Origin: Solirubrobacterales bacterium
GTDB taxonomy: Bacteria > Actinomycetota > Thermoleophilia > Solirubrobacterales > 70-9
NCBI GenBank assembly: GCA_023958085.1
Contig: JAMLGI010000001.1
Coordinates: forward strand, 186,001-250,000
Reading direction: 5' to 3'
DNA: 64,000 bases
Position numbers and translations under genes: made by a program. Below the pieces are notes generated by a model. That model had not been told where the DNA came from and ran no database searches. It was given only the letters and a program-made list of their open reading frames with translations. Positions 1 through 64,000 of this stretch are shown piece by piece; position 1 is the first letter of the stretch; each line of letters opens with the position of its first letter.

Positions 1-47
1 GAGCGATCGGGATTCCGGACCGAGAAGAGTCAGGTCTGGTACCACCT

Positions 48-1211
48 GTGGGTGTAGCTGCGTCCGACCCCGACGGAGCCCCCGAAGTTCCATTCAATCG
101 TGCGGCGCAGACCGGGGCTGAGCTTGCCCGAATCGGGGAGGCGATTCACGGCGGGCATCTGGCTGCCGACGGCCCGTTCACCAAGGTCTGCTCCGAAGCG
201 CTCGCGCGCAGACTCGACTCTCCGGTGCTCCTGGTTCACTCATGTACAGCCGCGCTTGAGATCGCCGCCCTCCTGCTGGACATCCAGCCCGGGGACGAGG
301 TGATCCTGCCCTCCTACACGTTCGTATCGACGGCCAACGCATTCGTGCTGCGTGGCGCGGTACCGGTGTTCGTCGACGTCCTTGACGACACCCTCAACAT
401 CGATCCCGACCGGGTCGAGTCGGCAGTCACCGACCGGACCCGGGCGATCGTCCCGGTCCACTACGCCGGGGTCGGCTGCGACATGAAGACGATCCTCGGG
501 ATCGCCGGAGAACACGGACTGGAGGTGATCGAGGATGCGGCACAGGGCCTTGCGGCCAGTCGCGACGGAGTGCCATTGGGAACGACCGGAAGGCTGGGGG
601 CGCTCAGTTTTCACGAAACCAAGAACGTCACCTGCGGCGAGGGGGGCGCCCTGATCGTGAACGATCCGACTCTCCTGGACCGGGCCGAGATCATCCGTGA
701 AAAGGGGACGGATCGCAGCCGGTTCTTTCGCGGAGAGGTCGACCGGTACACCTGGACGGACATCGGTTCCTCGTTCGCGATGAGTGAGATCGCTGCCGCC
801 TTCCTCTCCGCCCAACTGGAGAAGGCGGACGAACTCACCGCCCGGCGCCTCGCGATCTGGTCCCGCTACGACGACGCCTTCGCGGACCTGGAGCGGGACG
901 GCTACCTCCGTCGACCGATGATTCCCTCGGCCTGCCGCCACAACGCCCACATGTACCAGCTCAGACTCGGTGACACCGGGCGACGGGATGCCCTGATCTC
1001 GGATCTCGGAGCGAGCGGGATCCACGCCGTGTTTCACTACGTTCCGCTTCACAGTTCGCCGGCCGGCCGGCGTTACGGACGCTGTTCCGGGTCGATGGAT
1101 GCGACCGACGCCGCTGCGGGAGAACTGGTGCGGCTGCCGATCTGGAGCGAGCTGGAGCCGGAGACGGTCGAGCGGGTGATAGTTGCGGTTCAGGGGTTCT
1201 TCGGTCGTTGA
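48..1211 (+). CDS. wecE: WecE/RffA-like dTDP-4-keto-6-deoxysugar aminotransferase
   Basis: This PLP-dependent enzyme of the DegT/DnrJ/EryC1/StrS family has 387 residues, the usual length. WecE (RffA) converts dTDP-4-keto-6-deoxyglucose to dTDP-4-amino-4,6-dideoxygalactose (Fuc4N precursor). The segment LSFHETKN carries the Schiff-base lysine at about residue 192 and is typical of the WecE branch. EDAAQG near residue 162 is the cofactor-ring aspartate motif, and PFN near residue 15 matches the family N-terminus. The GTG start at 48 fits that N-terminus, but the frame is open to the window edge, so an earlier start cannot be excluded. Its substrate is the RmlB product, and rmlA/rmlB lie at 24-27 kb. 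The assignment to WecE rather than another sugar aminotransferase is by motif only. Confidence 0.85.
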   Translation: MGVAASDPDGAPEVPFNRAAQTGAELARIGEAIHGGHLAADGPFTKVCSEALARRLDSPVLLVHSCTAALEIAALLLDIQPGDEVILPSYTFVSTANAFVLRGAVPVFVDVLDDTLNIDPDRVESAVTDRTRAIVPVHYAGVGCDMKTILGIAGEHGLEVIEDAAQGLAASRDGVPLGTTGRLGALSFHETKNVTCGEGGALIVNDPTLLDRAEIIREKGTDRSRFFRGEVDRYTWTDIGSSFAMSEIAAAFLSAQLEKADELTARRLAIWSRYDDAFADLERDGYLRRPMIPSACRHNAHMYQLRLGDTGRRDALISDLGASGIHAVFHYVPLHSSPAGRRYGRCSGSMDATDAAAGELVRLPIWSELEPETVERVIVAVQGFFGR

Positions 1212-3028
1212 GAATCAATGCCGCCTTCCGGGTTGACGTGAGCGGTCGCCCGGTGGATCGCCCCGCAGTTGATCGGTGCGTCCCCGTCAGCCGGAAGGGC
1301 GTTCCGCAGCTTCGTCCGGCGCGCCGGCGAGAGGGGGACGGCGGAAAGGTCGAAAACCGCGATCCGGGAGTCGCCGCTTCGCAGCGGGCGAGATCCCGTC
1401 GCCGCCTGTGCCGCGGTGAGGATCTGACGGCTCTGCCCCGGGCGGTAACCGGCCAGATCGATCCAGAGTCCGGCATAGCCCCAGGCCGTGATCACCGGCA
1501 CCAGCTCCCGAACCGGAAGATCCTTGACGCAGGCCCCGAGGTCCGCTGACCGCCCCTTCATCGCGCCGTAGCTCCAGCGAAGGTCATCCGAATGGATGAA
1601 CCCCTTCATCGGGTCGTAGTCGGCCATCGTGCCGGGCAGGGGCCAGGCCTCCGGGTACTTCAGGTACGGGATCTGGAAGATCATCGATCGGTCGGGGAAG
1701 TGGGTCTCGACCCGCTTCACGAAGGCCGCATCCTCCGAGTACATCCGTTCGAGTTCCGGATGGTTGAACTGGTTGGGCCAGCGGGCCGGAGTCTGATCCC
1801 ACACCCCGAACATCAGGATCAGCCCGATGGCCCCGAAGCTGAGCAGACTGCCTCGCTTCATCCGACGGAGCCGTTCGTCCAGCCGCGACCACAGCGAAAC
1901 GAAACCGATCAAGGCGAAGAACCCGACGAAAATCGACATCCGGTTCCAGCCGCGAATCTCCGGCATCACCAGGAGCGAGAACAACACCGAGATCCCGCCG
2001 ATCGTGGCGATGATGAAAGCCATCAGGGTCGCCACGCCGGCCTGGCGTTCAACGGCGGCCCTCGTTCCAGAGGCCCCCCTTGATCCGGACAGAACCACCA
2101 GGAGGATCCAGACGAGACCGATCGTGCCCAGTAACCCCAGGGACTGGGCATCTCCACTCGAGGCGATCGAGATGTCGAGATACTCTGCCTTCAGCTCGGC
2201 GAGTGGCTCCAGGCGGTGGTTGGTCGCCGGCAGGACAAGCTGGGCCAGGCTCATCCCGTAATGCTCGCTTTCGGCAACGGTCCGCTCGGCGACCTCCCGG
2301 TTGCTGCCGTGATCGGCCTGATAGATCAGTGCCGGGAGATAGCCAAGCAGCAGCACCACCCCGATCAGTACGGCCGCGGCAAGTCCATGGCCGGAGGCGC
2401 GGCGGCGGTCCGGGGAGATCAGCGACACGAGCGAGGCGAAAAGCAGCAGGCCCGCCGCCATCGCCGAGTAGTAGACCCCGCTCAGTCCGACCACCACGCA
2501 GATCACGATCACGCTCGTAAGCCGCCACCGGCTGCCGGTGCGGGTCAGGAACGGAGTTCCGTTGAGGACCTGGAGGACCATCCAGCAGGCCAGCGGCACA
2601 ATGAAGTAGGCGGACAGGTTCAGGTGCGACTCACCGCGCCAGAAGTGGTAGGGCAGAAGCGCGAAGAGAACCCCGCCGGTCAGGGCCATCCGTCGTGAGA
2701 TCCCGATCGAGTGCATCGCCCACCAGGCAGCCGCCCCGGTCAACGGAAAGCCGGCGAGCCAGACCAGATTGACCACTACCGCCGGGTTGTCGGTCCAGAC
2801 TCCGGGCACCCGGAGCATCAGGAGATCGAGCAGGTCCCCCGGGTAGAAATCAAGGGCCTGTTGACCGAACGGTGCTCCCACCGCGAGGTTGGTGAACAGT
2901 CCGCCGTGGTCGATGATCGCTTTGGCCCGGCCCAGCGAGAAAACCGAGTCCCAGTAGTACTCGAACGGAATGTCGAGGCGGGCGTTCCAGAACTTGGCCG
3001 AGACCAACCCTAGCGCGAGCGCAATCAA
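1190..3028 (-). CDS. Polytopic membrane protein, GT-C glycosyltransferase-like
   Basis: The 612-residue product has about a dozen hydrophobic segments over its first two thirds and a soluble C-terminal part. An acidic stretch (DIPFEYYWDS) follows the first membrane segment. This layout resembles polyprenyl-phosphate-sugar-dependent GT-C transferases and YfhO-like proteins, but no family signature is clear, so the function is inferred. It overlaps the aminotransferase gene tail to tail by 22 nt. The TTG start at 3028 has no Shine-Dalgarno sequence and cuts into the first transmembrane helix. The frame stays open upstream to a stop at 3167-3169 without any ATG, GTG or TTG. A CTG at 3148-3146 overlaps the stop of the upstream gene and would give about 652 residues. 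Confidence 0.75.
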   Translation of the reverse strand: MIALALGLVSAKFWNARLDIPFEYYWDSVFSLGRAKAIIDHGGLFTNLAVGAPFGQQALDFYPGDLLDLLMLRVPGVWTDNPAVVVNLVWLAGFPLTGAAAWWAMHSIGISRRMALTGGVLFALLPYHFWRGESHLNLSAYFIVPLACWMVLQVLNGTPFLTRTGSRWRLTSVIVICVVVGLSGVYYSAMAAGLLLFASLVSLISPDRRRASGHGLAAAVLIGVVLLLGYLPALIYQADHGSNREVAERTVAESEHYGMSLAQLVLPATNHRLEPLAELKAEYLDISIASSGDAQSLGLLGTIGLVWILLVVLSGSRGASGTRAAVERQAGVATLMAFIIATIGGISVLFSLLVMPEIRGWNRMSIFVGFFALIGFVSLWSRLDERLRRMKRGSLLSFGAIGLILMFGVWDQTPARWPNQFNHPELERMYSEDAAFVKRVETHFPDRSMIFQIPYLKYPEAWPLPGTMADYDPMKGFIHSDDLRWSYGAMKGRSADLGACVKDLPVRELVPVITAWGYAGLWIDLAGYRPGQSRQILTAAQAATGSRPLRSGDSRIAVFDLSAVPLSPARRTKLRNALPADGDAPINCGAIHRATAHVNPEGGIDSQRPKNP

Positions 3029-3144
3029 GGCCGCGAGCGAGCAGCTCAGAACTGATTTGGCTCGATCCCCGGCGAAGATGGGCCGGATCGTATCCGGATC
3101 GACGGCACACTCGCCCTGGTCCGGGGTCCTGCGAACCTGGTCGG

Positions 3145-5769
3145 TCAGGTTGGTTGAAGATCCCGGTCAGGTTGGGTCGGCGGACTCTCTCGGCGGTTGT
3201 CCAACGTGGCGTTTGGTCGCGTCTGAGTCGAAAGGCCTCCGAGCGCATCCCGAAGCGCGGTCGCCCAGGGCCGATCGGACTCGAGCAGACCTTCATGTCT
3301 TTCTCGTGCTCTGCAGGCGAGGTCACGTCGGATCGACGGGTTGGTTCTGATCTCCGAGATCAGCTTCGCCAAAGTGTCCTCGTCACCCGGTGCGAAGTAG
3401 ATGGCAGCACTATCCCCGGTTTCGCGGTGGGGAGGGATGTCGCTGGCAATCGTCGGCAGGCCCGCGGCCAGCGACTCGGCAACCCCGAGCCCGTAGCCCT
3501 CGTATCGGGAAGGGTTGATCGTGGCGACCGACCCCCGGTAAAGCAGGAGCAGCTCCTCGTCGGGGATCCAGCCGGCGAACCGGACCCGGTCGGCCACACC
3601 GAGGGTTTGAGCCTGTGCCAGCAGCTCGTCGCGGAAGGCCGGATCACTTTCACTGTCTCCGACGCAGACCAGTTCGATTCCGGCCCCGTCGGTCCCGGCC
3701 TTGGCCAGAGCGGCAATGGCGGTATCCAGACCCTTGTACCGGCGCAGGGCCCCGACCACCAGGAACCTGGCCGGGTTGGTTTCGATCAGCTCGGTGGGGA
3801 CCGGCTCGATCCCGGCCGGCTGCTCGGCGATGATCTCTACCGGACAGTCGAACCGGAGATGGCGTTCGATCTCGTCCCGGGAGAACTCGCTGATGGTGAT
3901 GATCGAGTCCGCCCGGGCCGCACCTGACCTCATCACGATCCGGTAGTAGATGGCCTCGAGTCGACTGGCGGCAGAGTCGGGTGAGGCCAGACGCCTCACA
4001 TCGTGGATCGCGAGGATCAACGGTGATCGGCCCCAGAGCGGGGCCTGATCGCCGGGACAGAACAGAACGGTGGAGGCTCCGGTCGTGAACGGGGCAACGA
4101 GGTTCTCGAACAGGATCCGCCGGACCCGTGGACGGCTGGATCTGATCGGGGTGTGGAACACGGTTCCCTCCGGGAAGGAGGAGGAGAGGCTTTCCCGGAC
4201 GTCGCGGGCGCAGCGAACCTCGACCGGGAGATCCAGTGGATGCTGTTTCAGACTCTCGCCGATCTCGGCGACCCGTCGGCCGATCCCGGAGAACTTCGGC
4301 GCGACCTGGAGGGCGTCGACCAGGATGCGTTTCGGCCGGGGATTTCTTCGAAGGCCCAGACCTCGTGAGTAGATGAGCAGCGGAACCACCCAGCCGGCGC
4401 TGAAAACAAGGGCGTTGGCCAGGTCCCCCCGGACAAGCTCGAACAGGACCCAGAAGATGGTCGCGGCGACGATCGGTTCGACCAGCGGCGGAGCCCGTTC
4501 GGCCAGACGACGGTCGGCGAGGACGCAGCCGGCACCGACCAGTCCGAGAATCAGGATCACTCCGATCGGGCCGAAGTTGTAGTCCGACTCGGCAATCAGC
4601 GGAGTGGCGAAGGAGACATCAAATTTCGCGGCTTCGGGGAAGGCTCTCCGGGTGAACTCGGCCCCGAACCCCTGGCTCTTTTCCGGGTAGATCGACCGGG
4701 GGACCGGTTTGGCGACCAGGGCCAGGAACGAGTTGGGGATGTCCAGCTCGGAACGGTTCTGGGCGACCAGGCTGGTCCAGCTGAAACTGGCGATCTGGCT
4801 GGAGTAGAGGTCCCGCCACTGGTCCGGCTGCACCCGTTCGATGAAGCCCTTCGGGGTGATCTGCCCGGTTCCGCTGGCTTCGTTCCGGACCGCCTGGGTG
4901 AGCCCGATGAAGACCACCCCGACCGCGATCAGGGCGGCGGTCTTCTTGATGCCGATTACACGGTTCCCGAGGAGGATCGCGAGCGCCATCACGCCAAGCG
5001 CGATCAGGAAACCGCGCTGGCCGGTGGGAACCAGAAGAGCGATGTATGCGAGCGCAGCCGTTGTCGGAATCATGAGCTGCCGTACCGTCGCCTGGCGACC
5101 AATCAGACCCTGAACCCAAAGGGCAAAGCCAGGTACGGCGAAGGTCGCGACCACGAGCAACCAGGTCCCGCCGATCCAGAACGACTTGACGCTGGCGAAG
5201 AGGTCCTCGACCGGAAGCTGGGTCAGGATGAATCGAACCAGCGCGCCGGCCACCCCGAGGAACCCGATGAAGACAAGCTGCTTGCCGATTCGCTCGATCT
5301 CCCCGGGGCGTCGTCTGAGCCGATCGCCGGGCGACCGGAGCAGGACTGCGGCCGCAAGTGCTGCAAGCATCGCGGCGAGGCCGCCGAGCCCGGTGACCTT
5401 CGCCGCGTAGCGGAAGCCTGCTTCGGAAACCCGGCTCTCGATTCCCTTGGCCGGTGTGGATGCCTTGACCTGTTCCGCGTTCAGCGTCTTGGCCCGCGCG
5501 TTCGAGGTCTCGATCGGTTCCGGAATCGAGACCGCGGCCGACAGGCCGCAAAAGACCACCAGGATCACCCCGAGGATCGCCGGCATAGCGAACCGGCGGG
5601 AGGCACCGAGGCAGCTTGCGGTTAGCAGCGAGAACCCGGCGACCAGCATCCACGCCCTGGCCACCGGTTCCAGTCCGAGGCCGGCAAGCGAGGCGATCAG
5701 AACCACGGCAGCGCCTGCCCCACCGACACCGATCCGGGCGTAGCTCGGTCTGATCGGAGCCTCAGCCAC
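3145..5769 (-). CDS. Fusion of O-antigen polymerase (Wzy-like) and GT4 glycosyltransferase
   Basis: The 874-residue protein has two parts. Residues 1-475 hold about twelve membrane helices. A loop reads KPVPRSIYPEKSQGFG (354-369) and is followed by ESDYNFG (394-400), a pattern typical of oligosaccharide-repeat-unit polymerases (Wzy, PF14296 type). From residue 481 a GT-B glycosyltransferase of family GT4 begins. It has a GxGRR loop (495-499), ISEFSRDEIERH (626-637) and the E-x7-E donor-site motif EGYGLGVAE (757-765). The gene overlaps the next GT4 gene by 8 nt, so the two are probably co-transcribed. The fusion would place a cytosolic sugar transferase on the polymerase that joins repeat units. 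The Wzy label rests on topology and loop motifs because Wzy sequences diverge strongly. Confidence 0.85.
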   Translation of the reverse strand: MAEAPIRPSYARIGVGGAGAAVVLIASLAGLGLEPVARAWMLVAGFSLLTASCLGASRRFAMPAILGVILVVFCGLSAAVSIPEPIETSNARAKTLNAEQVKASTPAKGIESRVSEAGFRYAAKVTGLGGLAAMLAALAAAVLLRSPGDRLRRRPGEIERIGKQLVFIGFLGVAGALVRFILTQLPVEDLFASVKSFWIGGTWLLVVATFAVPGFALWVQGLIGRQATVRQLMIPTTAALAYIALLVPTGQRGFLIALGVMALAILLGNRVIGIKKTAALIAVGVVFIGLTQAVRNEASGTGQITPKGFIERVQPDQWRDLYSSQIASFSWTSLVAQNRSELDIPNSFLALVAKPVPRSIYPEKSQGFGAEFTRRAFPEAAKFDVSFATPLIAESDYNFGPIGVILILGLVGAGCVLADRRLAERAPPLVEPIVAATIFWVLFELVRGDLANALVFSAGWVVPLLIYSRGLGLRRNPRPKRILVDALQVAPKFSGIGRRVAEIGESLKQHPLDLPVEVRCARDVRESLSSSFPEGTVFHTPIRSSRPRVRRILFENLVAPFTTGASTVLFCPGDQAPLWGRSPLILAIHDVRRLASPDSAASRLEAIYYRIVMRSGAARADSIITISEFSRDEIERHLRFDCPVEIIAEQPAGIEPVPTELIETNPARFLVVGALRRYKGLDTAIAALAKAGTDGAGIELVCVGDSESDPAFRDELLAQAQTLGVADRVRFAGWIPDEELLLLYRGSVATINPSRYEGYGLGVAESLAAGLPTIASDIPPHRETGDSAAIYFAPGDEDTLAKLISEIRTNPSIRRDLACRARERHEGLLESDRPWATALRDALGGLSTQTRPNATLDNRRESPPTQPDRDLQPT

Positions 5770-6940
5770 GGGACACCGTCCGGACCAGGCATTCGGCGAC
5801 GTCGGTCCCGGGGTTGGTCGTGGTCCGGTCCCGCATCAGCATTCGACCGTCCTCGACCAGTTTCCGGCGGGCCGGTTCGTCGTCAAGCAGATCGAGCAGC
5901 AGTAAGGCAAGCCGGTCGGCATCTCCGGGCGCGATACGCCAGTTTGCCGGCCATACGTCGCAGAGACCGTCGACCGAGGAGGCCACTCCCGGAACCCCGG
6001 CCGCAAGCGCCTCCAGGGCGACCAGGGGCAGACCCTCGAAGCGTGACGGAATCGCGATCAGATCGATCGCCGAAAGCACCGCCGCAATATCGGCCACCCG
6101 GCCGAGGAAGTGGAAGTTGCGGGCCAATCCCATCCTGGAGACCATGTCCTCGATCCGAGCCCGATCCTGACCGTCGCCGACAACGACGAAGTCGAGATCG
6201 CTGCGTTCCCGGCTCATGCGGGCCGCCGCCTCGACGAAGGTGTCGTGTCCCTTCTGTTTGGCAGTCAGCCGTCCGATGATCCCGATCAAACGAGGCTTGG
6301 GGGGGAGATCGAAGTGATCTCGTGAACGGGCGCTGTCGACTGGTTCAATCCGGGGCAGGGGCGTACTGAACACATTCAGCTCAGTGCCTTGGGGGCGCCA
6401 CTGTTTGCGGTAGCGATTGCCTGCCTCGTCTGAAAGGAGCAGGATTGAGTCGAGTCTGGAAACGGCCCGCCGGGCGAGGGACTCCCTCAGCCTTCCCAGC
6501 CGGAACCCGAGTTCCCCCATGGTTCCGCTGATGTGCATCAGACCTACTACCGGAACCCCGGTTCCTCGAACCAGAAGCGGGGTGGCACCGTACTCGGCAC
6601 TGGGCAGATTGAGGAGGACCACATCGGCTCCGCTCTGGTGGAGGACCGTCTTGATTCGTCGTCGTCGAAAGGGGTTGTACAGATCGAACGCTGCGAGCGG
6701 GAGTCTCTGAACCGGCACATCGAAGTCCGGCAGCGCACCAGTTGCTTCGGTGAATTTCGAAGTCAGTTCCACGTTCCTCCGCGGAGCTGTAAGGGAAAGC
6801 CCAAAACGCTCGTCTTCCGGCCAGGTTGCGCAGCAGATCACAGAAGGGAGCGACATCAGTGCTGAGATCGACTCGGCCCCCGAGAAGATCGCGCTGTCGG
6901 CATACGCGAGCACCCTGATCTGCCTGCCTGTCCCAAGCAC
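5762..6940 (-). CDS. GT4 family glycosyltransferase
   Basis: The 392-residue protein has the two-lobed GT-B fold of family GT4. GIIGRLTAKQKGHD (220-233) opens the C-terminal donor-binding lobe, and the E-x7-E motif lies at FEGLPLVALE (glutamates 302 and 310). There is no signal peptide or membrane segment, so it acts on the cytoplasmic face, presumably adding one sugar to the lipid-linked glycan. Its stop overlaps the start of the Wzy-GT4 fusion gene by 8 nt (same strand), suggesting translational coupling. It starts about 70 nt from the divergent methyltransferase gene. Donor and acceptor cannot be read from sequence. Confidence 0.88.
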   Translation of the reverse strand: MLGTGRQIRVLAYADSAIFSGAESISALMSLPSVICCATWPEDERFGLSLTAPRRNVELTSKFTEATGALPDFDVPVQRLPLAAFDLYNPFRRRRIKTVLHQSGADVVLLNLPSAEYGATPLLVRGTGVPVVGLMHISGTMGELGFRLGRLRESLARRAVSRLDSILLLSDEAGNRYRKQWRPQGTELNVFSTPLPRIEPVDSARSRDHFDLPPKPRLIGIIGRLTAKQKGHDTFVEAAARMSRERSDLDFVVVGDGQDRARIEDMVSRMGLARNFHFLGRVADIAAVLSAIDLIAIPSRFEGLPLVALEALAAGVPGVASSVDGLCDVWPANWRIAPGDADRLALLLLDLLDDEPARRKLVEDGRMLMRDRTTTNPGTDVAECLVRTVSRG

Positions 6941-7012
6941 GGGGGCATCATCTCAGGATTGTTCCGCGGGTTGCCGCCGGTTCACGGTCGGCTTTCGTAT
7001 GCTCGCTGGCTG

Positions 7013-7726
7013 ATGCTCGCTGCCTCACTGCGAAAACTCCGGATGCCGCCCGACACGTTCGAGCGGCACTCCCTGATCGCCACACTCGGCGGGGAGCCAC
7101 AGACCGTGCTGGACGTTGGCGGAATCCAGGGAGAGCTGGGCCTCTTCCTGCCCGATGCGGAGATCACCACGATCAACATGGCCGGGGAGCGGGCCGATCT
7201 CGTCTTTGATGGTGACACCCTGCCGTTTCCGGACCGCAGTTTTGACCTGGCCGTGAGCCTGGACGTGCTTGAGCACATTCCCGGACCGGAGCGGGCGAGG
7301 CATTTCGCGGAGCTCGCCAGGGTCGCAAGCAGCAAGGTGATCATCTGCTGTCCGCTCGGGGGGGCGGATCATGTGGCGGCTGAACAGGCGTTGGCGGACT
7401 GGTATCTGGAAACAACCGGGGAGGACCACCGGTTCCTGCGCGAACATCTGGCGATCGGACTGCCGACCGAGGACGAACTGGGGAGGCTTGCGGCAGGTCT
7501 GGGGTTGCCGTACCGGATCAGGTTCCACGGTGACTTCCGTCGCGCGAACCGGGCCTTTGAGGCAAGCACCATGCTCCGGGCGAGGCCCGGTCCGCGATCC
7601 GGGGTGAACTACGCTCGGGTCCGGTTCGACCCGCGCCGCAGCCTGAGACTCGACGCCGAGAGTCACGGTCACACCAACCGGGCCTTCGTCGAGCTCGATC
7701 CCGGCGCCGGACCAGCCGGGCCGTGA
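7013..7726 (+). CDS. Class I SAM-dependent methyltransferase
   Basis: The fold is a Rossmann-type methyltransferase: motif I is VLDVGGIQGELG and motif IV is FDLAVSLDVLEHI. The ATG at 7013 gives 237 residues. A TTG at 6959 in the same frame would add 18 residues and is an alternative. Its stop overlaps the GTG of the flippase gene by 4 nt, so the two form one transcription unit. In this setting it may methylate a sugar or a chain end of the surface glycan, but the substrate is unknown. Confidence 0.82.
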   Translation: MLAASLRKLRMPPDTFERHSLIATLGGEPQTVLDVGGIQGELGLFLPDAEITTINMAGERADLVFDGDTLPFPDRSFDLAVSLDVLEHIPGPERARHFAELARVASSKVIICCPLGGADHVAAEQALADWYLETTGEDHRFLREHLAIGLPTEDELGRLAAGLGLPYRIRFHGDFRRANRAFEASTMLRARPGPRSGVNYARVRFDPRRSLRLDAESHGHTNRAFVELDPGAGPAGP

Positions 7727-9207
7727 GCGACCCGCCGCTCGACTCCCCGGTGGATCCCGCACCGACGGAGGCATCGGGGGAAACCCCGCTCCGGCAGCAG
7801 GCGATCCGGGGGGCCTCGCTCCTCAGCGTGCGCCAGCTCCTGGTCGGCCTGGTCACCGTCGGCGGAATCGTCGGCCTGCCGCTGCTGCTCACCCCGGCCG
7901 AGTTCTCGCTTTACGGATACGTGAACACGGTGGTGCTGGTCGGGGCGGCGGTCGGCGATCTCGGCCTGGGGGCGTACATCATCAGCCACGCGATCAGGGA
8001 TCGGGATCTGGAACGCAGCTTCGCGCTTCAGCTCACCTTCTGGACGCTGACCAGCGCCCTGGTGATCGGTGTCTCGATGGTCGGCGACCCGTTCGGTTTT
8101 TCGCCCGTCACCACCGGGCTGCTGGTGCTCTGCCTGCTGCTCTTCTCGCTTCAGGCCCTGCCGACCGCCCTGCTGGAGAAGGAGATGCGTTTCGCCCGGA
8201 TCTCGGCGATCGAGGTGGTCCAGCGGGTGCTCCTGGTCGGGATCGCGTTGGGACTGGCGGCGTTTCACCCGACCGAGTGGTCGATTCCGCTGGCGGCGGC
8301 GGTCGCCGCCCTGATCGGCTATCCCGCTTTCCTGATCGCGGCCCGCTGGCGCTGGCGCCCGAGGCTGGGCGGAGGCGAGCCGGTGTTCCGGGGGTTTGCC
8401 TCTCACTGGTGGCAGATACGGATCGCTTCGCAGGCCGCCTATGCGGCCTACCCGCTTCTCGGCGGCCTGCTCTTTTCGGCCACCGAGGTCGGGTTGATCG
8501 TCTGGGCGCTGGCGGTCACCTCGATCCCGGCGTACTTCGCGCCGATGGTTGCCCGGGCGACCTTCCCGGCCCTCTCCCGGGCGGAACCACTCGAACGGGC
8601 CCCCATCTTCAGCCCGCTCCTGCGGGGGCTCCTGGTGATCGGGATGCCCCTGATCGCGGCCCTGCTGGTCGCCGCCGAACCACTGACCGCCGGAATCTTC
8701 GGGTCAGATTGGATCGACGCGGTGCCCCTGCTGCGGCTGGAGTCGATCACGACCGTTCTCGGAATCGCGACCAGCTCGGCCATCCCCTTCGTGTTCCTCA
8801 CGACATCGCCCCGGAACGTCAAATGGATCTGCGTGGGAAACACCCTGGCGATCGTCGCACTCGGGGTCGTCCTTGCTCCGGCGGCCGGGTATCTCTCGAT
8901 CTCGATCGCGACGATCGCCTCGACCTCGGTCATGTTGGTCCTCTTCGACCGTATGCTCCGGCGCCGGGTTGGCTACAGCCTGATCCGCGACATGGTCCCG
9001 GCCGCGGCGGGACTTGCCATTGCCGTGGTTCCGGGGTTCGGGCTGCTTGCGCTCACCGGATCGACCCTGACCGGCGGGATCCTCGCCGGTGCGGTTGCCG
9101 CCGCTCTGCAGGTTGCCGTCACCTATCTGCTGGGAGGCGGGATCAGTCCGCGCGCGGTGCTGGAACAGATGCGGGGCGGCAGTGAGGGTCCCGCCGCCAC
9201 TGCCTGA
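7723..9207 (+). CDS. Wzx-like polysaccharide flippase
   Basis: This 494-residue integral membrane protein has about 12-14 hydrophobic helices spread over its full length. It matches the MOP-superfamily polysaccharide exporters (Polysacc_synt type), which flip undecaprenyl-diphosphate-linked oligosaccharides across the plasma membrane. The N-terminal 35 residues are polar and proline-rich, followed by QAIRGASLLSVRQLL, the usual start of the first helix. The GTG start overlaps the preceding methyltransferase stop. It ends 10 nt from the convergent methyltransferase gene. The family assignment is good; the cargo is inferred from the neighbouring polymerase and transferases. Confidence 0.85.
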   Translation: MSDPPLDSPVDPAPTEASGETPLRQQAIRGASLLSVRQLLVGLVTVGGIVGLPLLLTPAEFSLYGYVNTVVLVGAAVGDLGLGAYIISHAIRDRDLERSFALQLTFWTLTSALVIGVSMVGDPFGFSPVTTGLLVLCLLLFSLQALPTALLEKEMRFARISAIEVVQRVLLVGIALGLAAFHPTEWSIPLAAAVAALIGYPAFLIAARWRWRPRLGGGEPVFRGFASHWWQIRIASQAAYAAYPLLGGLLFSATEVGLIVWALAVTSIPAYFAPMVARATFPALSRAEPLERAPIFSPLLRGLLVIGMPLIAALLVAAEPLTAGIFGSDWIDAVPLLRLESITTVLGIATSSAIPFVFLTTSPRNVKWICVGNTLAIVALGVVLAPAAGYLSISIATIASTSVMLVLFDRMLRRRVGYSLIRDMVPAAAGLAIAVVPGFGLLALTGSTLTGGILAGAVAAALQVAVTYLLGGGISPRAVLEQMRGGSEGPAATA

Positions 9208-9216
9208 ACGAGGCGA

Positions 9217-9969
9217 CTATCTGCGGACCGCCAGGTAGGTGAAGCTCGACCAGGTCGGGACGGGTTCATCCTCGGCGATGCAGCGAACCAGCTCGAGACC
9301 GCTGGACTGGATCAGTCCCGCCATCTCGTCCCGGTCCAGCCCGTACATCTCCATGGTGGCCCGACCACCGGGCGAGAGGCTTGAACGCCAGCGATGTACC
9401 GTCCGGCCGATCCTTCCGCGAACCCTGAGTACGGCGGTCCTCCTGCGGTCGGGGACCTGGAGAACGAGAATGCCTTTCGGCCCGGTGAGCCGGGAGAGTT
9501 CCAGGATGTACCGGCGGGCCAGAGTCGGTTTCATGTGCTGGAGGGTGATGTAGGAGATCACCAGGCTGAAGTCCGGGTCCGGGAAACGGGACAGTCCGGC
9601 GACGGTATTCAGATGAAAGCGGACCTCACCGGGTGGTGGGACTTCCAGCACGTTCAGATAACGCCGCGCATGATCCAGCATCGGTGCGGAGATGTCGACA
9701 GCTTCCACCCGGTTGAAGTGTTCTGCCAGCGGGAATGTGAGTCTTCCGACCCCGCAACCGAAATCCAGGGCCCGGTTCGGGATGACTGTGAGTCCCGCCC
9801 CATCGATGATCTCGAGCACCCTTGCGATTCTTTCCTTCCCCGAGTGAAAGAAGGCCTGCTCGTCCCACGGGCGCTCCCGATCCGGGACGAAGATCGCAGG
9901 CAGATACGCCTCGGTTCCGAGGGCTTCCCAGGTATGTCGCAGCTGGTCGATTCCCTTCGCCACACTCAC
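9217..9969 (-). CDS. Class I SAM-dependent methyltransferase
   Basis: The 250-residue protein has methyltransferase motif I ALDFGCGVGRLTFPLA (about residues 67-82), an acidic motif II (VEAVDIS) and FSLVISYITLQHM as motif IV. The GTG start at 9969 has no clear ribosome site. A TATCGT box at 9983-9978 lies 8 nt before it, which suggests a leaderless message. The methyl acceptor is unknown; a glycan or nucleotide-sugar substrate is inferred from location. Confidence 0.82.
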   Translation of the reverse strand: MSVAKGIDQLRHTWEALGTEAYLPAIFVPDRERPWDEQAFFHSGKERIARVLEIIDGAGLTVIPNRALDFGCGVGRLTFPLAEHFNRVEAVDISAPMLDHARRYLNVLEVPPPGEVRFHLNTVAGLSRFPDPDFSLVISYITLQHMKPTLARRYILELSRLTGPKGILVLQVPDRRRTAVLRVRGRIGRTVHRWRSSLSPGGRATMEMYGLDRDEMAGLIQSSGLELVRCIAEDEPVPTWSSFTYLAVRR

Positions 9970-10027
9970 AGCCAGTGACGATAGCGGCGCCGTCGAACCG
10001 TCCGGGTGGGCCGATCGTCAAGTCGGT

Positions 10028-10807
10028 TCAGTCGGCCTTGCGACCGGTGACCAGAAAGTTCGAGCTCATCGATCCCGGGGCCGGCACCCGGGCTCCCGGT
10101 GGGAACCGGCGGTCGACCCACTCGGCAATCGAGTTGAGGGTGAGCAGCATCAACCGCCCGATCAGCTTCCCGGGGAGCCTCTGGCCGAGCTCATCCACGT
10201 ACTGGGCGGCAACGTATCCGAGCGAGGCAACCACGTTTCCCTGGGGCACGATCTCCAGTTCCGTGTACTCACCCGACTGGCGGAAGATCCGGAGCAGGCC
10301 GGAGTGGGTCCAGCGCCAGTAGTCGCGGTCACTGGTCGGCGGGTCCGGGTGGTAGATGAAGACCCCGTGGGTGGAAAGGAAGACCACCCCGCCGGGGGCC
10401 AGCACCCGGTAGATCTCGGCCAGAACCCGGACCGGGTCATCCACATGTTCGAGGACCTGGGTGCAGATGACGACGTCGAACTCGGCTTCGCCGAACGGCA
10501 GTTCCTCGGCGACACTGACCCGGTCGACCCGGGCCCCGTCCACCGCATCCACGCCCCAGTAGCTGCCCGCATGGTCGGCGAGGAAGGGTAGGTACGGCTT
10601 GTTCCCGCAGCCGACATCCAGCATCCGCAGTCCGGTCCGGTCGCCGATGGTCCGCTTGATCTCGGCCCGAAGGGCCGCCGAAAGCGGGCTGAGGGACAGG
10701 TAGTGCCGGTCGGACTTCTTCAAGTGCCGACGTTCCGGCTCCGGCCAGCGGGCGAGTTCGGCGGGATCGGGCAGCCGGCCTTCCTTTTCCCCTGCCTGCG
10801 CAGTCAA
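10028..10807 (-). CDS. Class I SAM-dependent methyltransferase
   Basis: The 259-residue protein carries MLDVGCGNKPYLPFLA as the SAM-binding loop and FDVVICTQVLEHVDDP as motif IV, typical of UbiE/Methyltransf_11 enzymes. The start is TTG at 10807, supported by AGGAG six nucleotides upstream. The C-terminal third contains a hydrophobic amphipathic stretch (LGYVAAQYVDELGQR onward) that may contact the membrane. It lies between another methyltransferase and a GT2 gene on the same strand. The substrate is not readable from the sequence. Confidence 0.85.
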   Translation of the reverse strand: MTAQAGEKEGRLPDPAELARWPEPERRHLKKSDRHYLSLSPLSAALRAEIKRTIGDRTGLRMLDVGCGNKPYLPFLADHAGSYWGVDAVDGARVDRVSVAEELPFGEAEFDVVICTQVLEHVDDPVRVLAEIYRVLAPGGVVFLSTHGVFIYHPDPPTSDRDYWRWTHSGLLRIFRQSGEYTELEIVPQGNVVASLGYVAAQYVDELGQRLPGKLIGRLMLLTLNSIAEWVDRRFPPGARVPAPGSMSSNFLVTGRKAD

Positions 10808-10842
10808 TCGGTCTCCTTGTGACGCTCTCGATGGTTTCGGGA

Positions 10843-11865
10843 TCAGCCTAGAGTTCGCAGCGGGGCGTCCGGCTCTCGCCGACTCTCCGGCTGACGGCGC
10901 ATCCTATCGACGGAAGGCTCCCCGGTCGGGACGTCGCCCGAGCTCCGACTCCTCAGAGCCAGTGCCAACCGTGCGGAAATACGGGTGACCGTCCCCGCGG
11001 GAATTTCTCTTGCGGGAAGTCCGCCGGCGGAATGCCATCCGGCGAGACGACCACGGAGGCCGGCGAGCGTTCGGTCGCGGATCAACTGCCCGGCGCAGAT
11101 CGCGGCTTCCCGGGTCAGCGCCCCGGAGGTGGTCAGAGGGTCACCCAGGATCCCGTACCGACGGAGCAGATAGCCCCGGCTCCAGCCGGTGTGGGCGTAC
11201 TTCCGGGGACTTGCCGGTCCCAGCGTTCCGGAACCGACGTGGACCGCCCGGGAGTCGCTCGCCAGGCGGCACTCCCCGCCGATCTGGCGAATCCGGAGGG
11301 CGAGATCGACATCCTCGTAGTAGAGGAAGATCCGCTCGTCGAACCCGCCGACCGCCCTGAACGCGTCACGGGAGTAGAGGGCGCCGCCACCGCTGGGGCC
11401 GACCGGGTCGGGAGCATGCTCCAGCCGCGCGACCCTTTCACCGGCGAGGTAGTCGAAAGCCATCAGGGTCTGATCGAGCGCGATGCCGGCCGAATGGATC
11501 AGCCCGGAATCCTCCCGGTCGACCAGCACCGCTGCCACCATTTCGGCTTGGTCAGCGTGGTCGACCAGACTTTCGACGAATCGGGGATCGGGCACGGTGT
11601 CGTCGTTCAGCAGAATGATCGGGCCCGACCCGACCTCGGCGACCGCCCGGTTGAGGGCGGACCCGAAACCGAGGTTGCCCGGCAGGTCAACCCAGGTCAC
11701 TTCGGGAAAGGAGGTTTCGATCAGGTTCCGGCTGCCTTCCCCGGTGCCGTTGTCGGCAACGACCACTTCGGCCGCGCGGGTCTGGTTACGCAGGGCCTGA
11801 AGGCAGGCAGCGAGGCGATCGCCGCCGATCAGGGTCGGGATGTACACGGTCGGGATCGGGGTCAC
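10843..11865 (-). CDS. GT2 family glycosyltransferase
   Basis: The protein has the GT-A fold of family GT2. From the GTG at 11865 it runs 340 residues and begins at the first beta strand (TVYIPTLIGG). VVADNGTGEGS and ILLNDDTVPDP supply the nucleotide-binding aspartates. GGFDERIFLYYEDVDLALR is the acceptor/ED motif of rhamnosyltransferase-like GT2 enzymes. The frame extends to a start at 11979, but the extra 38 residues are low in family likeness. GGAG sits 7 nt before the GTG at 11865, so I prefer that start. It may use dTDP-rhamnose made by the rml genes of this locus; that is inference. Confidence 0.83.
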   Translation of the reverse strand: MTPIPTVYIPTLIGGDRLAACLQALRNQTRAAEVVVADNGTGEGSRNLIETSFPEVTWVDLPGNLGFGSALNRAVAEVGSGPIILLNDDTVPDPRFVESLVDHADQAEMVAAVLVDREDSGLIHSAGIALDQTLMAFDYLAGERVARLEHAPDPVGPSGGGALYSRDAFRAVGGFDERIFLYYEDVDLALRIRQIGGECRLASDSRAVHVGSGTLGPASPRKYAHTGWSRGYLLRRYGILGDPLTTSGALTREAAICAGQLIRDRTLAGLRGRLAGWHSAGGLPAREIPAGTVTRISARLALALRSRSSGDVPTGEPSVDRMRRQPESRREPDAPLRTLG

Positions 11866-12034
11866 CGAACCGCTCCGGTCGCAGCGCTCACTGCTTGAAC
11901 CGTCCTCAACTGGGTCTCCTCCAAGAGCCGACAGGGTGTCGGATGATTCCCATGCTAGTCCCTCGGACCGGATCCGCAACCGGGTTTCCCGGTTCGGCCT
12001 CCGCCCGGCGGGTGGCTAGACTGCCCCGCAGCCG

Positions 12035-13069
12035 ATGGGATCCGATACCGCAGAGAACGAACCGGGCGCGGTGACCGCCGCCCCGCCGGAGACGGACCCG
12101 CGCTCCCTGGCCACCAACTCACCGGAAACCGATCCCGACCGTTGGGGGCACTCCCTGGCGAACGCGATCGAGCTGATCGTCCGCTGCCTCGATGCGGCCG
12201 GGGCGAACTCGGTCACCGAGGTCGGTGCGTTTGCCGGGGACCTGACCGAGAAGTTGCTGGAGTGGGCATCCGGGAGGGGAGCGACCGTGACCGCGATCGA
12301 GCCCAAGCCGACCCCGCCCCTGATCACTCTCGAAGCGGACCGACCGGAACTCACGGTGGTCCGCGCAACCAGTTCCGAGGCACTGCTGAGCATCGACATC
12401 CCGGATGCGGTGATCATCGATGGCGATCACAACTACTTCACGGTGAGCGAGGAACTCCGGATCATCGGGGAGCGGGTTGGTGAGGGTCCGGTCCCGTTGC
12501 TGATCTTCCACGACGTCTGCTGGCCGGTGGCCAGGCGGGACGCCTACTACGTCCCGGAGCGGATCCCGGAGGCCGACCGTCAGCCGATGGTCGAAGGCGG
12601 AACGCTCTTTCCCGGCGATCCGGGCATCACTCCGGGGGGACTTCCGTACAACTGGGTGGCGGAACGGGAGGGCGGTGCGCGGAACGGCGTGCCGGCCGCG
12701 ATCGAGGATTTCGTCGCCGGTCGTCCGGGGCTCTCCCTGGCCGTGATCCCGGTCTTCTTCGGGGTCGGGGTCGCATGGGAGAACGACCGGCCCTGGTCGG
12801 ATGCGGTCGAACGGATCGTCGCGCCTCTCGATCGCGACCCGGTGATCGCAAGGCTTGAGGCGAACCGGGTTTTCCAGCTTGCCCGTCACCATCTGCTGAA
12901 GGGACGCTTCGAGATGAGAGAACATCGCCTGGATGAGATCGAGGTGCTGCTGCGGGAGCTGCTCGAATCATCGGCTTTCCGCACTGCCGACCGGATGTCG
13001 CAGCTGCGGCGGCGGGGAGCCGGATCCTGGCGGGAGCAGATCGAGCACGTGCTCCGCGGTTTCGACTGA
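12035..13069 (+). CDS. SAM-dependent methyltransferase-like protein
   Basis: The 344-residue protein shows a Rossmann core: VTEVGAFAGDLTEKLLEW as motif I, VTAIEPKP as the acidic strand end, and AVIIDGDHNYFTVSEEL. The last motif is the hallmark of Methyltransf_24-type enzymes, such as sugar and rhamnosyl O-methyltransferases. The C-terminal 130 residues are helical and unassigned. A TAGACT box at 12017-12022 lies 12 nt before the ATG. It converges on the StrF-like GT2 gene with a 23-nt gap. An O-methyltransferase acting on the surface glycan is plausible but unproven. Confidence 0.75.
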   Translation: MGSDTAENEPGAVTAAPPETDPRSLATNSPETDPDRWGHSLANAIELIVRCLDAAGANSVTEVGAFAGDLTEKLLEWASGRGATVTAIEPKPTPPLITLEADRPELTVVRATSSEALLSIDIPDAVIIDGDHNYFTVSEELRIIGERVGEGPVPLLIFHDVCWPVARRDAYYVPERIPEADRQPMVEGGTLFPGDPGITPGGLPYNWVAEREGGARNGVPAAIEDFVAGRPGLSLAVIPVFFGVGVAWENDRPWSDAVERIVAPLDRDPVIARLEANRVFQLARHHLLKGRFEMREHRLDEIEVLLRELLESSAFRTADRMSQLRRRGAGSWREQIEHVLRGFD

Positions 13070-13092
13070 ACCGACCCGCCGACGGGACCGGA

Positions 13093-13986
13093 TCAGTTCT
13101 TGCGTCGTCGCTTGAAGAAGGCTCTCGGTGCCCGGAGTGGGGCAGTGATCCGCCAGCTGAGGCTGTTCCGCATCGTTTCCAGCTCCGCTTTGGCCGCCTG
13201 GTAGAGCATTCCGGTCGAGTGGGCCTGGGTGCGTTCAGCCGACGCCTCGGCCTCGGCCTTGCGGGCCCGCAGCTTCCAGTCGGCGGGGCCGTCGCCGATT
13301 CCCGGCATCCGGCCCTCCCATTTCTCGGTCAGGGCGATGTGAGCGGTGACCCAGGTGTCGACGTTGCTGACCAGATCCAGCGAATGGTGATGGATCGCGG
13401 TGATGTCCTCGACCACCACCTTGAAACCCGCCTCCCGGACCTGCAGGCAGAAATCGAGGTCGTAGCCATGCAGTTTGCCGAGCGACTCGTCGAACCGAAG
13501 TGTCCGCACCACCTGTGGCGAAAGCACCATCAGGAAACCGTCGACGCTGTCCACCTCGCCGGTTTCACACCAGGAAGGGGTGGTTTCCGGGATGAACGAA
13601 TCGGCGTCGAACTGGCCACCGCCGTGTTCGGTGTAGCGATGTGAGAACGAGGCCCAGGTGACCGCCCCCTCCCACCAGGCGATGCTGCGAACCCCGACCG
13701 CCCCGGCGGCCCCGATCAGTCCCACCGCCGGATCCTCGAGGGCGCGACGGACCTTGGCGCAGAAATCCGGATCGACGATCTCGGCATCCTGATGGAGCAG
13801 AACCAGCGCTTCGAGATCCTCGATCTCACCGGCGGTGTCAAGCAGCAGGTTGTAGTTGCGAAAGAGCGAGTTGGTGGTCTGCTGGCCGAACACCCGGGAG
13901 TCGGGTTCCTTGACCAGGTCGATGCCGGGCCTGGCGTAGCGGTCCCACTTCCCGGTTTCGGTGATCGCGCAGCCGAAAGCGATCAT
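13093..13986 (-). CDS. StrF-like GT2 family glycosyltransferase
   Basis: The 297-residue protein starts directly with IAFGCAITETGKWDRYA, typical of the StrF/Glyco_tranf_2_5 branch. LVLLHQDAEIVDPDF is the DxD-equivalent region, VDSVDGFLMVLS the mid-domain and HGYDLDFCLQVREAG the ED-type catalytic segment. HHHSLDL follows, as in this family. The C-terminal 60 residues are charged and helical and end in a basic tail (FFKRRRKN) that could touch the membrane. It is transcribed opposite to the GT2 gene starting at 14100. The sugar donor is unknown. Confidence 0.82.
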   Translation of the reverse strand: MIAFGCAITETGKWDRYARPGIDLVKEPDSRVFGQQTTNSLFRNYNLLLDTAGEIEDLEALVLLHQDAEIVDPDFCAKVRRALEDPAVGLIGAAGAVGVRSIAWWEGAVTWASFSHRYTEHGGGQFDADSFIPETTPSWCETGEVDSVDGFLMVLSPQVVRTLRFDESLGKLHGYDLDFCLQVREAGFKVVVEDITAIHHHSLDLVSNVDTWVTAHIALTEKWEGRMPGIGDGPADWKLRARKAEAEASAERTQAHSTGMLYQAAKAELETMRNSLSWRITAPLRAPRAFFKRRRKN

Positions 13987-14086
13987 CGGGCGGGCTCGCC
14001 GGTCGTCATGTCGGCGGGCTTGAAATGCGGCGATTCCGGGGCCGGGAAGGGGGTCAAGTCGAGGTCAAACATACCCGGGAATCACG

Positions 14087-14092
14087 TAGGCT
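14087..14092 (+). promoter_or_regulatory. Leaderless -10 box (TAGGCT)
   Basis: TAGGCT lies exactly 7 nt before the ATG at 14100, which places the predicted transcription start on the start codon. No Shine-Dalgarno sequence is present. GGTCAA at 14063-14068 is a weak -35 candidate with an 18-nt spacer. Confidence 0.5.
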
Positions 14093-14099
14093 GCTGCCC

Positions 14100-15632
14100 A
14101 TGAGCCTTCAGCAGCGAAGGCACGGGGGTCTGGACGGGGGCGGTGAACGATCCTCGTTGTCGGTGAACCTCGAGGCCCCGATCCCGCATTCGCTGCCGCC
14201 CGGCTGCTCCACCGCGGTGTTCCTGTTCGGCACCTGCTTCGACCGGGAACGCGAGATCGATCGCCTTGAGGTCACGGTCGATGGCCGGCGTCTGCCGGTC
14301 AATGCGTCCGGAATGCCCCGGCCGGACCTGGCTGCGGAAACCAGTCAACCGGGCCGGTTCCGGAGCGGCTTCTGGGCGACCGTGCCGGTGCGGACGCCCC
14401 CGGAACCGGGTCGGCTCGGGCTGGGGCTGCGGGTCGAGTTCGTCGGCGACGGGTCGGTCGAGATTGAGCTGGCGGAAATCGAGGTGGTTCCACCCGCGGA
14501 GGCGGTGGCGCCCTCACCGGGGGCTCCTCCCGTCGCTGGCGATGCGGTCGCGATCTGCATGGCCACCTACAACCCGCCGATCGACCTGTTCGAGATCCAG
14601 ATCGAGTCGATCCGAAACCAGACCCACCGTGGCTGGATCTGCCTGATCAGCGATGACCGTTCCGATCCGGACAGCTTCCGGCAGATCACCGAGGTGGTCG
14701 GCACCGATCCGCGCTTCGTGGTCTCCCGGTCGGAAACCAGGATCGGCTTCTACCGCAACTTTGAACGCGCCCTTCGGATGGTGCCCACCGGCGTAGCCGC
14801 CGTGGCTCTCGCCGATCAGGATGATCGCTGGCATCCGGACAAGCTGACCGCCCTGCGCGAGGCACTCGGGAACGCGGCCCTGGTGCACAGTGATCTCCGC
14901 ATGGTCGACCGGGAAGGGAAGGTACTCGCGGAAACACTCTGGAAAGGACGTCGCAACAATCTGACGAACTTCGGTTCGATGCTGATTTCGAACACGATTG
15001 CCGGGGTGGCGATGATGTTCCCCCGATCCCTGCTGGAAACCGCTCTGCCGTTTCCGGAGGGACCGGGCTGGCAGTTTCACGATCACTGGCTGTCCACGGT
15101 GGCGATGGCCACCGGCCGGCTGGCCTACGTGGACCGGCCGCTGTTCGATCACGTCCAGCATGCCGGAGCGATCACCGGCCAGGTGGCGGTCGAGGAGAGC
15201 CCATCACCGCAGCCCGGCCGGGCTTTTCCGTCGCCAGGGGCGCTGCGCGGACTGCTGGGCAGATGGCGGGCCGTGTACTTCCGCACCTACGTCCAGTTGC
15301 AGCTTCACGCCGAGCCGGTCCGCGCCCGGATCCCGGAGGACCGGCTCGGCCGGAACCGCCGCCGGAGTCTCAGGCTGCTGGCCCGGGCCGACCGTTCGGC
15401 CACCGGCCTCATCTGGCTCATCGTCCGCTGCCTGAGACCGCTCTACGGGCGCAACGAGACTCTCGGGACCGAGCAGCTCCTGATCACCGGGCTGCTCTGG
15501 CGGCGGCTGATCGGTCCGCGTTCGAGACTGGCCCGGCCCCCGCACGGCCGGCTCCCCAGCGTCGAGCTGCCACCACTCGAGGTTGACCGGCAGGGAACCC
15601 GCCGGGTGCGACGCTGGCGGGCAAACCTGTGA
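14100..15632 (+). CDS. GT2 glycosyltransferase with conserved N-terminal beta domain
   Basis: The frame opens at 14025, but the ATG at 14100 (510 residues) is preferred because a -10-like TAGGCT lies 7 nt upstream. Residues 20-130 form a predicted beta-rich domain with GTCFDRER and GMPRPDL. The same motifs occur at the N-terminus of the GT at 17721, but I do not recognise the domain. A GT2 domain starts near residue 148 (AICMATYNPP) with LISDDRSDPD and ADQDDRW (238-244). WQFHDHW and a basic helical tail follow. The stop overlaps the GTG of the wzt-like gene by 4 nt, so this starts an operon of GT, ABC ATPase, ABC permease and GT. Confidence 0.85.
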   Translation: MSLQQRRHGGLDGGGERSSLSVNLEAPIPHSLPPGCSTAVFLFGTCFDREREIDRLEVTVDGRRLPVNASGMPRPDLAAETSQPGRFRSGFWATVPVRTPPEPGRLGLGLRVEFVGDGSVEIELAEIEVVPPAEAVAPSPGAPPVAGDAVAICMATYNPPIDLFEIQIESIRNQTHRGWICLISDDRSDPDSFRQITEVVGTDPRFVVSRSETRIGFYRNFERALRMVPTGVAAVALADQDDRWHPDKLTALREALGNAALVHSDLRMVDREGKVLAETLWKGRRNNLTNFGSMLISNTIAGVAMMFPRSLLETALPFPEGPGWQFHDHWLSTVAMATGRLAYVDRPLFDHVQHAGAITGQVAVEESPSPQPGRAFPSPGALRGLLGRWRAVYFRTYVQLQLHAEPVRARIPEDRLGRNRRRSLRLLARADRSATGLIWLIVRCLRPLYGRNETLGTEQLLITGLLWRRLIGPRSRLARPPHGRLPSVELPPLEVDRQGTRRVRRWRANL

Positions 15633-16870
15633 AGGGTCCCGGAACCGACTCCCCGGTGGTGATCGAGGCCAGGGACCTCGACAAGACCTTCAAGATCCCG
15701 GAACGCCGGGTCGATTCATTCAAGGAACGGATGGTTCACCCGTTCGCGAAGAACGAGTTCCGGGAACTGCGGGCGCTGGCCGGGGTGTCGTTCGAGGTCC
15801 GGCGCGGGGAGTTTTTCGGGATCGTCGGGCGCAACGGTTCCGGCAAGAGCACCCTGCTCAAGATCCTCGCCAGCATCTACCGGGCCGACGGCGGCTCGAT
15901 CCGGACCGCAGGACGGGTGGCGCCGTTCATCGAGCTCGGGGTCGGTTTCAACCAGGATCTGACCGCCCGCGACAACGTCACCCTGAACGGCGTGATGATG
16001 GGACTCTCGCGGCAGGAGGCCCGTCGCCGTCTCGGCTCGGTACTCGAGTTCGCGGAGCTGGAGGAGTTCGCCGAACTGAAGTTGAAGAACTACTCGTCCG
16101 GAATGCTGGTCCGGCTCGCTTTCGCGACCATGCTGCAGTCGGACGCGGAGATTCTGCTGATCGACGAGGTTCTGGCGGTCGGTGACGCCTCCTTCCAGCG
16201 CAAGTGCGCAGAGGTCTTCCGGGAGATGCGGGACTCGGACCGGACCGTGGTCCTGGTCACCCACGACATGAGTGCGATCGACACCTACTGTCACCGGGCG
16301 ATGCTGCTGGAAGCGGGCCGGGTGGTGGCCTCCGGCGACCCGCAGGAGATCGGCAGCGGCTACCTGAGCATGAACTTCGGTGGTACCGCCGACGATCTGC
16401 CGGACGATCTGCCCGGGGTCCCGGAGCTGCACAGCCGGCTGATCGACGCCTGGCTCGAGCAACCGTCCGGCGAGCGGACCGAGGACCTCGAGGTCGGTGA
16501 GCCGATCATCCTGACCGTCGAACTGGAGGCACGAATCGGGCTGACCCGACCGGAGTTCGGTTTCCAGTTCAACAACGCCGAGGCGTTGCCGGTCCTCTAC
16601 TGCGGAGACGACCGGCCGACCTCCGACGGAAAACCGGATCGGATCGAGGCGGGAGAACGGTTCCGGGTCCGGGCCAGACTGGACAACCCGCTCGCCCCCG
16701 GGCGTTACTACGTCCGCGTCTTCGTGGCTCGCCGTGGCGACGGCGATGCGGTCGGGCTGCAGCCACTGAACGTGCTCGATTTCATGATTCATGGACCTCC
16801 GATGGAGGTCGGCATGGTCACGATGCGGGCCGAGGTAACGGTCGATTCCGGGTCCGGTGATGCCGGATGA
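15629..16870 (+). CDS. wzt: ABC exporter ATP-binding protein, Wzt/TagH-like
   Basis: The 413-residue ATPase energises export of a lipid-linked polysaccharide. Walker A is GRNGSGKST (68-76), the ABC signature is NYSSGML (154-160), Walker B with catalytic glutamate is ILLIDE (175-180), and the switch histidine is in THDMS (211-215). Residues from about 260 on form an extra beta-sandwich of the Wzt C-terminal type, which in E. coli O9a recognises the finished chain end. The GTG start overlaps the upstream GT2 stop by 4 nt, and its own stop overlaps the permease ATG by 4 nt. The C-terminal domain suggests a chain-terminating modification, possibly by one of the local methyltransferases; that link is inference. 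Confidence 0.92.
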   Translation: MKGPGTDSPVVIEARDLDKTFKIPERRVDSFKERMVHPFAKNEFRELRALAGVSFEVRRGEFFGIVGRNGSGKSTLLKILASIYRADGGSIRTAGRVAPFIELGVGFNQDLTARDNVTLNGVMMGLSRQEARRRLGSVLEFAELEEFAELKLKNYSSGMLVRLAFATMLQSDAEILLIDEVLAVGDASFQRKCAEVFREMRDSDRTVVLVTHDMSAIDTYCHRAMLLEAGRVVASGDPQEIGSGYLSMNFGGTADDLPDDLPGVPELHSRLIDAWLEQPSGERTEDLEVGEPIILTVELEARIGLTRPEFGFQFNNAEALPVLYCGDDRPTSDGKPDRIEAGERFRVRARLDNPLAPGRYYVRVFVARRGDGDAVGLQPLNVLDFMIHGPPMEVGMVTMRAEVTVDSGSGDAG

Positions 16871-17718
16871 ACGAGGGACGGACCGAAGTTTCGCCGCTGC
16901 ACGAGGTGCATGGGCCCTCCTCGATGGGGGGTGGCAACCGGCGCTTCCTCGATCTGCTGCTCTTGATCTCGATCACCGAGTTCAAGAAGACCTACTTCGA
17001 GACGGTACTCGGCTACGTCTGGTCGCTGGTCCGCCCGCTGATGCTGTTCGCGGTCCTGCTGTTTGTGTTCACCAAGATCTTCCGGATCGGTTCGCAGGTC
17101 GAGAACTATCCGGTCCTGCTGCTGCTCAACATCGTCGTCTTCGGCTTCTTCCAGGAGGCGACGATGGCTGCGGTCAGTTCGGTGGTGGCCCGGGAGGGGA
17201 TTGTCCGGAAGACCCAGTTTCCCCGGCTGGTAATTCCGCTCTCGATCGTTCTGACCGGCCTTTTCAACCTCTGCCTGAACCTGATCGTGGTGCTGGTCTT
17301 CCTGCTTGCCTTCCGGGTCGAGCCGACCTGGACCTGGCTGCTCTTCCCGGTGCCGATCCTGCTGCTGACGCTGCTCACAACCGCGGTCTCGATGATCGTC
17401 TCGGTGCTCTACGTGCGGTTTCGTGACACGGCGATCATCTGGACGGTGATGGCCACCGTGCTGTTCTATGCGACCCCGGTGCTGTACCCGATCGAGGCCG
17501 TTCCGGAGCGGTACACCGCCCTGATCAGGCTCAACCCGCTCACCCCGATCTTTGAGCAGATGCGGACCTGGGTGATCGATCCCTCCGCCCCCGGGGCGGT
17601 TGCCGCGGCCGGTGGCTGGATCCCGCTGATGCCGTCGATCGCCATCTTCGCCGGGATCTGTGTTGCCGCGGTCTGGCTCTTCAACCGTGAAGCCCCGAAG
17701 ATCGCGGAGGACCTGTAG
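16867..17718 (+). CDS. wzm: ABC-2 type polysaccharide export permease, Wzm/TagG-like
   Basis: The 283-residue protein has six predicted membrane helices and the ABC2_membrane pattern. TEFKKTYFETVLGYVWSLV near residues 38-56 is the amphipathic coupling segment before the first helix, typical of Wzm and TagG. LNPLTPIFEQMR in the periplasmic loop before the last helices is also characteristic. It overlaps the ATPase gene by 4 nt and is followed after 2 nt by the next GT gene. With the Wzt-like ATPase it should form the dimer-of-dimers exporter for a polyprenyl-linked glycan. Confidence 0.92.
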   Translation: MNEGRTEVSPLHEVHGPSSMGGGNRRFLDLLLLISITEFKKTYFETVLGYVWSLVRPLMLFAVLLFVFTKIFRIGSQVENYPVLLLLNIVVFGFFQEATMAAVSSVVAREGIVRKTQFPRLVIPLSIVLTGLFNLCLNLIVVLVFLLAFRVEPTWTWLLFPVPILLLTLLTTAVSMIVSVLYVRFRDTAIIWTVMATVLFYATPVLYPIEAVPERYTALIRLNPLTPIFEQMRTWVIDPSAPGAVAAAGGWIPLMPSIAIFAGICVAAVWLFNREAPKIAEDL

Positions 17719-17720
17719 CC

Positions 17721-19445
17721 ATGCCCGAAACCGGGCTTGAGGTCAACCTGGAAACGGGACTGCCGGAATCGATCCCGGTGGGCCGATCCACCGCCGTGTT
17801 CGTGCAGGGCACCTGCTTCCACCGCGAACGGCGCGTCGCCTCGTTGACGCTGGCTGTCGGCAGTGTTGCGACCCCGGTCTCCGCCCTGCGAATGCCCCGG
17901 ATGGACCTGTTTCGCTCGCTTCACCCGATGCTCTCGGAGAGCCAGGAGGCCGTGATCGAGCGTGATCCCGCCTCGGTCGAGGATCCCAACGTGAACTCGT
18001 TTCGCAGCGGCTTCTGGGTCACGGTGATGATTCCCGCCGCCGACCCGGGCCGGGTTCCGCTAAGGATCGTCGCCCGGCTGGAGGGTGGCGGGGAGGTCGC
18101 TGCCGATCTGGGTTCGATTGAGGTGACGCCGGCCACGCAGCCGTACCCGCTGCCGGAAGCGTACGGGCCGGTCGGGCGAACCACCATTGCAATCTGCATG
18201 GCCACCTTTGAACCGGAGATCCGACTGTTCCGGAATCAGATCGAGTCGATCCGGGGGCAGAGCGACCGGGACTGGATCTGCCTGGTAAGCGACGACTGCT
18301 CAACCCCGGATCGTCACCGGGAGATGCTTGCGGTGATCGGCGACGACCCCCGGTTCGTCGTCTCCCGCTCCGAGCGGCGGCTCGGCTTCTATCGCAACTT
18401 CGAACGGGCACTCGGCATGGTTCCGGCCGGGTCGGAGTTGATCGTTCTCGCCGATCAGGACGACCGCTGGTTCGAAGAAAAGCTCTACACCCTGAGATCC
18501 GGGATCGGCAGCGCGAAGCTGATCTACAGCGACCAGCGGATCGTCAGCGAAGACGGCGAGGTGCTGGCCGACACCTACTGGTCGAAGCGTCGAAACAACC
18601 ACACCAGCCTCACGTCGCTGCTGATCGCCAACACCGTTACCGGGGCCGCCTCGATGTTCACCCGGGAGGTGCTGGACCGTGCCCTGCCGTTCCCGGAAAC
18701 CCCGGGCGAGCAGTTCCACGACCAGTGGCTGGCCCTGGTCGCCCGGTCACTCGGCCGGATCACCTACCTCGACCGGCCGCTCTATGACTACATCCAGCAT
18801 CGCGGGGCGACGCTCGGACACGAGGCCGCCAACCGGGATCGACGGGCGGCCGCCCCGTGGCGGAGCCGGGCGATCCTCAGTCCCCGTGCCTGGAAGGAGT
18901 TCGTGCGTGGCTGGCGGGCCGCCTACTTCTATGGCTACCGACGGATCGGCCTGCTCGCCGCCACCCTGTCGGCGAGATGTGACCGGGAACTTTCGTGGCG
19001 GGAGCATCGGATGCTTCGTCGAATCGGCCGGGCCGAGCGGTCCCTGCCGGCCTTTGCCTGGTTGGCCGCGAGACCGTTGCGGCGTATCTTCGGCCGGACC
19101 GAAACGATGGGCAACGAACGGATCCTGGCCGAGGGGATCCTCTGGCGGCACCTGATCGAGCTCTGGTCGCGGCGCAGCGAGAATCCTTACGGGACCAGCT
19201 ACGACGCGAGTCTGCCGCCGGAACCGTCGAGAAGGGTGACGCTGGTCGGCGAGGAGGGCACCGCCGACCTGCAACGGATGACCGTCCCGTTCGAGATCTC
19301 GGTCAGCGAAAGCGAGCCGGAACGGATCAACCTGCTGATCCCAGACGATCGATCTTCGACATCTTTTCGGTGGCTACATCGCCAAGTTCAACCTGGCCCG
19401 CAAGCTGGCCGAGTCCGGCCACCGAGTTCGGCTGGTGGCGGTTGA
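17721..19445 (+). CDS. GT2 part of a GT2/WsaF-like glycosyltransferase, 5' piece of a frameshifted gene
   Basis: The ATG follows the permease stop by 2 nt. Residues 1-140 repeat the unknown N-terminal domain of the GT at 14100 (GTCFHRER, MPRMDL, FRSGFWVTV). Residues 154-450 are GT2 (AICMATFEPE, LVSDDCSTPD, LADQDDRW, EQFHDQW). At residue 540 the reading should pass into a WsaF-like domain, but one extra base near 19347 shifts the frame and the last 34 residues are out of frame. Removing it gives PDIDLRHLFGGYIAKFNLA continuing into the next reading frame, about 910 residues in total. The break is either a real mutation or a sequencing error. Confidence 0.82.
   Translation: MPETGLEVNLETGLPESIPVGRSTAVFVQGTCFHRERRVASLTLAVGSVATPVSALRMPRMDLFRSLHPMLSESQEAVIERDPASVEDPNVNSFRSGFWVTVMIPAADPGRVPLRIVARLEGGGEVAADLGSIEVTPATQPYPLPEAYGPVGRTTIAICMATFEPEIRLFRNQIESIRGQSDRDWICLVSDDCSTPDRHREMLAVIGDDPRFVVSRSERRLGFYRNFERALGMVPAGSELIVLADQDDRWFEEKLYTLRSGIGSAKLIYSDQRIVSEDGEVLADTYWSKRRNNHTSLTSLLIANTVTGAASMFTREVLDRALPFPETPGEQFHDQWLALVARSLGRITYLDRPLYDYIQHRGATLGHEAANRDRRAAAPWRSRAILSPRAWKEFVRGWRAAYFYGYRRIGLLAATLSARCDRELSWREHRMLRRIGRAERSLPAFAWLAARPLRRIFGRTETMGNERILAEGILWRHLIELWSRRSENPYGTSYDASLPPEPSRRVTLVGEEGTADLQRMTVPFEISVSESEPERINLLIPDDRSSTSFRWLHRQVQPGPQAGRVRPPSSAGGG
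19341..19350 (+). other. Frameshift site (one-base insertion)
   Basis: The run reads cca gac g atc, and one surplus base (position 19347 in this alignment) separates the two frames. The paralog at 21456-22928 reads HPSIDLKHFFGGF at the same point, and deleting one base here restores PDIDLRHLFGGY. The site has no slippery homopolymer, so programmed shifting is unlikely. Confidence 0.8.
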
Positions 19446-20454
19446 TGAAAACCCGATCCTGCCGCGTACCTGGCGCGACCAGGTTCAGTCCTACGCCGGG
19501 CTCGAGCGGGGACTCGAGAACGTCGAGGTTGCCTTCGCCCGGGACGCGGGCGAGCCGCTGGTGATCAGCCCGTACGATCGGTTCATCGCAACAACCTGGT
19601 GGACCGCCCACCACGCCGAACGGGCCCGCCGCCTGACCGGACGCGATCGCTTCCTCTACCTGGTTCAGGAGTACGAGCCGTACACCTTCTCGATGGGCTC
19701 CTGGGCAGCCCTGGCGGCCGAGCCCTACGGCTTTCCCCATCACGCCCTATTCTCGACCGAGCTGCTGCGAACCTTCTTCGATCAACGCCAGATCGGGGTC
19801 TTCTCCGAAACGGGTCGCCGGTCGGGTGCCCGTTCGATCGCCTTTCAGAACGCGATCACACCGGTTGAGGCCCCGGCGGAAACCGAGCTTGCCGGGCGTG
19901 AAACCAGACGGCTTCTGTTCTACGCTCGGCCGGAGCCCCATGCCGCCCGCAACATGTTCGAGCTGGGGCTGATTGCGCTCGCCTCGGCGATCGAGCGGGG
20001 AGTGTTCAGCCCGGAATGGGAGTTCCACGGGATCGGCTCGGTTCGTGGAGAGAACCGGCTGCGACTGACCGGCTCCACCTTCATCGAGGTTCTCACCCGG
20101 CAGAGTCAGCGGAGCTACGGCGACCGGCTGACCGAACACGATGTCGGCCTGGCGCTGATGTTGACCCCGCATCCAAGTCTGGTGCCGATCGAGATGGCGT
20201 CGGCCGGGATGCTGACCGTGACCAACACTTTCGAGACCAAGACCGCCGGGTCCCTGACCGGGATCTCGCCGAATCTGATCGCCACCGAGCCGACTCCCGG
20301 CGGGATAGTCACCGGCCTCCGGGAAGCGGTCGGGAGGGTCGAGGATGTCCGGGCCCGGGTCGAGGGGTCCCGGGTCCGGTGGAGCAGCGACTGGGAAGAG
20401 AGCTTCTCCCCGCCGGTGATGGCCGAGATCAACTCGATGCTTGACGACTGCTGA
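19435..20454 (+). CDS. WsaF-like GT4 domain, 3' piece of the frameshifted glycosyltransferase gene
   Basis: Only the part after 19435 has a start codon, but the homologous frame begins at 19348 (IDLRHLFGGYIAKF). The sequence matches the protein at 21456-22928 throughout: LVQEYEPYTFSMGS, FQNAITPV, YARPEPHAARNMFELG, MLTPHPSLVPIEMASAGM and VTNTFETK. These belong to WsaF-like rhamnosyltransferases, which build rhamnose-containing chains from dTDP-rhamnose. If expressed alone it would lack the first beta strands of the GT-B fold and would probably be inactive. The gene ends 20 nt before the convergent methyltransferase gene. Confidence 0.78.
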   Translation: MAVDENPILPRTWRDQVQSYAGLERGLENVEVAFARDAGEPLVISPYDRFIATTWWTAHHAERARRLTGRDRFLYLVQEYEPYTFSMGSWAALAAEPYGFPHHALFSTELLRTFFDQRQIGVFSETGRRSGARSIAFQNAITPVEAPAETELAGRETRRLLFYARPEPHAARNMFELGLIALASAIERGVFSPEWEFHGIGSVRGENRLRLTGSTFIEVLTRQSQRSYGDRLTEHDVGLALMLTPHPSLVPIEMASAGMLTVTNTFETKTAGSLTGISPNLIATEPTPGGIVTGLREAVGRVEDVRARVEGSRVRWSSDWEESFSPPVMAEINSMLDDC

Positions 20455-20473
20455 CTGCCGAGACCGGGCTGCC

Positions 20474-21469
20474 TCAATCTCTTCGCTTGAGGGTCAGCAC
20501 CACCTGGTAGAGATCCGCGGTCAACAGGCTCACGTCCACCAGCTCGAAGAGGTCGGACCAGTTCTCCCTGACGTACGGGATGGTGACCACGCTCTCTCCG
20601 TAGGTCATCTCGGTGCCGTCAAACTGGGGATGATCGGGCTCGGCCGGATGCGGGACGAACAGGTAGTGCGGTTCGGACATCCTCGAAAGGTATTCCGGCC
20701 CGAGCTCCTCCCGGACCGGGTGCATCGCTGCGCAGAGGTCGAGGTAGGCCGGTGGCCTGATCGTGAGCAGCAGCAGCCCCCCGGGATTCATTCCGTCGTG
20801 GATCGCTTCGAGACAGGTTCGGGCGGCCGACTCGGAGATGTGGGTGAAAACCGAGAAGGAAAAGACCAGGTCGAAGCGTTCCGCAAACGGCAGGCTCTCC
20901 GGAAGGAACTGGCTGCGGGCCAGGGTGGCGGGAACCCGCGATTCGCGGCAGACATCGAGGATCTCCTCGACCGGATCGCAGCCGAAGAGTGCTCCGGGGG
21001 CGACATCGCGGGAAAAGAAACGGGTGAGCCTGCCCCAGCCACAGCCGAAGTCCAGCAGCTTCGCCGCCGGCAGCCCGGTTGCCGCGTGGCGGCCGACCTC
21101 CCGTTTCACCCTCCCGTAGAACGACCGGGACTGGTTGAGCAGGTCGAGACCGGCCGCACCGTTCCAGCGGAGCTGAAGCTCCGGCGCAGGGCTGTCCGGC
21201 ATCAACGCCCGGATGTTCGGATAGCGGCTGTAGTTCCGGCTCAGGAGGACCGCCCAGAGATCGTCGTCGAGCTTACGGAACAGCGGCAGGGCCTCGGTCC
21301 CGGCCCCGGCACAGGCCCGGTCGAGACCGGTCAGGGTTTCGTCATGGAAGCCGGCCAGCCAGGGGTCGAAGGTCGCCGGCTCGGGATCCGGGGAGGTGAT
21401 CGATCCACCGTCCGCGGGTCCGCCCCGGGCCGCCCGGCGCAGCCGTTCCACTGATCTACGAAGACCCAT
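20474..21469 (-). CDS. Class I SAM-dependent methyltransferase
   Basis: The frame extends to 21649, but its first 60 residues overlap the upstream gene and look non-native. The ATG at 21469 is preceded by a strong GGAGG about 10 nt away and gives 331 residues. LLDFGCGWGRLTRFFS is the SAM loop and FDLVFSFSVFTHISE is motif IV. An N-terminal region of about 130 residues precedes the core (LWAVLLSRNYSRYPNIR). The start overlaps the end of the WsaF-like gene by 14 nt, implying coupling. It may methylate a residue added by that transferase; the substrate is unproven. Confidence 0.83.
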   Translation of the reverse strand: MGLRRSVERLRRAARGGPADGGSITSPDPEPATFDPWLAGFHDETLTGLDRACAGAGTEALPLFRKLDDDLWAVLLSRNYSRYPNIRALMPDSPAPELQLRWNGAAGLDLLNQSRSFYGRVKREVGRHAATGLPAAKLLDFGCGWGRLTRFFSRDVAPGALFGCDPVEEILDVCRESRVPATLARSQFLPESLPFAERFDLVFSFSVFTHISESAARTCLEAIHDGMNPGGLLLLTIRPPAYLDLCAAMHPVREELGPEYLSRMSEPHYLFVPHPAEPDHPQFDGTEMTYGESVVTIPYVRENWSDLFELVDVSLLTADLYQVVLTLKRRD

Positions 21470-22928
21470 CCCTGCCCCTCCTCTCGGCCAGGTCCGTCGC
21501 GCCCAGCAGTCGCTCAACGCCGGAAAGCTGTTCCTCGCCCAGGGCATCTTCCCACCGGTTCGGCCAGCCGGTCCGGGAGCCCCGGATCCGGGCCTCGAGA
21601 TCTTCCACCCTGGACTCGGCCACGGCAAGCGCCGCCGCAACCGCCTCAACGGTCGGTTCGGCGGCGATCAGGTTGTCAGAGATCCCGGCCAGCGCCGACT
21701 CGTTCTTGTTCTCAAAGGTGTTGGTGACCGTGACCATTCCGGCCGAAGCCATCTCGATCGGGACGAGACTCGGGTGAGGTGTGTGCATCAGGGCCAGGCC
21801 AAGGTCGGATCCCGCCAGCTGATCCGCGTGCTCGGCCTGGCCGGTGCGTCCGATCACCCGGAGGCTCCGGGTTCCGGCCCGCAGCGGGAGGGTCGTTCCG
21901 GCGAGGTCCACCGATCCGACCGCGACCAGGTCCCAGCCCTCGAAATGCCCGTTGGCGAGCGCCCGGTCGAGCGCCATCATTCCCAGCTCGAACAGGTTCC
22001 TCGAAGCATGCTGCTCCGGCCGGGCGTAGAAAACGAGTCTCCTCGGGCCGGGACGGTCGAGGGTCTGCCGGGTAGGTGGGGTGACCGGGGTGATCGCGTT
22101 CTCGAAGGTGATCGAGGTCTCCCCGTCGGGGTCGGCTCCCTTCCGGAAAACCCCGATCCGGTTCCTGGCGAAGAAGTCCCGGAGCAGCCCGGTGGAGAAC
22201 ATCGCGGTATGGGGAAGGTCGTAGCTCTGGCGGGCGAGAGCGGCCGCACTGCCCATCGGGAAGGTGAACGGCTCGTACTCCTGGATCAGGTAAAGGAAAC
22301 GGTCCGCAGCCAGAACCGGGAGGGCCTCCGCAGCAACGTGGGCGGCAGTCCAGTGGGTGGCGATCAGGGTGTCGGCGGGATTCACCTCGACCGGACGGGC
22401 GGGGTCGGTCCCCGATTCGACCTCGATCCCTTCAATCCCGTCACCGAGCCCCTCGTAGGCAGACACCCGGTCTTGCCAGTCGGCGGGGAGATCCGTCTGC
22501 TCCAGGGTGATCAGGCGGACCGCATGGCCGCGGGCGGCGAGCCGCGCTGCCAGATTGAAAACCGCGATGAAGCCACCGAAGAAGTGCTTCAGGTCGATCG
22601 ACGGGTGGACGATGTTGATCCGCACCGGGGCCCGGTCGGAGACCTCCAGGGCGAGCGGTTCCAGCTTGCGGCTGATCCAGAACCCGTCCCGAACCTGCCG
22701 GGCCGACTCGGCAGCATCGATCAATCGGGCACCGATAACGGCCCCGGCGGCCCCGCCGGCCAGGGCAAGTGCGACAAGCGCGGGAACCAGGGATCCGCCG
22801 TCGACCGCACCGGCCCCGATCAGAGCCCCGACCACCAGCGCGACCGCGAGACCGAGCCCGCCGATGGCCATCACGGCCCGGCGGCGCAGGGCCGGGCTGC
22901 GGAGCAGCCGGCCCGCCAGGGAAGTCAT
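21456..22928 (-). CDS. WsaF-like rhamnosyltransferase-type glycosyltransferase
   Basis: The ATG at 22928 gives 490 residues. A longer frame to 23276 runs across the divergent GT2 gene and is rejected. Residues 1-100 include two hydrophobic segments (AIGGLGLAVALVVGALIGAG and a second alanine/glycine-rich one), so the protein is probably membrane anchored. The GT-B part starts with RINIVHPSIDLKHFFGGF, followed by YLIQEYEPFTFPMGS, TFENAITPV, YARPEQHASRNLFELG, LMHTPHPSLVPIEMASAGM and VTNTFENK. This matches the intact form of the domain broken at 19.3 kb. WsaF of Geobacillus adds rhamnose to S-layer glycan, and the rml genes lie 1-5 kb away. Acceptor and linkage are unknown. Confidence 0.85.
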   Translation of the reverse strand: MTSLAGRLLRSPALRRRAVMAIGGLGLAVALVVGALIGAGAVDGGSLVPALVALALAGGAAGAVIGARLIDAAESARQVRDGFWISRKLEPLALEVSDRAPVRINIVHPSIDLKHFFGGFIAVFNLAARLAARGHAVRLITLEQTDLPADWQDRVSAYEGLGDGIEGIEVESGTDPARPVEVNPADTLIATHWTAAHVAAEALPVLAADRFLYLIQEYEPFTFPMGSAAALARQSYDLPHTAMFSTGLLRDFFARNRIGVFRKGADPDGETSITFENAITPVTPPTRQTLDRPGPRRLVFYARPEQHASRNLFELGMMALDRALANGHFEGWDLVAVGSVDLAGTTLPLRAGTRSLRVIGRTGQAEHADQLAGSDLGLALMHTPHPSLVPIEMASAGMVTVTNTFENKNESALAGISDNLIAAEPTVEAVAAALAVAESRVEDLEARIRGSRTGWPNRWEDALGEEQLSGVERLLGATDLAERRGRDGSS

Positions 22929-23001
22929 CCGGTGAGGCACGCGGCAAAGATAACCGAGCCAAACCGCCCCGGTACCCGCCCGGGTCTGGCAGAATCGGGT
23001 C

Positions 23002-24012
23002 ATGGAGGAGAGGCCGCCGCGGGTTGCCGTGGTGATTCCGAGCTGGAACTCGGTCGATGATCTGCGCCGCTGTCTGGCATCCCTCTGGACCCAGGCCGGA
23101 ATCGAACTCGAACTGATGGTGGTTGACAACGGGTCGGTCGACGGGTCGGTCGAGTACCTGCGCGAGATGGGGATCCCGCATATCCCGCTGCCCCGAAACC
23201 TCGGTTTCGCCACCGCGGTGAACCTCGGTTTCCAGTCGACCACGGCCGAGGCGGTGATGGCGCTCAACTCCGACACGGTGCTGGAACCGGATGCCCTGAG
23301 CAGGCTTGCCGCAGCCCTGTTCGCCGACCAGGAGACCGGCGGGGTGCAGCCACGGATCCTGACTCTGGTCCGAAACCGGGACCAGAGCCCGGCCGACCCC
23401 GAAGCGGTGATCTACAGCCTCGGCCAGGCGTTGACCACCGACGGTCGGGCCCGCGAGATCGGAAAGGGACTGCGCCAGGGCGTTCCGGACCGGGAACCCC
23501 GGGAGATCTTCGGGGTGTGTGGTGCTGCCTGCCTCTTTCGCCGGAAGATGCTGGCTGCGGTCGGAGGCTACGACGAGCGGTACTTCGCCTTCTACGAGGA
23601 TGTTGATCTGAACGTCCGGGCCCGAATCCAGGGGTGGCGTTTCCGGCTGGCTCCGGATGCGGTGGTGTGGCATGTCGGAAACGCCTCCTGGCACGCCGGG
23701 TTCGAACGGCCGGACGCCGAGAACGCGCGGCTGGTCGCCCGCAACCGGATCTGGACCCAGGTCAAGTACATGCCCTGGACCACCCTGCCCCGGATCGTGG
23801 CGGTCGAGGTCGGCGCTGCCCTGCGGGCGATCAGGCATCGCCGGTTCCTGCTGACCACCTCCGGCAAGGTCGCGGCCCTGTCCCGGATGCCGGAACTGAT
23901 CAGGAGTCGGCGGGTGCTTCGCCGCAACGGGAGCCTGGAACTGGCCCAGAGCTGGCTGGGAGAGTCCCGGCGGGAACTGTCGGCAGCGTTCCGTCGCGAC
24001 GCTTCCAAGTAG
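23002..24012 (+). CDS. GT2 family glycosyltransferase (rhamnosyltransferase-like)
   Basis: The 336-residue GT-A enzyme has VAVVIPSWNSVDDL at the N-terminus, MVVDNGSVDGS, MALNSDTVLEPDAL as the DxD-type strand and GGYDERYFAFYEDVDLNVR as the catalytic ED segment. This is typical of WbbL-like rhamnosyltransferases. A CAGAAT box lies 6 nt before the ATG, suggesting a leaderless transcript. It is followed after 13 nt by rmlA, so it likely shares a transcript with the rhamnose genes. Use of dTDP-rhamnose is inferred from this linkage and the family. Confidence 0.87.
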   Translation: MEERPPRVAVVIPSWNSVDDLRRCLASLWTQAGIELELMVVDNGSVDGSVEYLREMGIPHIPLPRNLGFATAVNLGFQSTTAEAVMALNSDTVLEPDALSRLAAALFADQETGGVQPRILTLVRNRDQSPADPEAVIYSLGQALTTDGRAREIGKGLRQGVPDREPREIFGVCGAACLFRRKMLAAVGGYDERYFAFYEDVDLNVRARIQGWRFRLAPDAVVWHVGNASWHAGFERPDAENARLVARNRIWTQVKYMPWTTLPRIVAVEVGAALRAIRHRRFLLTTSGKVAALSRMPELIRSRRVLRRNGSLELAQSWLGESRRELSAAFRRDASK

Positions 24013-24025
24013 CCTTGACCTTCGA

Positions 24026-25099
24026 ATGACAGGGCTGAAAGGACTCATTCTCTCCGGCGGCTCCGGCACCCGCCTCCGGCCGATCACCCACACCTCGGCC
24101 AAGCAGCTGGTCCCGGTGGCCAACAAGCCGATCCTGTTCTACGGGATCGAGGCACTGGTCGAGGCCGGGATCACCGAGATCGGCATCATCATCGCGCCGG
24201 CCACCGGTGGAGAGGTCCGGGAGGCGGTTGGTGACGGCTCCCGCTTCGGGGCCCGGGTCACCTTCATCGAGCAGAGCGAGCCCGCCGGTCTCGCCCACGC
24301 GGTGCTGACCGCGGAGGACTTCCTCGGCGATTCCCCGTTCGCGATGTATCTCGGTGACAACCTGCTCCGCGACGGTCTGACCGAACTGGTCGAGGCCTTC
24401 CACCGGGATCACCCGGCCGCCAGCATTCTGCTCACCCCGGTCGAGGATCCGACCGCCTACGGGGTGGCCGAACTGGATGGCGAGCGGGTCGCCCGACTGG
24501 TCGAGAAACCCAAGGATCCACCTTCGAATCTGGCCCTGGTAGGGGTCTATCTGTTCTCGCCGGAGGTGCTCGATGCGGCCCGGACCCTGAAACCCTCCTG
24601 GCGGAATGAGCTCGAGATAACCGAGGCGATCCAGGTGCTGATCGATCGTGGTCGGCTGGTCACCTCGACCGTGGTCGACGGCTGGTGGAAGGACACCGGC
24701 CAGGTCGAGGACATGCTGGCCGCGAACCGGCTGGTGCTGGAGGACATCGAGACCGCGATCCACGGTGAGACCGGTGACTCCCGGATCGAGGGCCGGGTCA
24801 TCGTGGAGCCGGGAGCTTCACTCCGGGGGTCGGTGGTCCGGGGGCCGGCCGTGATCGGCGCCGACGCGGTGATCGAGGACTCCTACATCGGCCCCTACAC
24901 CTCGATCGGCAACGGGGTCACCGTGAAGCGCTCCGAGGTTGAGCACTCGATCCTCCTCAGCGGCTCCCGGATCGAGGATCTCGGAACCCGGATGGAGGCC
25001 AGCCTGCTGGGACGGGACGCCACGGTGGTCCGGACCGACGGGCCGCCCCGCACTCTGAGGCTGCTGGTCGGGGACAGTTCCCGGATCGAGATCGTCTGA
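24026..25099 (+). CDS. rmlA: Glucose-1-phosphate thymidylyltransferase, long form
   Basis: RmlA makes dTDP-glucose from dTTP and glucose-1-phosphate, the first step of dTDP-rhamnose synthesis. The nucleotidyltransferase signature LSGGSGTRLRPITH lies at residues 8-21, EKPKDPPSNLALVGVY is the sugar-binding segment, and WWKDTGQVEDML ends the catalytic domain. With 357 residues it is the long form, in which a left-handed beta-helix domain (IEGRVIVEPGASLRGSVVRG) follows the catalytic part, as in actinobacterial StrD-type enzymes. The last base of its stop is shared with the rmlD ATG at 25099. Confidence 0.94.
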   Translation: MTGLKGLILSGGSGTRLRPITHTSAKQLVPVANKPILFYGIEALVEAGITEIGIIIAPATGGEVREAVGDGSRFGARVTFIEQSEPAGLAHAVLTAEDFLGDSPFAMYLGDNLLRDGLTELVEAFHRDHPAASILLTPVEDPTAYGVAELDGERVARLVEKPKDPPSNLALVGVYLFSPEVLDAARTLKPSWRNELEITEAIQVLIDRGRLVTSTVVDGWWKDTGQVEDMLAANRLVLEDIETAIHGETGDSRIEGRVIVEPGASLRGSVVRGPAVIGADAVIEDSYIGPYTSIGNGVTVKRSEVEHSILLSGSRIEDLGTRMEASLLGRDATVVRTDGPPRTLRLLVGDSSRIEIV

Positions 25100-25956
25100 T
25101 GAAGGTGCTGGTGCTCGGAGCCCGCGGGATGCTGGGCAGCGATGTGCTTGCGGCGGCCGACACCGCCGGCCATGAGGTGCAGGGTTACGGCCACGGAGAG
25201 CTCGACGTGACCGACCTGGAAGCGTTGCGGCGACGGTTCTCCCGGGAGGCCCCGGATGCGGTGGTCAACTGTGCCGCCTGGACCGACGTCGACGGGGCCG
25301 AGGACGACCCCGACGGTGCGATGGCGGTGAACGGGACCGGTGCCGCCAACGCCGCCGCCGCCTCGGCAGAGATCGGGGCCCGCACCCTCTACGTTTCAAC
25401 CGATTACGTCTTCGACGGTGAGAAGGGCAGCGACTACGTCGAGACCGATCCGGTATCGCCAATCAACGTGTACGGGCGGACCAAGGCCGCCGGGGAACAG
25501 GCCACCGTTGCCGCCAACCGGCGTTCCTGGATCGTGCGTTCATCCTGGCTTTTCGGCCTGAACGGGCCCAACTTCGTCGACACCATGCTGCGGCTCGGAT
25601 CCAGTACCGGCCAGGCCCTGGTGGTCCGGGACCAGGTCGGTTCGCCCACCTGGACCTGGCATCTCGCCAACGGTCTGGTGCGGCTGCTCGACTCGGACGC
25701 CTACGGGGTTCACCACATGGCCGCGACCGGAAGCTGCTCCTGGTACGAGTTCGCCCGGGAGATCTTCGCCCGGGCGAAGCTCGACGTGACCACCCTCTCG
25801 GCGACCACCGAGATGCTCGGGCGCAAGGCCCCCCGGCCGGCCTGGTCGGCGCTGACCAGCGAAAACCGGCATGTGATCGAACTGCCCTCATGGCAGGAGG
25901 GGCTTGCCGGATACCTGAAACAGCTTGAGGATGTGCGAGGCGAGGAGTCCGGGTGA
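25099..25956 (+). CDS. rmlD: dTDP-4-dehydrorhamnose reductase
   Basis: RmlD reduces dTDP-4-keto-L-rhamnose to dTDP-L-rhamnose with NAD(P)H. The 285-residue protein has the Rossmann loop VLGARGMLGSDV, the catalytic YVSTDYVFDGE and the Y-x3-K pair in YGRTKAAGE. VRSSWLFG and the C-terminal RPAWSALTSEN are characteristic of RmlD. It overlaps rmlA by one base and rmlB by 4 nt. The order A-D-B-C places this last pathway enzyme second in the operon. Confidence 0.94.
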   Translation: MKVLVLGARGMLGSDVLAAADTAGHEVQGYGHGELDVTDLEALRRRFSREAPDAVVNCAAWTDVDGAEDDPDGAMAVNGTGAANAAAASAEIGARTLYVSTDYVFDGEKGSDYVETDPVSPINVYGRTKAAGEQATVAANRRSWIVRSSWLFGLNGPNFVDTMLRLGSSTGQALVVRDQVGSPTWTWHLANGLVRLLDSDAYGVHHMAATGSCSWYEFAREIFARAKLDVTTLSATTEMLGRKAPRPAWSALTSENRHVIELPSWQEGLAGYLKQLEDVRGEESG

Positions 25957-26957
25957 AGCTCATGGTCACCGGTGGCGCCGGATTCATCGGTTCGAACTTC
26001 GTGCGTCACCGGCTGACGGAACGGCCGGAGGACGAGATCGTGGTGTTCGACAAGCTGACCTACGCCGGCCGGCGGGAGAACCTCGCCGGTTTGCCGGAGG
26101 ACCGCTGCCGGCTGGTGGTCGGGGATATCGGCGACCGGGCCGCGGTCCGGCAGGCGATGGAAGGCTGCGACGGAGTGATCAACTTCGCTGCCGAGTCGCA
26201 TGTGGACCGTTCGATCGAGTCGCCCGGGGAGTTCATCGAGACCGACGTCTTCGGCACCTTCATCCTGCTGGAGGCGGCCCGGGATCTCGGCGTCCGGCAC
26301 CTGCAGATCTCGACCGACGAGGTTTACGGCTCGATCGATCAAGGCTCGTTCACCGAGGACTCCCCGATCGAACCGTCCTCCCCCTACTCGGCCTCGAAGG
26401 CCGGTGGTGACCTGATCGTCGGAGCCTTCCACCGGACCTGGGGCGCCGACTGCCTGATCGTCCGGGCCTCCAACAACTACGGCCCGCGCCAGCATCCCGA
26501 GAAGCTGATACCGCTGACCGTGCTGAACGCGCTTCACGGCGATCCGGTCCCGGTCTACGGGGACGGCCGACAGGTTCGCAACTGGCTTTACGTGGAGGAC
26601 TTCTGTGCGGCGATCGAGAGCGTGTTCGAACGGGGCGAGGCCGGAACGGTCTACAACGTGGGCGGACCGGACGAGCTGCCCAACATCGAGGTGGTGGAGC
26701 GGATCCTGGAGCTGGCCGGCCGGGACCGGTCACTGATCAGCTACGTCGAGGACCGGCTGGGTCACGACGTCCGTTACTCGCTGGCCTCGGAACGGACCGA
26801 GTCGCTCGGCTGGCGGGCAGAGGTCGGTTTCGACCACGGCATCGAACGAACGGTCGCCTGGTACCGGGAAAACCGGGACTGGTGGGAGCCGCTCAGATCG
26901 GGCGAGTACCGCGAGTATTACGAGCAGCGCTACGGCACCGGGCTGGGTTCAGGCTGA
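25953..26957 (+). CDS. rmlB: dTDP-glucose 4,6-dehydratase
   Basis: RmlB, an extended SDR enzyme of 334 residues, converts dTDP-glucose to dTDP-4-keto-6-deoxyglucose. It has the NAD loop TGGAGFIGSNFVRH, AAESHVDRSIESP, the substrate-contacting ISTDEVYGSI and the catalytic Y-x3-K in SPYSASKAGGD. NNYGPRQHPEKLIPL and NWLYVEDFC complete the family pattern. Its product serves both RmlC/RmlD (rhamnose) and probably the WecE-like aminotransferase at 48-1211. The GTG start overlaps rmlD by 4 nt. Confidence 0.95.
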   Translation: MKLMVTGGAGFIGSNFVRHRLTERPEDEIVVFDKLTYAGRRENLAGLPEDRCRLVVGDIGDRAAVRQAMEGCDGVINFAAESHVDRSIESPGEFIETDVFGTFILLEAARDLGVRHLQISTDEVYGSIDQGSFTEDSPIEPSSPYSASKAGGDLIVGAFHRTWGADCLIVRASNNYGPRQHPEKLIPLTVLNALHGDPVPVYGDGRQVRNWLYVEDFCAAIESVFERGEAGTVYNVGGPDELPNIEVVERILELAGRDRSLISYVEDRLGHDVRYSLASERTESLGWRAEVGFDHGIERTVAWYRENRDWWEPLRSGEYREYYEQRYGTGLGSG

Positions 26958-26959
26958 AC

Positions 26960-27505
26960 GTGGCCGAGGCAACGGAGACCGGTCTCGACGGGCTGACGCT
27001 GATCGAACCCCGGGTTCACGGCGACGAGCGCGGATTCTTCCTCGAGACCTACAGCGAACCGCTCTGGCGGGAGCTGGGGGTGGACGGCCCCTTCGTCCAG
27101 CACAACCACTCCCGTTCGGTCCGGGGAACCCTGAGGGGTCTCCACTTCCAGACCGCTCCCGGGCAGGCGAAACTGATCCGCTGCGCCCGGGGCGAGATCT
27201 TCGATGTGGCGGTGGATCTGCGCCGCGGTTCACCGACCTTCGGCCAGTGGCGCGGCTACCGCCTGGACGACATCGATCACCGCCAGCTTTTCGTCCCGAT
27301 CGGTTTCGCCCACGGGTTCTGTGTGCTTTCCGAGGTCGCCGATGTGGCCTACCTGGTTTCCAGCCCCTACGACCCGGCCACCGAGGCCGGGATCCGGTGG
27401 GACGATCCCGAGGTGGCGGTCGAGTGGCCGCTGGAGGATCCGCTGCTCTCCGCCCGGGACCGCGAGGCCCCCAGCCTGGCGGAGCTCGCGGACAGCCTGC
27501 CCTGA
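26960..27505 (+). CDS. rmlC: dTDP-4-dehydrorhamnose 3,5-epimerase
   Basis: RmlC epimerises dTDP-4-keto-6-deoxyglucose at C3 and C5. The cupin-fold protein has RVHGDERGFFLETY, FVQHNHSRSVRGTLRGLHFQ with the catalytic histidine, FDVAVDLRRGSPTFG, and FVPIGFAHGF. The GTG at 26960, 2 nt after the rmlB stop, gives 181 residues, the usual length. The longer frame from 26882 would overlap rmlB and is rejected. It is the last gene of the rml operon and ends 7 nt from a convergent gene, next to a GC-rich hairpin. Confidence 0.93.
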   Translation: MAEATETGLDGLTLIEPRVHGDERGFFLETYSEPLWRELGVDGPFVQHNHSRSVRGTLRGLHFQTAPGQAKLIRCARGEIFDVAVDLRRGSPTFGQWRGYRLDDIDHRQLFVPIGFAHGFCVLSEVADVAYLVSSPYDPATEAGIRWDDPEVAVEWPLEDPLLSARDREAPSLAELADSLP

Positions 27506-27512
27506 ACCGGCG

Positions 27513-29039
27513 TCAGCCGCCGAATGGCGGCTGGAAAAAGTCCTTGGTCTTCTGGAGTCCGAACGGGACCGACATCTCCCCGCCGACGATCTTCGCCTTG
27601 ACTGCGCCGCTCCGCCTGTAGCCGCGGCCGCGGACGCTCCCGGTGAAGATCCCGTTCGGGTTGGTCCAGACGGTCCTCACCTTCAGGTACCGGCTGCCGC
27701 TTCGCTTGCGGGCGTAGAGGACGATCTTCTTGCGGCCGGATGCCCTGCCGTTGGCGCCCGGTGTGCGCCCCCAGAAGCGGAATCCCTTGCGGGCGAGTTC
27801 TGCGTAGAAGGGGTACCGGAACACGCGGAACACCGGCTTGCGGCGGTCCTGAGCGATGGTCTTCCCGCGCAGGTAGAGCCCGGACTCCATGCTCTCGCCC
27901 CACGGACGACCCGGGATCCGCTTGTCATCCCGCATCCCGAACCAGATCAGCGTGTCAACTCTCGCCCTGTACATCATGTACATCGCCTGGGCCACCCAGC
28001 GCATCTGGGTTGCCGACTTCAGCCCGCCCGGATCCGGCGGGTTCGAGTCCCAGCTGAACTCGGTCGCCCAGAGTGGAACCCTGGCGGTCTTGCCGGTCAG
28101 GTGTCCGGCCCGACCCGCCGCCTCGATCAGCCGGACCATGCGGGGCAGGGCGGCCACACTCATGTTGTTGCTGTTTGCCGGGAAATGGGTGGGGGCACCG
28201 GTCGTGTACGGATGGACCGCCCAGACGTCGGCCTTCGTCCTCGCGTTGCAGCCGGGCTTCGGTTTCGGATTCCGGACGGTGCCGGCCATGCAGAGAACCT
28301 CACGGGTGAAGGTCATCGGGGCGATCGCCTTGTCGGGAACGCCGTTCGGGGCCAGGCCGGCGGCGATCACCGTGTTTGACCGGTCTACCGCGTGGATCGC
28401 GTCGTAGAACGCGTTGAGGATGGTCCGGTAGTTGGATGGCGCCGCGTTGCCGCCGGACGGGGAGAAGATCGGGCTGTAGAAGTGGTACAGGTTCGGTTCC
28501 ACCCAGGCCTGCCAGAAAGCGACCCGGGGGAGGACGCCGTTGCCGTCTCCGGGGTCGAAGTCGCCGCTGTACCGCTTCGCTGCGGCGGTGGCGAAGTTGG
28601 CGTATTCGCCGGGCTTCGGGGAACAGATCGAGGACTCGTCGCACTTCAGCCGGGCCCACCTGGGCGCGTTGACGATGGTCAGGATCGGGGTCATGCCGTT
28701 GGCGGACGCCTCCCGCACGATGTTGTCGTAGGTGCCCCACTGGTAGTACGGGCTGCCCGGATCGGTGGCCACAAACCGCTCCTCCGCAGTCCCTGGACGG
28801 GTTGACTCCTCTGGTCCGGGTGCGACATGGTCCCAGTAGAGGTTGTTCTTCAGGTACTTCGCCCCGGTCGCGTTCGCGTGCTCGAAGGCCAGCGGTCCGT
28901 GCACCTGGAAGGCGTCGATGTCGATGATTCCGGTGGAAAAGGAGCGGGCAGCCTGAGCCGAGCCTGCGGCAAGCAGGCCGAGCGACGCCACGATGGTGAG
29001 CGCCATCGCGAGGAAACGGCGGAAGAGGGGGCGGGGCAT
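27513..29039 (-). CDS. Secreted glycoside hydrolase-like protein (clan GH-A type)
   Basis: The 508-residue protein has a signal peptide of about 30 residues ending GSAQA-ARS. The body looks like a TIM-barrel glycosidase. WVEPN (E181) follows strand 4 where clan GH-A enzymes carry the acid/base glutamate, and LWATEFSW (E327) is where the nucleophile lies. VHPYTT is another barrel motif. The last 100 residues are basic and beta-rich (KIVLYARKRSGSRYLKV). No exact GH family is assigned. Sitting between rmlC and the O-antigen ligase gene, it may trim or remodel the surface glycan, which is inference. Confidence 0.78.
   Translation of the reverse strand: MPRPLFRRFLAMALTIVASLGLLAAGSAQAARSFSTGIIDIDAFQVHGPLAFEHANATGAKYLKNNLYWDHVAPGPEESTRPGTAEERFVATDPGSPYYQWGTYDNIVREASANGMTPILTIVNAPRWARLKCDESSICSPKPGEYANFATAAAKRYSGDFDPGDGNGVLPRVAFWQAWVEPNLYHFYSPIFSPSGGNAAPSNYRTILNAFYDAIHAVDRSNTVIAAGLAPNGVPDKAIAPMTFTREVLCMAGTVRNPKPKPGCNARTKADVWAVHPYTTGAPTHFPANSNNMSVAALPRMVRLIEAAGRAGHLTGKTARVPLWATEFSWDSNPPDPGGLKSATQMRWVAQAMYMMYRARVDTLIWFGMRDDKRIPGRPWGESMESGLYLRGKTIAQDRRKPVFRVFRYPFYAELARKGFRFWGRTPGANGRASGRKKIVLYARKRSGSRYLKVRTVWTNPNGIFTGSVRGRGYRRSGAVKAKIVGGEMSVPFGLQKTKDFFQPPFGG
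27514..27533. terminator. GC-rich hairpin between convergent genes
   Basis: CAGCCGCC and GGCGGCTG pair around a GAAT loop just after rmlC. The hairpin also covers the last codons and stop of the convergent glycosidase-like gene. Neither side has a clear run of T, so Rho-independent termination is only possible. Confidence 0.35.
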
Positions 29040-29139
29040 TGATCCTTTCGGTGGACGGTCATCTGTTGGAACAGGGATGAGCAGGCAAAGTAGCGGGCCG
29101 TAGCCGGGGCCGTCCCGTCGCTACTTTCGGTCCGGGGAG

Positions 29140-31029
29140 CTACGGGGCCTGGAGCTCGGGTGCTCGTGGATTGCGGCTGCGGGCCTGATCGAGGTCGCTT
29201 TCGGCCTCCGCCTCCAGCCCGAACTCACTTTCGGCCAGGCTTCGCAGGTACCAGGTCTGCCAGTTGTCCGGTTCGAGCTCGATCGCCCGGTCGAACTCCG
29301 TGATCGCGGTCCGTTCGAGACCGACCGCCTGGGCCAGGACACCGAGCTGCATGTGGGGACGAGCCCAGTACGGGGCGAGCCGGGAAGCTTCCTGCGACGC
29401 CTTGACCGCGTCCGCGAGCCGGCCCTCGGCGGTGGCACCGATGCTGCGTTCCATGTAGCGGTCGGCGACCGCCGGGACGGCCAGCAGGACGAACGCAGCC
29501 CAGGCCGCCGCGATCAATGGCCATCTCGCCGGATCCGTCCGCCGGTGACCTGCCCGTCCGGACTCCGAGGTGGCCACAAGCCAGCCACAGATCAGCATCA
29601 GCAGGGCAGCGGTCGCGCCGAGTTCCCAGAACCAGTCGATCCCGAAAGCGACCAGGGTGGTGACGGTGAAGGCCAGCATCAGGGCCGAGGCCCCACGGGT
29701 TTCGGGCGGCGACCGACGCCAGGCGCCCACCCCGATCCAGATCACCGCGGCGGTCAGGGCGATGATCAGCAGACCGCCGGGAATGCCGAGATCGGAAAAG
29801 CCCTCCAGGTACCAGGAGTGAGCGTCCTGGGCAACCAGGTCGATCGGTCGACGGCCGGCCCACTCGAAACGATAGGTGCCGGCACCGGTGCCGATCAGGG
29901 GACTGTCGGCGAAGGTCTCGATCGCGACCTGGTTGAACTGGTACCGGCCCGCCCCCGAAAGCTGGGTGAAGTGCGCCTCCGGATTCTCCGGGAAGTAGAT
30001 CGAGTCCCCCGAGTAGCCGTCCCAGACCCGGCCGCCGAAAACGAGGATGAGGATCCCGATCAGACCGACCAGAACGGCACCGGACAGCTTGAGGAACAGC
30101 GGCTTCCGGCTGGTGGCAAGAACCCGGGCCTTCGCCGCCGGGAGACGATCCGCTACGACAACCACTGCCATGAAGATCAGGGCCGCGCCGAGCATCGCCA
30201 CAAGCAACACCGCCAGGACCTCGCGGCCCTGGGCCGGGGCACCGGGACCCCCGAGGTTGTCGGCAACCGCCGGATTGGCCTGGATCACCTTGATCACCGG
30301 CAGGGAGCAGACCACCCCGACCGTGACCGCGAGCGTGATCCAGAGTCGGTCCCGGCTGAGGAAGAAGATCGTGATCAGGGTGACCAGTCCGGCCAGCGCC
30401 CCGCCCCGAGAGTAGGTCAGGTAGAGCCCGGCAGCGGCAGCCGGGATCGCTGCGACCCAGAGCAGACCAACGATCCGGCGTTTCGACTCCCGGCTCGCCC
30501 AGGCGAAAGCGACCGTTGCCATGCCGAAAACGAGTCCGTCCGCGTTCCAGTAGCCGAGCGGAAAACTCAGCCTCGCGATGGTCAGTTCGGAAGGCAGCGC
30601 CGAACCCGGGAAGAGGCGGGAACCGAGTGCCAGGATCAGGATGAGGGCGAGGGCCGCAACCAGTCCCCAGACGAAGTACCGCCGTCGCCGCCGGGTGGCA
30701 CAGACCAGATACCCCAGCAGGAAGAACCCGAGGCAGGCGATCGCCCGGTCCGCCTCGACCAGGCTGCTGTGGGCGGAGCTGGACCAGATCGCAGAAACGG
30801 CGGAAAGCACGGCGAGTGCCACCAGCAGGGCCGTGAACAACCGGAACCGGCGACCGAAGCGAAGTCCGCGCGCCTGATCGGTGATCAGCAGTGCCGCCGC
30901 CGCGGTCCAGGCAACGATTCCGGCCAGGTGTCGCCCACCCAGATCGAATCCCCCACCGAGCAGGGCCAGTCCACCCAGCAGCAGGAACGGCGCAAGGAAG
31001 GCGACCGCATCGGTTATCGTGACCGGCAA
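29140..31029 (-). CDS. O-antigen ligase family protein with C-terminal TPR
   Basis: The protein has about twelve membrane helices and a long loop with GAGRYQFNQVAIETFADSPL followed by GTGAGTYRFEW, the Wzy_C/O-antigen-ligase pattern. About 100 C-terminal residues form TPR-like helices (WARPHMQLGVLAQAVGLERT). Such proteins transfer or polymerise undecaprenyl-linked glycans outside the membrane. The TTG at 31029 gives 629 residues and puts the first helix at the N-terminus. A longer frame to 31113 adds 28 polar residues inside the divergent gene and cannot be ruled out. Confidence 0.84.
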   Translation of the reverse strand: MPVTITDAVAFLAPFLLLGGLALLGGGFDLGGRHLAGIVAWTAAAALLITDQARGLRFGRRFRLFTALLVALAVLSAVSAIWSSSAHSSLVEADRAIACLGFFLLGYLVCATRRRRRYFVWGLVAALALILILALGSRLFPGSALPSELTIARLSFPLGYWNADGLVFGMATVAFAWASRESKRRIVGLLWVAAIPAAAAGLYLTYSRGGALAGLVTLITIFFLSRDRLWITLAVTVGVVCSLPVIKVIQANPAVADNLGGPGAPAQGREVLAVLLVAMLGAALIFMAVVVVADRLPAAKARVLATSRKPLFLKLSGAVLVGLIGILILVFGGRVWDGYSGDSIYFPENPEAHFTQLSGAGRYQFNQVAIETFADSPLIGTGAGTYRFEWAGRRPIDLVAQDAHSWYLEGFSDLGIPGGLLIIALTAAVIWIGVGAWRRSPPETRGASALMLAFTVTTLVAFGIDWFWELGATAALLMLICGWLVATSESGRAGHRRTDPARWPLIAAAWAAFVLLAVPAVADRYMERSIGATAEGRLADAVKASQEASRLAPYWARPHMQLGVLAQAVGLERTAITEFDRAIELEPDNWQTWYLRSLAESEFGLEAEAESDLDQARSRNPRAPELQAP

Positions 31030-31643
31030 TGAACGTTCGTCTACAGACCTTCGCGGGGATCGCAGGACTGCTCGCCCTGTTCGGGGCGACGCTTGTGGTG
31101 CTGGTGGCTTCATTCGGATTGGCGCCCGCCACAGTATTCGCTAGCTCGGCCACGGACCAGTACACCGAGCCGGTGGTTCCGACCGTGCCCGGCAAGAAGG
31201 ACCCGGGGGGCGGATCCGGGAGCGAGGACGGTGGCAACGGTTCCGGCTCGCGGGCCGGAGGGAAGGACGGTCGGGGCGGTTCCGCCGACGGTTCCGCCGA
31301 CGGGCGTTCGGCCAACGGCGGTGACGGCTCCGGAGTGACCGGTGAGGCGGGTACCCGCGCCGGGCAGGAGGACTCCGACCGGATCGCGGCACTCGGACCG
31401 AACGGTGTCGACAGCGAAGAGGCCGACGGTGCGGTCGCCGCCTTCAAGGATTCCGGCAGCGGCGGAATCGGCGGGGCAGGAGGCAGTTCGATCACGATCA
31501 TTCTGTTGATCGCGATCCCGATTCTGGCCGGCTGGGGCTATGCCCTTTTCCGGCGGCGGCAGCAGCGGTCGGACGCGGATGCGAAAGACCGGATCCACTC
31601 GATTCTCAACGGTCAGGACCCGGCCTCTTCCGAGAAGCCGTGA
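31029..31643 (+). CDS. Exported Gly/Ser-rich single-pass membrane protein, unknown function
   Basis: The 204-residue protein has an N-terminal hydrophobic segment (GIAGLLALFGATLVVLVASF) with an AFAS-like cleavage region. A long disordered stretch rich in glycine, serine and aspartate follows at about residues 55-145. A second helix (SITIILLIAIPILAGWGYAL) comes next, with a basic RRRQQR stop-transfer tail. The middle should lie outside the cell. The segment DGAVAAFKDSGSGG before the C-terminal helix looks conserved rather than random. The gene shares its first base with the start of the divergent O-antigen ligase and overlaps the next gene tail to tail by 38 nt. No family is recognised. Confidence 0.7.
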   Translation: MNVRLQTFAGIAGLLALFGATLVVLVASFGLAPATVFASSATDQYTEPVVPTVPGKKDPGGGSGSEDGGNGSGSRAGGKDGRGGSADGSADGRSANGGDGSGVTGEAGTRAGQEDSDRIAALGPNGVDSEEADGAVAAFKDSGSGGIGGAGGSSITIILLIAIPILAGWGYALFRRRQQRSDADAKDRIHSILNGQDPASSEKP

Positions 31644-32511
31644 TCGCCAGGCTGATCGCCAGCTTCGCGGCGATGCCGAGATAGACCATCAGGTTCAGCG
31701 GGCCGGCCGACCCGGGCGCATCAAAGCGGCGATAGAAGCGTCCCATCCCGCGGTGGAATGCGATCTCCTGTCGGGGCCGGCGTCGTTTCGGGCTGGACCC
31801 ACCTTTGACGTGAAGCGCAACCCCGGCCGGTTCGTAGAACACCCGCCAGCCGGCCAGGTGAAATCGCCGGCACCAGTCGAGGTCCTCCATGTAAAGCCAG
31901 TAACCCTCATCCAGCATCCCCGCCTGCCGGATCGCTTCCCGCCGGACCAGCATGAAGGCCCCATTGACCGCATCGACGTCACCGGCTTCGTCGTCCCCCA
32001 GGCCGGGTGCCCGGTACTGGGCAAGTGACTTCGGTGAACCGGGCAGACGCCCGATTCCGCTGAAGTGAGCGACCGCTGCCAGCGGGGTCGGAAAGGAGCG
32101 CTTGCAGGCGTGATCAAGAGCACCGGATTCGGTGACCAGCTTTATCCCGACCATGCCGATCGAGGGTTCACGGTCGATCCGGTCAACCGCTGCATCCAGG
32201 GCACCGGCACGGACCTCGGTGTCCGGGTTCAGCAGCAGGGCGAGACGGGCCCCTGTTCCGGACGCCACCTCTTCCAGCACCACGTTGTTGGCAGCCGAGA
32301 AACCGATGTTCGGCCGTCGGATCAGACGGACCTCGGGAAACTCCGTCTCGACCCGGTCGGGGGTGTCATCCGGAGATCCCGAATCGACCACCGTGACCCT
32401 GGCAGGGATCGAGGCCGGATGCTCGCGCAGCGACTGAAGGCATCGCTCAAGCAGCCCGAATGCGCCGTGGCTGACCACCACGATCTCGAGTTCGACCGAA
32501 TCCGGACTCAT
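31606..32511 (-). CDS. GT2 family glycosyltransferase (rhamnosyltransferase-like)
   Basis: The 301-residue GT-A enzyme has LEIVVVSHGAFGLLERCL, VTVVDSGSPDDTPD, LALLLNPDTEVRAGALD as DxD-type strand, and DEGYWLYMEDLDWCRR as the catalytic ED segment, all typical of WbbL-like rhamnosyltransferases. VDAVNGAFMLVRREAI is the acceptor-side motif. The C-terminal 25 residues are hydrophobic (LMVYLGIAAKLAISLAI) and may anchor it. It is co-directional with the sugar phosphotransferase gene 46 nt upstream, so it may add the second sugar. Confidence 0.86.
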   Translation of the reverse strand: MSPDSVELEIVVVSHGAFGLLERCLQSLREHPASIPARVTVVDSGSPDDTPDRVETEFPEVRLIRRPNIGFSAANNVVLEEVASGTGARLALLLNPDTEVRAGALDAAVDRIDREPSIGMVGIKLVTESGALDHACKRSFPTPLAAVAHFSGIGRLPGSPKSLAQYRAPGLGDDEAGDVDAVNGAFMLVRREAIRQAGMLDEGYWLYMEDLDWCRRFHLAGWRVFYEPAGVALHVKGGSSPKRRRPRQEIAFHRGMGRFYRRFDAPGSAGPLNLMVYLGIAAKLAISLAITASRKRPGPDR

Positions 32512-32557
32512 CGCGCCTGAACGGGGTCGGCGGCAGGGCAGCCGGAACCGGCGGGGC

Positions 32558-34075
32558 TCAGAATGCGCCGTCTCCCTTGATCACGGCACGCGGAGTCTGG
32601 AGCAGGATCGAGATGTCACGGGGGATGGTCATGTCGTCGAGGTAGTCCCGTTCGAGGGAGAGCCGCTCCTCGAAGGTCAGGCTGCCCCGCCCGGCGACCT
32701 GCATCGGACCGGTCAGCCCGGGCCGTACCTCGAGTCGCTGTCGCTGCCGCTCGTCGTAAAGCGCCACCACCGCCTCCTCCTCGGGACGGGGGCCGACCAG
32801 TGACATGTCACCCCGGAGCACGTTGATCAACTGCGGGACCTCATCGAGGCTGGAGCGCCGAAGGAATCGGCCCACCCGGGTGACCCGCGGGTCGTTCCTG
32901 ATCTTGAACACCGGTTCGTCGAGCGCCTCGAGGTCGATCAACTCGTCGAGCCGCTGCTCGGCATCGGCCACCATCGTGCGCAGCTTGAGCATGGTGAAGG
33001 GGCGGCCACCCTTGCCGATCCTGACCTGGCGGAAGAAGACCGGTCCGGGCGAGTCGAGCCTGATCAGTGCGGACGCGAGCAGAATCGCCGGGGCGGTTAC
33101 GAGTAGCGAGAATGCCGACACGATCAAATCGAACGCTCGCTTGATCATCAGGGTCGAGCGGGGGGCCACACTGAAATGAAGGTCCAGAGTCGGCAGGTCG
33201 GCGATCCGGTTGAGTTCGGTGGCCGGGCCGAGCAGCTCCTGGTCGGCCGGCACCAGCGAAACTGAAAGTCGCTTGAGGTCACAGGCGGCAACGATCGGTC
33301 CGGGGTCGATCCCGTCGTCCGCGATCACCACCCGGGTGACCCCGTGCCGGTCGGCCACCTCGCCCAGCCGGGCCGGATCCCCGACGTACTCGACCCCCAA
33401 CCCCGCGGGACCGTTGGTGCGGTCACCTTCGTCCGCGGCCATGTAACCGATCACCCGGATGTGGTCCCCGGCCTGCCGGGTGAGGCGCCGGATCGTGGTT
33501 CCGGCCTTGGTCCCGGAGCCGATCAGCAGCGCCAGTTCGGGGGTGGTGAGCTTGCGGTAGACCCAGCGGGCGATCGCCCGGAGGGTGACCGCCAGAATCC
33601 CGGCGACGCTGCCGATGATGATCAACGTCCCGCTCGGCAGGTGCGGCCCGAAAAGCTCGGCGATGCCACGGAGAATCGCGATCGTGATCGCGGAGGTCGC
33701 GATCAGCTCCGGAATCTCGCTCGGGGTTCGATGACGGATCTTGCGGTCGTCGCGGTCGTAGAGCCGGTTGATCTTGGCGATCAGGAGCCAGACCGGGATC
33801 GCAGGCAGGACCCAGAGAATCTCCCTGTGGCCCACCCGTCCGATCAGAACGACAACCAGGATTCCGATTGCGACCGAGGTGATGTCGGCGATCGCGAGGC
33901 TCCAACGGAGCCCGCGCTGCATGCGGCGGGTCCGTTCGCGCACGGCGGTTCCTGGCGCGGAACCCACCCCAACCCTCCCGGCTCTCCCTGTGTCGGAACC
34001 CCCGGCGTCGGGACTCCGCGACTGCAAGTCGGGAACGGTCTCAGATTTGGACTTCGAACTGGAAAGCTTGCTCAC
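32558..34075 (-). CDS. WbaP-type undecaprenyl-phosphate sugar phosphotransferase
   Basis: This 505-residue polyprenol-phosphate phosphoglycosyltransferase starts the glycan by moving a sugar-1-phosphate onto undecaprenyl phosphate. Residues 50-190 hold four membrane helices, followed by a Rossmann-like CoA_binding_3 domain (LLIGSGTKAGTTIRR). The catalytic Bac_transf domain has KRAFDLIVS, DSPGPVFFRQVRIGKGG, FTMLKLRTM, FLRRSSLDEVPQLINVL, GDMSLVGPRP and RPGLTGPMQV. The GTG start has GAGGAAAA before it. It is the only chain initiator seen in the locus. The first sugar (Gal, Glc or other) cannot be told from sequence. Confidence 0.93.
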   Translation of the reverse strand: MSKLSSSKSKSETVPDLQSRSPDAGGSDTGRAGRVGVGSAPGTAVRERTRRMQRGLRWSLAIADITSVAIGILVVVLIGRVGHREILWVLPAIPVWLLIAKINRLYDRDDRKIRHRTPSEIPELIATSAITIAILRGIAELFGPHLPSGTLIIIGSVAGILAVTLRAIARWVYRKLTTPELALLIGSGTKAGTTIRRLTRQAGDHIRVIGYMAADEGDRTNGPAGLGVEYVGDPARLGEVADRHGVTRVVIADDGIDPGPIVAACDLKRLSVSLVPADQELLGPATELNRIADLPTLDLHFSVAPRSTLMIKRAFDLIVSAFSLLVTAPAILLASALIRLDSPGPVFFRQVRIGKGGRPFTMLKLRTMVADAEQRLDELIDLEALDEPVFKIRNDPRVTRVGRFLRRSSLDEVPQLINVLRGDMSLVGPRPEEEAVVALYDERQRQRLEVRPGLTGPMQVAGRGSLTFEERLSLERDYLDDMTIPRDISILLQTPRAVIKGDGAF

Positions 34076-34309
34076 TTTTTCCTCGTGAGGCAGTGGACGA
34101 AACTGTTGTCAATGGGTCCGAGTCAGCCGACCCCTCCCTGGGTCCGTCTGAATCATCTGCCGCTGACATAACCTAGAACACTCCATTTCCCGAAAGGTGC
34201 GCCGTCACCTACGGAATTCGTCAGGGAAGCCGTCAGAACCCCGGCGCGGCCGGGAGCAGGGCAACCTGTGGAGCGGCTGCGGACGGGGTTCTACGATCTA
34301 CGGCATCGG

Positions 34310-37300
34310 ATGGAGAGATTGAATCCAGACCCGCTTGAGTCGTTCAGCCCCGTCGTCAGGCGGTGGTTCGAGGCTTCCTTTGAGGGGCCGACCCCGGCCC
34401 AGGCCGAGGGTTGGCGGGCGATTTCGGGTGGTGCCGACACCCTGATCTGCGCCCCGACCGGTTCCGGGAAGACCCTGGCCAGCTTCCTCTGGGGGATCGA
34501 TCGCCTCGCGCGGGAACGGACGGATGAGGATCGTCCGCCGGGGGTGCGGCTGCTCTACGTCTCGCCGCTGAAGGCGCTCTCCTACGACATCGAACGCAAC
34601 CTGCGGGCACCACTCCGGGGAATCGGGGCGGAGATCACGGTCGGCCTCCGCACCGGCGACACCCCGCAAAGCGAACGGGCCCGGATGCGGCGCAGACCGC
34701 CGGAGATCCTGATCACCACCCCGGAATCGCTCTACCTGATGATCTCCTCCGGGGCGCGGGAGATCCTGCGGACGGTGGAGACGGTGATCGTGGACGAGAT
34801 CCACGCGGTCGCCGCGACCAAGCGCGGAGCGCACCTGGCCCTGACCCTGGAGCGGCTCGATCAGCTGACCGGGGAGCGTCGGATGCAGCGGATCGGCCTC
34901 TCGGCTACCCAGCGTCCGCTGGAGCGGATCGCCCGCTTCCTTTCCGGACCGGGCCGGGAGTGCGAGGTGATCGACCCGGGCCAGAGGAAGGAGCTCGACC
35001 TCGAGATCGTGGTGCCGGTCGAGGACATGTCGAACCCGGCCGCCGACGCCGACCCGGCCGAAGGGGAGGATCCGCCGATCCGGTCGATCTGGCCGGCGAT
35101 CTACCCGGAGCTGCTGAATCAGGTCCGGGCGCACCGTTCGACCATCATCTTCGTCAACAACCGCCGCGGTGCCGAACGACTCGCTCAGCGGCTCAACGAT
35201 CTCGACACGGAGACCCCGTCCCCGGAAGATCGGGCCGGCGCCGACGGGCCGCTCGCCCGGGCCCACCACGGTTCGCTCTCCCACGAGGAACGGACCGAGG
35301 TCGAGGAACAGCTCAAGGCCGGGACGATCCCCTGCCTGGTCGCCACCTCCTCGCTGGAACTCGGCATCGACATGGGTGCGGTCGATCTGGTGATTCAGGT
35401 CGAGTCACCGAAATCGGTCGCTCGCGGGATGCAGCGGGTCGGGCGGGCCGGTCACGGTCTGGGTGAGGTCTCGAAGGGAAGGATCTTCCCCAAGTTCCGG
35501 GCCGACCTGCTGGAAAGCGCGGTGGTCGCCCAGCGGATGCGGGAGGGGGCGATCGAGGAGACCACGATCCCATCCAACCCGCTCGACGTGCTGGCCCAGC
35601 ATCTGGTTTCGATGGCGGCGCTCGACCTCTGGGACACCGGCGAGGCCCTGGAGCTGATCCGACGGACCGCGCCCTTCGCCGAGCTCTCCCGGGACCAGTT
35701 CGAGAACGTGCTCGACATGCTCGACGGCCGCTATCCGTCGGACCGCTTCGCCGAGCTGCGGCCGCGGCTGGTCTGGGATCGCACCGCCGGCACGATCACC
35801 GGCCGCAAGGGGGCCCGCTCGCTGGTCGTGACCAACGCCGGGACGATCCCCGACCGCGGCCTCTACGGGGTTCACCTGCCGGACGGGCGCCGGGTCGGGG
35901 AGCTGGACGAGGAGATGGTCTACGAGGCCCGGGCCGGGCAGGTTTTTCTGCTCGGGGCGAGCAGCTGGCGGATCCAGGAGATCACCCGTGACCGGGTGAT
36001 CGTGGTTCCGGCGCCGGGGGTGCCGGGCACGGTGCCGTTCTGGAAGGGGGACGGGATCGGCCGTCCGGCCGAGCTGGGGGAGGCGATCGGTGCCTTCTCC
36101 CGCGAGGCGGTGGCCGCGGATCCGGTCGCGCTGGAACGCTCCCATCACCTCGACCCCCGGGCGGCCCGCAACCTGGTCGCCTACCTGCGGGAACAGCAGG
36201 AGGCGACCCGGGTGGTGCCCTCGGATCGCACCGTGGTGGTCGAACGCTTCCGTGACGAGATCGGCGACTGGCGGCTCTGCGTGCTCACGCCCTGGGGTGG
36301 CCGGGTCCACGCCGCCTGGGCCCTGGCGATCGCGGAGCGGCTGAAGGGGGAGCTCGACCTCGAGGTGGACGCGATCCATTCCGATGACGGGATCGCGATC
36401 CACCTGCCCGACGCCGAGGATCCCCCCGCGGCCGACCTGGTGCTGATCGAACCGGACGAACTTGAGGAACTGGTGGTCGCCGGGCTCGGCGGCTCGGCCC
36501 TGTTCGGTGCCCGCTTCCGGGAGAACGCCGCCCGCTCCCTGCTTCTGCCACGGGCCTATCCCGGCCGGCGCACCCCGCTCTGGCAGCAGCGCCTGAAGGC
36601 TCAGAGCCTGCTCGAGGTCGCCCGCGGCTTCCCCCGTTTCCCGGTCACCCTCGAGACCTACCGCGAGTGCCTCGGGGACGTCTTCGATCTCGCCTCGCTG
36701 GAGCGGCTCCTGCGAGGCATCTCCTCCCGGGAGATCTCCCTGGTCGAGGTCGAGACGGCAACCGCATCCCCGTTCGCCTCCTCGCTGATCTTCGACTACG
36801 TGGCGACCTACATGTACGAGGGGGACGCCCCGAACGCGGAACGCCGGGCCACCGCACTCTCGCTGGATCGGGAACTGCTGCGGGAACTGCTCGGGCAGGA
36901 GGAACTGCGGGATCTGATCGATCCGGAGGCGCTGGCTGCGGTCGAAGCCTCGCTTCAGCACCTGACCGAGGCCGGACGGGCCGCAGATGCCGACGGTCTC
37001 CAGCAGATCCTCAGGCGGGTCGGGGACCTGAGCGCCGCCGAGGCGGCCGAGCGGGTTCAGCCGGGGCTCCCGTCCGAGGCGATGCTGGAGCGCCTGGTCG
37101 GGGAGCGACGGGCGGCCGAGGTGATGATCAACGGGGAGCGTCGCTACATCGCGGCCGAGGACGCCGGTCTCTACCGGGACGCGCTCGGGGTGGTCCCGCC
37201 GGGCGGACTGCCGACCGGGTTCCTGGAAGAGCGGGCCGAACCGCTGCTGGAGCTGGTCTCCCGCTACGCCCGCAGCCACGGTCCCTTCCCGCCGGCCCGG

Positions 37301-38719
37301 CTGCGCGATCGTTACGGGGTCGACCCGGCCCCGGCCCTGCGTGAGCTGGAACGGGACGGAATCCTGGTGCAGGGGGAGATCCTGCCCGGCGGCAGCGGGC
37401 GTGAGTGGTGTGACGCGGAGGTGCTCCGCCGGATCCGCCGGGCCAGCCTCGCCCGGCTTCGTCAGGAAGTGGAACCTGCCGATGCCGCCGCTTACGCCCG
37501 CTTCCTCGCCTCCTGGCACGGGGTTGACCGCAGGCCTTCACGGGGCGGGGTCGACCGGCTGCGGGAGATCCTGATCCCGCTCCAGGGCGTCGCGCTCACC
37601 CGGTCGGTCTGGGAGCAGGACGTCCTGCCCCGACGGCTCGGTTCATACAGCCCGGCCTGGCTGGACGAGCTCTGCACCTCCGGTGAGCTGGTCTGGATCG
37701 GGGCCGGGGCGGTCGGCCGGACCGACGGCCGGGTCGCGCTCTACTTCCGGGAGGACGTCCGTCTCGCCGGACCGCCGCCGGGCAACGCGAAACTGGACGC
37801 GCCGGAGGGTGAGGCCCACGACGCGATCCGGACCGCCCTCGCGGAGTCACCTTCGTTCTGGACCGATCTGGCTGCGGTGCTCGAGTTCGGGCCGGAGGAA
37901 CTTCACGGGGCGCTCTGGGATCTCGCCTTCGCCGGGGAGATCACCAACGACTCCTTCGCCCCGCTGCGGGCCCGGCGGCACCGTTCGGTTCCGGCGTCGG
38001 GGTCGCGTAGCCGCCGTTTCTCGCGACGTCGCCCGGCGGCCGGCGCGACCGTTCAGGGCCGCTGGTCGCTGACCGAGATCCTGTTTCGCGGACCGGTCGA
38101 CCAGGCGGCCCGGGCCCGGACCCAGGCCGAACTGCTGCTGGAACGTCACGGCATCCTGACCCGGGAGATGGCCCTGGCCGAAGGGATCCCGGGCGGGTTC
38201 TCCACCATCTACCCGGAACTCTCGGCCCTGGAGATGCTCGGAGGAGCCCGCCGGGGGTACTTCGTCGAGGGCCTCGGCGGCCAGCAGTTCGCGCTCTCCG
38301 GAGCGGTCGAGCGGCTCCGTTCGGTGCCCGATCCGGAACGGGGCGAACCCGAGGAGATGGTGGTGCTCGCCGCGACCGACCCGGCCAACCCCTGGGGTGC
38401 GGCCCTGCCCTGGCCGCCGCTGGAGGGTCGCCGCAGCCCGGCCCGCACCGCCGGCGCCTGGGTGCTGGCCCGGGGCGGGCGGCCGCTGATCTACGTGGAA
38501 CGCGGCGGCCGCGGACTGCTCACTCTTGATCCTCGGCCGGCGGATTCCGAACTTGACGCCGCCTTCGCGGCGCTGCTTGTGGAGGCGGAAGCGGGACGGA
38601 TCGGGCCGCTCAAGATCGAACGGATCGACGGTGAACCGGTGATCGGCACCCCGATGGAGACCCGCCTCACCGCCGCCGGTTTCGGCCGTCAACCAAGAAA
38701 CCTGACCGCCCCAACCTGA
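34310..38719 (+). CDS. lhr: Large ATP-dependent helicase Lhr
   Basis: The superfamily 2 helicase has 1469 residues from the ATG at 34310; a GTG at 34268 would add 14. Motifs are CAPTGSGKT (I), VDEIHAVAATKRGAHL (II), LSATQRP (III), SSLELGIDMGAVD (V) and QRVGRAGHGLGE (VI). Lhr-type winged-helix and WH-like regions follow, and the protein continues with about 600 more residues, as in the long actinobacterial Lhr with a C-terminal domain. Mycobacterial Lhr is a 3'-5' DNA/RNA:DNA translocase induced by DNA damage. It stands alone on the strand, between the glycan locus and a repeat-rich gap. Confidence 0.93.
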   Translation: MERLNPDPLESFSPVVRRWFEASFEGPTPAQAEGWRAISGGADTLICAPTGSGKTLASFLWGIDRLARERTDEDRPPGVRLLYVSPLKALSYDIERNLRAPLRGIGAEITVGLRTGDTPQSERARMRRRPPEILITTPESLYLMISSGAREILRTVETVIVDEIHAVAATKRGAHLALTLERLDQLTGERRMQRIGLSATQRPLERIARFLSGPGRECEVIDPGQRKELDLEIVVPVEDMSNPAADADPAEGEDPPIRSIWPAIYPELLNQVRAHRSTIIFVNNRRGAERLAQRLNDLDTETPSPEDRAGADGPLARAHHGSLSHEERTEVEEQLKAGTIPCLVATSSLELGIDMGAVDLVIQVESPKSVARGMQRVGRAGHGLGEVSKGRIFPKFRADLLESAVVAQRMREGAIEETTIPSNPLDVLAQHLVSMAALDLWDTGEALELIRRTAPFAELSRDQFENVLDMLDGRYPSDRFAELRPRLVWDRTAGTITGRKGARSLVVTNAGTIPDRGLYGVHLPDGRRVGELDEEMVYEARAGQVFLLGASSWRIQEITRDRVIVVPAPGVPGTVPFWKGDGIGRPAELGEAIGAFSREAVAADPVALERSHHLDPRAARNLVAYLREQQEATRVVPSDRTVVVERFRDEIGDWRLCVLTPWGGRVHAAWALAIAERLKGELDLEVDAIHSDDGIAIHLPDAEDPPAADLVLIEPDELEELVVAGLGGSALFGARFRENAARSLLLPRAYPGRRTPLWQQRLKAQSLLEVARGFPRFPVTLETYRECLGDVFDLASLERLLRGISSREISLVEVETATASPFASSLIFDYVATYMYEGDAPNAERRATALSLDRELLRELLGQEELRDLIDPEALAAVEASLQHLTEAGRAADADGLQQILRRVGDLSAAEAAERVQPGLPSEAMLERLVGERRAAEVMINGERRYIAAEDAGLYRDALGVVPPGGLPTGFLEERAEPLLELVSRYARSHGPFPPARLRDRYGVDPAPALRELERDGILVQGEILPGGSGREWCDAEVLRRIRRASLARLRQEVEPADAAAYARFLASWHGVDRRPSRGGVDRLREILIPLQGVALTRSVWEQDVLPRRLGSYSPAWLDELCTSGELVWIGAGAVGRTDGRVALYFREDVRLAGPPPGNAKLDAPEGEAHDAIRTALAESPSFWTDLAAVLEFGPEELHGALWDLAFAGEITNDSFAPLRARRHRSVPASGSRSRRFSRRRPAAGATVQGRWSLTEILFRGPVDQAARARTQAELLLERHGILTREMALAEGIPGGFSTIYPELSALEMLGGARRGYFVEGLGGQQFALSGAVERLRSVPDPERGEPEEMVVLAATDPANPWGAALPWPPLEGRRSPARTAGAWVLARGGRPLIYVERGGRGLLTLDPRPADSELDAAFAALLVEAEAGRIGPLKIERIDGEPVIGTPMETRLTAAGFGRQPRNLTAPT

Positions 38720-38730
38720 ATCCCACCCCA

Positions 38731-38778
38731 CTCCGGAGCCGAGATCTCATCCCCCTCTGAAGCGGAGATCCCATCCCC
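38731..38778. repeat. Two tandem 24-nt direct repeats
   Basis: Units at 38731-38754 and 38755-38778 match at 20 of 24 positions and share GGAGAT/CGAGAT cores and an ATCCCC end. They run directly into the first 47-nt hairpin repeat. The gap after lhr (38720-38944) holds no gene. Confidence 0.7.
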
Positions 38779-38825
38779 TTCTGGAGCCGATTGTGGCGGC
38801 CATGTCGCCCAAACCGGCTCCAGAA
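38779..38825. repeat. 47-nt hairpin repeat, copy 1
   Basis: The element starts TTCTGGAGCCG and ends with the exact complement CGGCTCCAGAA (11-bp perfect outer stem). An inner GGCG/CGCC pairing surrounds a short loop. Three further copies exist in the window, and copy 2 begins exactly 71 nt downstream. Confidence 0.9.
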
Positions 38826-38849
38826 CGAAGATCCGAGATCCGGTCCCGT

Positions 38850-38896
38850 TTCTGGAGCCGATTGTGGCGGCTATTTGGCCTAAATCGGCTCCAGAA
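38850..38896. repeat. 47-nt hairpin repeat, copy 2
   Basis: The 11-bp outer stem is the same as in copy 1. The outer arms are extended to 14 bp, TTCTGGAGCCGATT with AATCGGCTCCAGAA. The loop differs from copy 1 at several positions, while complementary arms are kept. It ends 14 nt before the -35 box of the Crp/Fnr-type gene. Confidence 0.9.
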
Positions 38897-38909
38897 CCGG
38901 GTGGCTTAC

Positions 38910-38938
38910 TTGGAATTTCGGTCCCGGTGCGGGATACT
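38910..38938 (+). promoter_or_regulatory. Leaderless promoter of the Crp/Fnr gene
   Basis: TTGGAA at 38910-38915 and GATACT at 38933-38938 are separated by 17 nt. The GTG start at 38945 lies 6 nt after the -10 box, so transcription should begin at or next to the start codon. Confidence 0.5.
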
Positions 38939-38944
38939 TCCCCA

Positions 38945-39637
38945 GTGACCCTGGCTGAGGAGAGTGTCGTCGGGCTGCTCCGGAGTGTGCCCCTGTTCGG
39001 AGAACTCGAGGAGGAGGAACTGGAACGGTTTTCCCGCGTTGCGATCCCGCGATCCTTTCCGGCCGGAACCCGGGTCTTTCACGAGGGCGATCAGTCCGAT
39101 GCCTGCTACATCATCCGCCGGGGCACCTTTCGGGTCACCCGTGAACATCCCGACGGCCGGGCGATCACCCTGGCCACGCTCGGCCCGGGAGACATCGTCG
39201 GTGAACTGGCGATGCTCGACGGTGAGGTCCGCTCGGCCTCGGTCGAGACCCTGGGCGGGGACGGCGAGCTGATCGCGCTTCCGGCCCGGGACGTCCGGGC
39301 GCTGCTGCGGAAACATCCCGAGATCACGGTCAAGATGGTCGCCGCCCTGACCCGCCGGCTCAGGGCCGCCAACGAGCGGATCTCGCGGCAGTCGTTTCAG
39401 ACCGTGCCCTCCCGGGTTGCCGGGGTGCTCTCCCAGATGGTCGAGGAGGAGGGCCGGGACAGCGAGGGACCGGTGACGATCCGGATGAATCAGGCCGATC
39501 TCGCCCAGCTGGCCGGCACTTCGCGTGAAAGCGTCAGCCGTTTCCTGGCCGATCTCGAACGGGCCGGGGTCGTCCGGGCCGGCCGCGGCCAGGTGAAGAT
39601 CCTGGAACCGGGCCGGCTGGGCAACTACATCTTCTGA
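38945..39637 (+). CDS. Crp/Fnr family transcription regulator
   Basis: From the GTG at 38945 the protein has 230 residues, the usual Crp size. An extended frame from 38864 starts inside a repeat and is rejected. The cyclic-nucleotide-binding domain begins LRSVPLFGELEEEELERF and contains FHEGDQSDACYIIRRG and GPGDIVGELAMLDGEVRSA, including the phosphate-cassette GELAML. The C-terminal helix-turn-helix is MNQADLAQLAGTSRESVSRFLADLE. No cysteine cluster for an iron-sulfur centre is seen, so a Crp-like cNMP response is likelier than Fnr-type oxygen sensing. Targets are unknown. Confidence 0.9.
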   Translation: MTLAEESVVGLLRSVPLFGELEEEELERFSRVAIPRSFPAGTRVFHEGDQSDACYIIRRGTFRVTREHPDGRAITLATLGPGDIVGELAMLDGEVRSASVETLGGDGELIALPARDVRALLRKHPEITVKMVAALTRRLRAANERISRQSFQTVPSRVAGVLSQMVEEEGRDSEGPVTIRMNQADLAQLAGTSRESVSRFLADLERAGVVRAGRGQVKILEPGRLGNYIF

Positions 39638-39730
39638 GCTGGGCACCGATACCGGCGGATATGCCGGGAGACGTGCCAACCCGAGTCTGGCTTTGGGCGG
39701 GGTCGATTCTTTGCCGGGGGCGGCAGGTCG

Positions 39731-39736
39731 TATGCT
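39731..39736 (+). promoter_or_regulatory. Leaderless -10 box (TATGCT)
   Basis: TATGCT is followed after 7 nt by the ATG at 39744. This supports that ATG over the in-frame upstream ATG at 39732, which lies inside the box. No convincing -35 box is seen. Confidence 0.5.
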
Positions 39737-39743
39737 GCGGGGC

Positions 39744-40139
39744 ATGTTTGGCGGACTCTTCGCCCTGAACTTCTACTCGCCGCTGTTCATCGACCAGCTC
39801 CGGCGGGGTCGCAAGACTGCGACCATCCGGCTGGGCGACAAATCGGCCAAGTACCACCGCAGCCAGATCGTCTGGGTCACGGTCGGGTCCCGCCACTCCC
39901 GCCGGGAGAAGATCTTCTCGGCGGTGATCGACGAGGTCGAGGTGAAGCGGCTGGGCGATCTCTCCCCGAGGGACATCGAGCGCGACAACCCGGAGTTCCG
40001 TCGGGTCGAGGAAACCAAGAAGTTTCTCGAACAGATCTACGACCGCCCGGTCTCGCTGGAGGACGAGGTCACCGTGGTCCACTTCTCCCAGATCGTCGAG
40101 CCCGGCCTCGGCTTCGGGAACGTGCCCTCGCCGAACTGA
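39744..40139 (+). CDS. ASCH-domain-like protein
   Basis: The 131-residue protein has the ASCH (PUA-like) pattern ALNFYSPLFIDQLRRGRKTATIRLGDK near the N-terminus, followed by QIVWVTVGSRHSRREKIFSAVIDEV. ASCH domains bind RNA or act as small amidohydrolases, and I cannot tell which applies here. The ATG at 39744 is preferred because a TATGCT box sits 7 nt before it; the frame extends to 39693. Its stop shares one base with the next ATG (TGATG), implying co-translation with the SRPBCC protein. Confidence 0.75.
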   Translation: MFGGLFALNFYSPLFIDQLRRGRKTATIRLGDKSAKYHRSQIVWVTVGSRHSRREKIFSAVIDEVEVKRLGDLSPRDIERDNPEFRRVEETKKFLEQIYDRPVSLEDEVTVVHFSQIVEPGLGFGNVPSPN

Positions 40140-40651
40140 TGCCGGGCCAGGGCGGAGGCGATGCGGCGGCCTTCCACTTCCTCTCCCGCTGGGAGCTCGC
40201 CTGCCCGCGGGAACGGGTCTGGGACACCCTGGTCGACTTCCACACCTGGCCGATCTGGTGGCCCGGGCTGGACGGGGTGATCGAGACGATCCACGGTGAC
40301 GCCGAAGGGATCGGCCAGCGGGCCACCTCCACCTGGCGGGGGCCGATCGGCTACTCCCTGGAGATCTCGATCGAGTCGGTCGAACGGGTCCATCCCGAGT
40401 TTCTGCGGGGGGTGGCGAGCGGCGACGTGACCGGGGAGGGAACCTGGCGCCTAAGCCCGGGACCGGACGGCTGGACCGGGGTTGATTTCGACTGGAACGT
40501 GCGGGCCAATCGTCGCTGGATGGAGTTCCTCGCCCCGGTTGCCCGCCCGCTCTTCGTCTCCAGCCACGATCACGTGATGAAGAAGGGAGCCGAGGGTCTG
40601 GCCGACCATCTCGGCTGCCAGATCCGCAGTTTCGAAGCCCGTGCCCACTAG
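40139..40651 (+). CDS. SRPBCC (START-like) family protein
   Basis: The 170-residue protein shows the START-like ligand-binding pattern: WELACPRERVWDTLVDFHTWPIWWPG at the N-terminus and a C-terminal long helix (FVSSHDHVMKKGAEGLADHL). Family members bind hydrophobic ligands in a deep pocket and include polyketide cyclases. No catalytic residue can be pointed out. It is translated from ATG 40139, which overlaps the upstream stop. It ends 24 nt before the groES promoter region. Confidence 0.78.
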   Translation: MPGQGGGDAAAFHFLSRWELACPRERVWDTLVDFHTWPIWWPGLDGVIETIHGDAEGIGQRATSTWRGPIGYSLEISIESVERVHPEFLRGVASGDVTGEGTWRLSPGPDGWTGVDFDWNVRANRRWMEFLAPVARPLFVSSHDHVMKKGAEGLADHLGCQIRSFEARAH

Positions 40652-40674
40652 ATCCCTAGCTTCCACCGGATCTG

Positions 40675-40680
40675 TATGCT
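40675..40680 (+). promoter_or_regulatory. Probable -10 box of groESL
   Basis: TATGCT sits 5 nt upstream of the CIRCE element, as expected when HrcA blocks RNA polymerase at the transcription start. No convincing -35 hexamer is seen. Confidence 0.45.
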
Positions 40681-40685
40681 TGCCT

Positions 40686-40712
40686 TTGGCACTCTCGCTG
40701 TGAGAGTGCCAG
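40686..40712. promoter_or_regulatory. CIRCE operator (HrcA binding site)
   Basis: TTGGCACTC, nine bases, then GAGTGCCAG matches the CIRCE consensus TTAGCACTC-N9-GAGTGCTAA with two symmetric changes. It lies 79 nt before groES. HrcA should repress groESL here and release it on heat shock. Confidence 0.93.
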
Positions 40713-40791
40713 AAAGTTTGGCGCCGGTTCGATCCAGTCCCGGCACCGGAAACTCGACCCACCCAGCAAGCACCAATACGGAGGTATCTGA

Positions 40792-41082
40792 ATGAAGCTG
40801 AAGCCCCTCGGGGACCGGCTGATTGTCAAGCCGGTAGATGAAGAGGAGACCACCGCGAGTGGCCTCGTCCTTCCCGACACCGCGAAGGAAAAGCCGCAGA
40901 AGGGCAAGGTCGTCGCTGTCGGTGACGGCAACTGGGACGAGGACGGCGAGAAGCGGATTCCGCTCGACGTTGCCGAAGGCGACGAGGTCCTCTACTCCAA
41001 GTACGGCGGAACCGACATCACCGTCGAGGGTGAGGATCTCCTCGTCCTGCGTGAGTCGGACATCCTCGCCAAGGTCCAGTAA
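40792..41082 (+). CDS. groES: Co-chaperonin GroES
   Basis: GroES forms the heptameric lid of the GroEL chamber. The 96-residue protein has [20 protein letters not shown] at its start, the mobile loop [32 protein letters not shown] and the C-terminal ESDILAKVQ. It is preceded by GGAGGT seven nt before the ATG and by a CIRCE operator. GroEL follows after 37 nt in the same operon. Confidence 0.97.
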
Positions 41083-41110
41083 CCCTCCCACCCTCAAGCA
41101 CAGGAGATAA

Positions 41111-42754
<1,644 letters not shown>

Positions 42755-42807
42755 GGAGGCTCCCGCCTCCGGCATCAAGCCGAGAAGTAGAGGCGCAGGC
42801 CTCAGGG

Positions 42808-42842
42808 AAAGGGCCCGGGAGAAATCCCGGGCCCTTCCTCAT
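42808..42842 (+). terminator. Rho-independent terminator of groESL
   Basis: AAGGGCCCGGGA and TCCCGGGCCCTT form a perfect 12-bp stem closed by a GAAA tetraloop, followed by CCTCATTCT. It lies about 54 nt after the groEL stop. Confidence 0.85.
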
Positions 42843-42876
42843 TCTCCGGCTCCCATCCGGCCCGGCCCGGCTCGAC

Positions 42877-43101
42877 TCAGAGAGTGGCAGGGATGGTGGC
42901 CAGGCCTTCGGCCTGGGCGGCCCGGTGAAGCTGGCGGTCCCAGGTGAGGAAGGCGAGATCGTCGGTCTCTGCCGCGGAGGGCGGTCCGAACTCGGCCACC
43001 GGCCGCCCATGCTTGGTCACGGTGATCCGCTCACCCTGTTCCACCGCGCGGAGCGCCTCACTCAGAGTCGCTTTCAGTTCCTTGACCCCGATCTCACGTA
43101 T
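42877..43101 (-). pseudogene. Toxin-antitoxin remnant: Phd/YefM antitoxin N-terminus joined to a VapC-like C-terminus
   Basis: The minus strand encodes about 74 residues starting REIGVKELKATLSEALRAVE and GERITVTKHGRPVAEF, which is the DNA-binding half of a Phd/YefM antitoxin. The frame then passes without a stop into DDLAFLTWDRQLHRAAQAEG, which resembles the last strand and helix of a PIN-domain (VapC) toxin. No ATG, GTG or TTG exists upstream before an in-frame stop; only ATA occurs at 43101. The best reading is an old operon in which an internal deletion removed the antitoxin tail and most of the toxin, and the start was lost. Confidence 0.62.
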
Positions 43102-43152
43102 GTGACCGCTGTATCGGCGAAGTGACCACTACCTGAGTCACTTTCTTTCGGC

Positions 43153-43158
43153 TACCTT
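43153..43158 (+). promoter_or_regulatory. Leaderless -10 box (TACCTT)
   Basis: TACCTT is followed after 6 nt by the ATG at 43165. No Shine-Dalgarno sequence precedes that ATG. Confidence 0.45.
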
Positions 43159-43164
43159 GACCCC

Positions 43165-44298
43165 ATGGTGGGAGCCACGCAGCCAGACCGCGGACCAAGC
43201 AGGCAGACCGGTTTCTGTCGGGACCAGCGTTGCCTCGCCCACCAAAACGGCTCGATGGTTCTGAACGAGATCGCGCAGGGATGGATCGACGTGCCGCACG
43301 TGGAGCGTCCGGAACGGGTCGAGCGGGTGCTTGCCGTGCTTGAGGGTTCCGGCGTTCTCGACCAACTGGTCGAGGTTCCGGCCCGGGAGGCGACCGATCC
43401 CGAACTCGGCCTGGTCCACACCCCGGAGATGATCGCCACGGTGCGGCAGGGCGGCCGCTCCGGACTGGAGTGGATCGGACCGGAGGCACGGGCCGGGAAG
43501 GGCAGCCTGGAAGCGACCCTGCTCGCGGTTGGTGGCACGCTCGAATGCGTCGACCGGGTGCTGGACGGCGAACTCGACAACGCCTACGCCCTGCTCCGCC
43601 CGCCCGGCCACCACTCCTCGGCCGACACCCCGATGGGCTTCTGCCTGTTCAACCCGGTTGCGGTCGCCGCCCGCCACGCACAGCAGCGAGGTGTCGAGCG
43701 GGTGGTGATCCTCGACTGGGACGTCCACCACGGTAACGGCACCCACGACATCTTCTACGAAGACCCTTCGGTCCTGTTCATCTCGATTCACCAGGATGGT
43801 CTCTACCCGGCGGGATACGGAAGCCTCGACCAGACCGGTGAGGGCGAGGGGGAGGGTTTCACGGTCAATGTTCCCCTGCCGCCGGGCAGTGGCGACGCCG
43901 GTTACGGCGCGGCGATCGACCGGGTGATCGCTCCGGTGATCCGACGCTTCGACCCGGGCCTGATCCTGATCTCGGCCGGACAGGATCCGGCCGCCGCGGA
44001 TCCGCTCGGCCGGATGAGCGTGACCACCGAGGGTTTCCGCCGGATGGCCGGGGCGGTCCGGGATCTGGCCGACGAGTTCTGCGACGGCCGTCTGGTCGTT
44101 TTTCAGGAGGGTGGCTACAGCCTCGATCACATGCCGTTCTGCACCCTGGCGGTGATCGAGGCGATCGCCGGGCTCGACCCCTCCTTCGACTCCGATCCGG
44201 TGGAACTGGATGTCCCGACCGTGCTCGGGGCGGCCGAACAAGCGGCTGTGGAGGCGGCAGTCACCGCCCACGTCGATCCGGCGGGTCGGGCGGCCTGA
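43165..44298 (+). CDS. Histone deacetylase family protein (class II / AcuC-like)
   Basis: The 377-residue zinc-dependent amidohydrolase has the arginase-like HDAC fold. LLRPPGHHSSADTPMGFC holds the paired active-site histidines. ILDWDVHHGNGTHDIFYEDP holds zinc-ligand D and H. SAGQDPAAADPLGRM supplies the third zinc aspartate, where many members read GFDAH. FQEGGYSL at the end carries the loop otherwise ending in the catalytic tyrosine. Substrates of bacterial relatives are acetylpolyamines or acetyl-lysine proteins. It starts just after a -10 box and stands alone on its strand. Confidence 0.9.
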   Translation: MVGATQPDRGPSRQTGFCRDQRCLAHQNGSMVLNEIAQGWIDVPHVERPERVERVLAVLEGSGVLDQLVEVPAREATDPELGLVHTPEMIATVRQGGRSGLEWIGPEARAGKGSLEATLLAVGGTLECVDRVLDGELDNAYALLRPPGHHSSADTPMGFCLFNPVAVAARHAQQRGVERVVILDWDVHHGNGTHDIFYEDPSVLFISIHQDGLYPAGYGSLDQTGEGEGEGFTVNVPLPPGSGDAGYGAAIDRVIAPVIRRFDPGLILISAGQDPAAADPLGRMSVTTEGFRRMAGAVRDLADEFCDGRLVVFQEGGYSLDHMPFCTLAVIEAIAGLDPSFDSDPVELDVPTVLGAAEQAAVEAAVTAHVDPAGRAA

Positions 44299-44344
44299 AC
44301 CGGTTGCCGCGGCTTGCGGCAGACCGGCGGGCCGCCGGTGAGGC

Positions 44345-45244
44345 TCAGGCCGGTTCGGCCAGGACATCGGCCAGGCGGCGAGGTTCGATACCCATCGCCC
44401 GCAGGTCGGCGGGACCTTCGGTCGAGGTCATCGAGATTCGCATCAGCTCGGCTTCCTGCCAGGTGGCAAACACCTTCTCGCCGAAGATCCGGTGGAGGGC
44501 GGTCAGGCCGAGGTGAACGATCGGCAGGGGTACCGGCAGGATCGGCCGGGGTCGGCCGGAAAGCTCCCCGACCAGCGACGCCATCTCCCGGTAGGTGATG
44601 GCCTCCGGCCCGGCCAGCGTGATCCCCGGCCGGTCCTCGGCGCCGGTCGCCTTCCCGTCCAGCCAGACCATCACCGCCCGGGCAACGTCATCCCCCCAGA
44701 TCGGCTGGTAGACGGCGTTGCCGCGTCCCGAGACCGGGATCATCGGCAGGAAGGAGAATCGCTTCAGCATCGTGATCCAGGTGTCCGAGTGGTCGTAGAC
44801 GATCGAGGGCCGGAAGATCACCGAGTCGAGGGTGGACCCCCGCACCGCCTCCTCCCCGATCCACTTGGCGCGAAAGAACCTGGTGCGCTGGGTCGGGCTG
44901 GCTCCGAGCGCACTGAAGAAGGCGAACCGCTCAACCCCGGTCCGCTCCGCAGCCTGGACCAGCCGCACGGTGGCCAGTCCGTTCAGTTCCTCGACCGGAT
45001 GGGGCGGCTGATCCCGGATCGAGGCGGCGAGATGGATCACGGTGTCGACGCCCCGCATCGCCTGTCGCAACAGGTACGGATCGGAAAGTTCACGCAGGTC
45101 GCCCATGGTGATCTGGACGTCGACCCGATGGTCGCCGAGCCGGCGCGGTTCCCGGACCAGGCAGCGAACTTCCTGTCCGGCCGCAAGCAGCCGCGGCAGG
45201 AGTCGGGACCCGATCGAGCCGGTGGCGCCGGTGAGGAGGATCAT
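44345..45244 (-). CDS. NAD(P)-binding atypical SDR, NDUFA9-like
   Basis: The 299-residue protein has the Rossmann loop [19 protein letters not shown] and the atypical-SDR segments [13 protein letters not shown] and [24 protein letters not shown] follows. The canonical Y-x3-K catalytic pair is not evident, as in the NDUFA9/NmrA-type subgroup. Those proteins bind NAD(P)H and often act in quinone, lipid or redox assembly. A TACACT box is 8 nt upstream of the ATG. The ferredoxin gene diverges from it. Confidence 0.8.
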
Positions 45245-45341
45245 CGGGGGGAAGTGTATTCCCCGGGTTGCGGCGGACCGCGGGGTCGGCCTCCCCGGGG
45301 AGTATCCACCCGCCCGGAAGGTCCCGCCTGGGCAGGGTCCC

Positions 45342-45347
45342 TAGAAT
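45342..45347 (+). promoter_or_regulatory. Possible -10 box (TAGAAT) for the ferredoxin gene
   Basis: TAGAAT lies 58 nt before the ferredoxin ATG, which has its own Shine-Dalgarno sequence. It is an ordinary leadered promoter candidate without a clear -35. Confidence 0.35.
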
Positions 45348-45405
45348 CGGTGCTTCCGTTGGCGGCCCCAGCGCCATCTCAACCGGCAACCAGGAGCAGT
45401 TCCAG

Positions 45406-45666
45406 ATGGCATACGTGATTGCAGAGCCCTGTATCGGCGAGAAGGACAACTCCTGCGTGGAGGTCTGTCCGGTCGACTGCATCCACCCGACCCCGGACGA
45501 TCCGGGCTACGAAGCTCACGACATGCTTTACATCGATCCGGACGAGTGCATCGACTGCGACGCCTGTGTCGAGGCCTGCCCGGTCGACGCCTGCTTCGCG
45601 CTGGATCAGCTCCCCGCCGAGTGGAGCCACTTCGCGGAGCTAAACGCCGCCTACTACCGAACCTAA
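45406..45666 (+). CDS. fdxA: Low-potential ferredoxin, two-cluster type
   Basis: The ATG at 45406, with CAGGAGCAG before it, gives 86 residues. The first cluster region reads [17 protein letters not shown] and the second [16 protein letters not shown]. This spacing is typical of 7Fe actinobacterial FdxA-type ferredoxins ([3Fe-4S] plus [4Fe-4S]). The tail ([19 protein letters not shown]) matches the family extension. It carries electrons for redox enzymes in the cytosol. It converges on the Mrp gene with a 10-nt gap. Confidence 0.92.
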
Positions 45667-45676
45667 TTCCCCGGGG

Positions 45677-46852
45677 CTACTGGATGACCGGTAGCTCGCG
45701 GGCGTTCGAGCCCAACTTCGGGGCAGCCGGAGGCGTCGGCTGGACGGTTTGAAGAACCGGCAGCTCTCGCGGGGTCGAGGCGATGATCTTGCGGGCCGCG
45801 GCCACGATCGCGGTACCGGCCGGGGAGTCCGGCTGCTCGACCGCGAGTGACCTGCCTTCGTCGGCCAGGATCCGCAGATCCTCGGACAGCGGCACCGTCC
45901 CGAGCAGCGGAACCTCGAGTTCCTCGGCCAGCAGGCGTCCGCCACCCTCGCCGAAGATCGAGAAGTTCTCACCTGACGGTGTGGTGAAACCGGACATGTT
46001 CTCGATCACACCCATCACCTCGAGGTCGACCTTGTCGGCCATCTCGGCCGAACGACGGGCCACCGACTGGGCGGCGGGCTGCGGGGTGGTCACGATCGCG
46101 ATCTTTGCCTGGGGCAGAAGCTGGGCCAGAGTCATGGCGATGTCACCGGTGCCGGGCGGCAGGTCGAGCAGCAGGTAGTCGAGCTCACCCCAGGCGACAT
46201 CCTCCAGGAACTGCTGGATCGCCTTGTGCAGCATCGGACCGCGCCAGACCACCGCCGAGTTCTCTTCCACGAAGTAGCCGATCGACATCGTCTTGACGCC
46301 GGTCGTGGATTCAGGCGGGACGATCTTGCGGTCGGCGTTCACGTCCGGCTTCCGGTTCACACCAAGCATCCGCGGGATCGAGTAGCCGTAGACGTCGCAG
46401 TCGAGAGCCCCGGCCTTGAAGCCCTCGGCCTGAAGGGCGGCGGCGAGGTTGGCGGTCATGGTCGACTTGCCGACCCCGCCCTTGCCGGAGGCCACGCAGA
46501 TCACGTTCTTCACCTGGGCCAGCGCCCCGGCCGGAAGCTTGTTCCGGCCCAGGGTCTGCTGGAGGTCGGCCTTCTGTTTGTCGCTGAGGACGTCAAAGCC
46601 GACCCCGACCGAAGTCACGCCCGGAACCGAGGAGGCCTGCTCGACCACCGCGGTCTGGAAGTGCGAGCGGATCGGGCATCCCGGGGTGGTGAGGGAAACC
46701 GTCACCTCGACCCGGCCGTCGTCCTTGATCACGACCGACTCCTCGCGGACCATGCCGAGCTCGACGATGTTGCGGCGAAGCTCGGGGTCGATCACCGCCT
46801 CGAGTTTCTCGAGGATCTGCTCTACGGAGGGGAGGGGCGTATCGGAGGGCAT
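45677..46852 (-). CDS. mrp: Mrp/ApbC-type iron-sulfur cluster carrier ATPase
   Basis: The 391-residue protein begins with an MIP18/DUF59 domain (about residues 8-90; GMVREESVVIKDDGRVEV, TTPGCPIRS). The deviant Walker A VASGKGGVGKSTMTANLA follows, then YLLLDLPPGTGD and PQPAAQSVARR. Relatives bind and transfer [4Fe-4S] clusters. The C-x2-C pair usual after ENM is replaced by GFTTPSGE, a variant I recall from actinobacterial Mrp. The last 30 residues are proline-rich and repeat RELPV twice. The DUF59 domain still has a cysteine (TPGCP). Confidence 0.92.
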   Translation of the reverse strand: MPSDTPLPSVEQILEKLEAVIDPELRRNIVELGMVREESVVIKDDGRVEVTVSLTTPGCPIRSHFQTAVVEQASSVPGVTSVGVGFDVLSDKQKADLQQTLGRNKLPAGALAQVKNVICVASGKGGVGKSTMTANLAAALQAEGFKAGALDCDVYGYSIPRMLGVNRKPDVNADRKIVPPESTTGVKTMSIGYFVEENSAVVWRGPMLHKAIQQFLEDVAWGELDYLLLDLPPGTGDIAMTLAQLLPQAKIAIVTTPQPAAQSVARRSAEMADKVDLEVMGVIENMSGFTTPSGENFSIFGEGGGRLLAEELEVPLLGTVPLSEDLRILADEGRSLAVEQPDSPAGTAIVAAARKIIASTPRELPVLQTVQPTPPAAPKLGSNARELPVIQ

Positions 46853-46968
46853 GGCCTGATTGTGTCAAAGCCGACCGATCAGGACGGGTATCCCGGGTCC
46901 GGAGCAAGGGGGGCGAGTTTCCTCCGCCCGCTGCTTAGCGGGAACAAATGTCCCCTGAACGAGGAGCA

Positions 46969-49194
46969 ATGATGGAGGAGAAGTCGGCGGGTCGCACCCG
47001 TCTGCCCGCGGCGCTGCTGTTCGCAGTTCCGGTTGTTCTGATCCTGGTTGCCGCACTTGGCCTGCTCACCGCCGACTCGGCCGGAGCGGCCCGTTACACG
47101 GTGCTCGAGTGCGGCTGGTACGTCGGTCAGGACGCCAACTGGATCGACACCAGCGACTCGAAGTTCATGCGCAGCTCCTACTGCCAACCACCGCGGTCGA
47201 ACGACGCCTTCGACGGGGTGCATCTGACCAGCGAGACCCGCAACGGAGCCGCCTCGGTCGGTGGGGCGCGGTTCGCGAGCTGGCGTTGGAACGCGCCGTC
47301 CGGGGTGACCATCACCACCGTCCACGGTCACCGGTGGCAGGTCGTGCGTGACGGCTTCGAACACCGGCTCGGAACGGTTTCCTCGCGGGGATTCGAACCG
47401 TTCCTCAACCTGGCGACCACCGACACCGCCCGGCGGGACTTCCGGCAGAACGACCTGCCGGCCGGCACCACCGCGTTCGAGTCACGACTGCTCTGCGCCC
47501 GGGCGGAGAGCAAACGCTGCTCCGCCGAGAAATCCTCTCTGGCCGGGGTGCGGGCCCTGACCATCACGATGGACGACCCTTCGGCGCCGAGCGCCACGGT
47601 CAGCGGCGAGCTGACCGGGGAGGGATGGCTGCGCGGGGTCCGGAATCTCGGCTGGACCGGCAGGGACCGCGGATCCGGACTGCGGTACAGCGAAACCGCA
47701 ATCGACGGGTCGGTCCGCGCCCGGACCGAGAACCGGTGCCAGACGGTGGTTGTGGGCGGTCTTACCCGGGGCAGCCGGATGCAGCCGTGTGAACTCTCGG
47801 CGACCGGAACTCACACCGTCAACACGGCGACGCTCAGCGACGGCCCCCACCAGCTTCGCCACTGCGGGATCGATTTCGCCGGTGCTTCGGGATGCACCGC
47901 GGTCCGCACGGTCCGAACCGACAACACCGCTCCGGGAGCCCCCCGTGATCTCATCGTCACCGGGGGCGATGGCTGGCGTCGTAGCAACGGCTTTTCCCTC
48001 GCCTGGACTCTGCCGGATCAGGGCCCGGCGGCACCGATCGTCGCCTCACGGCTCAGGATCACCGGGCCGGACGGCCGGGACGGCGGCGTTCTCCCCGGCT
48101 CGGCACCGAACGGCGCCACCGGTCTGAACCTGCCCGCGCCAGGCGAGTATCGGGTCCGGGCCTGGCTGGTCGACGCCGCCGGGAACGAGCGTGAGGACGC
48201 GTCCGCCGGGGCCACCCTGCGCTTTGACGACCTGCCACCCACCGGCTACTTCCGGGAGCTGGATCAGGCCCGCCCGGAGTTGCTTCAGGTCCCGGTGGCG
48301 GACCAGCACTCCGGCGTTGCCGCCGGGACGATCTCGGTCCGCCCGGTCAAGGGCGGCGAGTGGCGGGACCTGCCGACCGGGCTGACCGGACCGGCCGATT
48401 CGCGCGAACTCACCGCCCGAATCCCTTCAGAGGATCTCCCGCCGGGGGCCTGGGTGGCGCAGGCAACGATCACCGATGTGGCCGGAAACCAGACCGTGAC
48501 CTCACGTCGCGGAAACGGTTCCACCGTGACCTTTCGGACCCCACTCAAGGTGACCAGCACGATCAATGCCCGCCTGGTCGGCTCCCGTGGTTCCGGGCCG
48601 ATGCTCCGGGTGCCGTACGGTGGCCGGGCCAGCCTCAGCGGACGGTTGAGCAGCGGCGGCAGGGGGCTCGAGGGCCAGTCGGTCCGGGTCACCGAACTGC
48701 CCCGGTCCGGTTCTCGCCAGCGGCCGCTCAGAAGGTTGGCGACGACCGGCACAGATGGCTGGTTCAGGGTCTGGTTGCGGCGCGGCACCTCGCGTCGGGT
48801 CACGGTCAGCTTCGCCGGGAGTGAGCGGTTTGAGAGTTCTTCGGCCGGACCGTTCGCCCTCCGGGTTCGTGGCGGGCTCAGTTTCCGGGCGGTCCCCCGC
48901 AGGCTCAGGACCGGCCGGCGAATCCAGTTCCGCGGACGGGTGCGGGCCCGCCATGCCCGACGGCCCGCAACCGGCAACCTGGTGGCGGTCCAGTACCTGG
49001 AACGGGCCAGCGGAACCTGGCGCCCGGTGCTGGTTGCCCGCACCGACCGTCACGGCATCTACCGGGCCGGCTACCGGTTCCGGTACATCGAGGGTGTCGC
49101 GAAGATCAGGTTGAGGGCGGTGCTGCTGCCGTCGCCCTGGTTCCCGTATGACCAGACGATCTCCCGTCCGGTGGTGGTGCGGGTCAAGGGGTGA
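46969..49194 (+). CDS. Large secreted protein with Ig-like repeats, unknown function
   Basis: GAGGAGCA precedes the ATG at 46969, giving 741 residues; the frame opens at 46948. The signal peptide is FAVPVVLILVAALGLLTADS followed by AGAARY. The first 200 residues form a cysteine-containing domain (YTVLECGWYVG). Several beta-sandwich modules follow, with the phrases DAAGNERED and DVAGNQTV typical of bacterial Ig-like folds. The C-terminal 200 residues are very arginine-rich and contain the phrases ASLSGRL and GRVRARHARR. No catalytic motif is seen. It is probably a surface or matrix protein. Confidence 0.8.
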   Translation: MMEEKSAGRTRLPAALLFAVPVVLILVAALGLLTADSAGAARYTVLECGWYVGQDANWIDTSDSKFMRSSYCQPPRSNDAFDGVHLTSETRNGAASVGGARFASWRWNAPSGVTITTVHGHRWQVVRDGFEHRLGTVSSRGFEPFLNLATTDTARRDFRQNDLPAGTTAFESRLLCARAESKRCSAEKSSLAGVRALTITMDDPSAPSATVSGELTGEGWLRGVRNLGWTGRDRGSGLRYSETAIDGSVRARTENRCQTVVVGGLTRGSRMQPCELSATGTHTVNTATLSDGPHQLRHCGIDFAGASGCTAVRTVRTDNTAPGAPRDLIVTGGDGWRRSNGFSLAWTLPDQGPAAPIVASRLRITGPDGRDGGVLPGSAPNGATGLNLPAPGEYRVRAWLVDAAGNEREDASAGATLRFDDLPPTGYFRELDQARPELLQVPVADQHSGVAAGTISVRPVKGGEWRDLPTGLTGPADSRELTARIPSEDLPPGAWVAQATITDVAGNQTVTSRRGNGSTVTFRTPLKVTSTINARLVGSRGSGPMLRVPYGGRASLSGRLSSGGRGLEGQSVRVTELPRSGSRQRPLRRLATTGTDGWFRVWLRRGTSRRVTVSFAGSERFESSSAGPFALRVRGGLSFRAVPRRLRTGRRIQFRGRVRARHARRPATGNLVAVQYLERASGTWRPVLVARTDRHGIYRAGYRFRYIEGVAKIRLRAVLLPSPWFPYDQTISRPVVVRVKG

Positions 49195-49277
49195 GTTGCC
49201 GATGAGCCCGGGTCGGCGATCTGCCACCGGCGTTTCACGGGTCAATATGGTGGGTGCAAGCGAACTTCAGGAGCCCC

Positions 49278-50435
49278 ATGAATCCGAACGACTTTCTTGA
49301 GATTGACCGCCAGCTCTCCGACGAGGAACGGATGATCAAGGAGACGGTCTCCCGGTACGTGAAGGAGCAGTACCTGCCCGGGGTCGCCGAGCACTTCGAG
49401 AACGGGACCTTCGACCGTTCGGTGCCGAAAGCGCTGGGTGAGCTCGGGCTGCTCGGCATGCACCTCACCGGCTACGGCTGCGCCGGTTCGAGCGCGGTCG
49501 CCTACGGCGTCGCCTGCATGGAACTCGAGGCGGGGGACAGCGGCCTGCGTTCCTTCTGCTCGGTGCAGGGTTCGCTGGCGATGTTCGCGATCTGGAAGTG
49601 GGGCAGCGAGGCCCAGAAGGAGAAGTGGCTTCCCGGCATGGCCGCGGGCGAGAGGATCGGCTGCTTCGGGCTGACCGAACCCGACTCCGGATCCGACCCC
49701 GGTTCGATGCGGACCACCGCCCGCCGGGACGGTGACGACTGGGTGGTCGATGGCGCCAAGATGTGGATCACCTCGGGCACCGTCGCCGACGTCGCGGTGG
49801 TCTGGGCCCGCACCGACGAAGGGGTCAAGGGATTCCTGCTCGAACCCGGCATGGAGGGGTTCTCCGCACCGGAGATGAAGGGCAAGCTCTCGCTTCGCGC
49901 CTCGATCACCTCGGAGCTGATCATGGACGGGGTCCGGGTGCCGGATGCGAACCGCCTCCCGGAGGTCAGTTCACTGAAGGGTCCGCTCAGTTGCCTGAAC
50001 GAAGCCCGCTACGGGATCGCCTGGGGGGTGGTCGGAGCGGCCCGTGCCTGCTTCGAGGCGGCACTCGAGTACTCCCTCACCCGGGAGCAGTTCGACCAGC
50101 CGATCGCTTCCTTCCAGCTGACCCAGGCGAAGCTGGCCGAGATGGCGACCCGGGTTCAGATGGGTTATCTGCTCGCCCTCCAGCTTGGCCGCCTGAAGGA
50201 TGCCGGGGAGATCACCTCGGAGCAGGTCTCGATGGGCAAACGGGCCAACTGCCGGATGGCGCTCGAGGTTGCCCACATGGCCCGTTCGGTGCTGGGTGCA
50301 AACGGGGTCACCCTGGAGTATCCGGTGATGCGCCACGCCGCCAACCTCGAATCGGTCTTCACCTACGAGGGCACCGAGGAGATCCACACCCTCGCGATCG
50401 GCAATGCCCTCACAGGAATCCCCGCCTTCCGCTAA
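49278..50435 (+). CDS. Glutaryl-CoA dehydrogenase-like acyl-CoA dehydrogenase
   Basis: The ATG at 49278 gives 385 residues. FGLTEPDSGSDPGSM and WITSGTVADVAVVWA are the FAD-binding signatures. LEYPVMRHAANLESVFTYEGTEEIHTLAIG near the C-terminus contains the catalytic glutamate in TYEGT and is the pattern of glutaryl-CoA dehydrogenase. YGIAWGVVGAARACFEAALEY supports that branch. The enzyme would oxidise and decarboxylate glutaryl-CoA to crotonyl-CoA in lysine/tryptophan breakdown. Other short-chain acyl-CoA substrates remain possible. It is followed by a 505-nt gene-free repeat region. Confidence 0.85.
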   Translation: MNPNDFLEIDRQLSDEERMIKETVSRYVKEQYLPGVAEHFENGTFDRSVPKALGELGLLGMHLTGYGCAGSSAVAYGVACMELEAGDSGLRSFCSVQGSLAMFAIWKWGSEAQKEKWLPGMAAGERIGCFGLTEPDSGSDPGSMRTTARRDGDDWVVDGAKMWITSGTVADVAVVWARTDEGVKGFLLEPGMEGFSAPEMKGKLSLRASITSELIMDGVRVPDANRLPEVSSLKGPLSCLNEARYGIAWGVVGAARACFEAALEYSLTREQFDQPIASFQLTQAKLAEMATRVQMGYLLALQLGRLKDAGEITSEQVSMGKRANCRMALEVAHMARSVLGANGVTLEYPVMRHAANLESVFTYEGTEEIHTLAIGNALTGIPAFR

Positions 50436-50440
50436 CCCGG

Positions 50441-50554
50441 GGCCACCAGCCGTCCGCTGGCGGCGTCATCAACCTCACGCGGGACGCTCATGGACCGAGG
50501 TCCTATCGCGTCCCGCGTTCGGCGGATTCCTTGCCAGCGAACGGCTGGACGGCC
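50441..50554. repeat. 114-nt imperfect inverted repeat (cruciform)
   Basis: The left arm starts GGCCACCAGCC and the right arm ends GGCTGGACGGCC, with one gap and two mismatches. ACGCGGGACGC at 50477-50487 pairs perfectly with GCGTCCCGCGT at 50508-50518. The top is a GGACC-GA-GGTCC hairpin at 50492-50503. It starts 6 nt after the acyl-CoA dehydrogenase stop and could end transcription or be a mobile repeat. The gap 50436-50940 contains no gene. Confidence 0.85.
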
Positions 50555-50566
50555 CCGGGAACATCA

Positions 50567-50623
50567 GGCCACCAGCCGTCCGCTGGCGGCGTCATCAACC
50601 TCACGCGGAACGCTCACGGACCG
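50567..50623. repeat. Second copy of the 57-nt arm of the cruciform
   Basis: The 57 nt repeat the left arm at 50441-50497 with two differences (GGGACGC to GGAACGC, and CATGG to CACGG), 126 nt downstream. Together with the inverted arm this makes three copies in alternating orientation. Confidence 0.88.
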
Positions 50624-50632
50624 GTAAAGCCG

Positions 50633-50679
50633 TTCTGGAGCCGATAGTGGAGGCTATGTCGCCTAAATCGGCTCCAGAA
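50633..50679. repeat. 47-nt hairpin repeat, copy 3
   Basis: The ends TTCTGGAGCCG and CGGCTCCAGAA are as in copies 1 and 2 at 38.8 kb. The inner arms are TAGTGGAGGC and GCCTAAAT. It begins 10 nt after the second arm copy of the neighbouring repeat family. Confidence 0.9.
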
Positions 50680-50703
50680 ACATTCCGGGAGGGGTCCTTG
50701 CGG

Positions 50704-50750
50704 AACTGGAGCCGATAGTGGCGGCCATGTTGCCTAAATCGGCTCCAGAA
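50704..50750. repeat. 47-nt hairpin repeat, copy 4
   Basis: The element begins 71 nt after copy 3, the same spacing as between copies 1 and 2. The 5' end reads AACTGGAGCCG, so the outermost two pairs are lost. The rest of the stem is intact. Confidence 0.88.
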
Positions 50751-50940
50751 ACGTTCCGGGGGTTTCGGGTGGGGTTTGCTTCAGGTGCTTCTTGGGTGGT
50801 GGTGGCTTGGTTTGGGGATGACAGCTCGGGTCGCGCGATCTCCGGAACCGGGACCGGAACCGGGACCGGGTTATTGACGACGACGGGTTTTGATGGGATG
50901 CTCGCTTCAACCAGAGGCCAACGAACTTTGTGGGGTATCG

Positions 50941-52296
50941 ATGATTGAGAGAAGCCGTCTGCAGGAACTGCTCGGGCGGGAGCGGGGGGATTTCGCTGGA
51001 AGGCACCCGGCATCCCGGGCCGCCTACGAAAACGCCTCCCATCTGTTCGGGCGGGTGCCGATGACCTGGATGAACAAGGCGGCCGCCGGCCACCCGGTCT
51101 ACATGGAGTCGGCGAGGGGCACGACCATCACCGACATTGACGGCAACCGGTACCTGGACCTCGCCCTGGGCGACACCGGGGCGATGGCCGGTCACTCTCC
51201 CGAGGCCACCGTGAAGGCGGTCGAACGGCAGCTTCGCGATCGTGGTGGCATCACCACGATGCTGCCGACCGAGGATGCCGAGTGGGTCGGAGCCGAGCTC
51301 ACCCGTCGCTTCGGCCTGCCGCTCTGGAGCTTCTCGCTGACCGCAACCGACGCCAACCGCTGGTCGATCCGGCTGGTCCGGGCGATCACCGGCAGGCCAA
51401 AGATCCTGGTCAACAGCTACTGCTACCACGGCTCGGTCGACGAGTCCCTGATCGTGGTCGGACCGGACGGTGAAGGGGTCTCCCGCGAAGGCAACGTCGG
51501 GGCCCCGGTGGATGTGACCGAGACCAGCCGGGTGGCCGAGTTCAATGATCTCGAGGGGCTGGAACGTCAGCTCGCCAAGGGTGACGTCGCCGCGGTGCTG
51601 ATGGAGCCTGCACTGACCAACATCGGGATCGTCCTGCCCGAGGAGGGCTACCTCAAGGGCGTGCGTGAACTGACCCGGGAGCACGGCACGCTCCTGATCA
51701 ACGACGAGACCCACACCTTCTCCGCCGGTCCGGGCGGGATGACCCGGGCCGAAGGTCTCGAACCGGACGTCCTGACCATCGGCAAGGCGATGGGCGGCGG
51801 AATCCCCTGCGGCGCCTACGGCCTCTCGGCCGAGATGGCGGAGCGGATCAACTCGCGCACCGACCTCGACCTGATCGACATGGGCGGGGTCGGCGGGACC
51901 CTGGCCGGCAACCCGGTTTCGACCGCGGCAATGCGGGCCACCCTCGGCGAGGTTCTGACCGACGAGGCCTTCGCGGGGATGATCACCCTGGCCACCCGCT
52001 TCACCGAGGGGGTCGAGGAGGCGCTCCGGAAGTACGAGGTGCCCTGGTCGATCCGTCAGCTCGGGGCGAGATCCGAGTACCGGTTCACCTCGCCGGCACC
52101 AAGAAACGGAACCGAGGCGGCGAACGCTCACGACCCCGAGGTGGACGACTACATGCACGTGTTCATGGCCAACCGGGGGATCCTGCTCACCCCGTTCCAC
52201 GCGATGGCCCTGATGTGTCCGGACAGCACCGAGGCCGAGGTGGACCTGCACACGGAGGTCTTCAACGAGGCCGTCCGTGAGCTGGTCGGGGCGTGA
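50941..52296 (+). CDS. Class III PLP-dependent aminotransferase
   Basis: The ATG at 50941 gives 451 residues; an upstream frame from 50890 is rejected. LDLALGDTGAMAGHSP is the N-terminal family motif. INDETHTFSAGPGGMTR holds the cofactor-ring aspartate with DETHT in place of the common DEVxT. LTIGKAMGGGIPCGAYG carries the Schiff-base lysine. The family includes GSA aminomutase and omega-transaminases, and the variant motif marks a subgroup whose substrate I do not know. It overlaps the SDR gene by 4 nt, so the two probably act in one pathway, making and then reducing (or oxidising) a carbonyl. Confidence 0.85.
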   Translation: MIERSRLQELLGRERGDFAGRHPASRAAYENASHLFGRVPMTWMNKAAAGHPVYMESARGTTITDIDGNRYLDLALGDTGAMAGHSPEATVKAVERQLRDRGGITTMLPTEDAEWVGAELTRRFGLPLWSFSLTATDANRWSIRLVRAITGRPKILVNSYCYHGSVDESLIVVGPDGEGVSREGNVGAPVDVTETSRVAEFNDLEGLERQLAKGDVAAVLMEPALTNIGIVLPEEGYLKGVRELTREHGTLLINDETHTFSAGPGGMTRAEGLEPDVLTIGKAMGGGIPCGAYGLSAEMAERINSRTDLDLIDMGGVGGTLAGNPVSTAAMRATLGEVLTDEAFAGMITLATRFTEGVEEALRKYEVPWSIRQLGARSEYRFTSPAPRNGTEAANAHDPEVDDYMHVFMANRGILLTPFHAMALMCPDSTEAEVDLHTEVFNEAVRELVGA

Positions 52297-53084
52297 ATCC
52301 GACCGGGTCCGGCCTCGACCTGAACGGCCGGACCGCGATCGTCAGCGGAGCCGGCAGCCCGGAAGGGATCGGGTTCGCCACCGCCCGGGCCCTCGGTCTG
52401 CTCGGGGCCGGGGTGAGGGTGGCTTCGACCACCGACCGGATCGGGGAGCGGGTCGCCGAGCTGGAGTCCGAAGGAATCACCGCCCGCGGTTTCGTCGGTG
52501 ATCTCACCGACCCGTCGCGGGCCGACGCCTTGGTCGCGGAAACGGTCGACGGCTTCGGGCGCCTCGATGTGCTGGTCAACAACGCCGGGATGACCTCGCT
52601 TTCCGACCCGGAGGACCCTTCCGGAATCGAGGGGATGTCCGACGCCAACTGGCAGAAGACGATCGACCGCAACCTGACCACCGCCTTCAACCTGACCCGG
52701 GCGGCAGTCAAGCCGATGCTGGCGGCCGGCTTCGGCCGGATCGTCAACGTGACCTCGGCCTCCGGGCCGGTCACCGCCTACCCGGGCGATGTCGGCTATC
52801 ACGCCGCCAAGGCGGGGATGGTCGGATTGACCAGGGCGGTGGCGATCGAGACCGCCGCCCGTGGCGTGACCGTGAACGCGGTGGCGCCGGGCTGGATCGC
52901 GACCTCCTCCTCCACCACCCGGGAGGTTGATGTGGGGGCGGCCACCCCGGTCGGCCGTTCCGGGACCTCGGCCGAGGTCGCCGCGGCGGTGGTCGCCCTG
53001 GCCCTGCCCGCGGCCGCCTACACCACCGGCCAGGTGCTGGTGGTCGACGGGGCCAACTCGATCATGGAGGAGAAGGCCGGTTGA
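52293..53084 (+). CDS. Short-chain dehydrogenase/reductase
   Basis: The classical SDR of 263 residues has AIVSGAGSPEGIGFATARAL (cofactor loop), LVNNAGM, VNVTSASGPVTAYPGDV with catalytic serine, and GYHAAKAG with the Y-x3-K pair. VAPGWIATSSSTTREVD and TTGQVLVVDGAN end the fold. It resembles FabG-type 3-oxoacyl reductases, but the operon with an aminotransferase suggests a small catabolic pathway instead. The GTG start overlaps the upstream stop by 4 nt. Confidence 0.9.
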   Translation: MNPTGSGLDLNGRTAIVSGAGSPEGIGFATARALGLLGAGVRVASTTDRIGERVAELESEGITARGFVGDLTDPSRADALVAETVDGFGRLDVLVNNAGMTSLSDPEDPSGIEGMSDANWQKTIDRNLTTAFNLTRAAVKPMLAAGFGRIVNVTSASGPVTAYPGDVGYHAAKAGMVGLTRAVAIETAARGVTVNAVAPGWIATSSSTTREVDVGAATPVGRSGTSAEVAAAVVALALPAAAYTTGQVLVVDGANSIMEEKAG

Positions 53085-53100
53085 GTCGCGTCCGCGACTC
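53083..53100 (+). terminator. Possible terminator hairpin
   Basis: GAGTCGC and GCGACTC pair around a GTCC loop right at the SDR stop codon. There is no T-run, so efficiency is doubtful. Confidence 0.35.
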
Positions 53101-53133
53101 CCGGCCCGGACGGAGCGGGTCGCACCGCGCCGC

Positions 53134-54216
53134 TCAGCGTGGGTAGTGCGGGGCGAACCGGGGGAAGCGGTGTGAGTTCAGCTTGTACCGGAGAACCCTG
53201 CGGCCGAGCGGGAAGTTCTGGATCCGGAACGGGTTCGAACTGCCGAAGTCCTGGTAGTAGATCATCATCCGGACCTGGCTGCGGGTCCTGGCGAAACGGA
53301 AGATCCGGTTCATGAAGATCGCGCTGTCGATGTTCCAGAGACCGAACTCGGTCAGCGCCATCGGCTTTCCCTTGCCCTGGGCGAACTTTCTGTAGAACCG
53401 TTTCAGATGATCCCAGTTGTTGTACTGGTTGTAGAAATCGGTGCCGACCCAGTTGACCCACTTTCTGCCGGGCCAGTAGTGGGCCGGGAGGTTCGCCCGG
53501 ACGGTCGGTGAACCGGCCGGCAGCGGGCTCCACACCGTCGCGACCTTGGCCCGCCGGAGCCGCTTCGGCAGCCGGTTCATTCCCCGGAGACGACGTATTT
53601 TCGGCAGCCCGATCTTCTTCAGGCGACGGTTGAGCTTGCTCCGCCTGGCACCACCCTTGACGATCACCGTAATCCGGCGAAACGCCCGCCGGTACCACTT
53701 GAAGGCGTACGGTCCGCCGCGGACGTTTCCGGCACAGTCGACCCCGGCGTACGCATTCAGGCAGCGGTTCGGTTCCCCCAGGGGACGCAGGTAGAGCCGG
53801 ATCCGCTGGCGGGCCAGCGAGTGGTTGAGCTGGACCAGGTAGGCGTCCCCGTACCCCTTCGCGATCTGCCGCGGGGTGATCAGTTCGGTTCCGTTGTCGG
53901 CCCGGGTGGTGATGTGAAGCATCGGCCGGGCCCGTACCGAACGCCAACGGGGCAGCGCCTTGTGCAGGCTGTTACCCCAGGGATGGAAGGTCTGGATCAC
54001 TGCCGGTCGCTTGCCCGCTGCCCGGGCGAAATCCCGAAACCCGCCGGCATCGCCTGTGTCGGTCACTCCGAAGAAGGTCTTGCCGCGAGGTGGCTTCAGC
54101 ATCGCGGCGTCGGCCGGGGCGGGACCGGGACCGGCCAGCAGCCCCAGCGCGAACACGGCGAGGATCAGTCCGGCAGGCCGAAAGCGGGAACGATGTACGG
54201 AAAACGCGGAGGGCAT
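53134..54216 (-). CDS. Secreted GH26-like glycosidase
   Basis: The ATG at 54216 gives 360 residues. The signal peptide is LILAVFALGLLAGPGPAPADA. The TIM-barrel signals are FFGVTDTGD at the start, YLRPLGEPN with the likely acid/base E148, WVNWVGTDFYN, and MALTEFGLW with the likely nucleophile E290. This set fits mannanase-type family GH26. The insert at residues 185-225 is unusually rich in arginine and lysine. Its substrate is unknown; an own or foreign cell-wall glycan is possible. Confidence 0.78.
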   Translation of the reverse strand: MPSAFSVHRSRFRPAGLILAVFALGLLAGPGPAPADAAMLKPPRGKTFFGVTDTGDAGGFRDFARAAGKRPAVIQTFHPWGNSLHKALPRWRSVRARPMLHITTRADNGTELITPRQIAKGYGDAYLVQLNHSLARQRIRLYLRPLGEPNRCLNAYAGVDCAGNVRGGPYAFKWYRRAFRRITVIVKGGARRSKLNRRLKKIGLPKIRRLRGMNRLPKRLRRAKVATVWSPLPAGSPTVRANLPAHYWPGRKWVNWVGTDFYNQYNNWDHLKRFYRKFAQGKGKPMALTEFGLWNIDSAIFMNRIFRFARTRSQVRMMIYYQDFGSSNPFRIQNFPLGRRVLRYKLNSHRFPRFAPHYPR

Positions 54217-54325
54217 AAATGAACAACCGCCGCCGACAGCGGAGGTTGCGCCTTCCACAGTAGGGGCCCGGCGCCGTTCCGGTCGGCCGTCACGGCCGGT
54301 GCAACGCAGATGTCAGGATGTGGGC

Positions 54326-54679
54326 ATGGACCCCGAATCGGAAATTCCCGCCGTTAGCCCGGTCACGGAGGAGGAGTTCGAACGGATGATCTCCGACGCG
54401 ATCGACCGGTTGCCGGTCCAGTTCCGGGAGGCGCTCGAGCGGGTTCCGGTCGTCGTTTCCGATCGCGGCCGGGAGTGGCGGGCCTACGGGCTGTATCAGG
54501 GTGACGGCATCGCCCGGGACAACTACCCGGACCGGATCCTGATCTTCAGGGACACCCTGGTCCGTGACTTCGGGCACGACCGTGAACTGCTGGCGGCCCA
54601 GGTCGAGCGGACTGTCCGCCACGAACTGGGCCACCATCTCGGTTTCGGTGAACGGGGGGTGAGAAACCTCGGCCTCTGA
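54326..54679 (+). CDS. Zincin-like metallopeptidase family protein (DUF1025 type)
   Basis: The ATG at 54326 gives 117 residues. RTVRHELGHHLGFGERGVR holds the HExxH zinc motif and places it in the small PF06262-type family found in many actinobacteria. LPVQFREALERVPVVV is the conserved N-terminal part. A CAGGAT box 6 nt before the ATG suggests leaderless transcription. The annotated function of the family is unproven; proteolysis is assumed from the fold. Confidence 0.88.
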   Translation: MDPESEIPAVSPVTEEEFERMISDAIDRLPVQFREALERVPVVVSDRGREWRAYGLYQGDGIARDNYPDRILIFRDTLVRDFGHDRELLAAQVERTVRHELGHHLGFGERGVRNLGL

Positions 54680-54728
54680 ACCGCTCGCTCGGCGACGGTC
54701 CCTCATCCCGTTCAGACCGAAGGTTCTC

Positions 54729-55109
54729 TCAGGTGATGGAGTCCTCGTCCTCGGCAAAGACGATGATCCCCCAGGTCACCCAGATGCAGAGCGCGAAGAT
54801 CGCCAGAGACCACCAGGGGTAGGCCCCGCCCATTCCGAGCAGGGCTCCGATCGCCCCGAGGGTGCCTCCCGCAATCCCGACCACCCGGCCGAAGGTGTTC
54901 CCGGCATAAAGCGAGAAACCGCCGATCAGCTGGATGACCCCGAGAATGATCGTCACCCAGCCGAGGGTGTTGAGATTGGTCAGGATCAAACGGGTGTCGT
55001 TGACCAGCACGCTGGCGCTGTCAAGCGCGGCGATTCCGTAGATCACGTTCAGCACACCCAGGACGATCAACATGACCGCCGCGAAAGCCGTTCTTCCCGC
55101 TCCTCGCAT
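54729..55109 (-). CDS. DUF7144-type small membrane protein
   Basis: The 126-residue protein has four hydrophobic helices: AFAAVMLIVLGVLNVIYGIA, LGWVTIILGVIQLIGGFSL, VVGIAGGTLGAIGALLGMGG and WWSLAIFALCIWVTWGIIVF. Helix 1, the VNDTRLILTNL loop and GRVVGIAGG match the DUF7144 family of actinobacteria. AAGGAG lies 9 nt before the ATG. Its presumed promoter has a TAACTT -10 at 55169-55164 and the 19-nt palindrome 21 nt further upstream. Function is unknown; stress response is inferred from neighbours. Confidence 0.85.
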   Translation of the reverse strand: MRGAGRTAFAAVMLIVLGVLNVIYGIAALDSASVLVNDTRLILTNLNTLGWVTIILGVIQLIGGFSLYAGNTFGRVVGIAGGTLGAIGALLGMGGAYPWWSLAIFALCIWVTWGIIVFAEDEDSIT

Positions 55110-55163
55110 CTTGATAGCTCCTTCTCTGGCCGCCCAGGCGACCTTGGTGGTCGTTCCGGGTTG

Positions 55164-55169
55164 AAGTTA
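55164..55169 (-). promoter_or_regulatory. -10 box (TAACTT) of the DUF7144 gene
   Basis: TAACTT on the minus strand lies exactly 21 nt from the proximal edge of the palindrome at 55191-55209. The predicted leader is about 48 nt. Confidence 0.5.
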
Positions 55170-55190
55170 GAACGATCACTCGATGCTGCT

Positions 55191-55209
55191 TTCACCCCGA
55201 TCGGGTGAA
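55191..55209. promoter_or_regulatory. 19-nt palindromic operator, copy 1
   Basis: TTCACCCCGATCGGGTGAA has 7-nt perfect arms (TTCACCC/GGGTGAA) with five bases between. It lies between the divergent DUF7144 and LAL-regulator genes. An identical 19-mer occurs at 57449-57467. Its centre falls near -42 of the predicted DUF7144 start site. Confidence 0.75.
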
Positions 55210-55219
55210 CCGCGTCGGT

Positions 55220-55225
55220 TATCGT
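55220..55225 (+). promoter_or_regulatory. Candidate -10 box (TATCGT) of the LAL regulator gene
   Basis: TATCGT lies 10 nt after the palindrome at 55191-55209, so a -35 element with 17-nt spacing would fall inside the palindrome. Binding there would block, not help, this promoter. Confidence 0.35.
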
Positions 55226-55279
55226 TTTTCGGATGCATCGCGGAGGGGCACGAAAACGGGATCGGCCAGGCTGGGGGCC

Positions 55280-57445
55280 ATGACCAGTGTGAGGACACAG
55301 GCTCAGGCTGCTCCGGGGACCGTTTCCCGATCCCGTCTGATCGACGGGCTGGTCGGGGCCAGACACGCCCGGCTTGTGCTGCTCGAGGCTCCGGCGGGAT
55401 ACTCGAAAACCACCACTCTCCGCCTGTGGGATGCAGCCGACCCGCGGACCTTCGTCTGGATCAGGGGAAGTCGAAGACTGAACGATCCGACCCGGTTGAT
55501 CAAGACGATCGTTGCGGTCACCGCGCCGATCGGGATTGACCCCGAGGTGCTTGATGCCCTCGCGGCCCCGAGTCCGGATCTACCCTTCGTGCTCGGGCTG
55601 TTGGGGCAGGCGATCAGCGAACTCGCACCCTTTGTGCTGGTCATCGACGACGCTCACCTGATCGAGGACGAAGAGTCGTGGACGGTGATCCGGGCGGTGG
55701 CAGGGGAACTCCCCCGGGAAGCTCAGCTGGCGATCGGGTCACGAAATCGCCCGCCGCTGGCGATCGGGCCACTCCGGGCCCGCCGCGAGCTTCATGAGCT
55801 GGGGATGGCCGAACTGACCATGACCCGGCGTGAAGGTCGTGACCTGCTGACGGGGATGGGTCTCGATCTCGGAGACCGAGCCGATCTGGTCCACGCAAGG
55901 GCGGAGGGGTGGCCGGCGGCCATGTATCTCGCCGGGCTGGCAATCAGGCAGGATCCGGAGGCAGCGCCTGAGGATGCCGAGTTCGCCGGCAGCGACCGGA
56001 TCCTCGTTGAGTACTTCCGGGACGAGTTCATCCGCGAGCTCCCGGAGGAGGACATCCGGTTTCTCTGCCAAACCTCGATCCTCGATGAGTTGACCGGCCC
56101 CGTCTGCGACGCGGTCACCGGCCGCGATGATTCGGCGGTCCGCCTGGAGCGGCTCGCCCATGAGAACTCCCTGGTGGTCCCGCTTGACCGTCACGGATCA
56201 CGATTCAGGTACCACCATCTCTTTGCCGACATGCTCCGACTCGAGCTGACCCACCGGGAGCCCGAAGCGGAAGCCGGGGCCCACCACCGCGCAGCCGCCT
56301 GGCTGGCCGCCAACGGCGACATCCCGGGTGCCACCGACCACGCCATCGCATCCGGCAACCTGGAACTCGCCGGTGCGCTGATCTGGCTCGATATCGCCGA
56401 CATCCTCGGTGGGGGCAGGGTCGCCATGCTGGACCGGTGGCTGTCTGCGATCGGGGACGATGCGGTCACCAGGGTGCCGGCGCTGATCCTCGCCCGTGCC
56501 CATCGGGAGATGGCGATGGGGCGTGGTGACGAGTCTCACCACTGGCTTGCGGTTGCCGAACGGGAGATTCCCGAAGGTCACCCCAGTTTTGGCGATGTGC
56601 TGATGGTTCGGGTGACGATGGGACCCGACGGTTCCCACCAGATGGTCAAGGATGCACGTCGGGCAGCCGGACTCTTCGACCGGACGAACCCGTGGCTGGT
56701 GCCGCTCGGTCTCTACGAGGGAATCGGCCTCTTTCTCGAGGGGGAAGCGGAAGCCGAGGAACTGCTGCGGACGGCCGCGAGAGAGGCAGCCTCGGTGTCA
56801 CCGATAATCCAGAATCTGGCGCTTGCGCATCTGGCCCTGCTTGAGCTTGAACAGGGCCGGGTTGAGGAGGCGTTCCGGCATATCGCCCGGGCCCGGGACC
56901 AGGTTGAACGCTGCGGGCTTGGCTCCTACGGGGCGATGTCGCTGGTCTTCGCGGTGCTGGCCGACGTGCTTGCCCGACAGGGCCGCCAGGCCGAGTCGTC
57001 CGAGGCCCTGTCCCGCTGCCTGCGGATGAGCGAAGGAATCGAAGACTTCATCGCCTGGTACGAGGCTGAACTGATCCTCGCCTGTGGCCGGGCGATGATC
57101 GGCATCGGGCGTTTCGAGACAGTCGCGGGCATGGCGGACCAGGTCGACCGGCTCGCTGCCCGGATCGCTTCCCCTCCCCGCCTTGCCGGGTGGCTGGAAG
57201 AGCTTCGTCTGGCAGAAGGCCGGGTGGGCCCCGCCGGCCTCGAACTGACTCCGGCGGAGCTCAGAACCCTCTGCCTGCTGCCCACCCACCACTCCTTCCG
57301 GGAGATCGGCGAACAGCTCTGCCTGTCACCGAATACGGTCAAGACCCAGGCGAAATCGCTCTACCGGAAGCTCGGTGTGAACTCCAGGACCGAAGCGGTC
57401 ATGGAAGGTCGTAGGCTCGGCATCCTGGGCCGTCCTCCCGACTGA
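55280..57445 (+). CDS. LAL-type LuxR transcription regulator (MalT-like)
   Basis: The ATG at 55280 gives 721 residues; a longer frame from 55205 runs into the operator and is rejected. The N-terminal STAND ATPase has LEAPAGYSKTTTLRLW (P-loop variant with GYSKTT) and FVLVIDDAHLIED (Walker B). A TPR-like helical region follows from about residue 360 to 640 (ALIWLDIADILGGG, LALAHLALLELEQGRVEEAF). The C-terminal LuxR helix-turn-helix contains FREIGEQLCLSPNTVKTQAK. MalT-type proteins activate genes after binding an inducer and ATP. Identical palindromes before two adjacent transcripts are its likely targets. Confidence 0.9.
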   Translation: MTSVRTQAQAAPGTVSRSRLIDGLVGARHARLVLLEAPAGYSKTTTLRLWDAADPRTFVWIRGSRRLNDPTRLIKTIVAVTAPIGIDPEVLDALAAPSPDLPFVLGLLGQAISELAPFVLVIDDAHLIEDEESWTVIRAVAGELPREAQLAIGSRNRPPLAIGPLRARRELHELGMAELTMTRREGRDLLTGMGLDLGDRADLVHARAEGWPAAMYLAGLAIRQDPEAAPEDAEFAGSDRILVEYFRDEFIRELPEEDIRFLCQTSILDELTGPVCDAVTGRDDSAVRLERLAHENSLVVPLDRHGSRFRYHHLFADMLRLELTHREPEAEAGAHHRAAAWLAANGDIPGATDHAIASGNLELAGALIWLDIADILGGGRVAMLDRWLSAIGDDAVTRVPALILARAHREMAMGRGDESHHWLAVAEREIPEGHPSFGDVLMVRVTMGPDGSHQMVKDARRAAGLFDRTNPWLVPLGLYEGIGLFLEGEAEAEELLRTAAREAASVSPIIQNLALAHLALLELEQGRVEEAFRHIARARDQVERCGLGSYGAMSLVFAVLADVLARQGRQAESSEALSRCLRMSEGIEDFIAWYEAELILACGRAMIGIGRFETVAGMADQVDRLAARIASPPRLAGWLEELRLAEGRVGPAGLELTPAELRTLCLLPTHHSFREIGEQLCLSPNTVKTQAKSLYRKLGVNSRTEAVMEGRRLGILGRPPD

Positions 57446-57448
57446 CGG

Positions 57449-57467
57449 TTCACCCCGATCGGGTGAA
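57449..57467. promoter_or_regulatory. 19-nt palindromic operator, copy 2
   Basis: The 19 bases TTCACCCCGATCGGGTGAA are identical to those at 55191-55209. The site starts 3 nt after the regulator stop. The -10 TAGATT lies 21 nt downstream, so the centre is near -42, as for class II activators. Confidence 0.75.
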
Positions 57468-57488
57468 ATCGGACCTGCCGCACAGGGC

Positions 57489-57494
57489 TAGATT
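57489..57494 (+). promoter_or_regulatory. -10 box (TAGATT) of the DUF6325 gene
   Basis: TAGATT sits 38 nt before the GTG at 57533 and 21 nt after the operator, the same spacing as at the DUF7144 promoter. No -35 hexamer is visible. Confidence 0.5.
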
Positions 57495-57532
57495 GCGCTC
57501 GTGCAAGGTGAACTTCTCCGGGAAGGAACGTC

Positions 57533-57967
57533 GTGACCGAAGAGATCGAAGAGATGGGCCCGATCGACTGGCTGATGGTGGAGTGGGACGAGAAAGAACC
57601 AACCGGCGAGGCGATCCCGTACCTGATCGACCTGGTCGACAGCGGACTGATCCGGATTCTCGATTTCGCCTTCATCATCAAGCGGGACGACGGTTCGATC
57701 GGGCAACTCGAGATCACCGATCTGGGCGGGGATTCAGAGTCGTTCGAGGTGCTCGAGGGGGCGTCGTCGGGCATTCTCGACGAGAGCGACTTCGATGACG
57801 CCGGTGAGGTGCTGGAAACCGGAAAGGCCGCTGCGCTGCTGGTGTACGAGAACCGGTGGGCCGGTCCCTTCGCCGCGGCCGTACGTCGCTCCGGGGGGCA
57901 ACTGGTGGCGAGCGGCCGGATCCCGATTCAGGCCCTGCTGGCCAGCCTCGAAGCCACCGAGAAATGA
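57533..57967 (+). CDS. DUF6325-type protein, unknown function
   Basis: The GTG start gives 144 residues. The order GPIDWLMVEW, IPYLIDLVDSGLIRILDFAFI and then GAAALL-like LETGKAAALLVYENRWAGPF matches the DUF6325 family. That family is related to the older DUF1269-like membrane-stress proteins, and this member is soluble (no helix long enough to span). The protein is acidic in the first half. GGGAAGGAAC precedes the start. It follows a palindrome-linked promoter and is followed by the SHOCT gene after 28 nt, so both should be controlled by the LAL regulator. Confidence 0.82.
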   Translation: MTEEIEEMGPIDWLMVEWDEKEPTGEAIPYLIDLVDSGLIRILDFAFIIKRDDGSIGQLEITDLGGDSESFEVLEGASSGILDESDFDDAGEVLETGKAAALLVYENRWAGPFAAAVRRSGGQLVASGRIPIQALLASLEATEK

Positions 57968-57995
57968 AGCGGGAAATGAGACCAGGAGGAATGAC

Positions 57996-58274
57996 ATGCC
58001 AGGACTGATCGGAGGTATCGCCCGGACTGCTGTGGTGGCCGGGACCGCAACGGCGGTGAGCAATCGCGTCTCCCGCAGACAGGCCTCACGCTGGGCCGAA
58101 CAGGACGGACCGCAGTACGCAAACCCACGGGCGGAGATGGCGATGCAGGAGGAACCGGCTCCCCCGCCCGCCGATCCGGTGGCGCAGCTCAGGGAGCTTG
58201 GTGAACTTCACCAGAGCGGGATCCTGACTGACGAGGAGTTCGCCGCACAGAAGGCGAAGATCCTCGGCGACTAG
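57996..58274 (+). CDS. SHOCT-domain small protein
   Basis: The ATG at 57996, with CCAGGAGGA before it, gives 92 residues. Residues 1-30 form a hydrophobic/alanine-rich start with the phrase GGIARTAVVAGTATAVSNRV. A proline-rich linker (EEPAPPPADP) follows. The C-terminal SHOCT domain is LRELGELHQSGILTDEEFAAQKAKIL. SHOCT domains are short oligomerisation modules found at the ends of membrane proteins. It shares the DUF6325 transcript. Confidence 0.85.
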   Translation: MPGLIGGIARTAVVAGTATAVSNRVSRRQASRWAEQDGPQYANPRAEMAMQEEPAPPPADPVAQLRELGELHQSGILTDEEFAAQKAKILGD

Positions 58275-58277
58275 CTG

Positions 58278-58283
58278 TAGGCT
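58278..58283 (+). promoter_or_regulatory. Leaderless -10 box (TAGGCT)
   Basis: TAGGCT is followed after 6 nt by the cyclophilin ATG at 58290. The same hexamer precedes the GT2 gene at 14100 by 7 nt. Confidence 0.45.
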
Positions 58284-58289
58284 CGACCC

Positions 58290-58748
58290 ATGTCGAAAGC
58301 AACGCTCAACACGACCGCCGGGCAGATCACGATCGAGTTCTTCGATGAGGACGCGCCGAAAACGGTGGAGAATTTCCGCAAGCTGGCCGCCGACGGCTTC
58401 TATGACGGGCTCGGTTTCCACCGGGTGATCAAGGACTTCATGATCCAGGGCGGCTGCCCCGAGGGTACCGGCACCGGCGGTCCCGGCTACACCTTCGAGG
58501 ACGAGTTCAACGACCACAAGGTGGTCCGTGGTGCCCTGGCGATGGCCAACGCCGGCCCGAACACCAACGGCTCCCAGTTCTTCATCGTCACGATCCCGGC
58601 GGCCGACTGGCTCGACGGCAAGCACACCGTTTTCGGTGAGGTCGTGGAAGGAATGGATGCGGTTGACGCGATCGAGGGAACCGACACCGACGGTCGGGAC
58701 ATGCCGACCGAACCGCAGGTGATCATGGGAATCGAACTGAGCGACTGA
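58290..58748 (+). CDS. ppiB: Cyclophilin-type peptidyl-prolyl cis-trans isomerase
   Basis: The 152-residue protein speeds proline isomerisation during folding. [16 protein letters not shown] contains the catalytic arginine in [35 protein letters not shown] and [14 protein letters not shown] are the other cyclophilin A signatures. No signal peptide is present, so it is cytosolic. It starts 15 nt after the SHOCT gene but has its own leaderless -10 box. Confidence 0.94.
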
Positions 58749-58765
58749 CGGACGTTCGGGCGGCG

Positions 58766-60034
58766 TCAGCTGCCCACGTCGTCGATCTCGTCCCGGGACT
58801 CGCCCATGGCCGAGGTCACATCGACCGGACCCGACTCCTTGGGGACCGGGGCGACAACGATCTTGCCGTCCTTGCGGGTGGTGATGTAGACCACCCGGTC
58901 GCCCCTCTTCAGGGGAAGGGTTTCCTGATCGAACATCGGCCGGAGGATGCGCGGGGCCATGCCTTCGGTGTGGTTGCGGACCACGGCGATCGGGGTCTGG
59001 CCGGGCTGCTTGATGTCCTCGTTGTCGGCTTCGACGATCCGGTCGTCGATGTCGAGCCCGTCACCGAAGGTCAGCAGGTCGTTCACCACCTTGGCCGCGT
59101 CCGGGGCATCGGCGGCCATGCCGAGAATCCGGCCGGCGGATGAGGCGGACACGATCACCTCGTCGGCGCCCGACTGCTTCAGCAGCTCCTGGTTCTCCTC
59201 CTTGCGGCAGGTGGAGACCACCTCGATCTCCGGGTTGAGCTCCTTCGCCCGCAGCACGGTCAGCACCGCGTGCTCGTCGGTGTTCAGCGCGATGATCAGT
59301 CGTTTGGCCCGTTCGATCCGGGCGGTCCTCAGCACCCGCCGGTCGAAGGCCTTGCCTTCAAACCCGTCCACCTTCTCCTGCACGTTGGCGCGATCGAGGA
59401 CCTCCCGGTTGTCATCGATCACGACCACGTTGCTGCCACGGTTGTGCTTGCGCAGATAGTCGAGGGCCGAACGACCCTTCACTCCGAACCCGCAGATGAT
59501 CGTGTGTCCGTTCAGCTCCTTGAGCTTCGCGTTCACCCTTGCCCTCTTTCTCGACTGTGTGGTGAGTGCCTCAAGGGTAGTACCGACCAGCAGAACGAGG
59601 AAGAGCACCCGGAGCGGGGTGACCACCACGATCGAAATGAACCGGGCCAGCTGGGAGCTCGGAACCAGGTCCCCGTAGCCGGTGGTGGTGACGGTGACGG
59701 TTGCGTAGTAGAGCGAATCGAGGAAGTTGAACGTGTAGCCCGGATTGTTCGAGTCAATGTAGCCGTACCGGTCAACCCAGGTGATGAAGCCGACGAAGAG
59801 GATGATCCCCACCGCAATTCCGGCCCGGATCAGAATCGCCCGGCGCGGATCCTGGGCGCGGCTGACCAGCCAGAAGCGCTCGAGGGGCAGTTCCCTCGGC
59901 TGGCTGGCCTGCCGCGGTTCTCGGCTTCGTCGAAACACGGATCCGGCTGAGGATAGCCACGGGAACCGATCGGTACGGCCCGACGCGACGGCGGCATCAC
60001 GTCCTGCGCCGGGAAGATACCCTGCGGGGTCCAT
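58766..60034 (-). CDS. Potassium channel with RCK (TrkA-N/TrkA-C) domains
   Basis: The ATG at 60034 gives 422 residues; a longer frame overlaps mutA and is rejected. Helix 1 contains IRAGIAVGIILFVGFITWV. The pore reads DSLYYATVTVTTTGYGDLVP with the K+ filter TTGYGD. Helix 2 contains FISIVVVTPLRVLFLVLLVG. The RCK N domain is HTIICGFGVKGRSALDYL, a G-x-G-x2-G NAD/nucleotide loop. A TrkA_C-like domain follows (GQTPIAVVRNHTEGMAP). This is the 2-TM ligand-gated MthK/Kch architecture. Gating ligand is unknown. Confidence 0.92.
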   Translation of the reverse strand: MDPAGYLPGAGRDAAVASGRTDRFPWLSSAGSVFRRSREPRQASQPRELPLERFWLVSRAQDPRRAILIRAGIAVGIILFVGFITWVDRYGYIDSNNPGYTFNFLDSLYYATVTVTTTGYGDLVPSSQLARFISIVVVTPLRVLFLVLLVGTTLEALTTQSRKRARVNAKLKELNGHTIICGFGVKGRSALDYLRKHNRGSNVVVIDDNREVLDRANVQEKVDGFEGKAFDRRVLRTARIERAKRLIIALNTDEHAVLTVLRAKELNPEIEVVSTCRKEENQELLKQSGADEVIVSASSAGRILGMAADAPDAAKVVNDLLTFGDGLDIDDRIVEADNEDIKQPGQTPIAVVRNHTEGMAPRILRPMFDQETLPLKRGDRVVYITTRKDGKIVVAPVPKESGPVDVTSAMGESRDEIDDVGS

Positions 60035-60055
60035 GATTTCGAGGCCGTTTTCCGC

Positions 60056-62118
60056 ATGACCGATCCGCTCGCCACCGGATTCGAATCCGTTTCGGAGGAA
60101 GCGTGGTCCGCGAAGGCCAGAGGGGATCGGGATCTCGATCCGGTCACCCCGGTTGAAGATGGCATCAACGCGAAGTGGCTCTACACCCCGGCCGACGCGC
60201 TCGGTGAGGATCCGGCCGGTCTGCCCGGCCAGGCGCCCTTCGTCCGCGGGACCAGGGCCGGCCGTCACTGGCAGATTCGCCAGGAGCAGGCCGCCCCGGG
60301 TCGGGAGCAGGCCAACCGGGAGATCCTCGAGGACCTGAACGGCGGCGTGACCGAGCTGACCCTGCGCATCGACCGGGCGGCGCGAGCGGGTCTGGCCCCC
60401 TCCGATCCGACATTCGCAGAGGCTCGTGGCGCGGACGGAATCGCGATCTCCACGCTCGATGATCTGGACCGGACGCTGGATGGCGTCTACCTCGACCTTG
60501 CAGGGGTTGCGCTTGAAGCCGGCTCATCGTCCGAATCCGCCGCGGCGCTTCTGGCCGCCCTCTGGCGCCAGCGGGGAATCGCCCCGGAACTGGCCCGGGG
60601 GTCCTTCCGGATCGACCCGCTCGGCACTCTCGCCCGCGAGGGGCATCTGCCGTTGTCCGGGGAGGACGCCCTGACCCGTGCCGCCGGGATCGCTGCGGAG
60701 ACCGCCCGTGACTGGCCGGCGGCCAGGGCGCTGGCGATCGATACCGGCATCTACGTCGAGGCGGGTGCTTCGGCGGCCTGGGAGCTCGGCCTGGCGATCG
60801 CCGGGGCGGTCGAGTTCATCCGGGCCGGTGAAAGGGCCGGGACCGATCCGGAGACGATCGCAACGCAGCTTGAGTTCACACTCGCGGTCGGCACCGACCA
60901 GTTCCTCGAGATGGCCAAGTTCCGGGCGATCCGGCGGCTCTGGGCCAGGGTGCTTGAGGCCTGTGGCGTGGCCCCGGAGAGTCGCAGCTCGGCGACCTAC
61001 GCCCGGACTTCCGCCAGGTCGCTCACCGCCGTTGATCCCTGGGTGAACATGCTGCGGGCCACTACCGCGGTTTTTGCCGCCGGGACCGGCGGCGCCGACG
61101 GGGTGACCGTGACCCCGTTCGACCGGGAGATCGGGCAGCCGGATGATCTCGGCCGAAGGATCGCCCGCAACACCCAGATCATTCTTCAGGACGAGTCCTC
61201 GCTCGGCCGGATCGCCGATCCGTTGGCCGGCTCCTGGTACGGCGAAAGTCTGACCGACGACCTCGCCCGGGCCGGTTGGGACCGCTTCCGGGAGATCGAG
61301 CGGGCCGGAGGGGCACTGGCGGCGCTCCGGTCCGGGCTGATTGCCGAGTCGCTGGCGACGCTGGCCGACGGTCGGGCCGATGACCTCGATCACCGCCGCC
61401 GGGTGATGACCGGCATCAACGAGTTCCCGCTGCTCGGCGACGACGGCACCACGCCCAAGGCCCCGGATCGGGGGGCGGTGGCCGGCGACGCGGAGCGACT
61501 CGCCGCCCTCCCGGAGGTTCCGGGGCTGGACCGGCTGGGTTCGGTCGGGCCGGACCAACTGCTGGGTACGGCCACCTCCCTGGCCACGGCCGGGGTCCGG
61601 ATCGATCAGCTCGCCGCCGCACTGGCAGGCGAGGAGTTCCGGGTCGAACCGCTTGGCATCCGACCGGACGCGGAGCCCTTCGAGGAGTTCCGCCGGGCTA
61701 CTTCCGAGTACGTCACGGCCGGGGGCGAACCACCACGGATCTATCTGGCCACGATGGGACGGATCGCCAGTCACGTCGCGCTCGCCAACTGGGCCCGGAG
61801 TTTCTTCGAGGTGGCCGGCATCGAGGCGGTCCCCGGCGGGGCGGTCGAGTCGAACGGTGACCACGCCACCCTGCTGAAAGAGGGCGGATTCCGGCTGGCA
61901 GCAGTCTGCGCCGGCAAGGAGCAGGTCGCGGAGGACGTGGCCGACCTGGTCACCCGACTGCGTGAAGCCGGAGCCGAATGGATCTACATGATCAACTCGG
62001 CCCCCGAACTGAACGAGGCGGCGCTGGCCGCCGGGGCCGACGAGCTGGTCAGGAACGGAGTGAGCATGAACGAGGTCCTGACCGCCGCCCTTGGCCGGCT
62101 CGGCGTGGAGGTGGCGCC

Positions 62119-62122
<4 letters not shown>
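60056..62122 (+). CDS. mutA: Methylmalonyl-CoA mutase small (alpha-like) subunit
   Basis: The 688-residue protein has the mutase barrel: [14 protein letters not shown] at the start, [23 protein letters not shown] and [24 protein letters not shown]. The C-terminal Rossmann domain lacks the D-x-H-x2-G cobalamin motif, as in MutA, which is catalytically inactive but needed for the MutAB heterodimer. Its stop overlaps mutB by 4 nt (ATGA). The pair interconverts succinyl-CoA and methylmalonyl-CoA, using B12 in MutB. Confidence 0.94.

Positions 62123-64000
<1,878 letters not shown>

What the first reader, a model, noticed from the sequence alone, without database searches (positions are those of the whole stretch)
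54729..58274. Identical palindromes at equal spacing before two transcripts next to a LAL regulator
The exact 19-mer TTCACCCCGATCGGGTGAA occurs only at 55191-55209 and 57449-57467. In both directions that matter, the distance from the palindrome edge to a -10 box is exactly 21 nt (TAACTT for the DUF7144 gene, TAGATT for the DUF6325-SHOCT operon). The centre is then at about -42, the class II activator position, and no -35 hexamer is seen at either promoter. At the regulator's own TATCGT box the same site would cover the -35 region and so repress it. The regulator (MalT-like) lies between the two sites. I propose an activator box for a local regulon with negative self-control.
Basis: partly seen in the sequence, partly recalled or inferred. 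Interest (0 to 1): 0.78.

Follow-up and report, generated by a model that had tools for sequence, protein, structure and literature searches.

The report
MalT-type activator box, two promoters
Two identical 19-base mirror-image DNA sites beside a MalT-like regulator gene very probably let that regulator switch on two neighbouring sets of unstudied membrane-related genes; the same site at the same distance recurs across related actinobacteria, and a closely similar system is supported by mutants in Actinoplanes.

Summary
In detail: the 19-mer is present exactly twice in the window and in the whole genome, 21 nt from a TAnnnT -10 box at both outward promoters, with no -35 hexamer. Comparative evidence supports most of the interpretation. 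Orthologous LAL loci in Solirubrobacterales carry the degenerate site TCAYCC-N5-GGRTGA, and in a histogram over all gaps a TAnnnT box follows at 20-22 nt for 41 of 46 palindromes and rarely elsewhere. LAL-linked DUF7144/DUF6325 genes have site plus spacing in 24 of 28 cases, unlinked copies in 6 of 85. The half-sites do not covary, so this is not an RNA hairpin. The architecture matches the motif of the LAL activator 'MalT' of Actinoplanes SE50/110 (TCATCC-N5-GGATGA, 3' end 34.4 nt from mapped starts; deletion and overexpression data). I conclude that it is a local, two-promoter regulon of a MalT-like LAL activator: a new member of a known kind. Activation is well supported by inference. Negative self-control is plausible but weaker: the site overlaps the -35 region of the LAL promoter, but one ortholog that lacks the DUF7144 neighbour also lacks the site. 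Signal and gene functions are unknown.

The parts
55191..55209 (.). Palindromic operator 1 (TTCACCC-N5-GGGTGAA) between the divergent DUF7144 and LAL genes
   Evidence: orthologous sites
55164..55169 (-). Predicted -10 box TAACTT of the DUF7144 promoter, 21 nt from operator 1
   Evidence: spacing peak
54729..55109 (-). DUF7144 gene (126 aa), target 1
   Evidence: Pfam PF23636, 78 bits
55220..55225 (+). Predicted -10 box TATCGT of the LAL gene, 10 nt from operator 1 on the other side
   Evidence: genus orthologs have CGTATNCT at the same place
55233..55283 (+). 16-codon upstream ORF starting where a leaderless transcript would begin; its stop overlaps the LAL start codon (ATGA)
   Evidence: read from sequence; inference
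55280..57445 (+). LAL (MalT-like STAND ATPase with LuxR-type HTH) regulator, 721 aa
   Evidence: Pfam GerE; NCBIfam MalT model 216 bits, under its cut-off of 537; PDB 8bob MalT E=1e-58 over the ATPase part
57449..57467 (.). Palindromic operator 2, identical 19-mer, 3 nt after the LAL stop codon
   Evidence: orthologous sites
57489..57494 (+). Predicted -10 box TAGATT of the DUF6325-SHOCT operon, 21 nt from operator 2
57533..57967 (+). DUF6325 gene (144 aa), target 2
   Evidence: Pfam PF19850, 44.6 bits
57996..58274 (+). SHOCT-domain gene (92 aa), second gene of target 2 operon
   Evidence: Pfam PF09851

Best explanation
The two palindromes are binding sites for the MalT-like LAL regulator encoded between them. 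The regulator most likely binds each inverted repeat TCAYCC-N5-GGRTGA as a dimer or higher oligomer, with the promoter-proximal half ending about 34 nt before the transcription start. It activates two outward promoters that have a TAnnnT -10 box but no -35 element: DUF7144 to the left and DUF6325-SHOCT to the right. Shown here: the sites, the fixed 20-22 nt spacing, its conservation, and its association with a linked LAL gene. Inferred: that this LAL is the binder, that binding activates, and that the signal is an unknown small molecule sensed by the ATPase/TPR part. A further inference of lower confidence (about 0.45): occupation of operator 1 covers the -35 region of the LAL promoter and represses the regulator gene.
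For: Orthologous LAL loci keep the sites, with the -10 box at 20-21 nt in the genus and 20-22 nt more widely. In a histogram over gaps 2-48, 41 of 46 palindromes have TAnnnT at 20-22 nt; every other gap scores 0-2. 79 LAL loci from a named collection gave 59 sites against 0 in both controls. Order-wide exact pattern: 57 hits against 1 control hit in 232 genomes. LAL-linked DUF7144/DUF6325 have the site in 24 of 28 cases, unlinked in 6 of 85, Fisher p 4e-15, and five scrambled palindromes gave 0. Y and R positions of the half-sites do not covary (C-G 9, T-G 8, C-A 8, T-A 4), as expected for protein-DNA contacts rather than RNA. Experimental precedent: Actinoplanes MalT. The same pattern run on Actinoplanes-genus genomes returned amino-acid-permease-like and DUF1269-like genes (by eye) with 0 control hits.
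Against: There are no binding, footprint or transcript-start data for this organism. The Fisher test treats related genomes as independent. Sixty of 134 palindromes (one mismatch allowed) in the fetched loci have no TAnnnT at 20-22 nt on either side, so part of that set is noise or other usage. Two LAL-linked DUF7144 genes (G077:C70, G095) and two LAL-linked DUF6325 genes (G019, G023) fail the strict test. The LAL relative found in one Actinoplanes genome (L183, 30% identity) showed no sites, and the similarity to ACSP50_3915 itself was not tested.
Confidence: 0.85

Rival explanations
1. Another LuxR-type regulator in the genome (for example a NarL/FixJ response regulator), not the adjacent LAL, binds the palindromes; the LAL gene is only a neighbour or a target.
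For: Many LuxR-type HTH proteins exist in these genomes (weak matches limited to the HTH end of the LAL), and LuxR-type HTHs often bind inverted repeats (general knowledge). Six unlinked DUF genes have the site.
Against: The site tracks LAL linkage. The MalT-type LAL of Actinoplanes has the same motif and spacing with deletion and overexpression support.
Confidence: 0.1
2. The palindromes are RNA elements: a terminator or stem-loop after the LAL gene and in the 5' region of DUF7144.
For: Operator 2 lies 3 nt after the LAL stop codon and can form a 7-bp stem.
Against: No T-run follows; folding is little better than shuffles (z -0.89 and -1.35); half-sites do not covary; sites lie upstream of the predicted starts at a fixed distance from a -10 box.
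Confidence: 0.02
3. The palindromes are repressor operators: LAL or another protein represses DUF7144 and DUF6325 from these sites.
For: Sequence alone cannot give the sign of regulation.
Against: There is no recognisable -35 element to block; the centre near -42/-43 with fixed spacing is the class II activator geometry, and Actinoplanes MalT activates from this position.
Confidence: 0.08
4. A variant of the best explanation: the LAL gene is not repressed from operator 1; the site serves DUF7144 only and the overlap with the LAL promoter is incidental or even activating.
For: Ortholog L015 lacks DUF7144 at this spot and lacks the palindrome but keeps the LAL -10 box. In Actinoplanes malT is itself raised on maltose.
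Against: In six genus loci (L013, L014, L016-L019) the palindrome edge lies about 10-14 nt from the LAL -10 box, where a bound protein would cover the -35 region.
Confidence: 0.5

Closest known systems
MalT (ACSP50_3915) regulon of Actinoplanes sp. SE50/110 (PMC7567727)
   Same: LuxR-family (MalT-like) regulator; inverted repeat TCATCC-N5-GGATGA; 3' end 34.4 +/- 1.0 nt from start sites, here about 34-35 nt predicted; targets near the regulator gene; targets often of unknown function or membrane-related.
   Different: There about 40 genes in a 51-gene region respond to maltose, with 17 start sites bearing the motif; here two sites and three targets. The half-sites here are looser (TCAYCC/GGRTGA). 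Signal unknown. Start sites not mapped here. Sequence of ACSP50_3915 not compared directly.
MalT of Escherichia coli and Klebsiella (maltose regulon)
   Same: MalT-like ATPase part (NCBIfam 216 bits; PDB 8bob E=1e-58) and LuxR-type HTH; half-site GGRTGA-N-G resembles the GGA(T/G)GA box bordered by G residues as cited in PMC7567727.
   Different: NCBIfam MalT cut-off (537 bits) not reached; inverted repeat with 5-nt spacer here; no maltose genes among the targets.

Membership tests
MalT-like LAL (STAND ATPase) LuxR-family regulators | N-terminal MalT-like NTPase part plus C-terminal LuxR/GerE HTH in a protein of about 700-900 aa | tested here: met
MalT equivalog (maltose activator) | Score over the curated NCBIfam NF003420 cut-off | tested here: not met
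   216 bits against 537
Actinoplanes-type MalT regulon | Inverted repeat TCATCC-N5-GGATGA or near variant upstream of targets | tested here: met
   both sites, with C/G in place of T/A at the variable position
Actinoplanes-type MalT regulon | 3' end of the site about 34 nt from the transcription start | tested here: inconclusive
   distance to the -10 box conserved at 20-22 nt; start sites themselves not mapped
Actinoplanes-type MalT regulon | Regulator activates the linked targets | not testable with these tools
   needs mutants or reporters
Actinoplanes-type MalT regulon | Induction by maltose | not testable with these tools
   signal unknown

The most novel reading that the evidence does not exclude
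One MalT-type LAL code (TCAYCC-N5-GGRTGA, then 20-22 nt, then TAnnnT, no -35) is shared across Actinomycetota from Thermoleophilia to Micromonosporaceae and recurrently controls the same kinds of small unstudied proteins (DUF7144, DUF6325, DUF1269, SHOCT/PLDc_N), so that regulons of many uncharacterised LALs can be read from sequence, including palindromes that fire in both directions.
Probability: 0.55. Interest if true: 0.55.

Novelty: new member of a known kind. Interest (0 to 1): 0.42.

Why it matters
LAL regulators are common in actinobacteria and most have no known site or target (general knowledge). A fixed site-to-promoter rule makes their targets predictable from sequence and puts several families without known function (DUF7144, DUF6325, DUF1269, SHOCT proteins) under one kind of regulator. 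No paper in the library searched names DUF7144 or DUF6325.

Tried and rejected
The exact 14-base pattern across the order gave hits in only 3 of 201 genomes, which alone would have looked like a refutation; the degenerate form resolved it. One exact copy of the palindrome in G199 (L011) lies near a DUF2252-like gene (my reading of the ORF) and was not pursued. An RNA-hairpin or terminator reading was tested and disfavoured. The pattern with a fully perfect core gave 1 hit in 10 other actinobacterial genomes, so it is too strict for distant lineages. One paper search failed on syntax. No structure prediction was run, since it would not decide between the explanations.

Full report
OBSERVATION. 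The 19-mer TTCACCCCGATCGGGTGAA is at 55191-55209 and 57449-57467 and nowhere else exactly in the 2.44-Mb genome. I read eight of the fifteen near matches with 1-2 mismatches: most appear to lie in coding sequence and none is followed by a promoter-like arrangement (by inspection). On both outward sides the gap from the palindrome to a TAnnnT hexamer is 21 nt (TAACTT, minus strand 55169-55164; TAGATT, 57489-57494), and the regulator's TATCGT box is 10 nt away on the remaining side. No sigma-70-like -35/-10 pair was found in 54600-58400.

GENES. Left: DUF7144 (54729-55109, minus). Middle: a 721-aa LAL protein (55280-57445) with a GerE HTH, a 216-bit match to the NCBIfam MalT model that stays under its 537-bit cut-off, and a profile match to solved MalT (8bob, E=1e-58). 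Right: DUF6325 (57533-57967) and a SHOCT-domain protein (57996-58274). The closest named relatives of the LAL are MAGs of Solirubrobacterales, so the genome most likely belongs to that order.

CONSERVATION. Six loci in the same genus with 56-58% identical LAL (L014-L019) keep a degenerate form, TCAYCC-N5-GGRTGA, before DUF6325 and, except L015, before DUF7144, with the -10 box 20-21 nt away. More distant family members keep it too, often as ATCACCC-N5-GGGTGATgcg. Scanning all loci then held gave 63 hits (up to 2 mismatches, gaps 19-23 nt) in 378 kb, against 1.8 in mononucleotide shuffles and 0 in reversed sequence; some loci overlap, so the 63 are not all independent. For the spacing itself I used loci not selected by the spacing and counted TAnnnT at every gap from 2 to 48: 9, 29 and 3 at 20, 21 and 22 nt for 46 palindromes, and 0-2 at every other gap. 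In 79 LAL loci from genome contigs there were 59 sites (one mismatch allowed), with 0 in shuffles and 0 reversed; several of these loci are the same genomes as above. The exact-core pattern across 232 genomes of the order gave 57 hits against 1 control hit.

LINK TO THE REGULATOR. For every DUF7144 (75) and DUF6325 (38) gene found in 50 genomes of the family I fetched flanks and asked whether a LAL gene is in the fetched stretch and whether site plus spacing lies within about 300 nt upstream. LAL-linked: 24 of 28 with the site. Unlinked: 6 of 85. Fisher p 4e-15; five scrambled palindromes gave 0. The genomes are related, so the p-value overstates independence, but the contrast is large. Some unlinked cases sit near contig ends, so linkage may be under-counted.

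MECHANISM. The variable Y and R positions of the two halves do not covary (C-G 9, T-G 8, C-A 8, T-A 4), which argues for protein-DNA contacts and against an RNA stem. There is no excess of TTGACA-like hexamers over shuffles. The promoter-proximal half is extended, with G at the second position after GGRTGA in 86% of sites, though not at the two sites of this window. Taking the start site 6-7 nt after the -10 box, the 3' end of the core lies about 34-35 nt upstream and the centre near -42/-43. This is the arrangement reported for the activator MalT of Actinoplanes SE50/110: TCATCC-N5-GGATGA, 34.4 +/- 1.0 nt from mapped starts, with lower target transcription in the deletion strain and higher in the overexpressor (PMC7567727). 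Running the exact Actinoplanes motif with spacing on 61 genomes of the genus of Actinoplanes sp. KI2 gave 11 hits and 0 control hits. By eye, downstream proteins include amino-acid-permease-like and DUF1269-like genes (no family scan of these). The paper lists amino acid permeases in its regulon, so this works as a soft positive control; that the permeases are the same genes was not tested.

SELF-CONTROL. In genus orthologs the LAL gene has a CGTATNCT box followed by about 6-8 nt and an ATG or GTG, which suggests leaderless transcripts, and the palindrome edge is about 10-14 nt upstream of that box, covering the -35 region. Repression by bound LAL is therefore plausible. However, L015, which has another gene in place of DUF7144, lacks the palindrome and keeps the LAL box, so there the site goes with DUF7144 rather than with the regulator. 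I give self-repression about 0.45. In the window the ATG at the expected start (55233) opens a 16-codon frame whose stop overlaps the LAL start codon (55280), so LAL translation there may be coupled; this is inference.

WIDER TARGETS. Proteins downstream of sites in other LAL loci include, by Pfam scan, DUF1269, DUF6325, PLDc_N/SHOCT, a sulfatase and a DUF1254/DUF1214 protein. Further ones (MFS-like, SulP-like, NDH-2-like, formylglycine-enzyme-like) are my reading of sequences, not scanned. Three palindromes have a -10 box at the right distance on both sides, which suggests bidirectional use.

CAVEATS. 60 of 134 distinct palindromes (one mismatch allowed) in the fetched loci have no TAnnnT at 20-22 nt on either side; some may be chance matches. 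No binding or expression data exist for this organism. The LAL was not compared directly with ACSP50_3915.

VERDICT. A real, conserved, local two-promoter regulon of a MalT-like LAL activator; a new member of a known kind.

Noticed in passing
window 55233-55283: A 16-codon frame begins where the leaderless LAL start lies in orthologs and ends in an ATGA overlap with the LAL start codon; in orthologs such as L014 the leaderless start is in frame with LAL. Possible frameshift or translational coupling.
   Followed up: partly
window 50441-50760: Two pairs of near-identical direct repeats (57 nt at 96%, 55 nt at 93%); the second carries a CTGGAGCCGAT...ATCGGCTCCAG inverted repeat.
   Followed up: no
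L207 9206, L212 2582, L276 3525: Single palindromes with a TAnnnT box at 20-22 nt on both sides, suggesting one site driving divergent promoters.
   Followed up: partly
L155, L157, L184, L146: Sites also precede a sulfatase (L155) and a DUF1254/DUF1214 protein (L157) by Pfam scan, and, by eye only, a second sulfatase (L184) and a formylglycine-generating-enzyme-like protein (L146), in other LAL loci.
   Followed up: partly
L011 1501-1519: Exact copy of the 19-mer (other orientation) in G199, apparently just upstream of a DUF2252-like gene, with a second one-mismatch site about 40 nt away that has a TAnnnT box at 20 nt.
   Followed up: no
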